Source: a bacterium
GTDB taxonomy: Bacteria; Eisenbacteria; RBG-16-71-46; CAIMUX01
Direction of reading: 5' to 3'
Assembly (NCBI GenBank): GCA_030431975.1
Contig: JAUIHP010000031.1
Coordinates: 1 to 54,570 of the forward strand
DNA length: 54,570 nt
Within the stretch, counting starts at the first letter, position 1, and every line of letters begins with the position of its first letter. A program made the translations under genes and the position numbers. The notes below the pieces were generated by a model, which did no database searches, was not told the DNA's origin, and saw nothing but the letters and a program-made list of their open reading frames with translations. Shown here piece by piece: positions 1 to 54,570 of the stretch.

Positions 1-2
1 GC

Positions 3-2048
3 AGCCTTGGCCCGTCCGAATCGACCGACTACATCGCGGTTGTTTCGGTCAGTGTTCCGGGAACGACGGCCCAGACAAGCTTCGAGGTTCCCCTCATTGC
101 TCCGACCAGTGTCGTCATCCAGTCGCTCTCGATCTTCAGCAGTCGGACCGAGGTTTCGGTCCAGGGCTCGGGCGGTACCGAGGAAGCGGCGATTTCGGTC
201 CAGGCTTTCGACAGCCAGGGTCGCGCCGTCGGTAGCGGCTTTGCCATCGATTTCAGTGTCGTCGAGGGACCGTCCGGTGGTGAGAGTCTGAACTCCGCCG
301 GTTGGGGTCCGATCACGCTGCTGACCAATGCTGAGGGCCAGGCCACGGCCATCTTCCGCTCCGGTGACCTTTCCGGACCGGTCGAGATCCAGGCCCAGTA
401 CGAAGATCTGACCACGACGGTCCACGTCGGCATGGCTGCCGCGGACGTCGGGGGAGTGGAGTGCCGCGCCGACTCGACGTCGCTCGTTCCGGGCAACACG
501 TCGACGGTTTGGGCCTTCGTCTACGACTCGAACCACAACGCGGTTCCGGACGGCACGGTCGTCTGGTTCTCCGCGGACGAAGGTTTGATCGACGGCAATG
601 AAGGTGGCGGTACCTCCGTCACCCAGGACGGAATCGCCTCGGCGACCTTCACCGCCACTCCGAATACGGACATCGGTGACGGAACCGTCGAAATCGAAGT
701 CGAAGCTTCGGGCGCTGAAGTCTGCCGGACCTTCATCGAAGTGACCCGCGCTCCGTCGCAACTGACCAACGTGCTGCTCAATTCGGTGCGCGCCGAGATC
801 GGTGTCCGCGGTACGGGTGAGGTCGAACAGACCGTCATCCGCGCCCAGGGTGTCGATGGCTACGGCGTACCGGTGGGCGCCGGGATTCCGGTGACCTTCA
901 GCATCGTTGCCGGTCCGGAAGGCGGAGAGTCCTTCCTCGCCTCGGACGGTCCGGTCACGGTCGAGACCAATGCGTCCGGAACCGCTTCGGTGACCCTGGT
1001 TGCCGGAACCGTCTCCGGAACCATCGTTGTTCAGGCCGAGTCCGGCGGTGTCACTTCGGACCACGCCTCGATCGCGGTGGCGGCTGGACCGCCGGCCAAC
1101 ATCTACATGGGCGCCGCGGAGTGCAACGTCCTCGCTTCTCGTCGCATCAACGTCGAGAACGACGTCGTCATCCTGGTCGCCGACCAGTACAACAACCCGG
1201 TCCGTGACAATACGGTTGTCTACATGACGACCGACTATGGTGTCGTCCGCGGGGACAACACCGGTGGTCTCGGTTCCGACGTCACCGTCGCCGGAGTCGC
1301 CGGCGGTCAGTGGCTCTCCAACGGCTACGGGGGTATCGTCACGCTGACGGCGTCCACGTCTGGAGGAACGCTCTCGACGACGACGTCCTTCATCGCCTCC
1401 GACGATCCGTTCTCAGCCGAGATCCTTTCGCCGTCGACCGACGTGCCGATTGAGATCGCGGCCGACGGTGAATCCGACTTCGTGGTCTGGGCCGAGGTTC
1501 TCGACTTCAACGGGATGTTCGTCCTTCCGGCCGAACTGTTCTGGGAGACCGAGTTCGGTGAAGTCACGGAGTCCGATCCGAGTGCGGACGGGTGCGGTTC
1601 CAGTGTCGCGCGCGGCGTCTACAAGTCGAAGACCCTGGAGCAGGACTTCAGCGTCACGACTCCGGACGACGGAATCGGCGCAGTGGACGTGCTCAACGTC
1701 TCCACGGGCTACGGCGGAGTCTCCGACCAGCTCACCGTTCACCTGACGACCGGTCGCTCGAACAGTGACGAGTCCAAGGTGGAGTTGGGCGGTTCGGCCT
1801 TCGCGGGCAGCTCCGTCAACTTCCTCGTCGAGATCAAGGATCGGAACGGGAACCCGCTGGGTGGACACACCGTCGAGGTCAGCGTCTCGGACGGCTCGAT
1901 CACCATCGGCGGGGCCACGGACTCCTACGGTCAGATCGCGGGAACGTTCAACGCTCCGGCCGATCCTGGACAGGTCTTCATGACCGTCGTCGACACGGAT
2001 CCCAACTATGGTGGTCTCATCCTCACGGAGCTGATCGACGTCCAGTAA
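3..2048 (+). CDS. Ig-like repeat surface/secreted protein (5' truncated)
   Basis: The frame is open from the first complete codon of the window, so the start and any signal peptide lie outside; 681 residues are visible. The protein is built from tandem beta-sandwich units of roughly 90-110 residues, each with an invasin/Big_1-like pattern: a segment like VPDGTVVWFSADEG, then a glycine-rich turn, then TxxGxAxATFTA and a closing beta strand. It is rich in Thr, Ser, Val, Gly and Asp, with very few Cys or Lys. Such arrays are usually extracellular stalks or adhesins, or parts of secreted proteins; the specific ligand cannot be told. The last unit (from about 1765) ends at LTELIDVQ and carries no FlgD-like sorting domain, so export must depend on the missing N-terminus. 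A strong intrinsic terminator follows, so it is not cotranscribed with the microcompartment genes downstream. Confidence 0.85.
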   Translation, partial: SLGPSESTDYIAVVSVSVPGTTAQTSFEVPLIAPTSVVIQSLSIFSSRTEVSVQGSGGTEEAAISVQAFDSQGRAVGSGFAIDFSVVEGPSGGESLNSAGWGPITLLTNAEGQATAIFRSGDLSGPVEIQAQYEDLTTTVHVGMAAADVGGVECRADSTSLVPGNTSTVWAFVYDSNHNAVPDGTVVWFSADEGLIDGNEGGGTSVTQDGIASATFTATPNTDIGDGTVEIEVEASGAEVCRTFIEVTRAPSQLTNVLLNSVRAEIGVRGTGEVEQTVIRAQGVDGYGVPVGAGIPVTFSIVAGPEGGESFLASDGPVTVETNASGTASVTLVAGTVSGTIVVQAESGGVTSDHASIAVAAGPPANIYMGAAECNVLASRRINVENDVVILVADQYNNPVRDNTVVYMTTDYGVVRGDNTGGLGSDVTVAGVAGGQWLSNGYGGIVTLTASTSGGTLSTTTSFIASDDPFSAEILSPSTDVPIEIAADGESDFVVWAEVLDFNGMFVLPAELFWETEFGEVTESDPSADGCGSSVARGVYKSKTLEQDFSVTTPDDGIGAVDVLNVSTGYGGVSDQLTVHLTTGRSNSDESKVELGGSAFAGSSVNFLVEIKDRNGNPLGGHTVEVSVSDGSITIGGATDSYGQIAGTFNAPADPGQVFMTVVDTDPNYGGLILTELIDVQ

Positions 2049-2107
2049 GCGGCACTGGGGGGATCGACCCAAAACCCGGGTCGAATCTCCCAAATCGCAG
2101 TGAACAC

Positions 2108-2150
2108 AGAACCCGCGGCTCGTTGTCGAGCGGCGGGTTCTCACTTTTTT
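2108..2150 (+). terminator. Intrinsic terminator after Ig-like gene
   Basis: A 9-bp stem, AGAACCCGC pairing with GCGGGTTCT, encloses an inner GCTCG/CGAGC stem with a TTGT loop; CAC and a six-T run follow. A second hairpin (TCGACCC/GGGTCGA, 2064-2084) lies just upstream of it. Confidence 0.85.
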
Positions 2151-2514
2151 GCGGCCGGGCAGCGTCAAGAGGTCAAAGGATTTGCCCTACCCGGCATCCC
2201 GCGGGCAGCGCCTCCGGTCCCGCCGACCGGCCTTGCGGCACGGGGATTGAATCTTCTCCAGGCAAGAAGCTGACGAAATCCCCTGTCGGTCGGGACACCG
2301 TCGCGTTGGCTTGGCGCTCAACTTGCTTTAGCGTCCAAGCTCTTCGCGGTCGCCCCACCTCGGACGGGGGATTTCGCATTTCCCCCGATTCCCTCCTTTG
2401 CTACCGTCGCCCGCCAGGAAGGCAGGCGGATCGTCAACCCTGCTGAGACGCATCAACGGCACTATGCGACCTGAAGGACGTCCTTCCGGGAGTCCGGGTC
2501 GAGGAGGGTATGGC
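2151..2514. other. Gene-free leader upstream of BMC operon
   Basis: No credible gene is seen. The stretch holds a weak promoter candidate (2306-2334), a G5A/TC5 hairpin at 2366-2386, a perfect 14-bp palindrome GAAGGACGTCCTTC at 2473-2486, and a GAGGAGG ribosome binding site at 2501-2507 that serves the BMC-H gene. The palindrome lies in the untranslated leader, where an operator could sit; that is only a suggestion. Confidence 0.5.
2306..2334 (+). promoter_or_regulatory. Candidate promoter of BMC operon
   Basis: TTGGCT at 2306-2311 and TAGCGT at 2329-2334 are separated by 17 bp. The -10 hexamer is identical to that of the better promoter at 5526-5555. The -35 is weak. Confidence 0.4.
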
Positions 2515-2808
2515 ATGGAAGAGGCTCTCGGCCTCATCGAGACGCGGGGATTCGTGGCCATGGTCGAAGCGACCGACGCCATGCTGAAGGCGGCACGGGT
2601 ATCCCTGGTCGGTTACGAGAAGATCGGCGGCGGATTCGTCACGACGATCATTCGCGGTGACGTCGCCGCGTGTCGGGCCGCAACGGAAGCGGGAAGCCTG
2701 GCTGCGAGCAAGGTGGGGGAGGTCATCTCCGTGCACGTCATTCCGCGTCCACACGCGGGCGTCGACGAGGGACTCCCGGTCCGCGCCAAGACTGCGGCCG
2801 GCAAGTAG
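2515..2808 (+). CDS. Microcompartment shell protein, BMC-H (single BMC domain)
   Basis: A 97-residue hexamer-forming shell protein of the PduA/EutM/CcmK family. The whole length is one BMC domain: [19 protein letters not shown], then a [16 protein letters not shown] segment (pore-side helix and the conserved Lys at the hexamer edge), [16 protein letters not shown], and the typical ending [11 protein letters not shown]. The chosen ATG has GAGGAGG 7 nt upstream; the frame stays open upstream, but earlier starts would add a tail foreign to the family. It is the first gene of a tight cluster with BMC-P, aldehyde dehydrogenase, BMC-T and a second BMC-P, and would form the flat facets of the polyhedral shell. 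Confidence 0.96.
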
Positions 2809-2820
2809 GAAGCGTCTCCA

Positions 2821-3108
2821 TTGCTCCTCGGTCGAGTCACCGGAACCGTCGTTGCGACGCGGAAGGATGCCAACCTCACGGGTCTGCGCCTTCTTCTGGT
2901 CGAAGAACTGGGCTCTGAACTTCAGGGCACGGGTAAGTTCGTCGTCGCCGCTGACGCGGTCAGCGCCGGGCCCGGTGAAGTGGTCCTCTATGCGAGCGGC
3001 AGCTCGGCCCGGCTGACCGAGGTGACAAAGGACAAACCGGTCGATGCCGTTCTCGTAGCCATCGTCGACACCATCGACGAAGACGGCGAACTTCGATTCT
3101 CGAAATGA
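2821..3108 (+). CDS. Microcompartment vertex protein, BMC-P (EutN/CcmL family)
   Basis: A 95-residue EutN/CcmL-type protein, the pentamer that caps the vertices of a BMC shell. The start MLLGRVTGTVVATRKDANL is diagnostic, followed by the beta-barrel strands around LRLLLVEEL and GPGEVVLYASGSSAR, and ending in DAVLVAIVDTIDED. The start codon is TTG at 2821 with AGGAAG 8 nt upstream. The stop overlaps the ATG of the aldehyde dehydrogenase by 4 nt, so the two are likely translationally coupled. It differs from the second BMC-P gene of this cluster at 5239, so the shell may have two kinds of vertex. Confidence 0.95.
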   Translation: MLLGRVTGTVVATRKDANLTGLRLLLVEELGSELQGTGKFVVAADAVSAGPGEVVLYASGSSARLTEVTKDKPVDAVLVAIVDTIDEDGELRFSK

Positions 3109-4559
3109 AAGAACTGCCTCCGCTAAGCCCCGCGGAAGTGGGCGAGATCGTGGACGAGGTCCTGGCGCGGCTGGGTTCCCGTAACGCGGCTTCCGCGAGT
3201 GCGAACGCGAATGCGGAACCTTCCGTCTCTTTGCGGGGACTGACACCCGACCTCGACGATGCCATGGAAAGGGCTCGCCGAAGCTTTGCGGCCCTGAACG
3301 CCGGCACGCTGGAAGACCGGGCGCGATTCATCGAGATCATGCGCGAGGTGGGCCGTCGCAAGGCGCCGGTTGTGGCCCGGATGGCCGCAGAGGAAACCCG
3401 ACTCGGACGTGTCGAGGACAAGATCCAGAAGAACCTTCTGGTCGCCAACAAGACTCCGGGTATCGAGATCCTGGAACCCTGGGCCGCCACCGGCGACCAC
3501 GGTCTCACCCTGCAGGAGTTGGCTCCCTGGGGTGTGATTGCCGCCATCACGCCTTCGACCAATCCGACCGAGACCATTCTCTGCAACGGCATCGGTATGG
3601 TCGCCGCCGGCAACGCCGTCGTCTTCTGCCCGCACCCGTTGGCCCGGAAAGTCTCGGCCTATCTGATCGGCGCGATCAATCAAGCCATCGTAGAGGCGGG
3701 CGGACCGGATTCGTTGTTGGTAGGACTCCTCGAACCGACGATCGACAAGGCGCAGGCGTTGATGCGTCATCCCGGTTCGAGATTCCTCGTCGTCACGGGC
3801 GGTCCCGGCGTCGTCGCCGAGGCCATGCGTTCCGGCAAACGGGTCGTTGGCGCCGGACCGGGTAACCCGCCGGCTGTCGTGGATGAAACTGCAGACATCC
3901 AGAAGGCGGGACGGGATCTTGTCCGCGGCGCCTCTCTCGACAACAACATCATCTGCACCGACGAGAAAGAAGTCTTCGCCGTCTCGCAGATCACGGACTC
4001 CCTGAAAGAGTCCATGCGGGCGCACGGTGCATTCGAGATTCACGGCGGCCAGATCGAGAAAGTCGCCGAACTCGTGCTTCAGTCCGGCGAGCGTCGCGAT
4101 CCGCGCGCCATGCACGTCAAGAAGGACTGGGTCGGGCAGGACGCGGCCAAGATCCTTCAGGCGATCGGAGTGAGGACGGATCAGGATCCGCGTCTCATCA
4201 TCGCCGAAGTCGACGCCGAGCATCCTTTCGTGTGGACGGAAATGCTGATGCCGATTCTCCCGGTGGTTCGGGTACGGGACGCGGAAGCCGCGATGGACCT
4301 GGCCATCGAAGCCGAGAAGGGAAACCGTCACACGGCCAGCATGCACAGCCACGATGTCGATCGGTTGAGCCGAATGGCGCGCCGTGTCGACTGCTCCATC
4401 TTCATCAAGAACGGTCCCAACTTCAGCGGTCTGGGAATGGGTGGGGAGGGATACACTTCGTTCACCATTGCCGGGCCGACGGGAGACGGCATGACCACCG
4501 CCCGAACTTTTTCACGTCGCCGACGCTGCACGTTGGTCGACGCCTTTCGGATCGTGTGA
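3105..4559 (+). CDS. BMC-associated CoA-acylating aldehyde dehydrogenase (PduP/EutE type)
   Basis: A 484-residue aldehyde dehydrogenase that would oxidise an aldehyde inside the microcompartment to acyl-CoA with NAD+. Residues 8-24 form an amphipathic helix (SPAEVGEIVDEVLARLG) followed by an Ala/Ser/Asn linker, the usual layout of a BMC encapsulation peptide. The NAD-binding region contains ITPSTNPTETI and FCPHPLARK, and the nucleophile is Cys284 in DNNIICTDEKE, as in PduP and EutE. No other enzyme is encoded in the cluster, so the parent substrate is unknown: propanal-, acetaldehyde- or lactaldehyde-type chemistry are all possible. It overlaps its neighbours by 4 nt upstream and 1 nt downstream. 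The C-terminus after MTTARTF (SRRRRCTLVDAFRIV) matches the family. Confidence 0.95.
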   Translation: MKELPPLSPAEVGEIVDEVLARLGSRNAASASANANAEPSVSLRGLTPDLDDAMERARRSFAALNAGTLEDRARFIEIMREVGRRKAPVVARMAAEETRLGRVEDKIQKNLLVANKTPGIEILEPWAATGDHGLTLQELAPWGVIAAITPSTNPTETILCNGIGMVAAGNAVVFCPHPLARKVSAYLIGAINQAIVEAGGPDSLLVGLLEPTIDKAQALMRHPGSRFLVVTGGPGVVAEAMRSGKRVVGAGPGNPPAVVDETADIQKAGRDLVRGASLDNNIICTDEKEVFAVSQITDSLKESMRAHGAFEIHGGQIEKVAELVLQSGERRDPRAMHVKKDWVGQDAAKILQAIGVRTDQDPRLIIAEVDAEHPFVWTEMLMPILPVVRVRDAEAAMDLAIEAEKGNRHTASMHSHDVDRLSRMARRVDCSIFIKNGPNFSGLGMGGEGYTSFTIAGPTGDGMTTARTFSRRRRCTLVDAFRIV

Positions 4560-5239
4560 TGACGTCCATGCGCCGCGAAGCTCTGGCCGTTCTCGAACTG
4601 CCCGAAATCCACGAAGGTCTGCGCGTCGTCGACGCTATGGTCAAAGAGGCGGTCGTCGAAATCCTCGGGGCCACCCCGGTGCCGCCGGGACGCTTTCTCA
4701 TCATCGTCAGCGGCGGTGTGGCCGAGGTCGAGTCGGCGTGGGGGAAAGGACTGGGGATCGCCGGCACGACACGGGACCAGCTCTTTCTGGCCGAGTTCGC
4801 CCCAGAGATCCTGCAGGCCACCGAAGCCTTGCGAAGTCGAACGACGGTCGGGTCTCCGCCCGGGGTTTCGAGCGCTTCGGAAACGCCCCCGACTCCTTTC
4901 GCCCCCGGCGGTGGAATGTGGGCGACTCCTGCCGACTGTTTGGGTGTCTTCCAAACGCGTTCTGTTTCGTCCGGTATCGATGCCGCCGACCGGCTGATCA
5001 AAGGTACCCGGACCCGTCTTCACCACCTGCACCTGGCCCGTGGCATCGCCGGTCAGTCCTTCGGAGTGCTTTCGGGGACGGAGGACATGGTCGAGGCCGC
5101 CCTGGAAATGGCTCGTGAACGAGGAGAGCACCATGCGCAGTGGGTCGGCTCGTCCATGGTGCGCAATGTCGATCCGGCGGTCGCGGCGCGGCTCGCCGAC
5201 ACGCCGTGGGGCTTCTTTGGCGGGCAGGAGCTGCTCTGA
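4559..5239 (+). CDS. Microcompartment tandem-domain shell protein, BMC-T (PduT-like)
   Basis: A 226-residue pseudohexamer (trimer) shell protein with two BMC domains. The first covers about residues 7-90 (ALAVLELPEIHEGLRVVDAM, FLIIVSGGVAEVESA); the second is about residues 120-215 (CLGVFQTRSVSSGIDAADR, FGVLSGTEDMVEAAL). A Pro/Ser-rich linker of about 30 residues joins them, making the protein longer than PduT (about 184 aa). PduT has an Fe-S-binding Cys in the motif TICPGKF; here the aligned stretch is TPVPPGRF, so the pore Cys is absent and an Fe-S redox role is unlikely. The start is the ATG embedded in the previous stop (TGATG, 1-nt overlap), and it ends in the same arrangement with the next gene. 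Confidence 0.93.
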   Translation: MTSMRREALAVLELPEIHEGLRVVDAMVKEAVVEILGATPVPPGRFLIIVSGGVAEVESAWGKGLGIAGTTRDQLFLAEFAPEILQATEALRSRTTVGSPPGVSSASETPPTPFAPGGGMWATPADCLGVFQTRSVSSGIDAADRLIKGTRTRLHHLHLARGIAGQSFGVLSGTEDMVEAALEMARERGEHHAQWVGSSMVRNVDPAVAARLADTPWGFFGGQELL

Positions 5240-5529
5240 TGGAAACGGCTCTGGTTCGGGGGACGGTCGTCGCGACGCACTGCGTGCCTTCCTTCCGTGG
5301 ACAGAAGCTCCTCTGGATCGAACCGCTGGACGACGAGGGAGAACCTACGGGGCGCCGATTGGTGGCCGTCGACACGACCCAGTCCGGTCCGGGCACCTGC
5401 GTGTTCTTCGTGCGTTCGCGTGAGGCCGCCGAAGCCCTCGATGACCCGTCGACTCCGGCGGACGCGGCCATCCTGGGGATCGTCGACGCTTCGGACCGTG
5501 ACACATCTTCAGGTCCGATTGCCCGTTGA
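5239..5529 (+). CDS. Second microcompartment vertex protein, BMC-P (EutN/CcmL family)
   Basis: A 96-residue EutN/CcmL-family pentamer protein. It begins METALVRGTVVATHCVPSF, continues with LLWIEPLDDEGEP and VDTTQSGPGTCVFFV, and ends AAILGIVDASD, matching the fold of the first BMC-P but with clearly different sequence. The ATG overlaps the BMC-T stop by 1 nt. The frame is open further upstream, but that extension is the shadow of BMC-T. A second vertex paralogue is common in metabolosome loci. It is the last BMC gene: the next promoter overlaps its final codons (5526). Confidence 0.92.
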   Translation: METALVRGTVVATHCVPSFRGQKLLWIEPLDDEGEPTGRRLVAVDTTQSGPGTCVFFVRSREAAEALDDPSTPADAAILGIVDASDRDTSSGPIAR

Positions 5530-5555
5530 CAGTGCCCAAGTAAGTCCGCTAGCGT
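5526..5555 (+). promoter_or_regulatory. Promoter of COX24-like small gene
   Basis: A perfect -35 TTGACA (5526-5531), an 18-bp spacer, then TAGCGT (5550-5555). The same geometry recurs upstream of five other genes in the window. It lies at the end of the BMC-P coding region, about 90 bp before the small ORF. Confidence 0.75.
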
Positions 5556-5642
5556 CACCATTTAGCAGTTCAGAACACGTGGCGAGGGCCCGGTGCGACC
5601 TTCTCGATCCGGCGCCGACTCGCGAGAAAGGATCCAGCCTCG

Positions 5643-5744
5643 ATGGGATGTGGCAAAAAGCGTAAGCGCAAGAAGATTGCGACGCACAAGCGTAAGAAGA
5701 GATTGCGGAAGAATCGCCACAAGAAGCGGCAGTGGCAGAAGTAG
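5643..5744 (+). CDS. AURKAIP1/COX24-domain small basic protein (putative ribosome-associated)
   Basis: A 33-residue peptide, MGCGKKRKRKKIATHKRKK at its start and RLRKNRHKKRQWQK at its end, more than half Lys/Arg. It closely resembles the short AURKAIP1/COX24-domain proteins of Bacteroidetes and relatives, which carry a KKRKRxKxxTHKRKKRLRKNRHKK core and relate to the mitochondrial mS38/COX24 and mycobacterial bS22 family of small-subunit ribosome proteins. A GAAAGGA ribosome binding site lies about 11 nt upstream. The gene has its own strong promoter and a GC-rich hairpin after it, so it is an independent, probably highly expressed unit. Family recognition is from memory of the motif; ribosome binding is inferred. 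Confidence 0.88.
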   Translation: MGCGKKRKRKKIATHKRKKRLRKNRHKKRQWQK

Positions 5745-5804
5745 CCACCGCGCGGCGGTGGTGAGCGCGCCCATTCGCGGGCGCGCCAGCTTCCAGAATC
5801 GAAT

Positions 5805-5837
5805 AGACCCCGGGTGGCCAGGTGCGGCCCGGGGTCT
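5805..5837 (+). terminator. Hairpin terminator after COX24-like gene
   Basis: A perfect 10-bp stem AGACCCCGGG/CCCGGGGTCT with a 13-nt loop, followed by CTGTGTTG, so the U-tract is poor. The position between two transcription units supports a terminator role. Confidence 0.6.
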
Positions 5838-5957
5838 CTGTGTTGGGTCGGGTTGGGCTATGCCGGGTTGGGCCGCGCCGGGCCGGCACACGTCGGGCTG
5901 GCACACGTCGAATGATGGATTTCGACTGAATGGACGTCAGCTAATGGAACTCCGCTG

Positions 5958-8180
5958 ATGGAAGTGACCGGCTCCGTTCGCGGCACCCGCAGTGGTCTCC
6001 ACTTTCTCATCCGTGAGGATGGCGGAGACGACCTGCTCATCGCCGGCGACTCTTTGCACGGCGCCGTGCACGGCGACCGCGTCCGTGTCGTTCTCTTCCC
6101 GCGCCACGACGACTTCCGGCCCCTCGCCGTCGTCGAGGAGATCCTCGAGCGGCCTCATCCGCACTTCACCGGTGATCTCGTCCGCGAAGGCAAGCACTAC
6201 CACGTGCGGCCGGACTCCCCGCTGTTGCCGGAGCGGCTTGCCATCCGTCTGGGAACGGTTTCTCCGGTGGCCGGCGCCAAGGTCCTCTTCCGGTTGGAAA
6301 ACAAGGACGGGAAGCACCCGACCCCTTACGGAATTCTCGAAGAGGTTCTGGGGGAAGGGCAGGATGCCCGGTTGGACCTGTGGGTCCTCGGGCACGAGTT
6401 CGGTCTGGCCACTCGTTTCTCCGAGGAGGCCGAAGAGGAGGCAGCCGCGGCAGCCTCCGACACCGCACCGTCCCCGGAGCAGAAGGACGAGGACACGCGT
6501 CGCCGTGATCTGCGCGACCACTTCGTCGTTACCATCGACCCGATCGAAGCGAAGGATTTCGACGACGCCATCTCGATCGAACCCTTGGCCGGTGGTACGG
6601 ACCGGGTCTTCGTCCATGTCGCGGACGTCACCTACTACGTGCGCGAGGGGAGCGTTCTCGACGAGGAAGCGCGCGCGCGGGGAACCAGCGTCTACTTTGC
6701 CGGCGGCGTGTTTCCGATGCTTCCCGAATCCCTTTCCGCCGGGGCCGCGTCCCTTTCTCCCGAAACGGACAAGCGGACGATGACCGCGGTGCTCGATGTG
6801 GACGAAGACGGGGCCGTGCACTTCGTTGAGGTGACGAGGGGTTGGGTGCGCAGTCGGCGCCGCTTCGCCTACGAGGAAGTGCAGGAGTTTCTCGACGCCG
6901 AAGGCTTGAGTGTGAAGCGAAGTGGGTCCGTTGATGACGATCGCACGACACGGGACTCGGACTCCGACTCTATTGCGAGTCGAGACTCAGGGAGCACTCC
7001 ACGAATCGACGCCGCCGCCGCCGAAACCCTACGCAAGATGCACGAGGTGGCCTCCCGGCTTCGGAAGCGCCGTTTCGCGGACGGCGGCTTTCAACTCGAT
7101 CTGCCCGAAGCGAAGATTCACCTGGGCGCCAACGGCATCCCCCGACGCATCGATCGCCGCGTCCAACTGGAAGCGCACTGGATCATCGAAGAGTTCATGA
7201 TCGCCGCCAATCGCGGGGTCGGAACCTGGGCCCGGAAGCGCGAGATTCCGTTTCTCTTTCGCATTCATGAACCGCCGGAGAGCGACGCCATCGACCGGTT
7301 TGCCATCACGGCGAAGACGCTCATGCCGCGCGCACGAATGCGCGACCTTCTGGACATTCCGTTTCTTCGGCGCTGGCTGGCCGCACTGCCCGGACAGGAC
7401 CCGATTACCTGGGTCGTCCACCGGTTCTTCCTGAGAGCCATGCAAAAGGCGGTCTATTCCCATCGCGACGTCGGGCACTTCGGTTTGGGGATCGACGGGT
7501 ACGCGCACTTCACGTCTCCGATCCGTCGCTATCCGGACTTCTTCGATCATCGTCGTCTCAAGGAAGCGATGGACGGGCGGGAGGTCGCCGACAGCGCGCC
7601 CGATGCGGCGACCTTGGCCCGCGCCTGCAGCGCCGCCGAGGGTCGGGCCGAGGATGCCGAGCGGGAGATGGCGCTCCTCAAGACGGTGCGCTATCTGCAG
7701 CAGAAGGAAGGAAAGACCTATCCCGGATTCGTGACCGCACTGACTCACCGCGGCCTCTACATCGAGCTTCTGACTTTTCCGGCGGAGGGGTTCGTGCCCA
7801 GGGCCAACCTTCCGAACGGAACGGAGTTTGTCGAAGAGCGCATGGCCTGGATCGAACGGAGGGCCAAGTGGGAGCTTCGCCCGGGGGACAAAGTCATCGT
7901 CCAGGTCGTTCTTGCCGACGTCCGGAAGCGTCGGATCGAGTTCCGGATTCTGGAGACGGTGCGGGGGCCCAAGTCCGCCCGACTTCTTCCACTGCACGAG
8001 AACGAGGGCCGGGGCCGGAAGCCGCGGGGACGGGGCAAGGGTCGCGGTAAGGGCCGGGACGGGGAGCGCCATGGGCGTCGAGGGTCGGGGACGGCCAGGG
8101 GGAAGGGTAAGCGGCCCGGATCCAGCGGCGGGCGAAACTCCGCCAAGGCCGGACGTCGGGGGCGGAAACGGCCACGCTGA
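5958..8180 (+). CDS. rnr: Ribonuclease R (RNB family 3'-5' exoribonuclease)
   Basis: A 740-residue RNase II/R protein that degrades structured RNA 3' to 5' in the cytoplasm. The catalytic RNB signature DPIEAKDFDDAISI starts at residue 194; HVADVTYYVREGS and SPIRRYPDFFDHR are further RNB hallmarks. An S1-type segment follows (GFVTALTHRGLYIEL), and then a very basic Gly/Arg/Lys tail of about 60 residues, as in RNase R rather than RNase II. The N-terminal cold-shock part is short. A Ser/Asp/Arg-rich stretch unlike the family (SGSVDDDRTTRDSDSDSIAS, about residues 322-345) is inserted inside the RNB domain. The start is the ATG at 5958; an ATG out of frame lies 14 nt earlier. Confidence 0.95.
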   Translation: MEVTGSVRGTRSGLHFLIREDGGDDLLIAGDSLHGAVHGDRVRVVLFPRHDDFRPLAVVEEILERPHPHFTGDLVREGKHYHVRPDSPLLPERLAIRLGTVSPVAGAKVLFRLENKDGKHPTPYGILEEVLGEGQDARLDLWVLGHEFGLATRFSEEAEEEAAAAASDTAPSPEQKDEDTRRRDLRDHFVVTIDPIEAKDFDDAISIEPLAGGTDRVFVHVADVTYYVREGSVLDEEARARGTSVYFAGGVFPMLPESLSAGAASLSPETDKRTMTAVLDVDEDGAVHFVEVTRGWVRSRRRFAYEEVQEFLDAEGLSVKRSGSVDDDRTTRDSDSDSIASRDSGSTPRIDAAAAETLRKMHEVASRLRKRRFADGGFQLDLPEAKIHLGANGIPRRIDRRVQLEAHWIIEEFMIAANRGVGTWARKREIPFLFRIHEPPESDAIDRFAITAKTLMPRARMRDLLDIPFLRRWLAALPGQDPITWVVHRFFLRAMQKAVYSHRDVGHFGLGIDGYAHFTSPIRRYPDFFDHRRLKEAMDGREVADSAPDAATLARACSAAEGRAEDAEREMALLKTVRYLQQKEGKTYPGFVTALTHRGLYIELLTFPAEGFVPRANLPNGTEFVEERMAWIERRAKWELRPGDKVIVQVVLADVRKRRIEFRILETVRGPKSARLLPLHENEGRGRKPRGRGKGRGKGRDGERHGRRGSGTARGKGKRPGSSGGRNSAKAGRRGRKRPR

Positions 8181-8326
8181 GCCTGGTCAATCCAGACTGG
8201 ACTCGGTTTCTGGATGCGGTATCTTTCAGTCTCCCAGGCCCATGGAAGGGTCTGCGGCAGGATCCCTAAAGAGCAGACGGGTTGCCTGCCGAAGAGTTAG
8301 GGAGAACCATACACGGAGGAACGTCC

Positions 8327-8740
8327 ATGACCGTCGAGCACGATCGAACCCCAGACCACAACGATCGGAGAAAGCATCGTCGCGCAGGGATTCAGCTCGA
8401 GGCCATTCTCCACGGGGCCACCCCCGAGGATGACACTCGGATCGAAGTCCTGAACTTCAGTGTCGGCGGCTTCCTCTGCAAGATCGATCGCCCGATGGAA
8501 ATGATGACGAAGCTGGGCATCCACTTCGAGTTTCCTCCCTTCGGCGACGTCGCTCCCCGGGACATTACGGCCATGTCCGTGGTCGTCCGCTGCGACCCGT
8601 CTCCCGCCGGCGATACCGGTTTCCGGATGGCCTCCTGCTTCATCGAGATCGACGAAGGTTCCCGGGCCCATATCGCCTCCTACGTGGACTGGGTTCACCA
8701 GAACATGGAGTCCGAGAAGCTGGCCCGAGAGTCCGCCTAG
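8327..8740 (+). CDS. PilZ-domain protein (c-di-GMP receptor)
   Basis: A 137-residue protein that is essentially one PilZ domain. The c-di-GMP-binding motifs are present: RRKHRR at residues 14-19 gives RxxxR, and NFSVGG at 43-48 gives (D/N)xSxxG. It would bind cyclic di-GMP and act on a partner controlling motility, exopolysaccharide or secretion. The target is not evident from the neighbours (rnr upstream, porV-like downstream). A CGGAGGA ribosome binding site sits 6 nt before the ATG; longer in-frame starts lack one. Confidence 0.9.
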   Translation: MTVEHDRTPDHNDRRKHRRAGIQLEAILHGATPEDDTRIEVLNFSVGGFLCKIDRPMEMMTKLGIHFEFPPFGDVAPRDITAMSVVVRCDPSPAGDTGFRMASCFIEIDEGSRAHIASYVDWVHQNMESEKLARESA

Positions 8741-8796
8741 CCGTCCGCAACCTTGCCGGACCGCGACTTGCGGGAACCAACCGGGCACGTGTGCGG

Positions 8797-8826
8797 TTGA
8801 CCCTTGGGAGAGCACCCCGCTAGCAT
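8797..8826 (+). promoter_or_regulatory. Promoter of porV-like gene
   Basis: TTGACC (8797-8802), an 18-bp spacer, then TAGCAT (8821-8826). It lies about 100 bp upstream of the start codon. Confidence 0.7.
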
Positions 8827-8928
8827 GAGGCTGCTGGGTCGACCGGATTGCGTGTCCGCGCACGTGGCTGGTCTGACCGGGGGGTCCGTAGGAACCGAGA
8901 GCATCCCCAAGTCTCCGTCGGAGGATTC

Positions 8929-9957
8929 ATGACGAATCGATTTGCGGCCGTCCGGACCCTGGGTCCGGCCTGCGGGTCTGCCCTGATCTTTACTTTGGTT
9001 TCCCTCGCTGCCGTGACATCGGCGCTTGCGGCCGACAAGTACGCTGCCGAGTTCATGCGCATCGGCGTCGGCGCCCGAGCCCTGGGAATGGGCGGGGCCT
9101 TCGTCGCGACGGCGGACGACGCCTCGGCGTCCTACTGGAATCCCGCGGGCCTTGCGCTGCTGGACAACGGTGAGCTCCTTTTCATGCACTCCGAGCAGTT
9201 CGACGGCCTGGCGGCCTACGACTACTTCGGATTCGCCCAGCCGCTGCACGGTGACACGCGGGCCTCGGTCGGACTCGGTCTCATCCGGTCTTCCGTCGAC
9301 GACATTCCAGTTACCCGCGACGCCTTTGATGACCTGAACGGCAATGGGGAGCGGGATCCGGGTGAGCCCATCCTGCAGGATCAGTTCTACTCCAAGAACG
9401 ACGTCGAGTACGGTCTGCTGCTGAGCTACGCCCGTGAGTTCGGGGATCGCCTCTTCCTGGGAGGCAACGTCAAGCTTCTCCGTCAGGGCCTCCTCGACAA
9501 CACGAGCTTCGGAATGGGCATCGACCTGGGTGTGCTCTACTCGCCGCGACCGGGGCTCAGTTTCGGGGCACGTCTGGCGGACGCCACCACGACTCAGATT
9601 TCCTGGGACACCGGAACCCGTGAGACCGTGGCCCAAACCCTGGCCGTGGGTACGCGCTACACGCAGCAGCTTCCGGGACTGCGGGGATCGTTGACCGCGG
9701 CCGGAGACCTCCATCGCACGTTCGACGGTAGCGACGAGGTCAGCCAGCTCGGCTCCGGATTCGATGCTCAGGGCGGACTCGAGTACTGGTTCGATGAGAT
9801 CGTGGCGGCTCGCGTCGGAAGCGACGCAGGAGACTTCACGGCTGGAGCCGGGCTTCGTATCAACGGAGTCATGGACGGGCTCGGTGTCGACTACGCGTTC
9901 CTCGGTCACGAGGACCTCGGCGACTCTCACCGGGTGTCCGCGTCGGTCCGCTTCTAG
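8929..9957 (+). CDS. PorV/PorQ (UPF0164)-like outer-membrane protein
   Basis: 342 residues with a Sec signal peptide (hydrophobic SALIFTLVSLAAV, cleavage near ALA-AD at about 35). The mature N-terminus has the family hallmark GARALGMGGAFVATADDA followed by YWNPAGLA, then alternating amphipathic strands ending in an aromatic residue (VSASVRF), as for an outer-membrane beta-barrel of the FadL/PorV type. In Bacteroidetes PorV shuttles type IX secretion substrates; in FCB candidate phyla such proteins are numerous and their roles less certain. The presence of secreted proteins with FlgD/type-A tails in this window (15521 and the last gene) fits that role but does not prove it. A segment with DLNGNGERDPGEP resembles a Ca-binding loop. 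The start at 8929 has GGAGG 5 nt upstream. Confidence 0.85.
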   Translation: MTNRFAAVRTLGPACGSALIFTLVSLAAVTSALAADKYAAEFMRIGVGARALGMGGAFVATADDASASYWNPAGLALLDNGELLFMHSEQFDGLAAYDYFGFAQPLHGDTRASVGLGLIRSSVDDIPVTRDAFDDLNGNGERDPGEPILQDQFYSKNDVEYGLLLSYAREFGDRLFLGGNVKLLRQGLLDNTSFGMGIDLGVLYSPRPGLSFGARLADATTTQISWDTGTRETVAQTLAVGTRYTQQLPGLRGSLTAAGDLHRTFDGSDEVSQLGSGFDAQGGLEYWFDEIVAARVGSDAGDFTAGAGLRINGVMDGLGVDYAFLGHEDLGDSHRVSASVRF

Positions 9958-10299
9958 CTTCCGTTTCACAACCGCTTCCAGGTGACCGGCCCGATCTTCT
10001 CCTCGAAGGGATCGGGTTGGTTCTCCAACGGGCCACGCCGACCTTCCTCCGCTCACCCGGCAAAAACTCACCGGCAAGGAGATGGCCGCTTCGGTGGTCG
10101 GCTTCCAGCCGTTTTTCCGTGCTTCTCTGGGGCATCTGACCCTTTCGCCAGATCGCCGAACGTCGTCCTTCGGCCCACCTTCGCTAATCCCCTGTCCGGA
10201 CGAGAGTTCACCGGGGCGCCCACCAGGTTCGTCTGTCAAAGAACGCGCGACTACGGGCTGGCACGTCCGTTGCCGATCTAAAAGGCAGGAGGACCTTTC
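9958..10299. other. Intergenic stretch between porV-like and BON-like genes
   Basis: No gene is supported. It contains a CCCGATC/GATCGGG hairpin (9990-10016), a short GC stem with a T5 run (10099-10116), and the AGGAGG ribosome binding site of the next gene near 10289. I see no convincing promoter of the TTGAC-N18 kind here. Confidence 0.5.
10099..10116 (+). terminator. Possible intrinsic terminator
   Basis: CGGCT-TCC-AGCCG followed directly by TTTTT. The stem is only 5 bp, but the U-run is good. Confidence 0.4.
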
Positions 10300-10572
10300 A
10301 TGCAGCAAACCAATGATTCGCAGATCCAGGCCCGGGTCAGGCTGCTCCTGGCTCGAAAGTGGGTCGATCTCAAGAGTCTCACCGTGGGGACGACGAACGG
10401 AGTCGTCTACCTCGGGGGTGGACTCAAGTTGACGGGGGGCAAGACCGAGTCCGGCGGGCCCCGGGGCGGTCGCACCTGGCTAACCCGGCTTCGCCAGGAA
10501 ATCTGCGCCATCCCCGAAGTTCATGACGTCGTGTTCCAGTTTCACGAGCTCGAGGAGGTGGTGGACCCATGA
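10300..10572 (+). CDS. Small BON-domain-like protein
   Basis: A 90-residue protein without signal peptide. The pattern RVRLLLARKWVDLKSLTVG, then NGVVYLGGGLKL and finally LRQEICAIPEVHDVVFQF follows the BON fold (alpha-beta-beta-alpha-beta; short helix, NGxVxLxGxV turn, ending in a xIPxVxxVxxxL strand). BON domains bind phospholipid or partner proteins. AGGAGG precedes the ATG by about 6 nt. The stop overlaps the start of the TPR gene by 4 nt, so it belongs to a three-gene unit with the TPR and pseudo-PP2C/PEGA proteins. The family call rests on pattern only. Confidence 0.7.
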   Translation: MQQTNDSQIQARVRLLLARKWVDLKSLTVGTTNGVVYLGGGLKLTGGKTESGGPRGGRTWLTRLRQEICAIPEVHDVVFQFHELEEVVDP

Positions 10573-11957
10573 CCGAGGATCAGGCTGCGCGCAACATCGA
10601 ACTCGTCGTCGACCCTCATGCCGACTGCCTGTTGGAGGCGGAACGGAATCGGGACGCCAATCCGGGATTCGCCGACCTCCGGAATCAGCTTGGCATGCTC
10701 TATCTCGAAGAAGGGCAAACGGCAGAGGCCCAGACCGAGTTTGAAGCCGCGCTCGAAATCAATCCGGACTACCAGCTCGCCCAGGTCCACTACCTCGTGG
10801 CCCGTCGTCTCAACTCCGGAGACTTCGACGAGTCGACCTGGAATTCCCTCATGGATTCCGCCTCGTTCGAAGAGCCCATGACGCAGCTATGGGAGTCGTG
10901 GCGACTGTCGCAAAAGGGCGACCTTCGCGGGGCCCTGGAATGTTTGGAGAACCTGGGTCGTCAGGAACCGCGGTTTGCCGCCCTGGCCGCCTACCATCGC
11001 GCTGTTCGGTCCGTCGGGCTGGGCGATGCCCGCGCCATCGAGGTTGCGCTCAATGAAGCTGCGGAGTCGCATCCGATCTATCGGCGAATTCTGACCGAGC
11101 GCGGCTGGGTTGGATCCCAGTCCGGTCGCACGGTCGGCGCGTGGTCGCAGGAACTTCTGGGTGAGCACGGGGAGGCGAAGACCTGGTGTCCGTCCACCGG
11201 TCCGGTCTACGCAGAATTGGGAACGCGTTGCGCCAGCGAAGGTGCGCTCGAACAGGCACGGTCCTTCTACGATGATGCCTTTCTCCGTGAAGGAGACGAG
11301 TCGCTTTACCAGCTTCGGGTTTCGCGAGTCGCTCTGGCCTCCGGCGACGAGGACGAAGCCGTCCGTTGCCTTCGCCGCGCCATCGAAGTCGATCCCACTT
11401 CCGTCGATGCCCGCATCGCTCTGGGATGGGAGTACCAGTCGCAGGGTTACCACGACGAGGCTCTCGTTCAGTTCGAGGTCGCGGCCCGGCTTCGCCCGAA
11501 GTATCCCGACGTGCAGTACAACCTGGGTCTGCTCTACGAGGGACAGGGACGTCCTCGGGACGCACGCACGTGTTTCGAAAGAGCACTCGAAGTCAACCCG
11601 CGCTACTTCCAGGCGCGAGCCAGCCTGGCCCAGCTTCTCATTCACACCGGTGAGAACGCCGAAGCGCTCTACGCGCTGAAGCAACTCGAGTCGCTCGGCG
11701 TTCGCTCCGCGGATCTTCTGGTCCAAAAAGCGGAAGCGCACATGGCGCTCGAGCAAACCGATCCGGCGATTCGCGAGCTGGAGAAGGCCGTCGAGATGAA
11801 TCCGCACTACCCGCGGACCTACTACATCCTCGGTCAGGCCTACCGCAACAAGGGATGGAAGCGGAAAGCGCAGGAAGCGTGGAAGCAGCATCTCGAGCGG
11901 ACGCGACAGTGGAAGGAAGAACAACCATACCTCGAGGAAGGGGATTGGAGTCCATGA
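10569..11957 (+). CDS. Tetratricopeptide-repeat protein
   Basis: A 462-residue soluble protein made of TPR helices. Clear units are LGMLYLEEGQTAEAQTEFEA (near residue 40), ALGWEYQSQGYHDEALVQFE, LGLLYEGQGRPRDARTCFER and, near the C-terminus, ILGQAYRNKGWKRKAQEAWK. The middle (about 80-220) is less regular. There is no signal peptide, so it is probably a cytoplasmic scaffold. It overlaps the BON-like gene and the large membrane protein by 4 nt each (both ATGA), which suggests that the three products work together. The partner and pathway are not identifiable from sequence. Confidence 0.88.
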   Translation: MTEDQAARNIELVVDPHADCLLEAERNRDANPGFADLRNQLGMLYLEEGQTAEAQTEFEAALEINPDYQLAQVHYLVARRLNSGDFDESTWNSLMDSASFEEPMTQLWESWRLSQKGDLRGALECLENLGRQEPRFAALAAYHRAVRSVGLGDARAIEVALNEAAESHPIYRRILTERGWVGSQSGRTVGAWSQELLGEHGEAKTWCPSTGPVYAELGTRCASEGALEQARSFYDDAFLREGDESLYQLRVSRVALASGDEDEAVRCLRRAIEVDPTSVDARIALGWEYQSQGYHDEALVQFEVAARLRPKYPDVQYNLGLLYEGQGRPRDARTCFERALEVNPRYFQARASLAQLLIHTGENAEALYALKQLESLGVRSADLLVQKAEAHMALEQTDPAIRELEKAVEMNPHYPRTYYILGQAYRNKGWKRKAQEAWKQHLERTRQWKEEQPYLEEGDWSP

Positions 11958-14900
11958 GCGAGGCCACGGCCAGGGCGATACCGCCCGTACGCATCGAGCT
12001 AGCCACATCCGAGATCGAGGGCGGCCCCTGCCGGACCTGGGCCGATCATGAGCAGGTCGCGGCAGCGGTGACCGTCTGCCAGCCTGCGGAGGCGTTCCAC
12101 AAGTTCCTGGAGCCGCTCTTCGAAGACGTCTCCATGCTCTTCGACCTGGATGAGAGCACGAAGGGTCTTCCTCCGTTGGTCGAAGCGCTGCTGGAGAGAA
12201 TGCAGCAGGCTCACGTCACGATGTGGCAGGAGAACACCGCAAGCGAGGGTTCGAGCCACACCGCGATCGTGACCTGTGCGGTCGCGGAAGAGAATCGCGT
12301 CTTCTTCATCAAGACTTCTCCGACCTGGGTCTGCCTGCTGCGGGACGGCAAGGCGCATCCGGTCGAGCGTCTGGAGGAAGGGACGGATGAGAACCTGGGC
12401 CTCGGCGCCGCCGAGCGTCTGGGCCTGGGGGTGACGTCGCTGCCGGTTGAACCTGGGGACGTGGTCGTCGTTCTCAGTTCGGAGATGAACACCGTCCCCG
12501 ATCTGCGTGCGGTGGCCAGTGTCTTCACGCAAACCAAGGACTTGAAACGGGCCTGTGACGGTCTGGTCAACCTGCTGGGTTTGCAGTCCGAAGGCGCCGG
12601 AGCGGTGGCCTTCCGGTTCATCCCCGTCATGTCCGACAGCAAGCGAGCGGAAGGAAATCCGCTGGCGGATCTGCCCGGAGTTGGAATGGGATCCGGGTCG
12701 GGCGAGACGAGTTCACTTCCGGACAACGTCGTTCCGTTCCCGACGTCTTCCGGTTTCGAGCAGACGAACGACTCCTCCGCTGCTTCCGGTGCGGACAACG
12801 CGACGGACGGCTTCGGTTCGGCGCGACCGGCGTCATCGGCGTCCACGGGTTCCTCGGAGGCCGAGAGTTTTCTCGACAGCCTCGTGGATATCGGGGACTC
12901 GGGAAGCTCGCTCGACGGCGGTTCGGCTTCGGAGACGAAAGAGTCGGTCAGCGAAGTCCCGTCGACGTCATCGTCGGTTCCGGATTCCTCCGACCGTTCT
13001 GCGGACATGGGCGGCCCGGACCTTCCTGCGTGGATGAACGCCGATGCGGACGATGTTCCGTCGGCGAGTGCGTCCTCGATGGGTGCGGATGCTGCACCGA
13101 ACCCGGAGATCTCCGCGCTGCCTCAGGCTTCGTTGGATTCGGGCTCGAACGAAAAGTCCAACGCCTCGCCGGAAGCAGACGCCTCGGCGCAGCTACAGGC
13201 TGGATCAGAGCCGGACGGGTCTGCCCAAGGCCAGACCGCATCTGAACCGGACGTCGCGGCGCAGGCCCAGGCATCGACTGGGTCGATGGAGAACGCCACA
13301 TCTCCGGACGGTTCTCCGTCGAGTGGCGATTCCGTCGAAACGAATGACTTTGCCCACGCGGTCGGAGCCGCCTCCGATCCGGGTGCGGTCGAGACCGATG
13401 GCCGCGCAGAGATGAGCGGTGAGGGTGACGCGGATCCCTTCGGCCCCGTCGGCGACTCACTGCGAAAAGCAGAGGAAGCGAATGGAGAGGCCGCGGACGA
13501 TGAGGTTCCGTTCCAACCGGAGGCGACGGGCTATCTGTCGTCGCCGCGTCGACCCAGGGACACGAACTACTTCTGGCCGATCGTCATCGCGATCCTCATC
13601 GGTCTGGCCATCGGACTGGCCGCCGTCCCCGGTGGAGTCGATGTTCCCGGCGCTTCCTGGCTCCGCGGACTCCTGAGTTCGGCTGAGGCCCCGGTTCCCT
13701 CCGGGACGCTGCACGTCGAGCCGTTTCCACCGGCGAAACAGATCTGGATCGACGGCGAGGCGGTGGCGGAAGGCACGCCGGCTCGCTTCGACCGACTCGC
13801 AGCCGGTAAGCGGAGAGTCGCGCTCGATCTCGGGGTCTGCGGAATCTGGGAGACGACGGTGCAGGTGGAAGAGGGCCAACTGGCTGAGCTTCGTCCCATC
13901 ATCGAGGGAAGTATCAAGGTGTCCGCCGCCGACCCGACGAGGGAAGGGCGGGCCTGGATCGAAGGCGGCGAGAAGGTGGCTCTGCCCGCGACCCTGGGCG
14001 GTCTGATCGTCGGATGGAATCGCATCTTCTACGAAGACGAGGGGCTCCCGATCTGGGAGCGGCAGGTCTTCATCCGCAGCGATGAAGTGGCCACGCTCAT
14101 CGTTCCCAACGATGTTCAACTCGGGGAGGGCTTGATCAAGGTCGAGTCGTTCCACTTTCAGGATCGCGCCGGACTTTCGGCTGCGTCCGGTGACTCCGTT
14201 TGGGTCAATTCGGAGTTTGCCGGAATCACGCCTCTCGATCTTCGAATCAACCCCGGGTATCACGATGTGGTCGTCGAGGGACCGGAAGAGACGTTCACCT
14301 CGGTGCTGGAACTTCGCGGCGGGGGAACCCAGCATGTGCTGGCGCAGTTCGGCCTCGAGCCGCGACCGCAGCTTGTCCATCTGCCGCCCGGCCGGGTTGC
14401 AGTCCAGGAAACGCTGGTCATGACTCTGGAGGTCGACTCTCCGGACGGTCGCGGGGTCCGCGGACCCACGTTGCACTTCCCGCTCCTTTCGTCGGAGTTC
14501 CGCGAGGTGCCTCTCACTCGTCTCGAGGAGAGTCGTTCCGTCTATGTGGCGGTGACGGACGCGGCGACGATGCCGCGTAGCTCAAACATCATCTACTATT
14601 TCAGCGCGCTCGCGCCGTCGGGGGAGATCGTCGAATCGCAGCTCTACAACCTCTGGATCGGCGGCGTATCCAAGTCGAGCAGTAAGAACGCAGGGTTGGA
14701 TGCTCCGCTCGCTGACGCAAATGTCGGTGGGGAGGAGCCGCCTGCCGTTGTTCGTAAGACTCCTGCGGCCAAGAAATCCACGCCCTCCGGAAGCACTGTG
14801 AAGCCGGTCGCGAACGGCTCCGTGAAGAGTTCGTCTCCTGCGGCCGCAGCCCAAGGCAAACCGTCTGCGATGTCGGCAGGGGCCGCCGCCGGCAATGCGG

Positions 14901-15307
14901 CTGAGAACCCGGTCGGGAACGCGGGTACGGCTCCTTCAACGAACTCCGCTGCCGCAGACACGCGGAATTCGGGCGCGAACCTCGACGTCGGCTCCTCCGC
15001 CGATTCCTCCGCCGATTCCGCCGCGGATGCCACTGCGGATGCCACTGCGGATGCCTCCGGGGAGACCGGAGCGCAGCGAGGTGCGGCCGACAACAGCGCC
15101 GCCGATCGGGGGAGTGGCGAACCTGACGCTTCGAATCCGGTTTCACCCTCGACTGCAAACGACTCGACGACAAACAGTTCCGATCCTGAGAGTGGAACCG
15201 CGACCGAGGGAGCGGGGGAGGACCCTCCACAGAATCCTCTCGGTCCGCAGAATCCTCTGGGAGGAATCGAGATTCCGTCCCCGGAGAAGTCGATCAAGAT
15301 CCGGTAG
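11954..15307 (+). CDS. Large membrane protein: degenerate PP2C-like domain, TM helix, PEGA-like domains
   Basis: 1117 residues. Residues about 1-225 follow the PP2C phosphatase fold: SSHTAIVTCAVAEENRVFFI, VCLLRDGKAHPVERL, then LPVEPGDVVVVLSSEMN (168-179) and a Lys/Asp-rich helix before VAFRFIPV. The metal-binding acidic residues are missing, however: the GDSR position reads KTSP, SDG reads SSEM, and DN reads EG, so it is probably a pseudophosphatase. A Ser/Ala/Asp/Gln-rich linker of about 300 residues follows, then one TM helix (about 539-560, YFWPIVIAILIGLAIGLAAV). Beyond it are PEGA-like beta repeats (SGTLHVEPFPPAKQIWIDGE; VWVNSEFAGITPLDL) and a Ser/Ala/Asp-rich tail ending in PQNPLGPQNPLG. 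Cytoplasm-in topology is inferred. The ATG overlaps the TPR stop by 4 nt. Confidence 0.75.
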   Translation: MSEATARAIPPVRIELATSEIEGGPCRTWADHEQVAAAVTVCQPAEAFHKFLEPLFEDVSMLFDLDESTKGLPPLVEALLERMQQAHVTMWQENTASEGSSHTAIVTCAVAEENRVFFIKTSPTWVCLLRDGKAHPVERLEEGTDENLGLGAAERLGLGVTSLPVEPGDVVVVLSSEMNTVPDLRAVASVFTQTKDLKRACDGLVNLLGLQSEGAGAVAFRFIPVMSDSKRAEGNPLADLPGVGMGSGSGETSSLPDNVVPFPTSSGFEQTNDSSAASGADNATDGFGSARPASSASTGSSEAESFLDSLVDIGDSGSSLDGGSASETKESVSEVPSTSSSVPDSSDRSADMGGPDLPAWMNADADDVPSASASSMGADAAPNPEISALPQASLDSGSNEKSNASPEADASAQLQAGSEPDGSAQGQTASEPDVAAQAQASTGSMENATSPDGSPSSGDSVETNDFAHAVGAASDPGAVETDGRAEMSGEGDADPFGPVGDSLRKAEEANGEAADDEVPFQPEATGYLSSPRRPRDTNYFWPIVIAILIGLAIGLAAVPGGVDVPGASWLRGLLSSAEAPVPSGTLHVEPFPPAKQIWIDGEAVAEGTPARFDRLAAGKRRVALDLGVCGIWETTVQVEEGQLAELRPIIEGSIKVSAADPTREGRAWIEGGEKVALPATLGGLIVGWNRIFYEDEGLPIWERQVFIRSDEVATLIVPNDVQLGEGLIKVESFHFQDRAGLSAASGDSVWVNSEFAGITPLDLRINPGYHDVVVEGPEETFTSVLELRGGGTQHVLAQFGLEPRPQLVHLPPGRVAVQETLVMTLEVDSPDGRGVRGPTLHFPLLSSEFREVPLTRLEESRSVYVAVTDAATMPRSSNIIYYFSALAPSGEIVESQLYNLWIGGVSKSSSKNAGLDAPLADANVGGEEPPAVVRKTPAAKKSTPSGSTVKPVANGSVKSSSPAAAAQGKPSAMSAGAAAGNAAENPVGNAGTAPSTNSAAADTRNSGANLDVGSSADSSADSAADATADATADASGETGAQRGAADNSAADRGSGEPDASNPVSPSTANDSTTNSSDPESGTATEGAGEDPPQNPLGPQNPLGGIEIPSPEKSIKIR

Positions 15308-15360
15308 CGCCGACCCAGAGTCGGCCTGGGCCAGCCGAACCGGCGGCAAAGGGTTCCACA

Positions 15361-15400
15361 AACGACGCCCGGGTTCCTGTAGGAATCCGGGCATCGTTTT
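15361..15400 (+). terminator. Intrinsic terminator after BON-TPR-PEGA unit
   Basis: A 17-bp stem (15361-15377 with 15382-15398, two G-U pairs), a TGTA loop, and a TTTT run at 15397-15400. Confidence 0.8.
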
Positions 15401-15413
15401 GCCTGACAATTCG

Positions 15414-15443
15414 TTGACCCTCCACGTACGCGGTTGATACGCT
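15414..15443 (+). promoter_or_regulatory. Promoter of secreted metallopeptidase gene
   Basis: TTGACC (15414-15419), an 18-bp spacer, then TACGCT (15438-15443), directly after the upstream terminator. It overlaps an upstream TTG (15434) of the next frame, which argues for the later ATG start at 15521. Confidence 0.7.
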
Positions 15444-15520
15444 TTCACAGACTGATCGCGGTTCGCGTGTACGACCGCAAGTCCGTTTGCCGGCTCTGCT
15501 CGGTCGGCTGGAGACTTTGC

Positions 15521-17293
15521 ATGACTCGATGCCTCGTTCTGGGGGCCCTGACGGGACTCTTTCTTCTGTCGTCCGCCGTATCGGCGGAGGAGAGAGAGCC
15601 GACTGTCCGATTGGACTCCGTCTCCGCCATCGACCAAGCCATGCGGGCCGGGCAGATCGCTCCCGAAGAAGCGACCGTCCTCAAGTTTTACGCGGTGACC
15701 GGCTCGGAACACCTCCCTCAGACGTACTCGTCAACCGTTCCCTCCCGATGCGGGCTCGAAGTCTCCCTGGCGTTGGATGCGGCCCGAAGCGAGGAAGGGC
15801 ACGGGTGGAGCGCATCGCTTTCCCGTGACATCGATCGCTTTCTCTCCCGTCCCTCCGGTCTTGCGGCGCACTACGACACGGAACACTTCCGAATCCACTA
15901 CGCGACTTCCGGAGGACGCGCTCCGGCCGGTTGGCCCAACGAAAGTTATGTGCAGGCGGTCGGGGAAGCCTGTGAAGCGTCCTGGCGTGCCTACCACGAG
16001 ACGCAGGACTGGCGCGTACCTCCCGCAGACGGGGTCGGCGGCGATGACCGGATCGACTGCTATATCGACAATCTGTCCGGGGTGTACGGCTACGCGCAAC
16101 CAGAGGCCTATCCGGCCGACGATTTCGGCAGCAACCGTACCGCGTTCTTCGTCATCGACAACGACTACGAAGGATTCGGGCGGGACCCTCTCGACTTGAT
16201 GCGGGTCACCGTTGCGCACGAGTACCACCACGTCGTTCAGATGGGATACACGACAGCGAACGGTTGGTGGATGGAGCAGCTCTCGACGAGCATGGAAGAC
16301 CAGGTCTTCGATCACGTCGACGACAACCACCAGTACCTCTCGGCCTTCACCTCCGCTCCGTACCGGCGACTTCACTACATGAACGGCGGACACGAGTACG
16401 GCGGATTCCTCTGGCCGACCTGGATGACGGAGAACTTCGGTTCGGACCTGGCGCGGGAAGTCGAGGAGTGTGCAGCCGGTGACGGCATCTTCGAGTGTTT
16501 CGAACAGGCTTTCTCGGACCGTGACAGCTCATGGGACGCCGAGTTCGCCAACTTCTGGCGCTGGATGTTCTACACCTCGACCCATGACGACGGGAATCAC
16601 TGGGATGAGCACTATACGCGCTCCGTCAGTCCCGATCGAACGATCCGCAACTATCCCCGCAGCGACGTCCGGCCGCAGGCCTCGAAGATGCCCGAAGCGG
16701 TTTCCACGAGCGTGATGCGTTTCAACCGCGAAGTCGGCAGCTCTCACAATCAGTTGGTCATCCACTACCGCGGACACGGTTGCACCGAAGCCGTCTTTCT
16801 CTTCCAGGTCTTCCCGGACGGGATGATTCGGGAGTACCCACTTCCTTTGGACGCAAGCGGCGACGGCTTCATCGAAGTTTCGGACTTCGATGAGTCGGAA
16901 TATGTCTACATGTACTCGGTCTTTCCTCGAAGCTGTGGCGGCGGAGTCTTCGACTATGCGTTCGATGTCGAGACGATCTTTGCGTCCTCGGATGCTCCAA
17001 ACCCGGGAGGTCTTTCCGCGGCAGCGTTGGAGCCGAGTTATCCCAATCCTTTCGATTCGTCGACGATGGTCCGGTTCGCGCTCGAGTCCCCGTCCGAAGT
17101 TCGACTGGAGATCTTCGACTCCAGCGGACGTTTGGTGCGCACTCTCGCCTCCGGCCCGCACGGCGCCGGTGAATTCTCGATCGATTGGAACGGTCGCGAC
17201 GACGGCGGCCGTGACGTCTCACCGGGTGTCTACTTCAACCGGCTGACGACCGAGCGCGGAACAGTTACGCGCAAGCTGACCCGCGTTCAGTAA
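15521..17293 (+). CDS. Secreted HExxH metallopeptidase with FlgD-like C-terminal sorting domain
   Basis: 590 residues from the ATG at 15521, which begins directly with a signal peptide (MTRCLVLGALTGLFLLSSAVSA); a TTG 87 nt earlier sits inside the promoter. The catalytic region has AHEYHHVVQ with the zinc-binding HEYHH at residues 233-237, followed downstream by WWMEQLSTSMED (the Glu is a possible third ligand). This resembles the MXAN_6640-type family of putative secreted metalloproteases. The last 85 residues form a FlgD Ig-like/type-A sorting domain: PSYPNPFDSSTMVRFAL, VRLEIFDSSGRLVRTL and DGGRDVSPGVYFNRL, used in the FCB group for secretion or surface attachment. No pro-region is obvious beyond about residue 100. 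Substrate unknown. Confidence 0.85.
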   Translation: MTRCLVLGALTGLFLLSSAVSAEEREPTVRLDSVSAIDQAMRAGQIAPEEATVLKFYAVTGSEHLPQTYSSTVPSRCGLEVSLALDAARSEEGHGWSASLSRDIDRFLSRPSGLAAHYDTEHFRIHYATSGGRAPAGWPNESYVQAVGEACEASWRAYHETQDWRVPPADGVGGDDRIDCYIDNLSGVYGYAQPEAYPADDFGSNRTAFFVIDNDYEGFGRDPLDLMRVTVAHEYHHVVQMGYTTANGWWMEQLSTSMEDQVFDHVDDNHQYLSAFTSAPYRRLHYMNGGHEYGGFLWPTWMTENFGSDLAREVEECAAGDGIFECFEQAFSDRDSSWDAEFANFWRWMFYTSTHDDGNHWDEHYTRSVSPDRTIRNYPRSDVRPQASKMPEAVSTSVMRFNREVGSSHNQLVIHYRGHGCTEAVFLFQVFPDGMIREYPLPLDASGDGFIEVSDFDESEYVYMYSVFPRSCGGGVFDYAFDVETIFASSDAPNPGGLSAAALEPSYPNPFDSSTMVRFALESPSEVRLEIFDSSGRLVRTLASGPHGAGEFSIDWNGRDDGGRDVSPGVYFNRLTTERGTVTRKLTRVQ

Positions 17294-17341
17294 GTCACTC
17301 ACCCGAGTAACACACTCTGACGCCTTTCCGCTCGAGAAAGA

Positions 17342-17371
17342 TTGACGAATCGAGGCCAGGAAACCGATTCT
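17342..17371 (+). promoter_or_regulatory. Weak promoter candidate of comEC
   Basis: TTGACG (17342-17347), an 18-bp spacer, then GATTCT (17366-17371). The -10 is poor, but the spacing matches the other promoters in the window. Confidence 0.35.
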
Positions 17372-17402
17372 GACGGACTGAAACTCGCAGCGTTCCGCGT
17401 GT

Positions 17403-19778
17403 ATGACGGCGGGACGACGCGTTTCAGGCTGGGCCGGAATGTGGGTAGCGGCCTTCTTCCTCGTAGGGTGGTGGACGGCGGACGCGGTCTTTCGCTTCGT
17501 TGCGGCCTCCCCAAGTCCAAATTCCCGCTGGTTCGGTGCGAGCGATCAGGCGTTGTTTGTCGCGCTGGTCGCGCTGTTCGCGCTGTTCGTCCTGGTCGTG
17601 CTCGTCACGTCGGTCTCCCTTTTCGTGACCGTCGCAGGCGCCGCTAGGCGCGCGGACGAACCGTCACGCCGATGTCTCTGGGCGCTTCTACCCTGGATGT
17701 TGTCCGGTGCGGTCGCCTCCGGACGGCAACTCGATTTGTTGCCGGGCGATGCCAGGCAGGATCCGCCCGGCGTCCATCTCGCCGTTCTGCAGGTCAGCGG
17801 GATCGGATCCAAGATGTGGAAGGGACGCGTCCACGCCGTGCTTCAGGACGGACGCTGGGAACGAGTCGAGCCTCCGCGTTGGGTGCGGGGTCGCGGTCGG
17901 CTTCCCGCGACCGGAAACTACTTCGCGCGTGGCCGACTCTTGGGACACTACTTTGCCATCCGGCAGGTGCTGTCGGACGACGCCGGGACCTCGGCGAGAC
18001 GTCGCTTCTTCGACGCCCGCGACGAAGCGCGAAAGGCTCTGGTCGGAAGGTGGCGACGCGCCTTCGGTCCGGAGATCGGTGACTTCGCCGGTTGGATCCT
18101 TTTGGGATGGCAGCCCGAGGACGCGAACGAAGTCCGCCGGCCCTTCGTTCAGACCGGGACGGCACATTTGCTTGCCATCTCCGGCCTTCATGTCGGACTC
18201 ATCGCGGTCATCGTGTTGGGAACCGTGCGTCTCTTCGTGCGCCAACGCGCAGGGGCGCTTCGGACGACGGTCGCTCTGCTCATCGTCTTCGGTGTGTTGA
18301 GCGGGGGCGCGGTTTCGGTGCAACGGTCGGTGCTGGTCTTCGCCTTGGCCGTTCTCGGAAGAGGGTGGGGACGGCGCGTTCGCGTGTGGAACGCGCTCGG
18401 GTGGGCAGCGGTGGTGTTGCCACTCTTTGATCCAGCCATGCCGCGCGGACCCGGTTACATCCTGAGTCTGTCAGCCACGGCGGGAGTGCTTCTGGGAGCC
18501 GACCTTGGGGACCGGTGGCGACACAGCGACCGCATCCCCGAACAGTTGCGGAGTCGTTTGGCCGCGACGGCATCGGCGCTCGGGGCGTCGTTGGGCGCGC
18601 AGTGTTTGACGTGGACCTGGTCACTGCACTTCTTTCAGCTCTTTCCGTGGCACGGTCTCTGGATCAACCCGTGGATCGTCATTCTGGCCGCCGTCGTCGT
18701 ACCCGCTTTGGTCTTTGCGACGGTCACGGACGCGCTGTTTCCCGGGTTTGTCGGTGGTGAACCCGGAAGGTCGGCCTCGGCGCTGCTCCTCGGCCTGGTC
18801 GAGCAGCTGGGAGGAAACCGCGACGTGTCGCTCGTGCCCCTTGCGTTGCCGTGGGCTTGGGCGCTGACGTTCGCGTCGGGCTTTGCTCTTTGGAGAGCCA
18901 GTCGCGGGGCCGCGCCGGGATGGGTTCGATCCTCCGCAGCTGCGCTTCTTCTGGTCGGGGGGCACGCAGGCTCTGCGCCCACGACCGGAGCAGAGATCAT
19001 CGTGACCTTTCTGGACGTCGGTCAGGGGGACTCGGTCCTGCTGCAGCTGCCGGACGCAAACTGGCTCTACGACCTGGGCCCGCCGCCGGCCTATCGCAAC
19101 GTCGAGCGAACGCTCCGCGAAGCGTCGGTCGAGCGTTTGGACCGGCTGTTTCTGACGCACGGAGATCTTGATCACTGGGGAGGTCTGACCGACCTGCTTC
19201 GAAGCTCGGTTCGTGTCGACACGCTCGTCCTTCCGGCCACCGGTCCCTTTCCGGACTCGTTCTGGGAAGCGCTGGCCGGGGCGGAACAGAAACCGCATGT
19301 CACGATCATCGAGCGCGGGTGGGAACGTTCGTGGCCGGGGATGCGTTGCGTTTGTCTTCATCCGTCTCCGGGTGTCGCACTTGGTGGAAGGAACGACCAT
19401 TCGACGGTGCTGCGTTTCTCGATCGGCGAGCACGAACTCGGGCTCCTTCTTCTGGGCGGTGACATCGAGGAGCCCGGTCAGCAAATGCTCCTCACTCGGG
19501 GCGACATCGGCCCCGTCCTGGTCGCGCAGGCGGGGCATCACGGAAGCAAGACGTCCCTGTGTCCGGGTTGGTACGAAGCTCTGGAGCCGAAGCTGGTCGT
19601 CTGCTCGGCCGGGCGCGGGAATGGATACGGGCTTCCGCACCCGGAGTTTCTGGACGAGCTGGAAGCCCGGGACATCCGCCTTTTCCGGACCGACGAGGAC
19701 GGAGCGGTCTCGCTCAGGTGGACGGGAAAGGCCTGGGAGGTCCGAAGAGGGGACGGTTATCCGTGGGCGTCATCTTGA
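17403..19778 (+). CDS. comEC: ComEC/Rec2 family DNA-uptake channel protein
   Basis: 791 residues. It starts with two hydrophobic segments, then a soluble DUF4131-like part, then the Competence core from about residue 240 (HLLAISGLHVGLIAVIVLG, typical of ComEC) with about eight TM helices. From residue 538 a metallo-beta-lactamase-like domain follows: DVGQGDSVLLQLP, LTHGDLDHWGG with His586 and the paired Asp/His, then VAQAGHHGSK and PHPEFL. Full-length ComEC carries single-stranded DNA across the inner membrane, and the C-terminal domain is a putative nuclease. No other competence gene lies nearby. The start ATG follows a 109-bp gap. Confidence 0.93.
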   Translation: MTAGRRVSGWAGMWVAAFFLVGWWTADAVFRFVAASPSPNSRWFGASDQALFVALVALFALFVLVVLVTSVSLFVTVAGAARRADEPSRRCLWALLPWMLSGAVASGRQLDLLPGDARQDPPGVHLAVLQVSGIGSKMWKGRVHAVLQDGRWERVEPPRWVRGRGRLPATGNYFARGRLLGHYFAIRQVLSDDAGTSARRRFFDARDEARKALVGRWRRAFGPEIGDFAGWILLGWQPEDANEVRRPFVQTGTAHLLAISGLHVGLIAVIVLGTVRLFVRQRAGALRTTVALLIVFGVLSGGAVSVQRSVLVFALAVLGRGWGRRVRVWNALGWAAVVLPLFDPAMPRGPGYILSLSATAGVLLGADLGDRWRHSDRIPEQLRSRLAATASALGASLGAQCLTWTWSLHFFQLFPWHGLWINPWIVILAAVVVPALVFATVTDALFPGFVGGEPGRSASALLLGLVEQLGGNRDVSLVPLALPWAWALTFASGFALWRASRGAAPGWVRSSAAALLLVGGHAGSAPTTGAEIIVTFLDVGQGDSVLLQLPDANWLYDLGPPPAYRNVERTLREASVERLDRLFLTHGDLDHWGGLTDLLRSSVRVDTLVLPATGPFPDSFWEALAGAEQKPHVTIIERGWERSWPGMRCVCLHPSPGVALGGRNDHSTVLRFSIGEHELGLLLLGGDIEEPGQQMLLTRGDIGPVLVAQAGHHGSKTSLCPGWYEALEPKLVVCSAGRGNGYGLPHPEFLDELEARDIRLFRTDEDGAVSLRWTGKAWEVRRGDGYPWASS

Positions 19779-19804
19779 CCTTGTTTCCGTTCCCTGGGTA
19801 GGAT
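19775..19804 (+). promoter_or_regulatory. Promoter of purN
   Basis: TTGACC (19775-19780), an 18-bp spacer, then TAGGAT (19799-19804). The -35 overlaps the comEC stop codon. Confidence 0.7.
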
Positions 19805-19868
19805 GGACGAACAGGACCCGATGAATTCTGCTCCCTGCAATCTGTTTTCGTAAAAGGATTTACGTAAA

Positions 19869-20501
19869 TTGTCAGCGACTGGTCCCATTCGTCTCGGGGT
19901 TCTGGCCTCGGGACGCGGCAGCAATCTGCAGGCGCTCCTCGATGCACAGGCGTCGGGGCAGTTGCGCGGCACCGTCCGGGTCGTACTCAGCGACAAGTCC
20001 GAAGCGCCGGCACTGAAGAGAGCGGCTGACGCCGGCGTCGCGGCTTCCTTCATCGATCCGGGCAGCCGGCGGGCTCGTCTTCGTCCGGCGGTTGAAGACG
20101 AGATGGTGTCGGCCCTTCGTCGACATGAAGTGGAATGGGTCGTCTTGGCCGGGTTCTTTCGCATCGTTGGATCGACCCTTCTCACTGCGTTCCCGGATCG
20201 CGTGCTCAACATTCATCCTTCGCTTCTGCCTTCGTTCCCCGGGCTTCACGCGCAACGGCAAGCTCTGGAGTACGGAGTTCAGTTTAGCGGGTGCACGGTT
20301 CACCTCGTCAACGAAGATGTCGATGGCGGCGCCATCCTTGGGCAGTCGGTCGTTCCCGTCGAATCGGCGGATGACGAGGACGCGTTGGCAGACCGCATTC
20401 TGACGCGTGAACACGAGTTACTGGTAAAGACCATCAATCGCATCGCCTCGGCGGGATTCGAGAGGCGAGGCCGGCAGGTCGTCTGGGCCGACGCCACTTG
20501 A
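19869..20501 (+). CDS. purN: Phosphoribosylglycinamide formyltransferase
   Basis: 210 residues, the third step of purine synthesis (GAR plus 10-formyl-THF gives FGAR). GVLASGRGSNLQALLDAQ is the phosphate-binding N-terminus; NIHPSLLPSFPGLHAQ carries the catalytic His116 region, and CTVHLVNEDVDGGAI the catalytic Asp loop. The length is normal. The start is TTG at 19869 with AAAAGGA about 10 nt upstream; it is the only start that keeps the family N-terminus. A small inverted repeat (GTAAA...TTTAC) lies across the ribosome binding site. It precedes purH in the same direction, with a 48-codon ORF between them. Confidence 0.95.
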   Translation: MSATGPIRLGVLASGRGSNLQALLDAQASGQLRGTVRVVLSDKSEAPALKRAADAGVAASFIDPGSRRARLRPAVEDEMVSALRRHEVEWVVLAGFFRIVGSTLLTAFPDRVLNIHPSLLPSFPGLHAQRQALEYGVQFSGCTVHLVNEDVDGGAILGQSVVPVESADDEDALADRILTREHELLVKTINRIASAGFERRGRQVVWADAT

Positions 20502-20556
20502 TTCAAAATGCGCCGCGCCGCAGAGCGTACACAGGCAAAGAGAGAGGTCAGCGCTC

Positions 20557-20703
20557 ATGGAGCGTGCGTTTCAAAGTATCGAAGACACCGGAATCGAACC
20601 GGATTACAGCGCCAGGGTTCAAGAGACCATGAACCTTGAAGACTTGGAGAATCGCGAGGCCGTCACCAGGGGGCGCTCCGCTCCCGATTGGAGTGCAATG
20701 TGA
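20557..20703 (+). CDS. 48-residue hypothetical protein coupled to purH
   Basis: A small ORF beginning MERAFQSIEDTGIEPDYSAR and ending RSAPDWSAM, mostly charged and without signal peptide or TM helix. A purine-rich GAGAGAGG lies about 9 nt upstream of the ATG. Its stop TGA overlaps the GTG start of purH (GTGA), the arrangement seen for translationally coupled genes in this window. I do not recognise a family. It could be a small purine-pathway accessory protein or a leader ORF that controls purH translation. Confidence 0.55.
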   Translation: MERAFQSIEDTGIEPDYSARVQETMNLEDLENREAVTRGRSAPDWSAM

Positions 20704-22268
20704 GTCGGATGATCCCCATTCGCCGCGCCCTGTTCTCGACCTACGTCAAGACCGGGATCGTACCGCTGGCGAAGGAAGTGAGCCGCTGGGGCGGAAGCAT
20801 CATCGCGTCCGGCGGCACTGCCGCTGCCTTGACCGAAGGCGGCGTCGAAGTGCAGTCCATCGAATCGATCACCGGAGTGGCGTCTCTCTTCGGAGGACGG
20901 GTCAAAACGCTTCATCCGAAGATTCACGGTGGGATTCTCTTCCGTCGCGGTGAGGCTTCCGATCGGACGGAAGCGGAAGCTCACGGAATCGAAGGCATTG
21001 ACCTGGTCGTCGTGAACCTCTATCCGTTCGCCGACGCCGTCGCCCGCAAAGCCGATCCGCCGGAGACGATCGAACTCATTGATATCGGCGGACCGGCCAT
21101 GGTTCGCGCGGCGGCCAAGAACCACGCCAACGTGGCGGTTGTGACCGTTCCCGAAGACTACGCCCGTATCAAGACCGCGTTGGCCGCAGGGGAAGGACGG
21201 CTCAGCCCGAAGCTTCTGCGCGAGTTGGCGGCGAAAGCGTTTCGGGTGACCGCCGAGTACGACGCCGCCATTGCCGACTATCTGACGCCCGACGCCGGAG
21301 ACGGTCCGGTCCTTCCTGAAGTGTGGTCGGTGCGGGCGGAGAAGCGCGCTCAACTCCGTTACGGAGAAAACCCTCATCAGGAGGGCGGGCTCTACGGATC
21401 CGGTCCGGGGTTTCCGTTCAATCTGGAGCAGCTGCACGGCAAGGAGCTTTCGTTCAACAACTACCTCGACCTGGGCGCGGGTCGCGATGTCATCGCGGAG
21501 TTTGCCGGTGAACTGACTGCGGTCGTCATCAAACACGGGATTCCCAGCGGAGTCGCGACGGGGCGTTCGCTCGAGGACGCCTACGTTCGCGCCCGCGACG
21601 GAGACTCTCTCTCTGCGTTCGGCGGTGTCGTCATCCTCAACCGGGTGGTCGATGCGGCCACAGCCGAGCGGTTGAATGAGAGCTTCCTCGAGGTCGTCCT
21701 CGCTCCCGAGTTTGCGGCGGATGCGATGGAGATTCTTCGAAAGAAGAAGAAGCGCGTTCTGCTGCGTTGTTCTTCCGACGCGTTGCTGCGTGGAGACGGA
21801 GAACTACGCGGACGGTTCCTTGGAACCGGCTTCCTTCTGGAGACGCCACTGGCGGCTCGGGGAGGGGAGAATGATTGGAAGGTCGTGACGAAGACGGCCC
21901 CGACCGATGAACAGGTGGCGGATCTTCGCTTCGCCTGGCGCGTGCTCAAGCACGTTCGGTCCAACGGCGTGCTCTTCGCGCGGGACGGGTGCACGCTGGG
22001 AATCGGTTCCGGCCAGACCAGCCGGATCGATGCCGTCGAGTCGGCCATCGCCAAGGCCAACCGGCAGGGACATTCGCTGGAAGGATCGGTTCTCGTTTCC
22101 GACGCGTTCTTTCCGTTTTCGGATGCGGTCGAACGGGCGGCGGAGGTCGGCGCGGTGGCCGTTCTGCAACCGGGTGGCTCGGTCCGGGATGACGAGTCGA
22201 TTGCGGCCTGCGACGAGAAGGGCCTGGCCATGGCGTTCAATGATCATCGAGTCTTCAGCCATGGCTAA
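20700..22268 (+). CDS. purH: Bifunctional AICAR formyltransferase/IMP cyclohydrolase
   Basis: 522 residues, the last two steps of IMP synthesis. The N-terminal MGS-like cyclohydrolase domain has MIPIRRALFSTYVKTGIVP, IIASGGTAAALTEGG and GGRVKTLHPKIHGGIL; the transformylase domain has RYGENPHQ, FNNYLDLGAG and the catalytic Lys-His in VIKHGIPSGVA. GTG at 20700 is preferred: GGAG lies 6 nt upstream and it overlaps the small upstream ORF's stop; TTG at 20688 and ATG at 20709 are alternatives. It ends 6 nt before the lytic transglycosylase gene, so the two may share a transcript. Confidence 0.95.
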   Translation: MSRMIPIRRALFSTYVKTGIVPLAKEVSRWGGSIIASGGTAAALTEGGVEVQSIESITGVASLFGGRVKTLHPKIHGGILFRRGEASDRTEAEAHGIEGIDLVVVNLYPFADAVARKADPPETIELIDIGGPAMVRAAAKNHANVAVVTVPEDYARIKTALAAGEGRLSPKLLRELAAKAFRVTAEYDAAIADYLTPDAGDGPVLPEVWSVRAEKRAQLRYGENPHQEGGLYGSGPGFPFNLEQLHGKELSFNNYLDLGAGRDVIAEFAGELTAVVIKHGIPSGVATGRSLEDAYVRARDGDSLSAFGGVVILNRVVDAATAERLNESFLEVVLAPEFAADAMEILRKKKKRVLLRCSSDALLRGDGELRGRFLGTGFLLETPLAARGGENDWKVVTKTAPTDEQVADLRFAWRVLKHVRSNGVLFARDGCTLGIGSGQTSRIDAVESAIAKANRQGHSLEGSVLVSDAFFPFSDAVERAAEVGAVAVLQPGGSVRDDESIAACDEKGLAMAFNDHRVFSHG

Positions 22269-22274
22269 TCGGCG

Positions 22275-24635
22275 ATGATACAGCGTGGCCTCGGAATTCT
22301 GGTTCTTCTGGTGACCGCGTTTGGTTCTGCGGCTGCCGCGGACGAAGCACCCGTCGGCGCGGTCATCCCTTCGGACTTCGACTTTGTTACCGCCGAGCAG
22401 CGTTGGCGTGCGGCCGACGTCACCGAGTCGGGGTTGGACCTCTCCGAGATCGCGCGGCGTGAAGTGGTTCGGGATTCCATTCGGGATGGCCTGGCCGAAT
22501 CTTTGATTGTCTGGGCGCAGCGCGAGTCCGGTTGGCCGCCGAACCTTCCTGCCGGAACGTCCCACTGGATTCGGACGCGAGTGCGTGAGGGCTTTCTGCT
22601 TGCCGATCCTCGTTGGGACGGGATGGCGAAGTCGATCCGCGCCGGGCTGGCGCAGGCGGACCCGGAAGGTTCGTGGACGTTGCCGGGGATCCTTTACCTC
22701 CTCAGCCGGGACGAGGCGGAAGCTGCGGCAGCGTGGGGCGATCATGCGGTTGTTCCCGCGGGTGAAGAAGGCTATGTCGCGGTCCTCTCCGTCGAAGCGC
22801 AACAGGAAGCGTTCGGAGACTCGGTCGCGGCTATTTTTGCCGGTAATGTTCTCGCGTCGTCTTCGGCCTGGCCGGATTGGGTTTCAGAACCGATCGAAGA
22901 GGTGCGCATCCGGGATTGGACGGACCGAGGTGACTTCGCGGCGGCGTCGGCTGCTTTGGACGACTACGGCCGTCGGTATGTTCAGGGGCCCTGGTTTCTG
23001 GCGGCTCAGGAACGTTTGGCGCGGGAGCGGGGGGATGTGGCCATTGCGGACTCGCTCGCCTGGCATTCTCTTCGTACCTATTCATCGGGCGCGTTGGCCC
23101 GACGCTGGCTCGAGGTGCAGGTTCCGCTCGAAGCTCCGGTCGCCGCGTTCTCGGATACGGATCTCGAGGCCCTGGTCAATGCCGCTGAAGACCAACGGGG
23201 GCTGACCCGCTTTCTCATGCTTTCAGAAGCTCTGGCTTCACGGTTTCCCTCGCGCAAGCCGGCGCTCGATCTGCGTGCGGCCGAGCTCGGCTACAAAACT
23301 CGCCGTTACGGCGACCTGCTCGGGGCGGTTCGCTCGAAGCGAATCGAACCCGCTCCAGCCACACGCGGCAAGTGGGGACTGGTTCTGGGACGCGCCTATC
23401 GGAACACCGGGGATCCGGACTCGATGGCGGTTTGGTTCGAGACGACCGTCGGGAGCGGCCGAACTGCGGACCAACGGACCGCCCTTTGGGAATGGGGACG
23501 GGAACTGGAGTCGGGGCGCCGTTTCGCCGAGGCCATCCAGGTCTACGAACGCTTCATGAACAACGGCGCCGGGGATCGCGAAGAAGACGCGTGGATCCGT
23601 CTCGGCATTTGTCGCTATCAGCTCGACCAGTTCGTGGAAGCTGACGAAGCCTTCTCGGCAGTGATGAACTCGAATACGGCTTGGCGGCGGGCCACCGCCG
23701 ACTTCTGGCGCTACCGGTGCCGGCGGCAACTCGGAGACGACGAGGGCGCCCGTGCGGCCTTGGAGCGCGCGGCCTCCGCGCCGGAAGGCTACTACTCCGC
23801 GCGAGCCCGCTCGGCGCTGGCGGTCGAGAGTGAGATTCCGTTTACCGAGATCACCGGCTACTGGCGCTATCTCGCCGCGCTGGCTCAGAAGCCGGAGCTG
23901 TACGAGATCGATTTGCGAGCGGACATGGCCACCGCACCGACCGAGTCGGTACCGTCTTTGACTCCGGAGTTGCTGGAGGCTGCGGACCAACTTTGGCTGT
24001 TCCGACAGTACGGGCGGGACAGCTGGGCCGAGAAAGCTCTCAGCGAGCTTCACAACAATCCCGCCATGGGGAGCGGGCTCGACCGCATTGAGCGACTCCA
24101 CGCCCTGGGCTTTCCGGACCTGGCTGCCCGTCGCGCGCTGCGGACGTCGGCCGCCGGCATGTCCTACCGTTATCCGGCTCCCTACGGCGCGGCGGTGGCT
24201 GCGGCAGCCGAGCGGGGAGGACTCGCTCCCGAGTGGATCTGGTCGATCATGCGGCGCGAGTCGTTCTTTGAAGCCACGGTCGTCAGCCATGCCGGCGCCG
24301 TCGGCCTGATGCAGTTCATGCAGGCAACCGCGACTCAGGTGGCCGAGCGGCATCGACTCGCCGACCGTCCGCTTCAGTCGCCGGTGGTCAACCTCGCCCT
24401 CGGAACCGCTCACCTGCGTGAACTGGTCGACGAGACGAACAGCGACTGGCCGGTCATCCTGGCCGGATACAACGCCGGAATGCACAATGCCGTTCGTTGG
24501 GTCCATCCCGACGACGACACCGACATGTTCATCGAGATGATCGGCTTCTACGAGACTCGCAACTACGTCAAAGCCGTCCTGGAAGCCTTCTGGATCTACC
24601 GGGAGACCCTGCGAAAGGGCGGGAGCGCTCCTTGA
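22275..24635 (+). CDS. Soluble lytic murein transglycosylase (Slt70-like)
   Basis: 786 residues with a signal peptide (MIQRGLGILVLLVTAFGSAAA). A long alpha-helical superhelix of degenerate TPR-like repeats (about 40-620) is followed by a C-terminal SLT domain: WIWSIMRRESFFEATVVSHA with catalytic Glu662, GAVGLMQFMQATA and ILAGYNAGMHNA. It would cleave peptidoglycan glycan strands in the periplasm to form 1,6-anhydro-MurNAc. Length is similar to or slightly longer than E. coli Slt70. The stop overlaps the TTG start of the next gene by 4 nt. Confidence 0.93.
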   Translation: MIQRGLGILVLLVTAFGSAAAADEAPVGAVIPSDFDFVTAEQRWRAADVTESGLDLSEIARREVVRDSIRDGLAESLIVWAQRESGWPPNLPAGTSHWIRTRVREGFLLADPRWDGMAKSIRAGLAQADPEGSWTLPGILYLLSRDEAEAAAAWGDHAVVPAGEEGYVAVLSVEAQQEAFGDSVAAIFAGNVLASSSAWPDWVSEPIEEVRIRDWTDRGDFAAASAALDDYGRRYVQGPWFLAAQERLARERGDVAIADSLAWHSLRTYSSGALARRWLEVQVPLEAPVAAFSDTDLEALVNAAEDQRGLTRFLMLSEALASRFPSRKPALDLRAAELGYKTRRYGDLLGAVRSKRIEPAPATRGKWGLVLGRAYRNTGDPDSMAVWFETTVGSGRTADQRTALWEWGRELESGRRFAEAIQVYERFMNNGAGDREEDAWIRLGICRYQLDQFVEADEAFSAVMNSNTAWRRATADFWRYRCRRQLGDDEGARAALERAASAPEGYYSARARSALAVESEIPFTEITGYWRYLAALAQKPELYEIDLRADMATAPTESVPSLTPELLEAADQLWLFRQYGRDSWAEKALSELHNNPAMGSGLDRIERLHALGFPDLAARRALRTSAAGMSYRYPAPYGAAVAAAAERGGLAPEWIWSIMRRESFFEATVVSHAGAVGLMQFMQATATQVAERHRLADRPLQSPVVNLALGTAHLRELVDETNSDWPVILAGYNAGMHNAVRWVHPDDDTDMFIEMIGFYETRNYVKAVLEAFWIYRETLRKGGSAP

Positions 24636-25207
24636 TTCGTTACTCGAACGAGTTGGTGCGCAAGGCCATTCACATCTCGAGTGCGGCCATTCCCGTCGCT
24701 CTCTATTTCACGCCGTTGGAGATCAGTCGTCTTGTCCTGCCCTGGGCGACTCTGGTGACGTTGGCCGTCGAGATGTTGCGGCTGCACGTCCCCCAGTTTC
24801 GGGCCGTCTTCTACTTCGCCTTTGGGCGGCTGCTTCGGGAGCATGAACGGTTCGACCTTCTCGGCTCGACCTACCTGCTCATTGCGGCGCTTCTTTGCAT
24901 CTACGCGTTCGAGAAGGATGTCGCGGTCCTCGCCCTGTCTTTTGTCATTGCTGGCGACGCCGTGGCCGCGCTGGTCGGCCGCCGATTTGGGCGAATCAAG
25001 ATTCTCGACAAGAGTCTTGAGGGGAGCCTGGCCTGCTTCGCTGCTTGTCTGGCCATCGCCCGGCTCTATCCAAGTCCGGAAATCGGCTGGACGGTTTCGC
25101 TGGCGGGAGCGCTGACGGCAACGTTGTTCGAGTTGTTGCCGATTCCGTTGGACGACAATGTGCGGATGTCGATCAGTGCCGGGTTTGCGATGACCTTGAT
25201 CACGTAG
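24632..25207 (+). CDS. Diacylglycerol/polyprenol kinase family membrane protein
   Basis: 191 residues with about six TM helices and no cleavable signal. The stretch VIAGDAVAALVGRRFGRIK, then KSLEGSLACF, is the conserved signature of the SEC59/DGK1/VTE5 family of CTP-dependent dolichol, phytol or diacylglycerol kinases. The N-terminal NELVRKAIHISSAAIPV, with Arg-Lys-His, is also typical. It would phosphorylate a lipid alcohol; undecaprenol or diacylglycerol recycling is plausible given the adjacent peptidoglycan lyase gene. The start is TTG at 24632, overlapping the slt stop, with GGGAG upstream; longer readings run into the slt shadow. Confidence 0.85.
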   Translation: MIRYSNELVRKAIHISSAAIPVALYFTPLEISRLVLPWATLVTLAVEMLRLHVPQFRAVFYFAFGRLLREHERFDLLGSTYLLIAALLCIYAFEKDVAVLALSFVIAGDAVAALVGRRFGRIKILDKSLEGSLACFAACLAIARLYPSPEIGWTVSLAGALTATLFELLPIPLDDNVRMSISAGFAMTLIT

Positions 25208-25270
25208 AGGGTCAAAGCGAAGCCAGCAAGCCAAGCGAAATGCGGATCAGGAGAACGGAGCAGCGACACT

Positions 25271-26134
25271 TTGGGAAGTAGGTACCGATGGGTACCCTGG
25301 TACGGCAAGCTGGGGGCGAAACTGTTTCTTGCGGTATGCAAGGTACCTCATCGATGGCTCCGCCCGTTCCAGGTTCATCGGTTGGGCGAGATGCTCGACC
25401 CGGATCACGTCGGCCGTGTTTTCGATCAGTACGAGACAGGTCTGGGTGAACCTGACTTCTCCGGGAAAGTGTTTCTGGAACTCGGACCGGGGGAGGCTAT
25501 CTCCATCGGGCTGTTGGCATCCGCCAAGGGGTGCGGGCGGACCATCCTTGTCGACGCCCAGGACGCCGCGACTCGGCGACCCGAAGACTACGCGACTCTC
25601 GCGAACGGGCTTGAAAGTCGGGGCAGACCGAGTCCGACGATTCCACCGACGTGGAGTTGGGCCGAGCTTACGAAGAACTTGCGGTTGGAGTATCAGTGCC
25701 AAGGGTTGACCTCGCTTCGGGCCCTGCCACCAGACTCCATCGACTTCGTGGTCTCCAACGCGGTCCTCGAGCACGTCGAAAAGGATGAGATGCCGCTGTT
25801 GGCTGCGGAGCTCAAACGGATTTGCCGTCCCGGTGCTCGGCAAGTGCATATCGTCGACTACCGTGATCACTTGGGAGGTGCATTGAACAACCTCCGCTTC
25901 CCTGACTCGGTCTGGGAGTCGGCGCTGTTCAGGAAGGCCGGTTTCTACACGAACAGGATTCGCCCGTCTCAGCTGACCGAGATCTTTCGATCCCAGGGAT
26001 TCCACGTGGACATCCGGGAGGTCTTTTGTTGGGACGAGATCCCGACTCCGCGCGGTAGGCTTGCGGAGGCGTATCGAAGCTGCTCTGACGAAGACCTGCT
26101 CGTGTCCTGTCACACCATAGTTGCGAGTCTGTAG
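25271..26134 (+). CDS. Class I SAM-dependent methyltransferase (Methyltransf_11-like)
   Basis: 287 residues. The SAM-binding motif I is VFLELGPGEA (residues 67-76); an acidic motif II follows in TILVDAQD; DSIDFVVSNAVLEHVEKDEM is the canonical post-I region, with a C-terminal strand RQVHIVDYRDH. An insert between motif I and the DFVVSN strand is longer than usual. The substrate is unknown; such enzymes often act on lipids, quinones or sugars, and nothing in the neighbours fixes it. The predicted start is TTG at 25271, with GGAG about 11 nt upstream. It follows the kinase-like gene by 63 nt and precedes map. Confidence 0.75.
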   Translation: MGSRYRWVPWYGKLGAKLFLAVCKVPHRWLRPFQVHRLGEMLDPDHVGRVFDQYETGLGEPDFSGKVFLELGPGEAISIGLLASAKGCGRTILVDAQDAATRRPEDYATLANGLESRGRPSPTIPPTWSWAELTKNLRLEYQCQGLTSLRALPPDSIDFVVSNAVLEHVEKDEMPLLAAELKRICRPGARQVHIVDYRDHLGGALNNLRFPDSVWESALFRKAGFYTNRIRPSQLTEIFRSQGFHVDIREVFCWDEIPTPRGRLAEAYRSCSDEDLLVSCHTIVASL

Positions 26135-26226
26135 TCCTCGACGCAGGGACCTTGATAATGGGAAGGGTTTCGGGGCGCCCGTCCGGCGAGTCGGGCCTGC
26201 ACTCCCGGCCCGAAGTAGGAGATTGT

Positions 26227-26988
26227 ATGACGATTGATAGTCAACGTGATGTCGACGGGATCCTGGCTGCGGGACGTGTCGTTGCCGTGGTCCGCGACAC
26301 CATGCTTGCCCGGGTCGAACCCGGCATTACGACCGCGGAACTTGATCGGATCGGCGCCGCCTTGCTCGACCAACTCGGGGCCAAGTCCGCTCCGCGGGTG
26401 ACCTACGACTTCCCGGGATCCACGTGTATCAGCGTCAATGAAGAGGCCGCTCACGGGATCCCCGGTCCTCGAGTCATCCGCGAGGGCGATGTCGTCAATG
26501 TCGATGTCTCTGCGGAGCTGGACGGATACTTCGCCGACACCGGCGGCACGATGGTCGTTTCACCTGCCAGTGAATCCAAGGCCGCTTTGTGTCGTGCGAC
26601 CCGCGAGGCGCTGGACGCGGCGCTGGCAGAGACCCGCGCCGGAGTCCGACTCAATCGAATCGGGAAGGCGGTCGAGCGCGTCGCGAGGTTCAACGGACTG
26701 AAAGTCATTCGCAACCTGGCCGGGCATGGAATCGGTAGGGCACTGCACGAAGAACCCGACGGGATCGTTGGTTTCTACGACCGAGCTGACCGTCGTCGCC
26801 TTCGTGACGGGCAGGTGCTTGCCATCGAACCGTTTCTTTCGACGCGGAGCAGCTATGTCACGGAAGCGGAAGACGGGTGGACACTGGTCGGGCACGCGGA
26901 TGGCCTGTCCGCTCAGTTTGAGCATACGGTTATCGTGACGACGGGGGAGCCGATCGTGGCGACGCTCGGGGTGGGTGCGGCGGGATAG
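26227..26988 (+). CDS. map: Methionine aminopeptidase, type I
   Basis: 253 residues; removes the N-terminal Met of nascent proteins. All five metal ligands can be placed: Asp93, Asp104, His167 (in AGHGIG), Glu201 (in AIEPF) and Glu232 (in QFEHT), with the Asp pair 11 residues apart as in E. coli. No N-terminal zinc-finger extension is present. The ATG at 26227 has TAGGAGA upstream; an earlier in-frame start (26152) would add 25 unconserved residues. The gene stands apart from the translation operon in which map often occurs. Confidence 0.95.
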   Translation: MTIDSQRDVDGILAAGRVVAVVRDTMLARVEPGITTAELDRIGAALLDQLGAKSAPRVTYDFPGSTCISVNEEAAHGIPGPRVIREGDVVNVDVSAELDGYFADTGGTMVVSPASESKAALCRATREALDAALAETRAGVRLNRIGKAVERVARFNGLKVIRNLAGHGIGRALHEEPDGIVGFYDRADRRRLRDGQVLAIEPFLSTRSSYVTEAEDGWTLVGHADGLSAQFEHTVIVTTGEPIVATLGVGAAG

Positions 26989-27055
26989 GCACGAAAGGTT
27001 AGGTGCGACACGTTCGGCTGCGTGATGGACCGACGACGGCGGTGTTCCCGGAGCT

Positions 27056-27412
27056 GTGTTGTGTGTGGAGCCTGGCGTCAATCCCGGTCCCGTAGCCTTC
27101 TGGCCTTCGCTCAGTCGTCACGTCGTTCCGCTCTCGTCGGCTTGTTGCGTCCACGGAACTTGGTGGTGCGGTTACTGGGGTGATTCCACGAGCACGTGCT
27201 CGTGGTACGTCGCGGCCGACATCGACGGTCCGGGTGGATGTCCGCTCACGAACATCAAGTCAGGTATCGGACTGCCCTCCGGATGGAACCATGTTTCGGC
27301 GGCTTGGGGACCGACGCAGGCGATCGGAATCGGAGCGGAGTTGGCGGATTGCGAACCGACTCCGGTGCAGGAAAGTAGTTGGGGGCGGATCAAGGGGCTG
27401 TATCGGCCCTAA
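27056..27412 (+). pseudogene. Possible C-terminal remnant of a secreted protein
   Basis: An open frame of about 118 codons (open from 27026) with a Cys/Trp/Gly-rich composition: ACCVHGTWWCGYWGDSTSTC, WYVAADIDGPGGC, and a final CEPTPVQESSWGRIKGLYRP. It looks like the tail of an extracellular protein from an FCB-type bacterium; similar endings of the form (T/S)WGxxKxLYR come to mind but cannot be checked here. There is no signal peptide, the only starts are GTG/TTG without a good ribosome binding site, and a stop lies directly upstream. It may be a truncated remnant, or chance. Confidence 0.3.
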
Positions 27413-27420
27413 CCACGACC

Positions 27421-27480
27421 GAGGACCAGGACCCAAGACCGAGGACCCAAGACCAGCACCCAGCACCCAGCACCCAGGAC
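27421..27480. repeat. Short degenerate tandem repeats
   Basis: Reiterated GAGGACC(C)A, AGACC and CAGCACC motifs of 7-14 bp over about 60 bp, at the 3' side of hrpB. A similar reiterated tract lies at the hrpB 5' side (30408-30432, about 9-bp units such as GGTTACCTG). Confidence 0.6.
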
Positions 27481-27509
27481 GCGGTACTCAGGGTGATCGG
27501 CCATCATCG

Positions 27510-30392
27510 TCAACGCTTCCCGCGTTTCTTTCCGCTCCGCTTCGGCGGTTCCGCCGTCAACGGGTCTTCCGGCCATGGATGCTTCGGGTAGCGCCGCTTG
27601 AGTTCATTTCGAACTCGCGGATACTCCCGCTCCCAAAATCCCGCCAGGTCCTGCGTCACCTGAACGGGTCGCCGACTCGGTGCGAGTAGGTGAAGCAACA
27701 GCGGAACCTTTCCGTTTCCGAGTTGGGGAAGGTCACGCGTGCCGAAGAGGTCCTGCACCTGCACAGCCAGCGTCGGGCGGTCGCCGGAGTAATCGATGCG
27801 CGCTTTCCAACCGCTGGGCATCTCGAGATGGGTGGGGGCGTCGACCTCCAGAGCTTTGCGGACGGCTTCCGGGAGCAGCCCGATGATCGTCGGCACGATC
27901 GGCTTCTTCCGGAGTTCGGAGAAACTGCGGCAGCCTTCGGCGAGGAAGCGGAGCGCAACTCGTAGGCTCTCTTCCCAGCTTGGCGCTTCCAGGTCCGGGC
28001 GGTAGCGGGCCAGCGTTTCCATTCGTTGCTGCAGGTTTTCGCGGTCGCGGTCGGCTCCCAGCGCGCGGTCGGTGTCTTCTTCGGCGGCTGCGGCGAGTGC
28101 GGCGGACATGGCTTCCGGATCGGCCTCGCCTCCGTCGCGTGCGTCCAGAACCAGGTCGTGGAAACGGCGCTCCCGAATGTTTCGTGCTCGCTCCGTCTTG
28201 GGGTCGAAACGAACGGTGTCCAACTGTTGGTAGTTGTTGGGAAACAGTTCGGCGAGCCAGGACTCCTCGATGCCGCTGGCGGTCCAGACTCGAATCGATG
28301 GAGACGCTTGTCTTGTCTTTCGGTCGCGGTCGCGGTCGCGCTCGTGTCCAGTCGCTTCCAGGGCGAGGAAGAGTTCGCCGCGGTCGACGACGCTGTCCGG
28401 TTCCAGCCGCACGGTGACGCGGCCGACCATGACTGCGGTGTGCGATCCGGTTCCGCTGCGGAGGCAGACGCGATCCGGATGTCCGGCGAGGAGGGCCCGG
28501 AGGAGACTTCGCTCGGTCGGGCTTCGGTGTTCCGGGGAGCCTCTGTGTCTCGTGGAGCTTCTGTGCTTCGCGGGGTTACGGTCCGAGGTTTGGTCTGCGG
28601 ACCGGTTTGACCCTGAGGCATTCCCTGCGCGAAGAAGCTGATCACGAACGCGGGCGACCCGCCGCAGGATGTTCCCGTCGACTTCGAGCTCATTCAGGCG
28701 TCCTCGGTCGAATCCCGCGCTTTCCGCTTCGCGGAACAGATCGGCGAGGACGAAGAGGTCGGAGGGAACTTCGCCGACGGCTGTCGATCGTCGCGCAGGC
28801 TTCGGTGGGGCAGACCGGGCTCCACCACGCTTCTTGCCGGTTGGGACGCGCCCACGCGGAAGCCCACGCCCCGCTGGTTTCTTTCGGTGCCGTGGATCCC
28901 GCTCCGACAGGAGTGCGACCCAAAGAGCCGCCTCCTCTGCCACGCGGAGACGCTCAATCCCACCGTCGACGCCGGCCGAATCTGTCGCGCCGATTCCACG
29001 ACCCTCGCCGGCCGCACCTGCTGCGCCGATTCCACGGCCCTCGCCGGCCGAAGCCGTCGCGTCGATTCCACGACCCTCGCCGGTAGTGCCGTCCTCCTCG
29101 TTCGCCGCAACTAGAACGCGAGCGTGTCGCGGCGGTACCGGATACGCGAGCATCTGCCGTCCGACGGAAGTGATCCGTCCCCGCTCGTCGATGGCTCCCA
29201 TCCACCTGAGGAGCCGGAGTCCCGACTCGATCTGCTCGGGCGGCGGCGTCGTCAGCCAGGGGAAGTCGACCGGATCACGATCGGCCCAGCTCTTCAGTGT
29301 GAGCAGCGCGCCGGTCAGGTCGACCCGCGAAACCTCGGGCTCGGCAAAGGCCGGCCACCGTTCGAGGTCGTCCTCGGAGTAGAGGCGTAGACATGCTCCC
29401 GGGCCCAGCCGTCCGGCACGTCCTGCGCGTTGTCGCGCCGAGGCCTGCGAAATGCGCTCTGTCGTCAGACGATCGAGACCGACCCACGGATCGAAACGTG
29501 CGACCCGGACCCGCCCGGAATCGACGACGGCACGCACGCCGTTTACGGTCAGGGACGCCTCCGCGATATTGGTGGCGAGAACAATCCGGCGCTCGGACGA
29601 ATGAATGGCGCGGTCCTGCTCTTCCGGGCGAAGGTCTCCGTAGAGGGGATAGACCGCGATGCGAAAGCGGCGGCGGACGTTCTCGAGTTCCCGCTCGGCG
29701 GCACGAATCTCGGCCACTCCCGGAAGAAAGGCGAGAATGGAACCCGGAGTCTCCTGCTCAAGTAGGTGCTCGACGCCGAGGCGGACTCCGACGGGAAGCG
29801 GCGGGGGAGTCGGCTCCAAGAGGTAATCGGTCTCGACCGGATAGGAACGTCCCGGAACCTCGAGGATGGTCGCGCCGTCCAGGGCTTGGGCGATGGGCGC
29901 AGCGTCCAAGGTCGCGCTCATGACAACCACTGCGAGATCTTCGCGGACCGACTGCCGGACTTCGCGAACCAGCCCGAAACCGAGGTCCGCTTCCAGGGAG
30001 CGCTCATGAAACTCGTCAAAGACGACGGCGCTCACTCCCTGAAGAAACGGGTCGTTGAGCAGCCTCCGAGTGAGAACGCCTTCGGTGACGAAGACGATTC
30101 GCGTCGACGGACCGGTGCGGTTCTCGAAGCGGACGCGGTAGCCGACGGTTTCGCCGACGCGCTCGCCCATTTCCTCGGCGACGCGACGAGCCGCAGCTCG
30201 GGCGGCCACCCTCCGGGGCTCCAGAACCCAAATCTGTCCACCGGCCAGGGAAGGCATGTCTGCGAGAGCCGACGGGACCCGGGTCGTCTTCCCAGCCCCG
30301 GGTTCGGCGACCAGGACCAAGCGGCCCGCTTCCTCGACCTGAGCCTGGATGGCGGCCAGATGCGGATCGATGGGGAGCGAAAGGCGGTTCAG
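27510..30392 (-). CDS. hrpB: ATP-dependent helicase HrpB
   Basis: A DExH-box helicase of the HrpB family, about 960 residues. Walker A GAGKTT is at residues 32-37 from the chosen start, then VFDEFHERS (motif II) and VVMSATLDA (motif III). Motif VI lies in RQRAGRAGR, and the C-terminal HrpB_C region ends in a basic tail. The conserved N-terminus LNRLSLPIDPHLAAIQ extends upstream of the first ATG/GTG/TTG-type codon (TTG at 30320). The only sensible initiation is CTG at 30392, which has GAGGAG 8 nt upstream, so a CTG start is proposed. Two low-complexity insertions interrupt the protein: 12-residue GEGRGI repeats (28987-29084) and a His/Arg/Ser-rich stretch near 28500-28620. HrpB function in bacteria is poorly defined (RNA metabolism). 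It is divergent from secA. Confidence 0.92.
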   Translation of the reverse strand: MNRLSLPIDPHLAAIQAQVEEAGRLVLVAEPGAGKTTRVPSALADMPSLAGGQIWVLEPRRVAARAAARRVAEEMGERVGETVGYRVRFENRTGPSTRIVFVTEGVLTRRLLNDPFLQGVSAVVFDEFHERSLEADLGFGLVREVRQSVREDLAVVVMSATLDAAPIAQALDGATILEVPGRSYPVETDYLLEPTPPPLPVGVRLGVEHLLEQETPGSILAFLPGVAEIRAAERELENVRRRFRIAVYPLYGDLRPEEQDRAIHSSERRIVLATNIAEASLTVNGVRAVVDSGRVRVARFDPWVGLDRLTTERISQASARQRAGRAGRLGPGACLRLYSEDDLERWPAFAEPEVSRVDLTGALLTLKSWADRDPVDFPWLTTPPPEQIESGLRLLRWMGAIDERGRITSVGRQMLAYPVPPRHARVLVAANEEDGTTGEGRGIDATASAGEGRGIGAAGAAGEGRGIGATDSAGVDGGIERLRVAEEAALWVALLSERDPRHRKKPAGRGLPRGRVPTGKKRGGARSAPPKPARRSTAVGEVPSDLFVLADLFREAESAGFDRGRLNELEVDGNILRRVARVRDQLLRAGNASGSNRSADQTSDRNPAKHRSSTRHRGSPEHRSPTERSLLRALLAGHPDRVCLRSGTGSHTAVMVGRVTVRLEPDSVVDRGELFLALEATGHERDRDRDRKTRQASPSIRVWTASGIEESWLAELFPNNYQQLDTVRFDPKTERARNIRERRFHDLVLDARDGGEADPEAMSAALAAAAEEDTDRALGADRDRENLQQRMETLARYRPDLEAPSWEESLRVALRFLAEGCRSFSELRKKPIVPTIIGLLPEAVRKALEVDAPTHLEMPSGWKARIDYSGDRPTLAVQVQDLFGTRDLPQLGNGKVPLLLHLLAPSRRPVQVTQDLAGFWEREYPRVRNELKRRYPKHPWPEDPLTAEPPKRSGKKRGKR
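28987..29084 (-). repeat. 36-bp tandem repeat inside hrpB
   Basis: Two full 36-bp copies (28987-29022, 29023-29058) and a partial third (to 29084). They encode 12-residue units of the form GEGRGIGAAGAA within the helicase. Confidence 0.85.
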
Positions 30393-30573
30393 GGTGGGGA
30401 CTCCTCGGTTACTTGGGTTACCTGGGTACCTGGATTAGCTGGCTGCTTCTGGGGGCCGTCCTGCAAAGGCCGCGGAGGCAGCGTCTTGGCGCGGCCGACG
30501 TGTTTTCGCCAACCGTTTCCTACGGCCGGTCATCCAACGTCGGAGACATTGGAAGTCCATATTGCACCGTGAC

Positions 30574-30603
30574 TTGACCCCTCCGGAAGGCCCAAAGTAC
30601 AAT
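30574..30603 (+). promoter_or_regulatory. Promoter of secA
   Basis: TTGACC (30574-30579), an 18-bp spacer, then TACAAT (30598-30603): the best -10 match in the window. It leaves an untranslated leader of about 90 nt. Confidence 0.8.
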
Positions 30604-30698
30604 CGCGGGCCGATCCTGCCGAGTTTTGAAATGTGCGGTGCACGGGCGGGCGGTAGCGCCAGCGAGCCACACCACGTGAAGGGAGTCTTCACCCTCAG

Positions 30699-33600
30699 AT
30701 GATGAACATATTCAAGGACGCGATCGGCAAAGGCGTCTCCAAGGTATTCGGGACCAAGTCCGACCGCGACCTGAAGAAGCTGCGCCCCCAGGTCGATGCT
30801 GTCCTCGCCGAAGTCGAGAAGCTGAAGCCTCTCAGCGACGACGATATCCGCGCGAAAACCGATGAGTTCCGTACGCAACTCCAGAACGGCAAGACGGTCG
30901 AAGACATCCGAATCGAAGCCTTCGCCGTCGTCATGGAAGCCTGTCGCCGCAACGTCGGCAACAGCTGGATCGTCCGCGATCACAAGATCGACTGGGACAT
31001 GATCCCGTTCGAGGTCCAGATCATCGGTGGGCTCGTCCTTTCCGAAGGCAAGATCTCGGAGATGGCTACCGGTGAGGGAAAGACCCTGGTCGCGGTCTTC
31101 CCGCTGTACCTCTACGGGCTGACCCAGAAGGGCGCCCACCTCGTTACGGTCAACGACTACCTGGCCCAGCGCGACAGTGAATGGGTCGGTCAGATTCTGC
31201 GTTGGCTCGGCCTGAGCGTTGCGGTCATCGTTCAGGGACTCTCTACAGAGCAACGTCGACTCGCCTACCAGGCTGATGTCACCTACGGAACGAACAACGA
31301 ATTCGGGTTCGACTATCTGCGCGACAACATGGTCGTGCGGTTGGAAGACAAGGTGCAGCGGCCCCACTACTTCGCCATCGTCGACGAGGTCGACTCGGTG
31401 CTCATCGACGAGGCGCGAACTCCGCTCATCATTTCCGGTCCCGTCCAGCATTCGAAGCAGCAGTACGAGTCGCTGCGGTCGCCGGTCGAGAATCTCGTCC
31501 GCGAGCAGAACAAACTCATTTCCGAGTTCATGGACGAGGGACAGAAGCTGATCGCTTCTTCGGACAAGGACGAGCAGTACAACGGATACGTTCGCCTGAT
31601 CCAGGTCCAGCGCGGTGCGCCCAAGCACAAACGCTTCATCAAGATGATGAGCGAGAACGAGACGTTGAAGAAGCGCATGTTGCAGGTCGAGGGTGACTTC
31701 ATGCGCGAGAAGCGCGCCCACGTCCTGGATGAGGACCTCCTCTTTGCGCTGGACGAGAAGGGCGGCGCCGTCACGATCTCGGATCGTGGTCGTGAGATCC
31801 TGTCTCCGGGCAAACCCGATATCTTCATCCTGCCCGACATTTCCGAGGAGTTGGGACGGATCGACGACGACCCGACCCTCGAACCCCAGGCCAAGGTGCA
31901 GAAGAAGGAAGAGACGCACATGGCCTACGCCGAGAAGGCGGAAATGCTCGGCAACGTCAACCAGTTGCTCAAGGCCTACACGCTCTTCGATCGGGACAAG
32001 GAATACATCGTTCAGGACGGCAAGGTCGTCATCGTCGACGAGCACACCGGGCGCTTGATGCCCGGCCGTCGTTTCTCGGACGGTTTGCACCAGGCGCTCG
32101 AGGCCAAGGAGCGCGTCAAGATCGGTCAGGAAAACCAGACCCTGGCCACGATCACGATTCAGAACTACTTCCGTCTCTATGAGCGGCTGGCCGGGATGAC
32201 CGGTACTGCCGAGACCGAGGCGAACGAGTTCTGGGACATCTACAAGCTCGACGTCGTGGTCATTCCGACCAACATTCCAATCGCGCGTGACGACATGAAC
32301 GACCTCGTCTACAAGACGAAGCGTGAGAAGTACAACGCGATCATGGACGAGATCGAGGAGATGCAGAAGACCGGGCGCCCCGTCCTCGTCGGAACGATCT
32401 CCGTTGAAGTCTCGGAAACGCTCGCGCGCATGTTGCAGCGGCGCGGGATCAAGCACAACGTGCTCAACGCCAAGAACCACCAGAGCGAAGCCGAGGTCGT
32501 CGCATTGGCCGGTCAGGCCAGTGCCGTCACCATCGCCACGAACATGGCCGGTCGCGGAACCGATATCAAGCTCGCCCCCGAAACCGTACAGGGTGAAATC
32601 AAGAAGGCCAACGGCAAGCTCGACAAGAGTGACCTCTCCGGCGGACTTCACATTCTGGGAACGGAGCGACACGAGTCGCGTCGTATCGACCGGCAGCTTC
32701 GCGGTCGTGCCGGACGCCAGGGAGACCCCGGATCCAGCGTCTTCTTCCTTTCGCTGGAAGACAATCTGATGCGTCTCTTCGCACCGGAGCGCATCGCGGG
32801 AATGATGGACAAGCTCGGTGCGGAGGAAGGGGAGGTGATTACCCATCCCTTCATGACCAAGGCCATCGAGCAGGCGCAGAAGAAGGTCGAGGCCCACAAC
32901 TTCGCCATCCGTAAGCATCTGTTGCAGTACGACGACGTCATGAACCAGCAGCGTGAAGTCATCTATGAGCTGCGGAACGATGCGCTGGCCAAGGCGGAGA
33001 TGAAGGACCGCATGCTCGAGATGGTCGAGGAGCATGTGCGGCGTGTCATGGCCAAACACGTCAATCCGGAAGAGCCCATGATGGATTGGGACCTGGAGCA
33101 GTTGAGCGCCGAGATGCAGTTGTTCCTTCTGACGCCGGTCGACCTCGGTGAACAAGGTGAGCTCAACGCCAGTGAGCTGGAAGCGCGGCTTCTGGAAATC
33201 ACGCACAAAGCGTACGACCGGCGTGAAGAGGTCTTCACCGAAGCCGGGATGCGCGAGATCGAACGACGGATCCTGCTCGCGGTCATCGACGACAAGTGGC
33301 GCGACCATCTGTACGAGGTCGACCAGCTGAAGGCCGGAATCGGCTTGCGCGCGTACGCGCAGAAAGATCCTTTGATCGAGTACAAGCACGAGGCGTTCTC
33401 GCTGTTTGAGCGGCTGATGGAAGACGTCGAGACAGATACGGCGCGTTACCTGTTCCGGGTCATGCCGGCGCGGGGGCAGGCTCCGGGAGGCCAGGCTGCG
33501 GACGGGCAGGGAGCCGTAGCCGGTGGCGCCGCTCAGGGGCGGGCCGGAAGCGGTGGAGCCGGTGCCGGCGCGGCTGCAGGTGCAGTGGGTGCGGGCAGTG

Positions 33601-34037
33601 CCGGTGGTGCTGGCACTGGTGCTGGAGCGGGAGCCGGAGCCGGAGCCGGAGCCGGAGCTGGAGCCGGGCGAGGCAGCGAGTCCGGCAACGGAGCTGGATC
33701 GGGTCCTTCCGATGGAGCGAATGGTCAGGGTGGCGACGGCGCGTCCGATGCACAACGGGAAGCCGAGATCCGGGCCGCCGAAGCCAAGGCTGCCGAGGCC
33801 TTGGAACCCGTTCTCCCAGGATCCGGGGCGGCCCCGGCGCCGCAGAACGCGCAGGAGAACAAAGCCTCGGCCAACACGCTGTCCGGCGGTCAGGCCCAGG
33901 ATGGCGACGGCGGACAAAGACGTCAGGGGCCGCCGCCCAAGCAGGAAACCGTCGTTCGCAATGCGCCCAAGATCGGACGAAACGATCCGTGCATTTGCGG
34001 GAGTGGAAAGAAGTACAAGAAGTGCTGCGGTAGCTGA
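30699..34037 (+). CDS. secA: Preprotein translocase ATPase SecA
   Basis: 1112 residues, the motor of the Sec export channel at the inner membrane. Walker A is MATGEGKT (about residues 122-129), DEVDSVLIDEAR is motif II, and NMAGRGTDIKLAP and RQLRGRAGRQGDPG are further helicase motifs. The C-terminus is the zinc-binding SEC-C tail NDPCICGSGKKYKKCCGS. An Ala/Gly-rich low-complexity linker of about 100 residues (after residue 920) precedes the tail and contains a hexanucleotide repeat. The insertion between nucleotide-binding motifs is longer than in E. coli, as in Bacteroidetes-type SecA. Two ATGs lie in tandem (30699, 30702). xerC follows within 50 nt. Confidence 0.98.
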   Translation: MMNIFKDAIGKGVSKVFGTKSDRDLKKLRPQVDAVLAEVEKLKPLSDDDIRAKTDEFRTQLQNGKTVEDIRIEAFAVVMEACRRNVGNSWIVRDHKIDWDMIPFEVQIIGGLVLSEGKISEMATGEGKTLVAVFPLYLYGLTQKGAHLVTVNDYLAQRDSEWVGQILRWLGLSVAVIVQGLSTEQRRLAYQADVTYGTNNEFGFDYLRDNMVVRLEDKVQRPHYFAIVDEVDSVLIDEARTPLIISGPVQHSKQQYESLRSPVENLVREQNKLISEFMDEGQKLIASSDKDEQYNGYVRLIQVQRGAPKHKRFIKMMSENETLKKRMLQVEGDFMREKRAHVLDEDLLFALDEKGGAVTISDRGREILSPGKPDIFILPDISEELGRIDDDPTLEPQAKVQKKEETHMAYAEKAEMLGNVNQLLKAYTLFDRDKEYIVQDGKVVIVDEHTGRLMPGRRFSDGLHQALEAKERVKIGQENQTLATITIQNYFRLYERLAGMTGTAETEANEFWDIYKLDVVVIPTNIPIARDDMNDLVYKTKREKYNAIMDEIEEMQKTGRPVLVGTISVEVSETLARMLQRRGIKHNVLNAKNHQSEAEVVALAGQASAVTIATNMAGRGTDIKLAPETVQGEIKKANGKLDKSDLSGGLHILGTERHESRRIDRQLRGRAGRQGDPGSSVFFLSLEDNLMRLFAPERIAGMMDKLGAEEGEVITHPFMTKAIEQAQKKVEAHNFAIRKHLLQYDDVMNQQREVIYELRNDALAKAEMKDRMLEMVEEHVRRVMAKHVNPEEPMMDWDLEQLSAEMQLFLLTPVDLGEQGELNASELEARLLEITHKAYDRREEVFTEAGMREIERRILLAVIDDKWRDHLYEVDQLKAGIGLRAYAQKDPLIEYKHEAFSLFERLMEDVETDTARYLFRVMPARGQAPGGQAADGQGAVAGGAAQGRAGSGGAGAGAAAGAVGAGSAGGAGTGAGAGAGAGAGAGAGAGRGSESGNGAGSGPSDGANGQGGDGASDAQREAEIRAAEAKAAEALEPVLPGSGAAPAPQNAQENKASANTLSGGQAQDGDGGQRRQGPPPKQETVVRNAPKIGRNDPCICGSGKKYKKCCGS
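33611..33668 (+). repeat. Hexanucleotide repeat in secA (GGAGCC units)
   Basis: Reiterated GGAGCC/GGAGCT/GGTGCT units encoding (Gly-Ala)n in the linker before the zinc tail. It is a likely slippage site of variable length; the change stays in frame because 6 is a multiple of 3. Confidence 0.85.
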
Positions 34038-34085
34038 CACAGGCACTGCCTGCGGGACACTCGGAACGTGGAAAGGAATCCGCGT

Positions 34086-35153
34086 TTGCCCATTGCCGAC
34101 TCGACTCTGATGACGCACCGAGCGAATTGGCTCCGACACCTGGAGGCCAACCTCGGTCGCTCGCAGCATACGGTGCGTTCCTACGGCCGTGACTTCGACG
34201 CTTTGCTGCAGTTCGCTCACGACGCTCAGGGCGCTCATGACGCTCGGGACGTTCCGGACGTTCAGGACGCTCCAGACGTTCCAGACGCTCCGGACGTTCA
34301 GAATGCCCATCAGCGTTCCATCCGAGTCGCCGACCTCGACGCGCCTACAGTCCGCCGGTTTGTCAGTTCGCTCGGCCGCCGGAATCGGGCGCCGCGGACG
34401 ATCGGGCGGGCCATTTCTTCTCTGCGCAGCTTCTTTACGTTCCTGATCAAGAGAGACGAACTCAAGGACGATCCCACGGCCGGTCTGACCGCGCCGAAGT
34501 ACGGGCGGTCGTTGCCTCGTTTCGTGCCCGAAGATGAGATGACCCGCCTCTTCGATGGAGACTGGCCGGAGGGAAAGGACACCGCCCGTGACCGCGCCAT
34601 CCTCGAACTGCTGTATGGGACCGGAATGAGGCTCAGCGAGCTCGTCGGCATTCAGCGGGAAGACGTCAATCTGCGGCTCTACACGGTGCGGGTGCGGGGC
34701 AAGGGCAACAAGGAGCGCGTCCTTGTCTTCGGCAAGGAGACCCGACTCGCACTGGAACGACATCTCGATGAGTTGCGTCGTCGTCGGGTGCCGTCGGGCG
34801 GGCCCCTGTTTCCCGGTAGGTCTCGTGGGAGCCGGTCCGGCGCGTCCGGCGCGTCCGGTGGTTCCCAGAGGCCCGACGGGCTCCGAAGCATTAGCCCCCG
34901 AACCGTTCAGCGAATCGTCAAACGACACCTCGGCCGGCTGGCCCGTGCCGGTGGTCATCATCCTCATGTCCTTCGTCATTCCTTTGCGACCCATATGCTC
35001 GATCGCGGTGCTGATATCCGGGCGATTCAGGAACTTCTCGGGCACTCGAGTCTCGGTACGACGCAGATCTACACGCATGTGTCCATCGAATCACTACGAC
35101 GAGAGGTGTTGAAGGCGCACCCGCGCGCCGGTCGGTCTAACCAACCCAGTTAA
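34086..35153 (+). CDS. xerC: Tyrosine recombinase XerC/XerD
   Basis: About 355 residues; resolves chromosome dimers at dif. The SAM-like core-binding N-domain (HRANWLRHLEANLGRSQHTV) and the catalytic domain are complete: Arg182 in YGTGMRLSEL, Lys in RGKGNKER, HPHVLRHSFATH (His-x-x-Arg), HSSLGTTQIYTH and the nucleophile Tyr329. Two insertions depart from the family: an Asp/Val/Pro/Ala repeat of about 30 residues in the N-domain (34221-34300) and a Gly/Ser/Ala stretch near 34818-34880. The start is uncertain: TTG 34086 has GAAAGGA 8 nt upstream; GTG 34068 and ATG 34110 are alternatives. The normal protein end is near KAHPRA; the last residues overlap the HNH gene tail to tail. Position before hslVU matches the xerC-hslV-hslU order of other bacteria. 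Confidence 0.93.
   Translation: MPIADSTLMTHRANWLRHLEANLGRSQHTVRSYGRDFDALLQFAHDAQGAHDARDVPDVQDAPDVPDAPDVQNAHQRSIRVADLDAPTVRRFVSSLGRRNRAPRTIGRAISSLRSFFTFLIKRDELKDDPTAGLTAPKYGRSLPRFVPEDEMTRLFDGDWPEGKDTARDRAILELLYGTGMRLSELVGIQREDVNLRLYTVRVRGKGNKERVLVFGKETRLALERHLDELRRRRVPSGGPLFPGRSRGSRSGASGASGGSQRPDGLRSISPRTVQRIVKRHLGRLARAGGHHPHVLRHSFATHMLDRGADIRAIQELLGHSSLGTTQIYTHVSIESLRREVLKAHPRAGRSNQPS
34221..34300 (+). repeat. 9-bp reiteration within xerC
   Basis: Degenerate units around GACGTTCCG/GACGCTCAG encode alternating Asp-Val-Pro and Asp-Ala-Gln in the recombinase N-domain. The unit length keeps the frame. Confidence 0.75.
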
Positions 35154-37301
35154 GGGTGCGGAACTGCTCCACATCGCAGAACTCTGGCCGAAGGACCATC
35201 GCAGTCTTTCCGGGGCCTGGCCAGCGACTGTAATCGTTCCCCTCGTGTGGACTCCTTGCAGATGACAGGCCGCGCAGAGTGTTGTCAGATTCGACGGGTC
35301 GTTCGTTCCTCCGCGAGAGCGGTAGACGATGTGGTGAACGTTGAGTTGAGTCCTCGCGTTGCACCGGGGAGACGCGCACTGGAAGCCGTCGCGGGCGAGG
35401 ATGTCGAACTCCGCCGTCCTACGGCGAAAGTCGCGGTCCTCTGCGGTCCAGCCGTTGAGGACGTGAAGGATCATGACTTCCAGGCACCACCAAACTGGCA
35501 TGTCGTCGCCGTAGGCGGTACGCATCCGGAAAACACTTCGATTCAGAGAGTCCAACAAGTCGCGATCCAAGTGAACCCGAATCATGGTGGTGCACTTCTC
35601 GCGAGGATCGGGGACGCGAAAGATCTCCTTCCATTGGCGCGCAGAAATCTTCCCGAACCGCGCAGAAATCTTCCCGAGCAGATTGTCCGCAACTTCAGCG
35701 CTAGCGGGCCCTCCACCCGCTACAGATGATTTGTGTATCGCGGCGGCTTCATGAAACTCCGGCAGGGAAATGAGTTCTGGAGCGGAGAGGAGCCGGGCTG
35801 CGATTGCAGGCCACGCGGCCAACGGCGGGGGAGCCAGACGCGGGTTGTGGCTCTCCCGTTTGACGTCCTCAAGTGTGAGGTCATCGGCACTCGCATCCTG
35901 CTTCACGGCCGGGAACGAGCCAGCCTCGGGTGGCCGTAGCTCGTCATGCGCCAATGCCCACCGGACCTGGTCTTCCAGTACCGAAGTCGTCACGGTTCGC
36001 GCACGATCCCACCACAGCTGCATGCACGAGTCGTTGGCTCCGGCCCGGTCGATCCGGCTGAGAACGAGCACGGAACTCGTTCGCAGCTCTTGATCAGAAT
36101 CGGCTTCGTGCAAGGTACGCGTACGAGTCTGCCAATCCCGAATCCAAAGGTTGGCGGTCCGGACGGTTACACCCAGTCGGTCTTCCACGTAGTGGCCAAA
36201 CGAGTCAAAGCCCAGCGAACGCCAAGCCTGTGTGGTTCTGACTTCGTAGAGTAACGACGCAAGCTGCGACCGGAGTGTCCGAAGCTTGGCCTCGATGGCC
36301 CGAAACTCTCGGAGGAGTTCGTGGCCGCAATGGCTCGGCGCCGCTTCTCTCGTCGTCAACTCGGATACGGACGCCGAAACAGGGTCTGGCTCTGATGCCG
36401 AAGCCAGAAGTTCATCCAGCACCGAAAGCCGAGACATCCCGCTCGCAACAACGTCCTCGGTTGGAAGCCGCGTCACGACGATGCCGTCCAACGCAACGGG
36501 TTCGTTCATGCCGGCCTTTGCTTCAAGCTTTCGGTACCGGTAGGAACGGTCGGTCCCGCTCGGATTCTCGCGAACCGTGGCGTTGCCCGATGCTTGAAAC
36601 TCGGCAAGGAGGACCTCAAGGGCCCGGGAATGCCCTGCAGGTACTGCCGTTCGGCGCGCCACGTTTTCGCTGAAGGCGTCGAGGATCCAACGAAAGCGGG
36701 CCGGACACTCGAGATCTAAACGCCATGTCCCTTCGGGAACTGCGGAGTCCAAACCGCCGGGGCCCAGGCCGGGGTCGGGCCCGGGGTTGGTGGTGGAATG
36801 GCGACATTGCCTCCGTTCGTTCAAGAGCTGCTTCAGTTGCTTCGAGGTGAGGAGATACGCATTTCTAATCCACTCAGCGTCATTGGTCCCGTCCAACGCT
36901 GGGAGGATCTCCAGAATCCTGGATTCGCAGACAAGACCGGACTCGAGCACCGCGCGCAGCAGGGGATGGGTTGCGATCGCGCGCGAGAGTCGGTCTGCGT
37001 CTTGAAAGGATCGAAGACTGATCCCCAGCTCTTCTTTGGAGAAGACGGACGTCCGCGAGTAGCCGAGGTCTAGCGGGTCGATCTCATCGTGAATTCGTCC
37101 CGCTATTTCGATACGGGACACTCTCATTCTCGCCATCGTTGTGCTTAGACATGCGATCCGCCGGTCGAGACGGTGTCCTCGAATGCGAAACGAGGGCGCA
37201 CCCGCCGGGAGATGCATTGCGGTCGGGGACGGCTGCGGCCGTATCTCAGTCACTTCGTGTTGGGTTGCTAAGGACATCATTGTTCTTGTGATTGCATGCA
37301 T
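35094..37301 (-). CDS. HNH endonuclease domain protein (DUF222-like helical region)
   Basis: 735 residues. The C-terminal HNH nuclease spans about 625-690: RRRTAEFDILARDGFQCASP, then LNVHHIVYRSRGG and NLTTLCAACHLQGVH, with the zinc-type Cys pairs (CASPRC, CAAC) and the catalytic HH. The middle (about 360-430, RSLGFDSFGHYVEDRLGV) resembles the helical part of the 13E12/DUF222-like HNH proteins often found as multicopy genes. The N-terminal 200 residues are not recognised. It lies opposite to its neighbours, overlaps xerC by 60 nt at the 3' end, and its last residues (LVRPTGARVRLQHLSS) are the antisense of xerC. A 21-bp duplication encodes GKISARF-GKISARQ (35638-35679). The start (ATG 37301) is followed by a possible alternative (MMSLATQ). 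Role unknown; selfish-element or defence associations are possible. Confidence 0.85.
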   Translation of the reverse strand: MHAITRTMMSLATQHEVTEIRPQPSPTAMHLPAGAPSFRIRGHRLDRRIACLSTTMARMRVSRIEIAGRIHDEIDPLDLGYSRTSVFSKEELGISLRSFQDADRLSRAIATHPLLRAVLESGLVCESRILEILPALDGTNDAEWIRNAYLLTSKQLKQLLNERRQCRHSTTNPGPDPGLGPGGLDSAVPEGTWRLDLECPARFRWILDAFSENVARRTAVPAGHSRALEVLLAEFQASGNATVRENPSGTDRSYRYRKLEAKAGMNEPVALDGIVVTRLPTEDVVASGMSRLSVLDELLASASEPDPVSASVSELTTREAAPSHCGHELLREFRAIEAKLRTLRSQLASLLYEVRTTQAWRSLGFDSFGHYVEDRLGVTVRTANLWIRDWQTRTRTLHEADSDQELRTSSVLVLSRIDRAGANDSCMQLWWDRARTVTTSVLEDQVRWALAHDELRPPEAGSFPAVKQDASADDLTLEDVKRESHNPRLAPPPLAAWPAIAARLLSAPELISLPEFHEAAAIHKSSVAGGGPASAEVADNLLGKISARFGKISARQWKEIFRVPDPREKCTTMIRVHLDRDLLDSLNRSVFRMRTAYGDDMPVWWCLEVMILHVLNGWTAEDRDFRRRTAEFDILARDGFQCASPRCNARTQLNVHHIVYRSRGGTNDPSNLTTLCAACHLQGVHTRGTITVAGQAPERLRWSFGQSSAMWSSSAPLTGLVRPTGARVRLQHLSS

Positions 37302-37429
37302 TGGTATGGGCCTCGTGTTCTTATGCTTGGACGATGTGATGTCTTGTAAACATATACAATTCGTGTTGTGACTGCAAGATAAATAACGAACAACTGTATG
37401 TGAAATGTGAGGGGATTAACTCAGGCTTG

Positions 37430-37672
37430 AGTGCCTGGCCGGATCAGGTCTTGCAGGGGCTGCCCCGGCACTCGATGCCGCCCAACCGCCCAAACGTCCC
37501 AGTTACCCAACGCCGCCGAACTGGGCATAAGCCCCGGCACCCAATGTCATCGAACTGCCCGGACGACCCCGGCACACAAGCCCGCAGAACTGCGCAGCCC
37601 GTCCAGGCTCAGAAACCATCGAACCGCACCAAGTCGCCCAACTGTCCGCGCCTCAAACACCGTCGAACGGTC
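37430..37672. repeat. Decayed ~34-bp repeat tract
   Basis: The words GAACTG or GAACCG recur about every 34-35 bp (seen at 34, 35 and 34 bp intervals), each followed by C-rich sequence with CCCCGGCAC-like words. Similarity between units is low; it looks like an older, diverged tandem array next to the fresh 19-bp one. Confidence 0.5.
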
Positions 37673-37678
37673 CAGGCT

Positions 37679-38056
37679 CGAACGCCCGACCCAGGCCCGA
37701 ACGCCCGACCCAGGCCCGAACGTCCGACCCGGGCCCGAACGTCCGACCCGGGCCCGACCGCCCGACCCAGGCCCGAACGCCCGACCCAGGCCCGAACGCC
37801 CGACCCAGGCCCGAGCGTCCGACCCGGGCCCGAACGCCCGACCCAGGCCCGAACGCCCGACCGAGGCCCGAACGCTCGACCCAGGTCCGAACGCCCGACC
37901 CAGGCCCGAACGCCCGACCCAGGCCCGAACGCCCGACCCGGGTCCGAACGCCCGACCCAGGTCCGAACGCCCGACCCAGGTCCGAACGCCCGACCCAGGC
38001 CCGAACGCCCGACCCAGGTCCGAACGCCCGACCCAGGTCCGACCGCCTGCCCGGCC
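37679..38056. repeat. 19-bp minisatellite, about 19 copies
   Basis: Tandem units of consensus CGAACGCCCGACCCAGGCC with period exactly 19 from 37679 to 38039, plus a decayed twentieth. Variants: CGTCC for CGCCC, CCGGG for CCAGG, and GGTC for GGCC (6 copies). On the minus strand each unit reads GGG-CCT-GGG-TC-GGG-CGTTC. There are no interspaced unique sequences, so it is not a CRISPR array. Since 19 is not a multiple of 3, it is not a coding repeat. Confidence 0.95.
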
Positions 38057-38264
38057 ACATGGAAAACCAAGCCGCCCCGCTACCATTTCCGGGTATCCTC
38101 ACCGACCGGTTGCGACCACCCGCAGAAAGCACGGCGCGCACCGACTGACCAAACGCCTACGACCTTCACGAATAGTTCGGGTCTGAGATTCACCAGAACC
38201 AGTTCGCGGCCCCGGGTTTAGAAAGCTCGGAGCCTCGACAGTCAACCAAAGGGAGTTGCCAGAG

Positions 38265-38807
38265 TTGGCCATTCACTCAACCACCGTTCTGGGTGTCGTC
38301 CACGACGGACAGGCTGCGCTGGGAGGCGATGGGCAGGTCACCTTCGGCCACACGATTCTCAAGTCGACGGCGAACAAGCTGCGTCGGCTGGCTGGAGGAC
38401 GTGTCCTGGCGGGTTTTGCCGGGTCGGCCGCCGATGGCCTGCGGCTTTTTGAACGCTTCGAGTCCCATCTGGAGAGTCATGAGTCTGATCTCAGGCGGGC
38501 GGCGGTGGAAATGGCCAAAGAGTGGCGGAGCGACCGGGTCCTCCGCCGGCTGGAGGCGCAACTTGCCGTCGTCAACTCCGAGACGGCTCTGCTGCTCAGC
38601 GGCTCAGGGGACATCATCGAACCGGATGACGGTATTCTTGCGATCGGGTCGGGGGCTGCCTATGCCTTGGCGGCGGCCCGCGCGATGCGGGCGACGACGG
38701 AACTGAGTCCTTCCGAAGTCACGAAGAAGTCCCTCGAGATCGCTGCGGAAATCTGTATCTACACCGGTGGGCGGATCGCCGTTCTTGCCGTGGAAGGAGA
38801 CGAGTGA
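38265..38807 (+). CDS. hslV: HslV, proteolytic subunit of HslUV protease
   Basis: 180 residues from the TTG at 38265. Threonine protease: after a short propeptide MAIHS, the catalytic Thr starts TTVLGVVHDGQAALGGDGQV; the family motifs GRVLAGFAGSAADGL and ILAIGSGAAYALAAARA are present. GGGAG lies 9 nt before this TTG; another TTG 9 nt earlier has the Shine-Dalgarno sequence too close. The stop overlaps the GTG start of hslU by 4 nt. HslV forms the double hexamer core that degrades proteins unfolded by HslU. Confidence 0.95.
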   Translation: MAIHSTTVLGVVHDGQAALGGDGQVTFGHTILKSTANKLRRLAGGRVLAGFAGSAADGLRLFERFESHLESHESDLRRAAVEMAKEWRSDRVLRRLEAQLAVVNSETALLLSGSGDIIEPDDGILAIGSGAAYALAAARAMRATTELSPSEVTKKSLEIAAEICIYTGGRIAVLAVEGDE

Positions 38808-40207
38808 ATCTCGCGAACGCTGAAGAGAGTGCGCAGGGTCCGGACCTGGGGCCGTGGACGCCCCAACGTATCGTCGCAGAGCTGGATCAGTACATCGTGG
38901 GGCAGTCTGAAGCGAAGCGCAGTGTCGCCATCGCTCTTCGCAATCGCTACCGGCGACAACTTGCGCCGCAGGAGATTCGGGAGGAGATCCTGCCGGGCAA
39001 CATCCTCATGATCGGTCCGACCGGTGTCGGAAAGACGGAGATCGCGCGTCGGCTCGCCCGCATCGCAGGGGCGCCGTTCCTCAAAGTCGAGGCGACCAAG
39101 TTCACGGAGGTCGGTTATGTCGGCCGTGACGTCGAGTCCATCGTCCGGGACCTGACCGAGATCGGTGTCGACATGGTTCGGCAGGAGATGGCGGTTCAGG
39201 TTCAAAACCGCGCGGAAAAGCATGTCGAAGAGCGCATTCTCAACCTTCTTCATCCTCGGCACCGGAAGTCCCGACAGGCGCCGCCGACCGACGAGGAGGC
39301 GCCGACGCGAGACCCGGATGAGTGGGAGCTGGTTCGGGCCAAGACCCGTGAGGACTTGCGAAACGGCAAGCTCGACAACAAGACGGTCGAGATCGATGTC
39401 ACAGAGCAGCGTGGCGCGACTCTGGATCTGCTCTCCCAATTCGGCCTCGATTCGGGCGACGTCGGGCTCAGCGATGCTCTCGATGGTCTCATTCCCAAGA
39501 AGAAGAAGCGTCGTCGGGTGACGGTGGCGGAAGCGCGTCGCGTTCTTCTCCAGGAAGAGACGCGGCGAATGATCGACATGGACGAGGTCATTCGCGAGGC
39601 GGTGAAGCGGGTCGAGAGTGCTGGGATCGTTTTCATCGACGAGATCGACAAGGTTTGCACGAGCGGCTCGTCAAAGAACTCTCCCGATGTCAGTCGGGAA
39701 GGAGTGCAGCGCGACTTGCTGCCGATCGTCGAGGGGAGTGCGGTCACGACGAAGTATGGAGTCGTTCGTACCGACCACGTTCTCTTCATTGCGGCTGGAG
39801 CGTTTCACCTGAGCCGACCGTCGGATCTGCTTCCCGAACTCCAGGGACGGCTCCCGATCCGGGTCGAACTGGAAAAGCTTTCTGCCGAAGACTTCCTTCG
39901 AATCCTTACTGAGCCGAAGAACTCCCTGGTCCGCCAACAGGAGGCCCTGCTCGCCTCCGAAGGGGTGCACCTGGAGTTCACGGCGGATGCGCTGAAGGAG
40001 ATCGCCGAGATCGCCTCGCGCGTCAACGAAACGACGGAGAACATCGGCGCCAGGCGGCTGCAAACGCTTCTCAACGTGGTTCTCGAGAACATCCTGTTCG
40101 ACGTCCCTGAACTGGGGAAGAGTCGGGTGGTCGTCGATGGCGAACTCGTTCGTCTGCGCTTGGCCCGAATCGTCCGTGACAAGGATCTGAGTAGCTACAT
40201 TCTCTGA
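38804..40207 (+). CDS. hslU: HslU, ATPase subunit of HslUV protease
   Basis: 467 residues, AAA+ unfoldase. LDQYIVGQSEAKRSVAIALR is the conserved start, GPTGVGKTEIARRLAR the Walker A (residues 71-78) and GIVFIDEIDKV the Walker B; the C-terminus ends DLSSYIL, the tail that activates HslV. The intermediate I-domain lies between about residues 115 and 240. The start GTG overlaps the hslV stop; the two genes are a translationally coupled pair. Confidence 0.97.
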   Translation: MNLANAEESAQGPDLGPWTPQRIVAELDQYIVGQSEAKRSVAIALRNRYRRQLAPQEIREEILPGNILMIGPTGVGKTEIARRLARIAGAPFLKVEATKFTEVGYVGRDVESIVRDLTEIGVDMVRQEMAVQVQNRAEKHVEERILNLLHPRHRKSRQAPPTDEEAPTRDPDEWELVRAKTREDLRNGKLDNKTVEIDVTEQRGATLDLLSQFGLDSGDVGLSDALDGLIPKKKKRRRVTVAEARRVLLQEETRRMIDMDEVIREAVKRVESAGIVFIDEIDKVCTSGSSKNSPDVSREGVQRDLLPIVEGSAVTTKYGVVRTDHVLFIAAGAFHLSRPSDLLPELQGRLPIRVELEKLSAEDFLRILTEPKNSLVRQQEALLASEGVHLEFTADALKEIAEIASRVNETTENIGARRLQTLLNVVLENILFDVPELGKSRVVVDGELVRLRLARIVRDKDLSSYIL

Positions 40208-40251
40208 AGGGTCTCCGTATTGACGCGCTTTTCGACCTCAAGGAGAAGCCG

Positions 40252-40279
40252 TTTGCTCCGATCCAATCTTTGATATGCT
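40252..40279 (+). promoter_or_regulatory. Candidate promoter of argF
   Basis: TTTGCT (40252-40257), a 16-bp spacer, then TATGCT (40274-40279). The -10 is good; the -35 and spacing are less so. Confidence 0.4.
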
Positions 40280-40355
40280 GGCGGGCGGTTTGCCCTGAGA
40301 GGCAACGACTTCCATTACGAACTCGGGTGCCGTGACACCCTCGCGCGGAGGACTG

Positions 40356-41276
40356 ATGAACAAGACCGATTTTCTGACCCTGGCCGACTACAACCGCGAT
40401 GAGATCGATCACCTCATCGATCTGGCGATCAAGATCAAAGCCGAGGTGAAGGCCGGCAAGTTCGAGCCGCGGTGCGCGAACAAAGTCCTCGGGATGGTCT
40501 TCCACAAACCGAGCCTCCGGACCCGTCTTTCCTTCGAGGTCGGTATGCACCAGCTGGGTGGTCACGCCATCTACATCAGCGACAGGGAAATCGGATTCGG
40601 CAAGCGCGAATCCATTCATGACATTGGGAAGGTCATGAGCCGCTACCTGGACGCGATCATGATCCGCACATTTCATCAGAGCGACGTCGCCGACCTCGCT
40701 CGGGCCGCGGAGATTCCAATCATCAACGGCCTGACGGATCTGACCCATCCCTGCCAAGTCCTGAGCGACCTGCTTACGATCAAGGAGAACGACATTCCTC
40801 TGGACGGAATCAAGGTGGCCTACCTCGGTGATGGCAACAACATGGTCCACTCCTGGTTGAACGCTGTCCGTTCCTACGATATCGACTTCTGGTTCGGAGG
40901 CCCGGAAGGCTACGATCCGAACACGGATCTCTTCGAAGCCATTCAGATGGAAGGACGCGGGCAGGCTCGGATTACGCGATCCGCGAGTGAAGCCGTTGCC
41001 GGAGCTCACGTCATTTACACGGACACGTGGACGAGCATGGGGCAGGAGGAAGAGGCTGCGAAGCGACGGGAGGTCTTTCCGCCGTTCCAGCTCAACGAGA
41101 AGCTTCTGGCCCTGGCGGACTCCAAGGCTGTCGTGATGCATTGCCTGCCGGCTCATCGTGGTGAGGAGATCACCGACGAGGTGATGGACGGTCCACAGTC
41201 GATCGTCTTCGATCAGGCGGAGAACCGGCTTCACGCGCAGAAGGCGATCCTGGTTCACGCAATCGGCTCGCGCTAG
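40356..41276 (+). CDS. argF: Ornithine carbamoyltransferase
   Basis: 306 residues; makes citrulline from ornithine and carbamoyl phosphate. The carbamoyl-phosphate motif is KPSLRTRLSFEVG (SLRTR at 53-57; the second residue is Leu rather than the usual Thr), HPCQVLSDLLTI contains His131-Pro-Cys-Gln, and MHCLPAHRGEEIT carries the ornithine-side Cys263. Related transcarbamylases cannot be fully excluded, but the HCLP motif fits OTCase. The ATG at 40356 has GGAGGA a few nt upstream; a GTG 24 nt earlier is less likely. No other arg gene is in the window. Confidence 0.92.
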   Translation: MNKTDFLTLADYNRDEIDHLIDLAIKIKAEVKAGKFEPRCANKVLGMVFHKPSLRTRLSFEVGMHQLGGHAIYISDREIGFGKRESIHDIGKVMSRYLDAIMIRTFHQSDVADLARAAEIPIINGLTDLTHPCQVLSDLLTIKENDIPLDGIKVAYLGDGNNMVHSWLNAVRSYDIDFWFGGPEGYDPNTDLFEAIQMEGRGQARITRSASEAVAGAHVIYTDTWTSMGQEEEAAKRREVFPPFQLNEKLLALADSKAVVMHCLPAHRGEEITDEVMDGPQSIVFDQAENRLHAQKAILVHAIGSR

Positions 41277-41279
41277 GGC

Positions 41280-41307
41280 GCGTTTCGTTTGCGAGCCTGC
41301 GAAACGC
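41280..41307 (+). promoter_or_regulatory. Hairpin with the lipoprotein start codon in its loop
   Basis: GCGTTTCG (41280-41287) pairs perfectly with CGAAACGC (41300-41307). The TTG start of the next gene (41289) lies in the loop. It could limit translation or end the argF transcript; it has no T-run. Confidence 0.45.
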
Positions 41308-42791
41308 AGATACTCAGGGAGCGGAGGAGGCGTCGTCTCCTCCGACTCAACCTCGGTCTAACGGTCGTGCTTTTGGGCGTTCTTGGTTGCGCCAACATGA
41401 AAGCGCCGACCGGCGGGCCGCTCGACAAGGACTCACCGCGGATCGAGTCGAGCGTTCCCGACTCCGGGTTCGTCGGAGTCGCCCGAATCGACAGCTTGGT
41501 CTTCACGTTTTCCGAACCGATGAATCGGCAGTCCGTGGAAGACGAGTTTCAGATGACGCCGCCGGTCCGGTTCCGAGCCAAGGAGTGGCGCGAGCTGACC
41601 TGGATCCTGAGGCTGGAAGCGCCTCTCGACACGTCTACGACCTACGTCGCACACTTTGGCCGGAACACGAAAGACCGGCGGGACAACACGCTCGAGACGT
41701 CGGTCTCCATCCCGTTCAGTACGGGAGACGTTCTTGACGCCGGGTCGGTCGAAGGCAAAGTGATCGGCTCCCGGTTTCGCGCGCAAGGCCTGGAGGTCTA
41801 CGCATGGCCCTGGGCGGACGGCGCCCCCGACACCACCGATTCCTACTATCCGCCGACGCCGATTCGTCTCGGCGAAACGAGCGCGGAAGGTGAGTTCCGC
41901 ATCGCCCATCTTCCGGCGGAGCTTCCTCTCCGTCTTTGTGCGTTCTTTGACCGTGATGGTGACGGGAGATTCCAACCGTTCCCGGATCGCTGGGCGTGCA
42001 CCGAGGAGCCGATCGTTCTGACGGATAGCACGATGACGCAGAGTGCCGTCGAGATCTTTCTGGTCGAGGATGAGGAGCCCGGCACGCTGGCCGGCACGGT
42101 GGCGGACTCGAGTTGTCTGAGTCGAGACCCGCGCGCGACGTTGCGAGCGGTCCGAGCGGAACGGGATTCGTTGTTGGAGTGGCTGCTGGGTGAGTGGGAC
42201 GCCAGGGAACGAGGCAGGGGCACGATGACCTCGAGAGACTCGGTTCGAATCGAGTCGCAGCTTTCCACGCTGGACTCGCGAGAAATCGAAGCCGGTCAGG
42301 ACAGCGCGCTCTGCGCCCGTCCGATCCGTGTGGAGTTGACGGCGGCAGACTCCGTCGTCAGCGAGGTTGCCGGACCCGACTACAAGTTCACGGAGGTGCT
42401 TCCCGGCATCTACCGACTCCGCGCCTTTCGCGACCTCGATGAAGACGGGGAAGTCGACGACGGGGAGCCGACCGGGGCGTTTCCGTATGCAGTGGAGGTC
42501 GCGCCCCTTCGAGAGATCGACGACCTGACGATCGAGCTTGGGCGGACCCTCCGCGTGTCCCGGCCCGGTCCGGATGTCCAGGCCGATCCGACCGACCCGG
42601 ATTCTCCTGAGATCATCGGCGATCCGACCGGCCCGGGTTCTCGTGAGACCATCGGCGATCCAACGGACCCGGATTCTCGTGAGGCCATCGGCGATCCGAC
42701 GGACCCGGGCTCTCCTGAGACCATCGGCGATGCTGCCGACTCGGATTCTCTTGGCGTCAGCGCCGCGCCTCCGGCCGAGGACTCTCCATGA
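41289..42791 (+). CDS. Lipoprotein with SbsA-type Ig-like (Big_5) domain and C-terminal repeats
   Basis: 500 residues. The N-terminus is Arg-rich, then hydrophobic with a lipobox LLGVLGC (Cys34), so it is a lipoprotein. Residues about 45-150 match a Big_5/SbsA Ig-like domain (PDSGFVGVARIDSLVFTFSE, LDTSTTYVAHF). Then come beta-rich segments, including FDRDGDGRFQPFPDRWAC and FRDLDEDGEVDDGEPTGAF, each with Asp-rich loops that could bind calcium. The C-terminus carries 12-residue repeats of the type DPTDPDSPEIIG. Similar Big_5 lipoproteins of unknown function are frequent in Bacteroidetes-like genomes. TTG 41289 is the only usable start: an in-frame stop (the argF stop) lies 15 nt upstream. It overlaps dapF by 4 nt. 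Confidence 0.8.
   Translation: MRACETQILRERRRRRLLRLNLGLTVVLLGVLGCANMKAPTGGPLDKDSPRIESSVPDSGFVGVARIDSLVFTFSEPMNRQSVEDEFQMTPPVRFRAKEWRELTWILRLEAPLDTSTTYVAHFGRNTKDRRDNTLETSVSIPFSTGDVLDAGSVEGKVIGSRFRAQGLEVYAWPWADGAPDTTDSYYPPTPIRLGETSAEGEFRIAHLPAELPLRLCAFFDRDGDGRFQPFPDRWACTEEPIVLTDSTMTQSAVEIFLVEDEEPGTLAGTVADSSCLSRDPRATLRAVRAERDSLLEWLLGEWDARERGRGTMTSRDSVRIESQLSTLDSREIEAGQDSALCARPIRVELTAADSVVSEVAGPDYKFTEVLPGIYRLRAFRDLDEDGEVDDGEPTGAFPYAVEVAPLREIDDLTIELGRTLRVSRPGPDVQADPTDPDSPEIIGDPTGPGSRETIGDPTDPDSREAIGDPTDPGSPETIGDAADSDSLGVSAAPPAEDSP
42585..42755 (+). repeat. 36-bp tandem repeat encoding DPTDPDSPEIIG-type units
   Basis: Four copies of 36 bp (42585-42728) and a degenerate fifth. They form the C-terminal tail of the lipoprotein. 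Confidence 0.9.
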
Positions 42792-43642
42792 CTTCCGTGC
42801 GGTTCGAGAAGTGGGAGGGAGCAGGCAACGACTTTGTCGTCCTTCGCGCCCCATCGCCCCGGCCCGATCGTGAGACGATTCGGGCACTTCTTGACCGGCA
42901 GCGTGGCATCGGGGGGGACGGACTGCTCTACATCGAGCGCGGTACTGACTCTGCCGTCATCGACTACTGGAACCCCGATGGAGTTCGTGTCGAGTACTGC
43001 GGTAACGGTGCCCGCTGTATGACGGCGCTGCTGCTCGACGAGTCGGGGACGTCGTCGGTGCGCTTTCGTTTGTCGGATGTCACCGTCGAAGGGCGATCGA
43101 CTCCGAAGCCCGGGCGCTACTCCGTGCTTCAAGCGGAGCCCGAATGGAAGGGAGTCCCAACACTGGACGAGCCGGACTTTGACGAACTCCTGATTCCCGG
43201 GCCCCGTCCGACCCACATAGTTGCCGGTGTTCCTCACCTGATTCTTCCGGTTCGGGACGTCGATGCTTTCCCCCTGGATGTTTGGGGGCCTCGACTTCGC
43301 TACAGCTCGGCCTTTGCTCCGCAGGGGATCAACGTCGATATCGTCGAAGTCGAGTGCGAGGACGGCGAACCTTTGGATGTCGTGATCGCGCGCGGTACGG
43401 CAACTACACAGGTGAGCCGACTCCGCGTTCGGACCTGGGAGCGCGGTGTCGAAGCCGAGACTCAAGCCTGCGGATCCGGACTTCTGGCCGTGGGCTACTG
43501 GGCGCAGCGCTCGCTCCGGTCGCCCTTTCCGATCCGCCTCCAAAGCACGCGGGATGACTTCAGTCTCGATATGCGGGAGGGACGCTACGCGTTGACCGGG
43601 CCGGCCCGCCGCGTCTTCTTCGGTGAAGTCACCCTTTCGTAG
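42788..43642 (+). CDS. dapF: Diaminopimelate epimerase
   Basis: 284 residues; interconverts LL- and meso-diaminopimelate. The two catalytic cysteines are Cys71 in EYCGNGARC and Cys228 in QACGSGLLAVGYW; the N-terminus KWEGAGNDFVVL is typical. The 3' end overlaps the minus-strand membrane protein gene by 58 nt. With dapA, dapB and asd further along, the window holds four of the lysine/DAP-pathway genes. Confidence 0.95.
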   Translation: MTSVRFEKWEGAGNDFVVLRAPSPRPDRETIRALLDRQRGIGGDGLLYIERGTDSAVIDYWNPDGVRVEYCGNGARCMTALLLDESGTSSVRFRLSDVTVEGRSTPKPGRYSVLQAEPEWKGVPTLDEPDFDELLIPGPRPTHIVAGVPHLILPVRDVDAFPLDVWGPRLRYSSAFAPQGINVDIVEVECEDGEPLDVVIARGTATTQVSRLRVRTWERGVEAETQACGSGLLAVGYWAQRSLRSPFPIRLQSTRDDFSLDMREGRYALTGPARRVFFGEVTLS

Positions 43643-46197
43643 ACGAGTGCCGCTGCGACATAGCAGACGAGCGCACATACAAACGTCGCCCGAATTCCCA
43701 GGACCGCAAAGAGCACGGCGACAGCCAGACTTCCCGTGACCGTGGCCAGTCCGTTCCAGGTCCATGCCCACGCTGTTAGAGAAGCCGCCGCGGCTGCTTC
43801 GGCGTCCGCTTTCACGCCTACATTCGGTCGCGCATCCGCACTCGAACCCGCCAATGCTGCCGCACTTGCGCCCGCTCCCGCCGTCGACTCACCTTGCAAC
43901 CGGGCCAATCCACGGGGGAACGGGATCCCCAGAAAGAAAGACGTCGGCAGTAGAACGAGCGACATCACAGTGAGGCGGATCGCCAGAGGACTGGCCCAAA
44001 GGGACGGTATCCATTGGGGCAGAAACGCACCCACCAGTCCGCCGGAGACAATAATGCCGATCACCGCTTGACCGGTCGTTATACGGTGGGAGGCCAAGCT
44101 GCCCATAGCGGCCCCGATCAGAACAGTGCTCAATGCCAGGGCGAAGCTTTGCAGCGGTAGTGCCACGAGTTGTAAGGCGTATTGTACAAAGCACCACTCG
44201 ATTCCGATAAACCCAAGACCGACCAGGTAGAAGTACAAACCGCTCCGCTTCCCAATCGCGACATCCATTTCTTGAAACGCTCGCTCCCTCGAAGGACTTC
44301 TCGAACGGCCTGCCGAGCGATTCGCCAGAACCAAGAAGACCAGGGTCGTGACCAGGGTCAGGAACCCCAAGGCCACGATGTGAAGAATGTCGCGCGGGAT
44401 CGGAACCCGTTTCGGAATGATCTGATTCAGCTGAATGGCTTCTGATGTCGTCGTGAACGCCGCACGATCGGCTTCGACCGTGCCCCAGCGCTTTCGCAGG
44501 AAGTGAGAGAACGGCCGATCGTCTGTGGTGGGGTGGAGCCGGAAGTCGCATCGGTGACGAAACTCCGGATCCAGCGGCACATCGTAGAACGCTCGAGGAA
44601 GGAAACTCGCACCGGCATCGAGTGGACTCTCCCAAACTCGATACGTCGCATCATCCCCGGGAAAGTCGGCCAGGAGGAATGCGTCAAGGTCGGCCAACTC
44701 CTCCTTCGTCCACGGGGAGTTCTTGATCAGGGTCGTGTAGTGGTCCTCGACGGTGTCCCGTCCGTAGATGACGACATGCTGTTCGAGATTGGTTCTACCG
44801 AGCTGCGACCATGCCTCAGCCAAGGTGACGACGAGCTTTGGAAAAAAGCCCTGGTGGATCTGCAAGACTCCGTCCGGGGTGAGCTTGTCCATACAAAGGG
44901 CGTAGGTCTCCGCCGTCTGCAGGTAGAACGCTTTGAGGGCAAGAGAGCCGGCCGCGACTCGCGACGAGTTGTGGTAGCTGAAGATCTGAATGAGGTCGAA
45001 GGGTTCCTCGGCCCGGGCCAGCTCCGTCCGGGCTTCCGCTGCCCGGTAGGTGACCTGCGGATCCAGAAACAATCCTCCATTGTATTCCGCGTAGCGCTCC
45101 CGGCCGAGGTCGACGACCGTCTCGACGAGGTCGACGGCCAGGACCTCTCGAGCACCGTAGACAAGTGAGGCTTTTACCTCTTGTCCTCCCGCGCATCCGG
45201 CGACGAAGACACGGTAGTTGCTGTCCCGCAATAGCCAGTGGGCGGCGAGTACGCCGCGCTGCCAGAAGTGGTCGAGCACGCGTTGATCCATCTGCTCGCG
45301 CAACGCGGCATAGTCTCCGTCAAACCGGTAGATGTGGGAACTCTGCGCGCCGCCGTCGTAGGAAATCAGTTTGCTGTACGTCGTCGGGCTGAACTCTCCG
45401 CTCATTGGTTTCATCTGCGGAAGATTGACGACCTCGATCTTGGAGACCGGATCCCAACGCCGGAACTCCGCAGACTCCTCGCGCAGTTGTCTCTCTTCGG
45501 CGCTTCGTTTGTCGCTGTGGCTGGGGAGGTCCCAGCTACCTAAGACCCCCGAGCCGCCGAGGATGGCGAGCGCGAGCCCAAGCCAGACCCGCGCGCTTCC
45601 GGGTCGAAGGTGCTCTTTCGATCCAGCCTGGGGTCGGCCCTGGACATTCGGAGTCAGAAAGACGGGGGCCAGTGCGAGGTGCCCACCGGCAAGAAGGGCG
45701 AAGATCCCGGCAGGTCCCGCCCAGGGAAGCAGCCACGGCAACGCCCAGGGACCGGCGGCAGCGCCCGCGAGATCCGCCGCATAAACACGCGAAAGCTGAG
45801 GGCCCTGAAGCAGCCGAAGAACGGCCAACGCGGAAAGGAAGAAGGGCGCCAGCAGCAGCACCACGAGCAGGAGAAATGAAGGAATCTGCAACCAGGGTTG
45901 GTGCGGAATGTTGGAGACGGAGAACGGAATGAACCGAAGGACGCCCCAAAGGGCGATCAGCGTCAACGCGAGGCTCCACGCGTACCGGTCCGGATTCCAG
46001 TGACGCGCCGAAGGGAAGCGAGCTTGAAAGGCTCCGGCCAACCCAATGCCGAAAACGGCCCCACCGACCAACGCGTAGGCGGCGCTGGTTCCGACGATGG
46101 CGTCGAAGATACGAATGAGAAGCAGCTCGAGACAGAGCGTGCCCGCTCCGAGCCAAGAGGCCCAAACAAGGTTCCTGACCTGATGTCCGTGAGTCAT
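43585..46197 (-). CDS. Membrane protein with spermidine-synthase-like SAM domain
   Basis: About 870 residues. A block of TM helices (about 1-240: AGTLCLELLLIRIFDAIVG, YALVGGAVFGIGLAG) precedes a Rossmann domain of the spermine/spermidine-synthase type (VFVAGCAGGQEVKAS at about 330-344, EVLAVDLVE, FDLIQIFSYHN). A second membrane block follows (LILGF-like segments up to FVCALVCYVAAALVYE). Such fused proteins are common in environmental bacteria, usually annotated as spermidine synthase-like or major-facilitator-like transferases, without proven substrate. Start: ATG 46197; the in-frame TTG at 46206 has a better-spaced GGAGA and is a fair alternative. It is convergent with dapF (58-nt overlap) and divergent from dapA. 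Confidence 0.78.
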   Translation of the reverse strand: MTHGHQVRNLVWASWLGAGTLCLELLLIRIFDAIVGTSAAYALVGGAVFGIGLAGAFQARFPSARHWNPDRYAWSLALTLIALWGVLRFIPFSVSNIPHQPWLQIPSFLLLVVLLLAPFFLSALAVLRLLQGPQLSRVYAADLAGAAAGPWALPWLLPWAGPAGIFALLAGGHLALAPVFLTPNVQGRPQAGSKEHLRPGSARVWLGLALAILGGSGVLGSWDLPSHSDKRSAEERQLREESAEFRRWDPVSKIEVVNLPQMKPMSGEFSPTTYSKLISYDGGAQSSHIYRFDGDYAALREQMDQRVLDHFWQRGVLAAHWLLRDSNYRVFVAGCAGGQEVKASLVYGAREVLAVDLVETVVDLGRERYAEYNGGLFLDPQVTYRAAEARTELARAEEPFDLIQIFSYHNSSRVAAGSLALKAFYLQTAETYALCMDKLTPDGVLQIHQGFFPKLVVTLAEAWSQLGRTNLEQHVVIYGRDTVEDHYTTLIKNSPWTKEELADLDAFLLADFPGDDATYRVWESPLDAGASFLPRAFYDVPLDPEFRHRCDFRLHPTTDDRPFSHFLRKRWGTVEADRAAFTTTSEAIQLNQIIPKRVPIPRDILHIVALGFLTLVTTLVFLVLANRSAGRSRSPSRERAFQEMDVAIGKRSGLYFYLVGLGFIGIEWCFVQYALQLVALPLQSFALALSTVLIGAAMGSLASHRITTGQAVIGIIVSGGLVGAFLPQWIPSLWASPLAIRLTVMSLVLLPTSFFLGIPFPRGLARLQGESTAGAGASAAALAGSSADARPNVGVKADAEAAAAASLTAWAWTWNGLATVTGSLAVAVLFAVLGIRATFVCALVCYVAAALVYERVTSPKKTRRAGPVNA

Positions 46198-46241
46198 GCT
46201 CCGCAAATCTGACAGTTCTCCGAAGGACGTTCCACCCGAGA

Positions 46242-46269
46242 TTGCCTCCGCGTTCGAATCTGATAGCCT
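46242..46269 (+). promoter_or_regulatory. Candidate promoter of dapA
   Basis: TTGCCT (46242-46247), a 16-bp spacer, then TAGCCT (46264-46269), 35 bp before the start codon. It lies in the divergent space shared with the membrane protein gene. Confidence 0.45.
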
Positions 46270-46303
46270 CCCGCAAAGAACTTCATCAGGGAGGAAGGCG
46301 CAT

Positions 46304-47200
46304 ATGTTCGAAGGACTGTCCGTTGCCATGGTCACGCCGTTCCGGGAGGGACAGGTCGATTGGGAAGGTGTCGACCGCGTCCTCGATCACCTTCTCGACG
46401 GCGGTGTTGACGGAGTCGTTCCCTCGGGAACGACCGGCGAAGGAGCCACGCTGACCGAGAGCGAACGAGAGCAGCTGTTCCAGCGTTGCGTGAAACGGAC
46501 GCGGGGAAGGGCTTTCGTCCTCGCCGGGACAGGTTCCAACGACACGCGGAAAGCCGTGGAGACGACTCGGATGGCCGCCGAGTGCGGCGTCGACGGCGCT
46601 CTCGTGGTTACGCCGTTCTACAACAAGCCGTCCCAGGCCGGACTTGTTGCGCACTTCGAAGAAATCGCGGAACGAACCAGTCTTCCCATCTGCCTCTACA
46701 ACGTTCCGGGTCGGACCAGCGTCAAACTGGAAGTGCCGGCGATTCGGACGTTGTCCAAGCATCCTCGCATCGTCGCGATCAAGGAAGCGTGCGGTTCTCT
46801 CGACATGGTTTCGGAAATCGTCAGGGACACCGACCTCACGGTTCTGTCCGGCGATGATCCTCTGACGCTTCCGATGTTGGCTGTGGGAGGGAAGGGCGTC
46901 ATCTCCGTCACGGGGAATGTCGTTCCGGCTGCGGTGCAGCAGATGATCCAGGCTTTCAACTCGGGAAACATGGCGGAGGCACGGCGGCTTCACTTGGCCA
47001 CTCTGGCGTTGACCCACGCTCTCTTCGTAGAGACCAATCCATGTCCGGCCAAGTTTGCGCTCTCTCACCTCGGACTGATCGAGAATGAGCTGCGCCTCCC
47101 GTTGGTTCCGGTCAGCGATGCATCCGCTGCAACGATCAAGGCAGAGCTCGCACGGGTGGCGGTGGATCTGCATCCGCTGGGCGTCGGATCCGCCCAGTGA
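46304..47200 (+). CDS. dapA: 4-hydroxy-tetrahydrodipicolinate synthase
   Basis: 298 residues, TIM-barrel aldolase; condenses pyruvate with aspartate semialdehyde. Key residues are Lys160 (Schiff base, VAIKEACG), Tyr132 (LYNVPGRT) and the double Thr in SGTTGEGATL. The ATG at 46304 has GGGAGGA 7 nt upstream; longer in-frame starts have none. dapB follows within 24 nt. Confidence 0.97.
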   Translation: MFEGLSVAMVTPFREGQVDWEGVDRVLDHLLDGGVDGVVPSGTTGEGATLTESEREQLFQRCVKRTRGRAFVLAGTGSNDTRKAVETTRMAAECGVDGALVVTPFYNKPSQAGLVAHFEEIAERTSLPICLYNVPGRTSVKLEVPAIRTLSKHPRIVAIKEACGSLDMVSEIVRDTDLTVLSGDDPLTLPMLAVGGKGVISVTGNVVPAAVQQMIQAFNSGNMAEARRLHLATLALTHALFVETNPCPAKFALSHLGLIENELRLPLVPVSDASAATIKAELARVAVDLHPLGVGSAQ

Positions 47201-47223
47201 GCCTCCCGGACGGAGAGCAGGGC

Positions 47224-47967
47224 ATGATTCGCGTTGCCGTGATCGGCGCCAGTGGCCGCATGGGAATGGAAGTCTGTGCGGCCGTGGAAGACGCGCCGGA
47301 CATGAGCCTGGTCGCACAAGTCAACCGAAGCGGCCCGGCGTTGTCCGAATTGCGGACGGTCCGTCCGGACGCCGTCATCGAGTTCACGACTGCCGGTGCA
47401 ATCGAGGAGATCGCGGCGTCCTTGGAAGGTCTGAACGTGGCCTGGCTCTCGGGCACGACCGGTCTCGGCGAGACAGAGATGTCCGCACTCCGAAGAGTGG
47501 CTTCCCAGGCTCCCGTTCTCTGGGCGCCCAACACCAGTATCGGAATCGGTCTGCTTCGCGATTGGGTGCGCCAAGCCACCCGTACGCTGCCCGGGGAGTG
47601 GGCGCTGGAGATCGTGGAGACCCATCATCCGGGGAAACTCGATGCACCGAGCGGTACGGCACTATCTCTTGCTGAAGTTTGGACGGAGGAACGCCCCGGC
47701 CCCATGGCGCACGGACGTCACGGTATGACGGGACCAAGAGACTCTGGGGAAATCGGGATGCACGCCCTTCGTGTCCCGGGAGCGATCGGAGAGCATCGCC
47801 TGGTACTCAGCGACGGAGTCGAAACGCTGGAGTTGATCCACCGGGCTCATCGACGGGAAGCGTTCGTTCGGGGAGCGTTGGAAGGAGTGCGCTGGCTAGG
47901 GCAGCAGAAAGCCGGCCTCTATGGACTGGATGACTGGGTCCGAGGCCGGCGGAGCTTGGATTGTTGA
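47224..47967 (+). CDS. dapB: 4-hydroxy-tetrahydrodipicolinate reductase
   Basis: 247 residues; second committed step of the DAP pathway. The NAD(P)-binding GASGRMG is at 8-14, then SGTTGLGE, PNTSIGIGLL and the catalytic ETHHPGKLDAPSGTA (His134, His135, Lys138). The ATG at 47224 has GGAGAG 6 nt upstream; a GTG at 47197 overlapping the dapA stop would add 9 residues. It is convergent with rpsT, 11 nt apart. Confidence 0.96.
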   Translation: MIRVAVIGASGRMGMEVCAAVEDAPDMSLVAQVNRSGPALSELRTVRPDAVIEFTTAGAIEEIAASLEGLNVAWLSGTTGLGETEMSALRRVASQAPVLWAPNTSIGIGLLRDWVRQATRTLPGEWALEIVETHHPGKLDAPSGTALSLAEVWTEERPGPMAHGRHGMTGPRDSGEIGMHALRVPGAIGEHRLVLSDGVETLELIHRAHRREAFVRGALEGVRWLGQQKAGLYGLDDWVRGRRSLDC

Positions 47968-47978
47968 TCGAGCGAAGA

Positions 47979-48242
47979 CTACTTCTTGGACGCGGCCCGA
48001 TTGACGGCCTTGGCCATGCGCGAGATCTTGCGCGCGGCGCGGCCCTTCGGAATCACGCCCTTCTTCGCGGCCTTGGCCAGCGAAGACTGCGCCGTGACGA
48101 GAGCCTTCTCGGCGTCTTCGGATCCCAGAGCGCCCTTCAGGTTCTGCGTCTGGCGACGGATATCCGACTTCACGGCCTTGTTGCGTGCGCGATCGCGCTC
48201 GTTGGTCTTCATCCGCTTCTTCGCGGAAGCATGATGTGGCAT
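47979..48242 (-). CDS. rpsT: 30S ribosomal protein bS20
   Basis: 87 residues, MPHHASAKKRMKTNERDRARNK start and an Ala/Lys-rich second half ending AVNRAASKK, as usual for bS20. GGGAGGAAG lies about 7 nt before the ATG. It is a single gene on the minus strand between dapB and lnt, with its own promoter at 48366-48395. Confidence 0.97.
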   Translation of the reverse strand: MPHHASAKKRMKTNERDRARNKAVKSDIRRQTQNLKGALGSEDAEKALVTAQSSLAKAAKKGVIPKGRAARKISRMAKAVNRAASKK

Positions 48243-48365
48243 CTACCCACTTCCTCCCTGAGGATCGTATTCCCGAATCGGGTCCGGCGGGTTCGCCACT
48301 TCTCAGCGTGTCCCGCATCCAAAACTGACCGGATCCGTCTGGCCGGATCGTCGGCACAAGCGGGG

Positions 48366-48395
48366 AAGTTATCACCCCGGAGGCCCTTAGGTCAA
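48366..48395 (-). promoter_or_regulatory. Promoter of rpsT
   Basis: On the minus strand TTGACC (48395-48390), an 18-bp spacer, then TAACTT (48371-48366), about 125 bp before the start. The -35 touches the first base of the lnt start codon on the other strand. Confidence 0.7.
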
Positions 48396-49978
48396 TGACC
48401 GAACTTCTCCCGTCCCGCGGAAGTCGTCTCGCCGCCGTCGGTGGAGGACTGGCTTCGGCCCTTTTGATGTGGGCGGCCGCTCCTCCGCTGGACCTTCGCG
48501 GCTTCGCCTTCGTCGCCCTGATACCCATTCTGTGGGTCCTTCACCGCTCATCGAAGCCGCGGGCCTTCATGGCCGGATATCTATGTGGGACTGTCTATTT
48601 CTTTCTGCACCTCAACTGGATTCTCAAGCTCTCGAAGGAAGAGGTGACCATCCCTTGGATCATGATTCCGGCTCTGGCCCTGCTCGCGCTCTACTTCGCC
48701 CTGTTCCAGGCGGTGCCGGTATGGTTGGCCTCCCGTCTGCGGGACCGGAGAGGTTGGTCGCCGGTTTGGACCCTGCCGTTTTTGTGGACGGCCTTCGACG
48801 CGCTGAAGGCGACTGGCGAGATCGCCTTTAGTTGGGGCTCCCTGGGTTACTCCATTGCGCCTTTGACCTCTGCGATCCAGGTGTCGAGCTTCGCCGGATA
48901 CTGGGCCCTTCCGCTCTGGATCGTGGCACTGAACGGCGCGGTTTGGGCGCTGGCCTCGCGCCGACATCCAAGGGCGGCCTTCGCACTGGGGCTCCTGTTG
49001 CTGCCGTGGGCCATCGGAGCCTGGACGGTCGGTCGCGCTCCCCAAACCGTGACCGAAGTCGACGCGACGCTGGCCCAGCAGTCCCCGCGCGATGGCGCGA
49101 TTCGGTTCGGTCTCGTCCAGGCCAACACTCCGCGCGAAATCAAATGGGATCCGGACTACAGGCAGATCGTCATACAGGACCTCGTCGATCAGACGGACGT
49201 CATCGCGCGTGAGCAGCGACCCGATCTCATCATCTGGCCGGAAACGGCGGCCCCGCTTCGGGTCCTTTGGGTGGAGCAACTTCGGCAGATGGTTCGCGAC
49301 GGCGTGAAACGGAATCAGACGTGGACTCTGGTCGGGACGCTCGATGCCGCCAAAATCGAGGAGGGGTATGAGCACTACAACTCGGCCATTCTTTTCGATC
49401 CCGAAGGTGAGCCTTCGGCGAAGTACAACAAACGGCAGATGGTTCCCTTTGGAGAGTTCACTCCGTGGAAGGGAGTCGCGCCCTGGCTCGCGGAAATCGA
49501 CTTCGGTCAGTCCGAGTTCACTCCGGGTCGTCATCCCGGTCAGTTCGATGTCGAAGGAGTGGGGCGGCTCTCCTGCCTCATCTGTTTCGAGTCGACGTTC
49601 CCCACGTTGGCTCGCCGCGATGTTGCCGACGGCGCGCGTTTTCTCATCAACATCACGAACGACTTTTGGTTCGGACCCGGCTCCGGTCCGACCCAGGCCG
49701 CCCGGTTTGCGATTCTGAGGGCTGTAGAAAATCGGACGCCGCTCTTGCGTTGCGCGAACTCCGGTATCACGTTTGCAGTGGATCCCTATGGACGGGTCTA
49801 CGGCGAGACCGAACTCTTCGAAACGGTGCTTTGCAGCTTCGACGTCGAGCCCGGACGCGGACCTTCCTTCCATACCCGGACCGGGGACTGGATCCTTTGG
49901 TTGACCTCGGTGTTGGCGAGCGTGCTCATCTTTTGCGCCTGGGTCGGCGGAGGACCTCCGGGCACGCGGCCGTCGTGA
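48395..49978 (+). CDS. lnt: Apolipoprotein N-acyltransferase
   Basis: 527 residues; adds the third acyl chain to lipoproteins at the periplasmic face of the inner membrane. N-terminal TM helices (to about 220) precede a nitrilase-type domain with the catalytic triad Glu283 (IIWPETAAP), Lys346 (KYNKRQMVPFGEF) and Cys397 (CLICFESTFP); a final TM helix is near 505-520. Its presence supports a diderm cell with triacylated lipoproteins. The start is the ATG at 48395. The rlmI-like gene follows after 64 nt. Confidence 0.95.
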   Translation: MTELLPSRGSRLAAVGGGLASALLMWAAAPPLDLRGFAFVALIPILWVLHRSSKPRAFMAGYLCGTVYFFLHLNWILKLSKEEVTIPWIMIPALALLALYFALFQAVPVWLASRLRDRRGWSPVWTLPFLWTAFDALKATGEIAFSWGSLGYSIAPLTSAIQVSSFAGYWALPLWIVALNGAVWALASRRHPRAAFALGLLLLPWAIGAWTVGRAPQTVTEVDATLAQQSPRDGAIRFGLVQANTPREIKWDPDYRQIVIQDLVDQTDVIAREQRPDLIIWPETAAPLRVLWVEQLRQMVRDGVKRNQTWTLVGTLDAAKIEEGYEHYNSAILFDPEGEPSAKYNKRQMVPFGEFTPWKGVAPWLAEIDFGQSEFTPGRHPGQFDVEGVGRLSCLICFESTFPTLARRDVADGARFLINITNDFWFGPGSGPTQAARFAILRAVENRTPLLRCANSGITFAVDPYGRVYGETELFETVLCSFDVEPGRGPSFHTRTGDWILWLTSVLASVLIFCAWVGGGPPGTRPS

Positions 49979-50042
49979 AGACGATGGCCTCGAATCTGAC
50001 ATCACATCCGTTTGGGACTCTGACGAGGAGCCTTGTCCAACT

Positions 50043-51311
50043 ATGAGTGAACTCACCCGTGTCGAAGCCTCGATGCCTCCGACGTTTCGAATCCACTTGC
50101 GACCGGGAAGGGAGCGAGCCGTTGAACTCCGGCATCCTTGGGTATTCAGCGGCGCGGTCGATGAGATCGAAGCCCTCGAGGAAGCCGTGCCCGGTGACGT
50201 CGGGGATGTCTACAGCGCCAAAGGAGAATTCCTGGCGCGAGGCACGGTTCACCCGGAAAGCCAGATTGTCTGTCGGATCCTGACCTGGAACGACCGGCGG
50301 ATCGATGCCGACTTCTTTGCCGAGCGCATCGATCGGGCCCTGTCCGCCCGGGCTTCCGTCATCGATCATCAGCGAACGACGGCCGCGCGCTTGATCAACG
50401 CCGAAGGAGACGGACTTCCCGGCCTGATCGTTGATCGGTACCAACAGAGTTTGGTCGTGCAGACACTCTCTGCCGGGATGCTGCGAGCGCGGCCCCTTTG
50501 GTTGGAAATCCTGGTCGACCGTCTGGGGCCGACCGGCGTACTGGAGCGTGGCGACCACTCGCGTCGGGAAGAGGTCGATGCCCCCGAAGAGGAAGTCATC
50601 TACGGACTCGTTTCCCGGGATCCGGTCGTCATCAAAGAGAACGGCCTCTCGTTTCGGGTCGACCTTTTCGGCGGACAGAAGACCGGCTTCTATCTCGACC
50701 AACGTGACAATCGGGCGCTGCTACGCGAGCACGCCAGCGGCGCCCGGGTGCTCAACCTTTTCGGATACACCGGTGCGTTCTCGGTCTATGCGGGAAGCGC
50801 ACGGGCCGAAAGCGTGACCCATGTCGAGAGCTCCGGCCCCGCCTGTGCACTGGCCGAGGAGAACTGGGAACTCAACAACCTTCCACCCAGTCGACTCGAG
50901 GTCGTCGAGACCGATGCCTTCGGCTTCCTTCGACAAAACGAAGAGAGATACGACCGAATCATTCTGGATCCTCCGCCTTTGGCCCGCAATCGGGGGAGCG
51001 TCCAGGCCGCGTTGCGTGCGTACAAGGATCTCCATCTGTGGGCGTTCCTTCGTTCCGAACCGGGAACGGAAATCCTGACCTTCAGTTGTTCGCAACACGT
51101 GACTCCGGATCTCTTTCAGAAGGTCGTTTTCGGTGCGGCGCTCGATGTCGGCGCCTCGGTGCAGTGGCTGTCGCGGCTTGGACCCGGCGTCGATCATCCG
51201 GTTCACCTCAACCATCCGCAGGGGGAGTATCTGAAGGGGTTCCGCCTTCGCGTACTCGAGCCGGGTCAGGAGCGGAAGCGCCCGTCCACCGACGAGGAGG
51301 GAGAGGCGTGA
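50043..51311 (+). CDS. rRNA large-subunit methyltransferase, RlmI-like (PUA + SAM domains)
   Basis: 422 residues. An N-terminal PUA-like part (about 14-90, ELRHPWVFSGAVDEIE) leads into the linker GEGDGLPGLIVDRY-like segment (INAEGDGLPGLIVDRY) and a Rossmann methyltransferase: GFYLDQRDNR, NLFGYTGAFSVYAG (from 238) and the catalytic-type ILDPPPLARNR (Asp309). This is the class I m5C-family RlmI/YccW layout; RlmI methylates C1962 of 23S rRNA in E. coli. The exact target here is inferred. The ATG 50043 has a distant GAGGAG. The stop overlaps asd by 4 nt (GTGA). Confidence 0.88.
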   Translation: MSELTRVEASMPPTFRIHLRPGRERAVELRHPWVFSGAVDEIEALEEAVPGDVGDVYSAKGEFLARGTVHPESQIVCRILTWNDRRIDADFFAERIDRALSARASVIDHQRTTAARLINAEGDGLPGLIVDRYQQSLVVQTLSAGMLRARPLWLEILVDRLGPTGVLERGDHSRREEVDAPEEEVIYGLVSRDPVVIKENGLSFRVDLFGGQKTGFYLDQRDNRALLREHASGARVLNLFGYTGAFSVYAGSARAESVTHVESSGPACALAEENWELNNLPPSRLEVVETDAFGFLRQNEERYDRIILDPPPLARNRGSVQAALRAYKDLHLWAFLRSEPGTEILTFSCSQHVTPDLFQKVVFGAALDVGASVQWLSRLGPGVDHPVHLNHPQGEYLKGFRLRVLEPGQERKRPSTDEEGEA

Positions 51312-52465
51312 GCGCTTGGACGGTTGCCATTCTCGGTGCGACCGGAGCCGTCGGTCGGGTCATGGTCGAGATCCTGGAAAGATCGCCGATCGAGGTCAAA
51401 GAACTTCGTCTGCTGGCGACTCCCAGGTCTGCAGGCTCCGTCGTCTCGTTCCGGGGTCAGGACCACGAGGTCGAGGCCGTGTCCCGTCACTCCTTCGACG
51501 GTTGTGACCTCGCTCTCTTCTCGGCGGGAGGAGGCACTTCCGGCGAATGGGCTCCGCAAGCGGTTCAGGCCGGGGCTTGGGTCGTCGACAACTCGTCGCG
51601 CTTCCGGATGGACCCCGAAGTGGCGCTCGTCGTTCCGGAAGTCAACGCCTCGGAGCTGCCCAACGAACCTGCCGTGATCGCCAATCCCAACTGCTCGACG
51701 ATCCAAATGGTCGTGGCGCTCCATCCCATTCGGGAAGCCTTTGGACTGAAGCGGGTCGTCGTCTCGACCTATCAGTCGGTATCCGGCGCCGGACACAAGG
51801 GCGTTGCGGCCCTGACCGGTGAGGTGGAGGAGTGGACTGCCGGAGTCCTGAAAGATGTTGGAAGCAGCGAGACGCACTCCGTCGGGAGCCACGCGATGAG
51901 GACAAGCGGCGGCGAGACTCGAAACGCCACGACGAGCAAGGACTCTGTTCGTGCGGCAACCGGCGGCTCGGTTCCGTCGGAGGAACCGGCGTCGACGACT
52001 CCCTCGCTCTTCGCCCATCCGATCGTCGGCAATGTTCTTCCGCACTGTGACGTCTTTCTTGATGACGGCTACACGAGGGAAGAAGAGAAGATGCTTCGCG
52101 AGACCCGGAAGATCCTCGGTGATCCCGATCTCATCGTGCAGCCGACCTGCGTTCGTGTTCCCGTTCTCGTCTGCCACTCCGAAGCGGTTTACATCGAGAC
52201 GGAGCGACCGACGACGGACGCCGACCTTCGTGACTGTCTGAGACACGCGGACGGTGTGGAGGTCATCGACTCTCCGGAGAAGCAGGAGTACCCGATGCCA
52301 ATCCACGCGGCCGGGAAAGATCCGGTCTTCGTCGGAAGAATCCGCAAGGACCGGTGCGAACCCAACGGGTTTCACTTTTGGGTGGTGGCCGACAACCTGC
52401 GAAAGGGCGCCGCGCTGAACGCCGTACAGATTGCGGAACGGCTCTGGCGCCGCTCCGCCTGCTGA
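51308..52465 (+). CDS. asd: Aspartate-semialdehyde dehydrogenase
   Basis: 385 residues; makes aspartate semialdehyde for the DAP/lysine/threonine branch. NADP-binding VAILGATGAVGRVM, catalytic Cys129 in NPNCSTIQM, and SVSGAGHKGVAAL are conserved. It is 40-50 residues longer than usual: a Ser/Thr/Gly/Glu-rich stretch (about residues 182-232) sits between the GAGHKGVAAL helix and HPIVGNVLPHCD. The start GTG overlaps the upstream gene's stop; longer readings are shadows. truA follows 12 nt later. Confidence 0.95.
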   Translation: MSAWTVAILGATGAVGRVMVEILERSPIEVKELRLLATPRSAGSVVSFRGQDHEVEAVSRHSFDGCDLALFSAGGGTSGEWAPQAVQAGAWVVDNSSRFRMDPEVALVVPEVNASELPNEPAVIANPNCSTIQMVVALHPIREAFGLKRVVVSTYQSVSGAGHKGVAALTGEVEEWTAGVLKDVGSSETHSVGSHAMRTSGGETRNATTSKDSVRAATGGSVPSEEPASTTPSLFAHPIVGNVLPHCDVFLDDGYTREEEKMLRETRKILGDPDLIVQPTCVRVPVLVCHSEAVYIETERPTTDADLRDCLRHADGVEVIDSPEKQEYPMPIHAAGKDPVFVGRIRKDRCEPNGFHFWVVADNLRKGAALNAVQIAERLWRRSAC

Positions 52466-52477
52466 GAGGATCTGGGA

Positions 52478-53266
52478 TTGGCCTTGGCTCGCTATCGCGC
52501 CATCGTCTCGTACGACGGCTCCCGATTTCATGGTTGGCAGGTGCAGGACGATGTTCGCACGGTGCAGGGCGAGATTCAGCGTGCCCTTCGGGAAGTGACG
52601 GGGGAGACCATTCGCACTTTCGGTGCCGGCCGCACGGACGCCGGGGTTCATGCGCTGGGCCAGGTTGTGAGCTTCGAACTCGACACACCCATTCCCGACG
52701 AGAAACTCGGTCCTGTTCTCAACACGAAACTACCCGGAGACGTTCGTCTTCACCGGATGGAAGTGGCTCCACCGGAGTTTCATGCTCGGTTTTCCGCCAC
52801 GTGGCGTCGGTACTGGTATTTCCTTGCGAAAGAGCGCAGTCCGTTCGTCATGCGTTGCGCTCACGTTCCGGCCCGTTGGCCCGACCCGGAAAAGATGAAC
52901 GCAGCGCTTCCGGCATTGTTTGGTGAGCACGACTTTCGCGCCCTCTCCGCGCAGCCGGAAGAACCCTACGGATGCTGCTTGCAGTCCGCGGAGTGGTTTC
53001 CCTCGCGCCACGGCCTGGTTTTCGTGGTGCAGTCCGACCGCTTCTTGTACCGGATGGTTCGCTTTCTCGTTGGGGCATCTCTGGCCGTCGGCACCGGATT
53101 GCGACCCGTCCCATGGATGGAAGAACTCCTACTGTCCAAGGATCGTAAGCAGGCTGCTCCTCCGGCGCCGCCGCAGGGGCTCTTTCTGGTCGGAGTGGGG
53201 TACGACCCGGAGTGGCCGGAGGGGGAAGTTCCGGTCGTGACCGGATTCGATGGGCCGGACGTGTAA
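52478..53266 (+). CDS. truA: tRNA pseudouridine(38-40) synthase
   Basis: 262 residues; converts uridines 38-40 in the tRNA anticodon arm. The start is VSYDGSRFHGWQ-like, and the catalytic Asp54 lies in GRTDAGVHALGQV; FSATWRRYWYFL and FLYRMVRFLVG are other conserved parts. The start is TTG at 52478 with GAGAGGA 7 nt upstream. Confidence 0.96.
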   Translation: MALARYRAIVSYDGSRFHGWQVQDDVRTVQGEIQRALREVTGETIRTFGAGRTDAGVHALGQVVSFELDTPIPDEKLGPVLNTKLPGDVRLHRMEVAPPEFHARFSATWRRYWYFLAKERSPFVMRCAHVPARWPDPEKMNAALPALFGEHDFRALSAQPEEPYGCCLQSAEWFPSRHGLVFVVQSDRFLYRMVRFLVGASLAVGTGLRPVPWMEELLLSKDRKQAAPPAPPQGLFLVGVGYDPEWPEGEVPVVTGFDGPDV

Positions 53267-53349
53267 CGTCGGCGTCCCGAACCCCGGTCCCGAAGGCCGA
53301 ACCACAGCGGTGAGCCGAGGTGTCGAGCAGGGGGGGCTCGAGTGAGGAA

Positions 53350-53400
53350 GTCGAGCGAGGTCCTACGTCGAGTGAGAGCCTACGTCGAGCGAGAGCCTAC
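53350..53400. repeat. 17-bp tandem repeat, three copies
   Basis: Three 17-bp units of GTCGAG(C/T)GAGAGCCTAC type (53350-53366, 53367-53383, 53384-53400). The last unit overlaps the stop codon (53397-53399) of the minus-strand gene. Confidence 0.85.
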
Positions 53401-54570
53401 GGCGAGACGTAGATGCGTCGTGTGAGGTCGAGTCCGGGGCCGACGGCGCGAAGGAAGTAGAACCCAGGTCCGACCACCTCACCCTCTTCGTTGTCCCGAT
53501 ACCACGTCCACTCTTCGCTCGAGAGGACGGGCCCCTCGTAGAGACGTTGCACGCGACGACCCTGCAGGTCGAGAATCTCGATGCGAAGATTGCCGGAAAC
53601 GGATCCGGTCGGCGGCGTGACCCGGAACCGCGCGTGATCGTGAATCGGATGTGGGAACGGCCCGTCCACCTGCCAGCTTTCTGCGACGTTGCCTACAGCG
53701 GTTGCGAGCGGGCTCTCTTGTCCGCCCACGATGACCAAAGTGAGACCGATCCGGCGCACGTCCGAGAGGTCGGAGGCGTCAAAGCTGAATTTGGTGTCGT
53801 TGACCGGCTCATCCGATTCACGCACCCAGGTCGCCTCCGCAGTCTCGCGGTAAATGTGGTGGCCGACGACCCGGACATCCGCGCTCGGCGTCCACTCGAC
53901 GACAACGGCGTCGCCGTTCCAGGTCCACGTCGGCGGGTGCGGTGCTTCCGGAACCGTTTGATCGAACGGATCAAGCCACAGTCCTGCGCCCAGAACGCTT
54001 TGCTGTCCCGCCGAGCTGACCGCGCGGATCTGAGCCGCGAACCCTTGCGTTCGATCGACCGACTGGATGAGTAGGGTCTCCGCCTTCCCGCGCTTTGCCG
54101 GGTCGGGGAGCTCACCATCCCAAGGCGTTGCCTGAGCCCAATCCGATTCCGTTCGAATCGGACTCGTGGCCCAGCGGAACTCGTAGCTCTGGACGCGACC
54201 GACGTTTCCTTCGGTGGCGACTGCCGTCCACGAAAGTTCGATCCAATCCGCGCCCTCTTCAGTTACGCGAAGGTCTGAAACGGAACCGGGTGTTCCGGGA
54301 GCGATATCGTCATCACCGCCGTCGGGATCATCTCCGCCGTCGTCCCCACCGTCGGGGTCATCACCACCGTCATCACCGCCGTCGGGGTCATCACCGCCGT
54401 CGTCTCCACCGTCGGGATCGTCGCCGCCGCCGTCGTCTCCACCGTCGGGATCATCCCCGCCGTCACCTCCGCCGTCGTCCCCACCGTCGGGATCATCACC
54501 ACCGTCGTCTCCACCGTCGGGGTCATCTCCGCCGTCGTCCCCACCGTCGGGGTCATCACCACCGTCGTCT
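53397..54570 (-). CDS. Secreted protein with fibronectin-III-like and FlgD-like sorting domains (N-terminus outside window)
   Basis: The frame is open from the window edge to the stop at 53397, about 390 residues; apparent ORFs in other frames are shadows. Order from the N-terminal side: an Asp/Gly repeat DDGGDDPDGG (about 87 residues), then one or two fibronectin-III-like domains (WIELSWTAVATEGNVGRVQS, VVVEWTPSADVRVVGHHIYR), then a C-terminal FlgD/type-A-like sorting domain (FPHPIHDHARFRVTPP, LRIEILDLQGRRVQRLYEG, VGPGFYFLRAV). This architecture is usual for secreted, surface-displayed proteins of the FCB group. Function of the missing N-terminal part is unknown. I checked the frame by translating across 53820-53885 and 54182-54320. 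Confidence 0.85.
   Translation of the reverse strand, partial: DDGGDDPDGGDDGGDDPDGGDDGGDDPDGGDDGGGDGGDDPDGGDDGGGDDPDGGDDGGDDPDGGDDGGDDPDGGDDGGDDPDGGDDDIAPGTPGSVSDLRVTEEGADWIELSWTAVATEGNVGRVQSYEFRWATSPIRTESDWAQATPWDGELPDPAKRGKAETLLIQSVDRTQGFAAQIRAVSSAGQQSVLGAGLWLDPFDQTVPEAPHPPTWTWNGDAVVVEWTPSADVRVVGHHIYRETAEATWVRESDEPVNDTKFSFDASDLSDVRRIGLTLVIVGGQESPLATAVGNVAESWQVDGPFPHPIHDHARFRVTPPTGSVSGNLRIEILDLQGRRVQRLYEGPVLSSEEWTWYRDNEEGEVVGPGFYFLRAVGPGLDLTRRIYVSP
54310..54570 (-). repeat. 30-bp tandem repeat encoding DDPDGGDDGG
   Basis: Repeats of a 30-bp unit with small 3- to 9-bp length changes continue to the window edge. They encode an acidic Asp/Gly linker. Confidence 0.9.

What the first reader, a model, noticed from the sequence alone, without database searches (positions are those of the whole stretch)
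37679..38056. Frame-free 19-bp minisatellite with strong G-quadruplex potential
About 19 exact-period copies read GGG-CCT-GGG-TC-GGG-CGTTC on the minus strand, giving dozens of G3 runs with 2- to 5-nt loops: a canonical G4 pattern repeated along 360 bp. It is non-coding (19 is not a multiple of 3) and sits just before hslV. It could affect replication or transcription, change copy number, or be a target for the neighbouring HNH nuclease.
Basis: seen in the sequence. Interest (0 to 1): 0.7.

Follow-up and report, generated by a model that had tools for sequence, protein, structure and literature searches.

The report
Private DNA repeat beside multicopy nuclease gene
The 19-base repeat is real and non-coding, but instead of an isolated G-quadruplex oddity it is one of many unrelated short repeats lying just upstream of copies of an expanded, apparently damage-inducible (SOS-type) nuclease gene family in this bacterium; why they gather there is unknown.

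Summary
The array is confirmed: window 37672-38047, 19 full 19-bp units, 8 of them perfect, found nowhere else in the 6.19-Mb genome or in 58 other genomes. It lies between an HNH nuclease gene (minus strand) and hslV, in DNA absent from relatives, where xerC directly precedes hslV. It is non-coding by codon usage, although open frames cross it. The G3 motif for G-quadruplexes is present, but G4Hunter is moderate, hairpins win in folding models, unit variants fall freely in the G-runs, and most sibling arrays lack the motif, so a G4 function is not supported.

The unexpected result is the context. The HNH gene belongs to a lineage-specific family of at least 18 copies, most with a LexA/SOS-type box in the promoter. 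Eleven of 18 copies carry a private, unrelated minisatellite 100-850 bp upstream, against 6 of 68 genes with similarly long upstream gaps (p about 1e-5); three copies examined afterwards all had one. HNH genes also hold nine times more internal coding arrays than other genes.

Best reading: a locally born, probably neutral minisatellite in a repeat-prone nuclease locus. Whether the nuclease causes the repeats is untested.

The parts
37672..38047 (-). 19-bp minisatellite, 19 full units, G-rich strand is minus (the sense strand of the HNH gene)
   Evidence: TRF; unit table; genome-unique
37302..38255 (.). 954-bp intergenic region between the divergent HNH and hslV genes; no DNA homologue elsewhere in the genome apart from a 23-bp motif
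35094..37301 (-). HNH nuclease gene, 735 aa, member of a dispersed family of at least 18 copies; HNH/zinc residues conserved
   Evidence: Pfam PF01844; copies; alignment
37387..37400 (-). LexA/SOS-type box CATACAGTTGTTCG in the HNH promoter (degenerate: 8 of 10 positions of CGAACNNNNGTTCG)
   Evidence: matrix built from 12 other HNH promoters: best site in the window, score reached by 1 position in 1.19 Mb; lexA's own CGAACACGCGTTCG
35154..38255 (.). 3.1 kb absent from relatives, which have xerC directly before hslV: HNH gene plus its 5' flank with the array
38169..38179 (+). 11-bp palindrome CGAATAGTTCG inside a dispersed 23-bp motif, in the presumed hslV promoter region; function unknown
38256..38807 (+). 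hslV (start codon 38256 or 38265)
   Evidence: NCBIfam TIGR03692

Best explanation
The array is a locally born minisatellite in the non-conserved 5' flank of an HNH nuclease gene that was inserted between xerC and hslV. A short GC-rich seed was duplicated in tandem by slippage or unequal recombination, and the array now sits as untranslated spacer between the SOS-type promoter of the HNH gene and the promoter region of hslV. Its sequence is not selected. The HNH loci of this genome are prone to, or tolerant of, tandem duplication both upstream and inside the gene, so most copies carry their own unrelated array. Shown: array, uniqueness, extra DNA relative to relatives, SOS-type box, enrichment. 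Inferred: slippage or recombination as the mechanism, lack of function, and no special role of G4.
For: Unique to this locus in the genome and absent from 58 other genomes. Relatives have xerC directly followed by hslV, with no array. Recent HNH paralogs (87-93% identical DNA) share the gene and about 255-300 bp of promoter, but beyond it have unrelated arrays: 14 bp, 7 bp GCCTCGT, 7 bp GGGTTCG, or none. 11 of 18 HNH copies have an array 100-850 bp upstream, against 28 of 612 random genes and 6 of 68 with upstream gaps of 400 bp or more; 3 of 3 copies fetched after the pattern was seen have one. Internal coding arrays: 9 of 16 HNH genes against 13 of 181 others. Variants are regional (G3A only in the upper half, C6+A14 only in the lower half) as expected of local duplication, and do not avoid the G-runs. 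Coding score negative in the open frames that span it.
Against: Position relative to the promoter is similar in many copies, which neutral birth alone does not explain. Seven of 18 copies have no upstream array. No significant higher-order repeat or degenerate older copy was detected beside the array. TRF thresholds were chosen by eye, and copies of one family are not fully independent. No sister species is held, so birth after insertion is not directly dated.
Confidence: 0.6

Rival explanations
1. The arrays are scars of the nuclease's own action: SOS-induced HNH enzyme nicks or cuts DNA near its gene, and repeated break repair builds locus-specific tandem repeats upstream and inside the gene.
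For: Strong enrichment at HNH genes upstream and within; SOS-type boxes; intact HNH residues; an HNH gene in another family of the order also has a perfect box CGAACATATGTTCG and a 17-bp array directly upstream plus a coding array; a distant HNH gene in the same genome (L163) has a box and a 13-bp array.
Against: No cleavage site or shared unit sequence: unit similarity between sibling arrays is hardly above shuffled units. Non-HNH SOS genes are too few here to serve as a control. Relaxed constraint explains the same enrichment.
Confidence: 0.15
2. G-quadruplex element: the minus strand folds into G4s that alter transcription or replication of HNH or hslV, or drive the instability of the array.
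For: 46 G3 runs, 7 non-overlapping motifs against 1.5 in shuffles, strongest 376-bp G4Hunter bias of 11,760 windows; all 4 G4-capable sibling arrays have the G-rich strand on the HNH-sense side; G4-dependent minisatellite instability is known for CEB1 in yeast lacking Pif1 (PMC2673046).
Against: G4Hunter mean 0.88; folding with a G4 term keeps hairpins for this unit but gives G4 for the L059 and L160 units; variants fall in G-runs 11 of 17 times; 7 of 11 sibling arrays have no G4 motif; the array lies about 250 bp upstream of the HNH promoter, so that promoter would not transcribe it.
Confidence: 0.12
3. HNH elements insert preferentially beside existing minisatellites, so the array predates the nuclease gene.
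For: Arrays lie just outside the block shared by recent paralogs.
Against: Arrays are rare in matched intergenic regions (2 of 50) and have unrelated sequences; relatives have no array and at most a short gap between xerC and hslV; arrays are on the 5' side, with 1 of 10 on the 3' side.
Confidence: 0.06
4. The array encodes a repetitive protein (19-aa repeat in every frame).
For: Long open frames run through the array on both strands.
Against: Codon-usage scores are negative in the five frames tested, whereas hslV, hslU, HNH, xerC and argF are positive; all 39 coding arrays in the random sample have periods divisible by 3; no Pfam match.
Confidence: 0.03

Closest known systems
Bacterial intergenic minisatellites / VNTR loci
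   Same: Head-to-tail units of tens of bases in non-coding DNA, locus-specific, imperfect copies
   Different: Polymorphism not testable here; recurrent placement upstream of one nuclease gene family with unrelated units
13E12 repeat family of Mycobacterium tuberculosis (multicopy HNH proteins in the LexA regulon; PMC4181829)
   Same: Multicopy HNH genes with a CGAAC-N4-GTTCG type SOS box
   Different: No DUF222 match in any of 13 members (that DUF222 defines 13E12 proteins is my own knowledge); no minisatellite association seen in the papers found
CEB1 G-rich minisatellite in yeast (PMC2673046)
   Same: G-rich tandem array with G4-type motifs
   Different: CEB1 G4s shown in vitro and instability shown in vivo; here only motifs, moderate score, hairpin-competent unit
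Free-standing homing endonuclease genes
   Same: HNH gene inserted between genes that adjoin in relatives
   Different: Target site, cleavage and homing untested; many dispersed copies; SOS-type promoter

Membership tests
Bacterial minisatellite | Tandem units of about 10-60 bp, imperfect, head to tail | tested here: met
Bacterial minisatellite | Copy-number polymorphism between strains (VNTR) | not testable with these tools
   no second strain held
G-quadruplex element | Four or more G3 runs with loops of 1-7 | tested here: met
G-quadruplex element | High G4 propensity over competing folds | tested here: inconclusive
   G4Hunter 0.88 mean, 1.32 maximum; hairpin preferred with RNA energies plus G4 term; no DNA G4 energies available
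G-quadruplex element | G-runs kept against mutation | tested here: not met
   11 of 17 variant cells, 4 of 7 distinct variants, in 9 of 19 G-run positions
13E12 (DUF222-HNH) family | DUF222 domain | tested here: not met
   13 members, E up to 1
13E12 (DUF222-HNH) family | HNH domain, multicopy, LexA-type box | tested here: met
Free-standing homing endonuclease | Intergenic insertion with an unoccupied site in relatives | tested here: met
   at family/order distance
Free-standing homing endonuclease | Site-specific cleavage of the unoccupied allele | not testable with these tools
   needs biochemistry
CRISPR array | Repeats separated by unique spacers | tested here: not met
   units are contiguous
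IscB RNA-guided nuclease | Full-length IscB (RuvC plus HNH) | tested here: not met
   only the HNH part matches, 51.8 bits against a cut-off of 175

The most novel reading that the evidence does not exclude
An SOS-induced, multicopy HNH nuclease family acts in cis as a tandem-repeat generator: its activity near its own promoter creates and renews private minisatellites, which diversify the regulatory region and the linkers of each copy.
Probability: 0.12. Interest if true: 0.8.

Novelty: new variant of a known kind. Interest (0 to 1): 0.5.

Why it matters
How minisatellites are born in bacteria is poorly understood. A single genome in which independent, unrelated arrays recur at the same relative place beside copies of one SOS-type nuclease gene offers a natural replicate series, so that 'nuclease causes repeats' against 'repeats are merely tolerated' becomes testable. 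The 19-bp array on its own would be unremarkable.

Tried and rejected
Shared unit sequence among sibling arrays: similarity barely above shuffled units on the sense strand (p 0.02), not on both strands (p 0.12). LexA half-sites (CGAAC/GTTCG) as the reason for the arrays: 3 of 12 HNH units against 9 of 50 background arrays, no clear enrichment. Degenerate older array beside the present one: no significant match in the flanks. Higher-order repeat: only lag 4 reaches p 0.04 among 8 lags. Rfam: nothing in the window. Array in viral contigs: none. Naming the organism: the one genome-contig scan gave a single distant HNH match. Related HNH genes in phage records: one weak match to the HNH motif only. 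HNH as a catalogued defence protein: only weak HNH-motif matches.

Full report
Observation. TRF reports one array at 37672-38047, period 19, 19.8 copies, 92% matches. In register there are 19 full units of GGGCCTGGGTCGGGCGTTC on the minus strand, 8 of them perfect. The unit is found nowhere else in the 6,186,365-bp genome with up to 2 mismatches, not in 58 other genomes with up to 1 mismatch, and a 28-base stretch of it not in viral contigs.

Coding or not. That does not follow: three units form a 57-nt period and open frames of 153-273 codons run through the array on both strands. It is nevertheless most likely non-coding: all five frames tested have negative codon-usage scores, while hslV, hslU, HNH, xerC and argF are positive, and in the random sample all 39 arrays inside genes have periods divisible by 3.

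G-quadruplex. The G strand holds 46 G3 runs and 7 non-overlapping G3N1-7 motifs (shuffles average 1.5), and no 376-bp window among 11,760 in 1.19 Mb is more biased by G4Hunter. But the mean score is only 0.88, and a folding model that allows G4s keeps hairpins for this unit although it switches to G4s for the units of two sibling arrays (RNA energies, so only indicative). Variation among the units does not avoid the G-runs: 11 of 17 variant cells fall in them, for 9 of 19 positions. G4 formation is possible; selection for it is not seen.

Surroundings. The array lies in a 954-bp region between divergent genes: an HNH nuclease (35094-37301, minus; Pfam HNH) and hslV (38256, plus). In relatives of the same family, order and class, xerC directly precedes hslV and hslU and no array is present there. 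The 3.1 kb between xerC and hslV here is thus an addition: HNH gene, its 5' flank and the array.

The HNH family. The protein has many relatives in this genome (48 matching segments; 16 copies with readable N-terminal or long segments, and three more at contig starts), few and distant ones in other members of the class, and several copies are cut by contig ends. The HNH and zinc residues are invariant. Most copies have a box of the type CGNACATTTGTTCG in the promoter, and lexA in this genome has CGAACACGCGTTCG upstream, so these are probably SOS genes. The copy in the window has a degenerate box, CATACAGTTGTTCG, at 37400-37387, the best site of the window and matched by 1 position in 1.19 Mb. 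Multicopy HNH genes with SOS boxes are known as the 13E12 family in Mycobacterium tuberculosis (PMC4181829), but the DUF222 domain of that family is not found here, so this is an analogue and not a member.

The association. Minisatellites with unrelated units occur 100-850 bp upstream of 11 of 18 HNH copies with enough flank: window, L054, L055, L056, L059, L065, L066, L069, L160, L161, L162; the seven without are L052, L053, L058, L060, L062, L064 and L070. The three L160-L162 were fetched after the pattern had been noticed, and all three have one. In the same genome 28 of 612 random genes, and 6 of 68 with upstream gaps of at least 400 bp, have such an array (Fisher p 3e-10 and 9e-6). HNH genes also have nine times more internal coding arrays per base (9 of 16 genes against 13 of 181). 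Close paralogs share gene and promoter, but not the arrays, so the arrays arise or turn over faster than the genes. A distant HNH gene in the same genome (L163) and an HNH gene in another family of the order (L168) also combine an SOS-type box with an array just upstream.

Interpretation. The simplest account is local tandem duplication in an unconstrained, inserted 5' flank, in a gene family that tolerates or provokes repeats. That the SOS-type nuclease itself provokes them is attractive but untested; relaxed constraint predicts much the same. Direct control by the array of HNH or hslV has no evidence.

Limits. Background comes from a 1.19-Mb sample with a home-made gene finder; thresholds were set by eye; copies of one family are not fully independent; copy numbers rest on an assembly; no sister species or transcription data are held; the organism could not be named.

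Noticed in passing
C2, C3, C7, C10, C13, C27, C32, C37 and others (loci L056, L057, L061-L064, L068, L071, L160-L162): Many contig ends of the assembly fall inside copies of the HNH gene family, so near-identical paralogs seem to break the assembly and the copy number is uncertain.
   Followed up: partly
HNH genes, e.g. L070 6454-6800 (36 bp x 9.6), L062 1625-1736 (6 bp x 18.7, in the leader): Internal repeats in the linkers of HNH genes, about nine times the density of other genes.
   Followed up: partly
L089 17170-17321: A 37-bp array upstream of a minus-strand gene carries a LexA-like palindrome CGAACTCCTGTTCG in at least three of its units: possibly a tandem operator array.
   Followed up: no
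window 38162-38180; L060 6005; L081 10568; L051 1503: Dispersed palindrome-containing motif CGAATAGTTCG (CACGAATAGTTCGGG in three of the places); possible regulator site.
   Followed up: no
L082 (G000:C22:180000-199900): A 20-kb stretch with 45% GC in a 62% GC genome, low predicted coding density: possible foreign island.
   Followed up: no
window 54308-54569: The window, which is the whole contig, ends within a 30-bp tandem array, so the assembly broke at a repeat there.
   Followed up: no
L168 5977-6084 and 6125-6138 (genome G005): HNH gene in another family of the order with a perfect SOS-type box CGAACATATGTTCG, a 17-bp array just upstream and an 18-bp coding array after the start codon.
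   Followed up: partly
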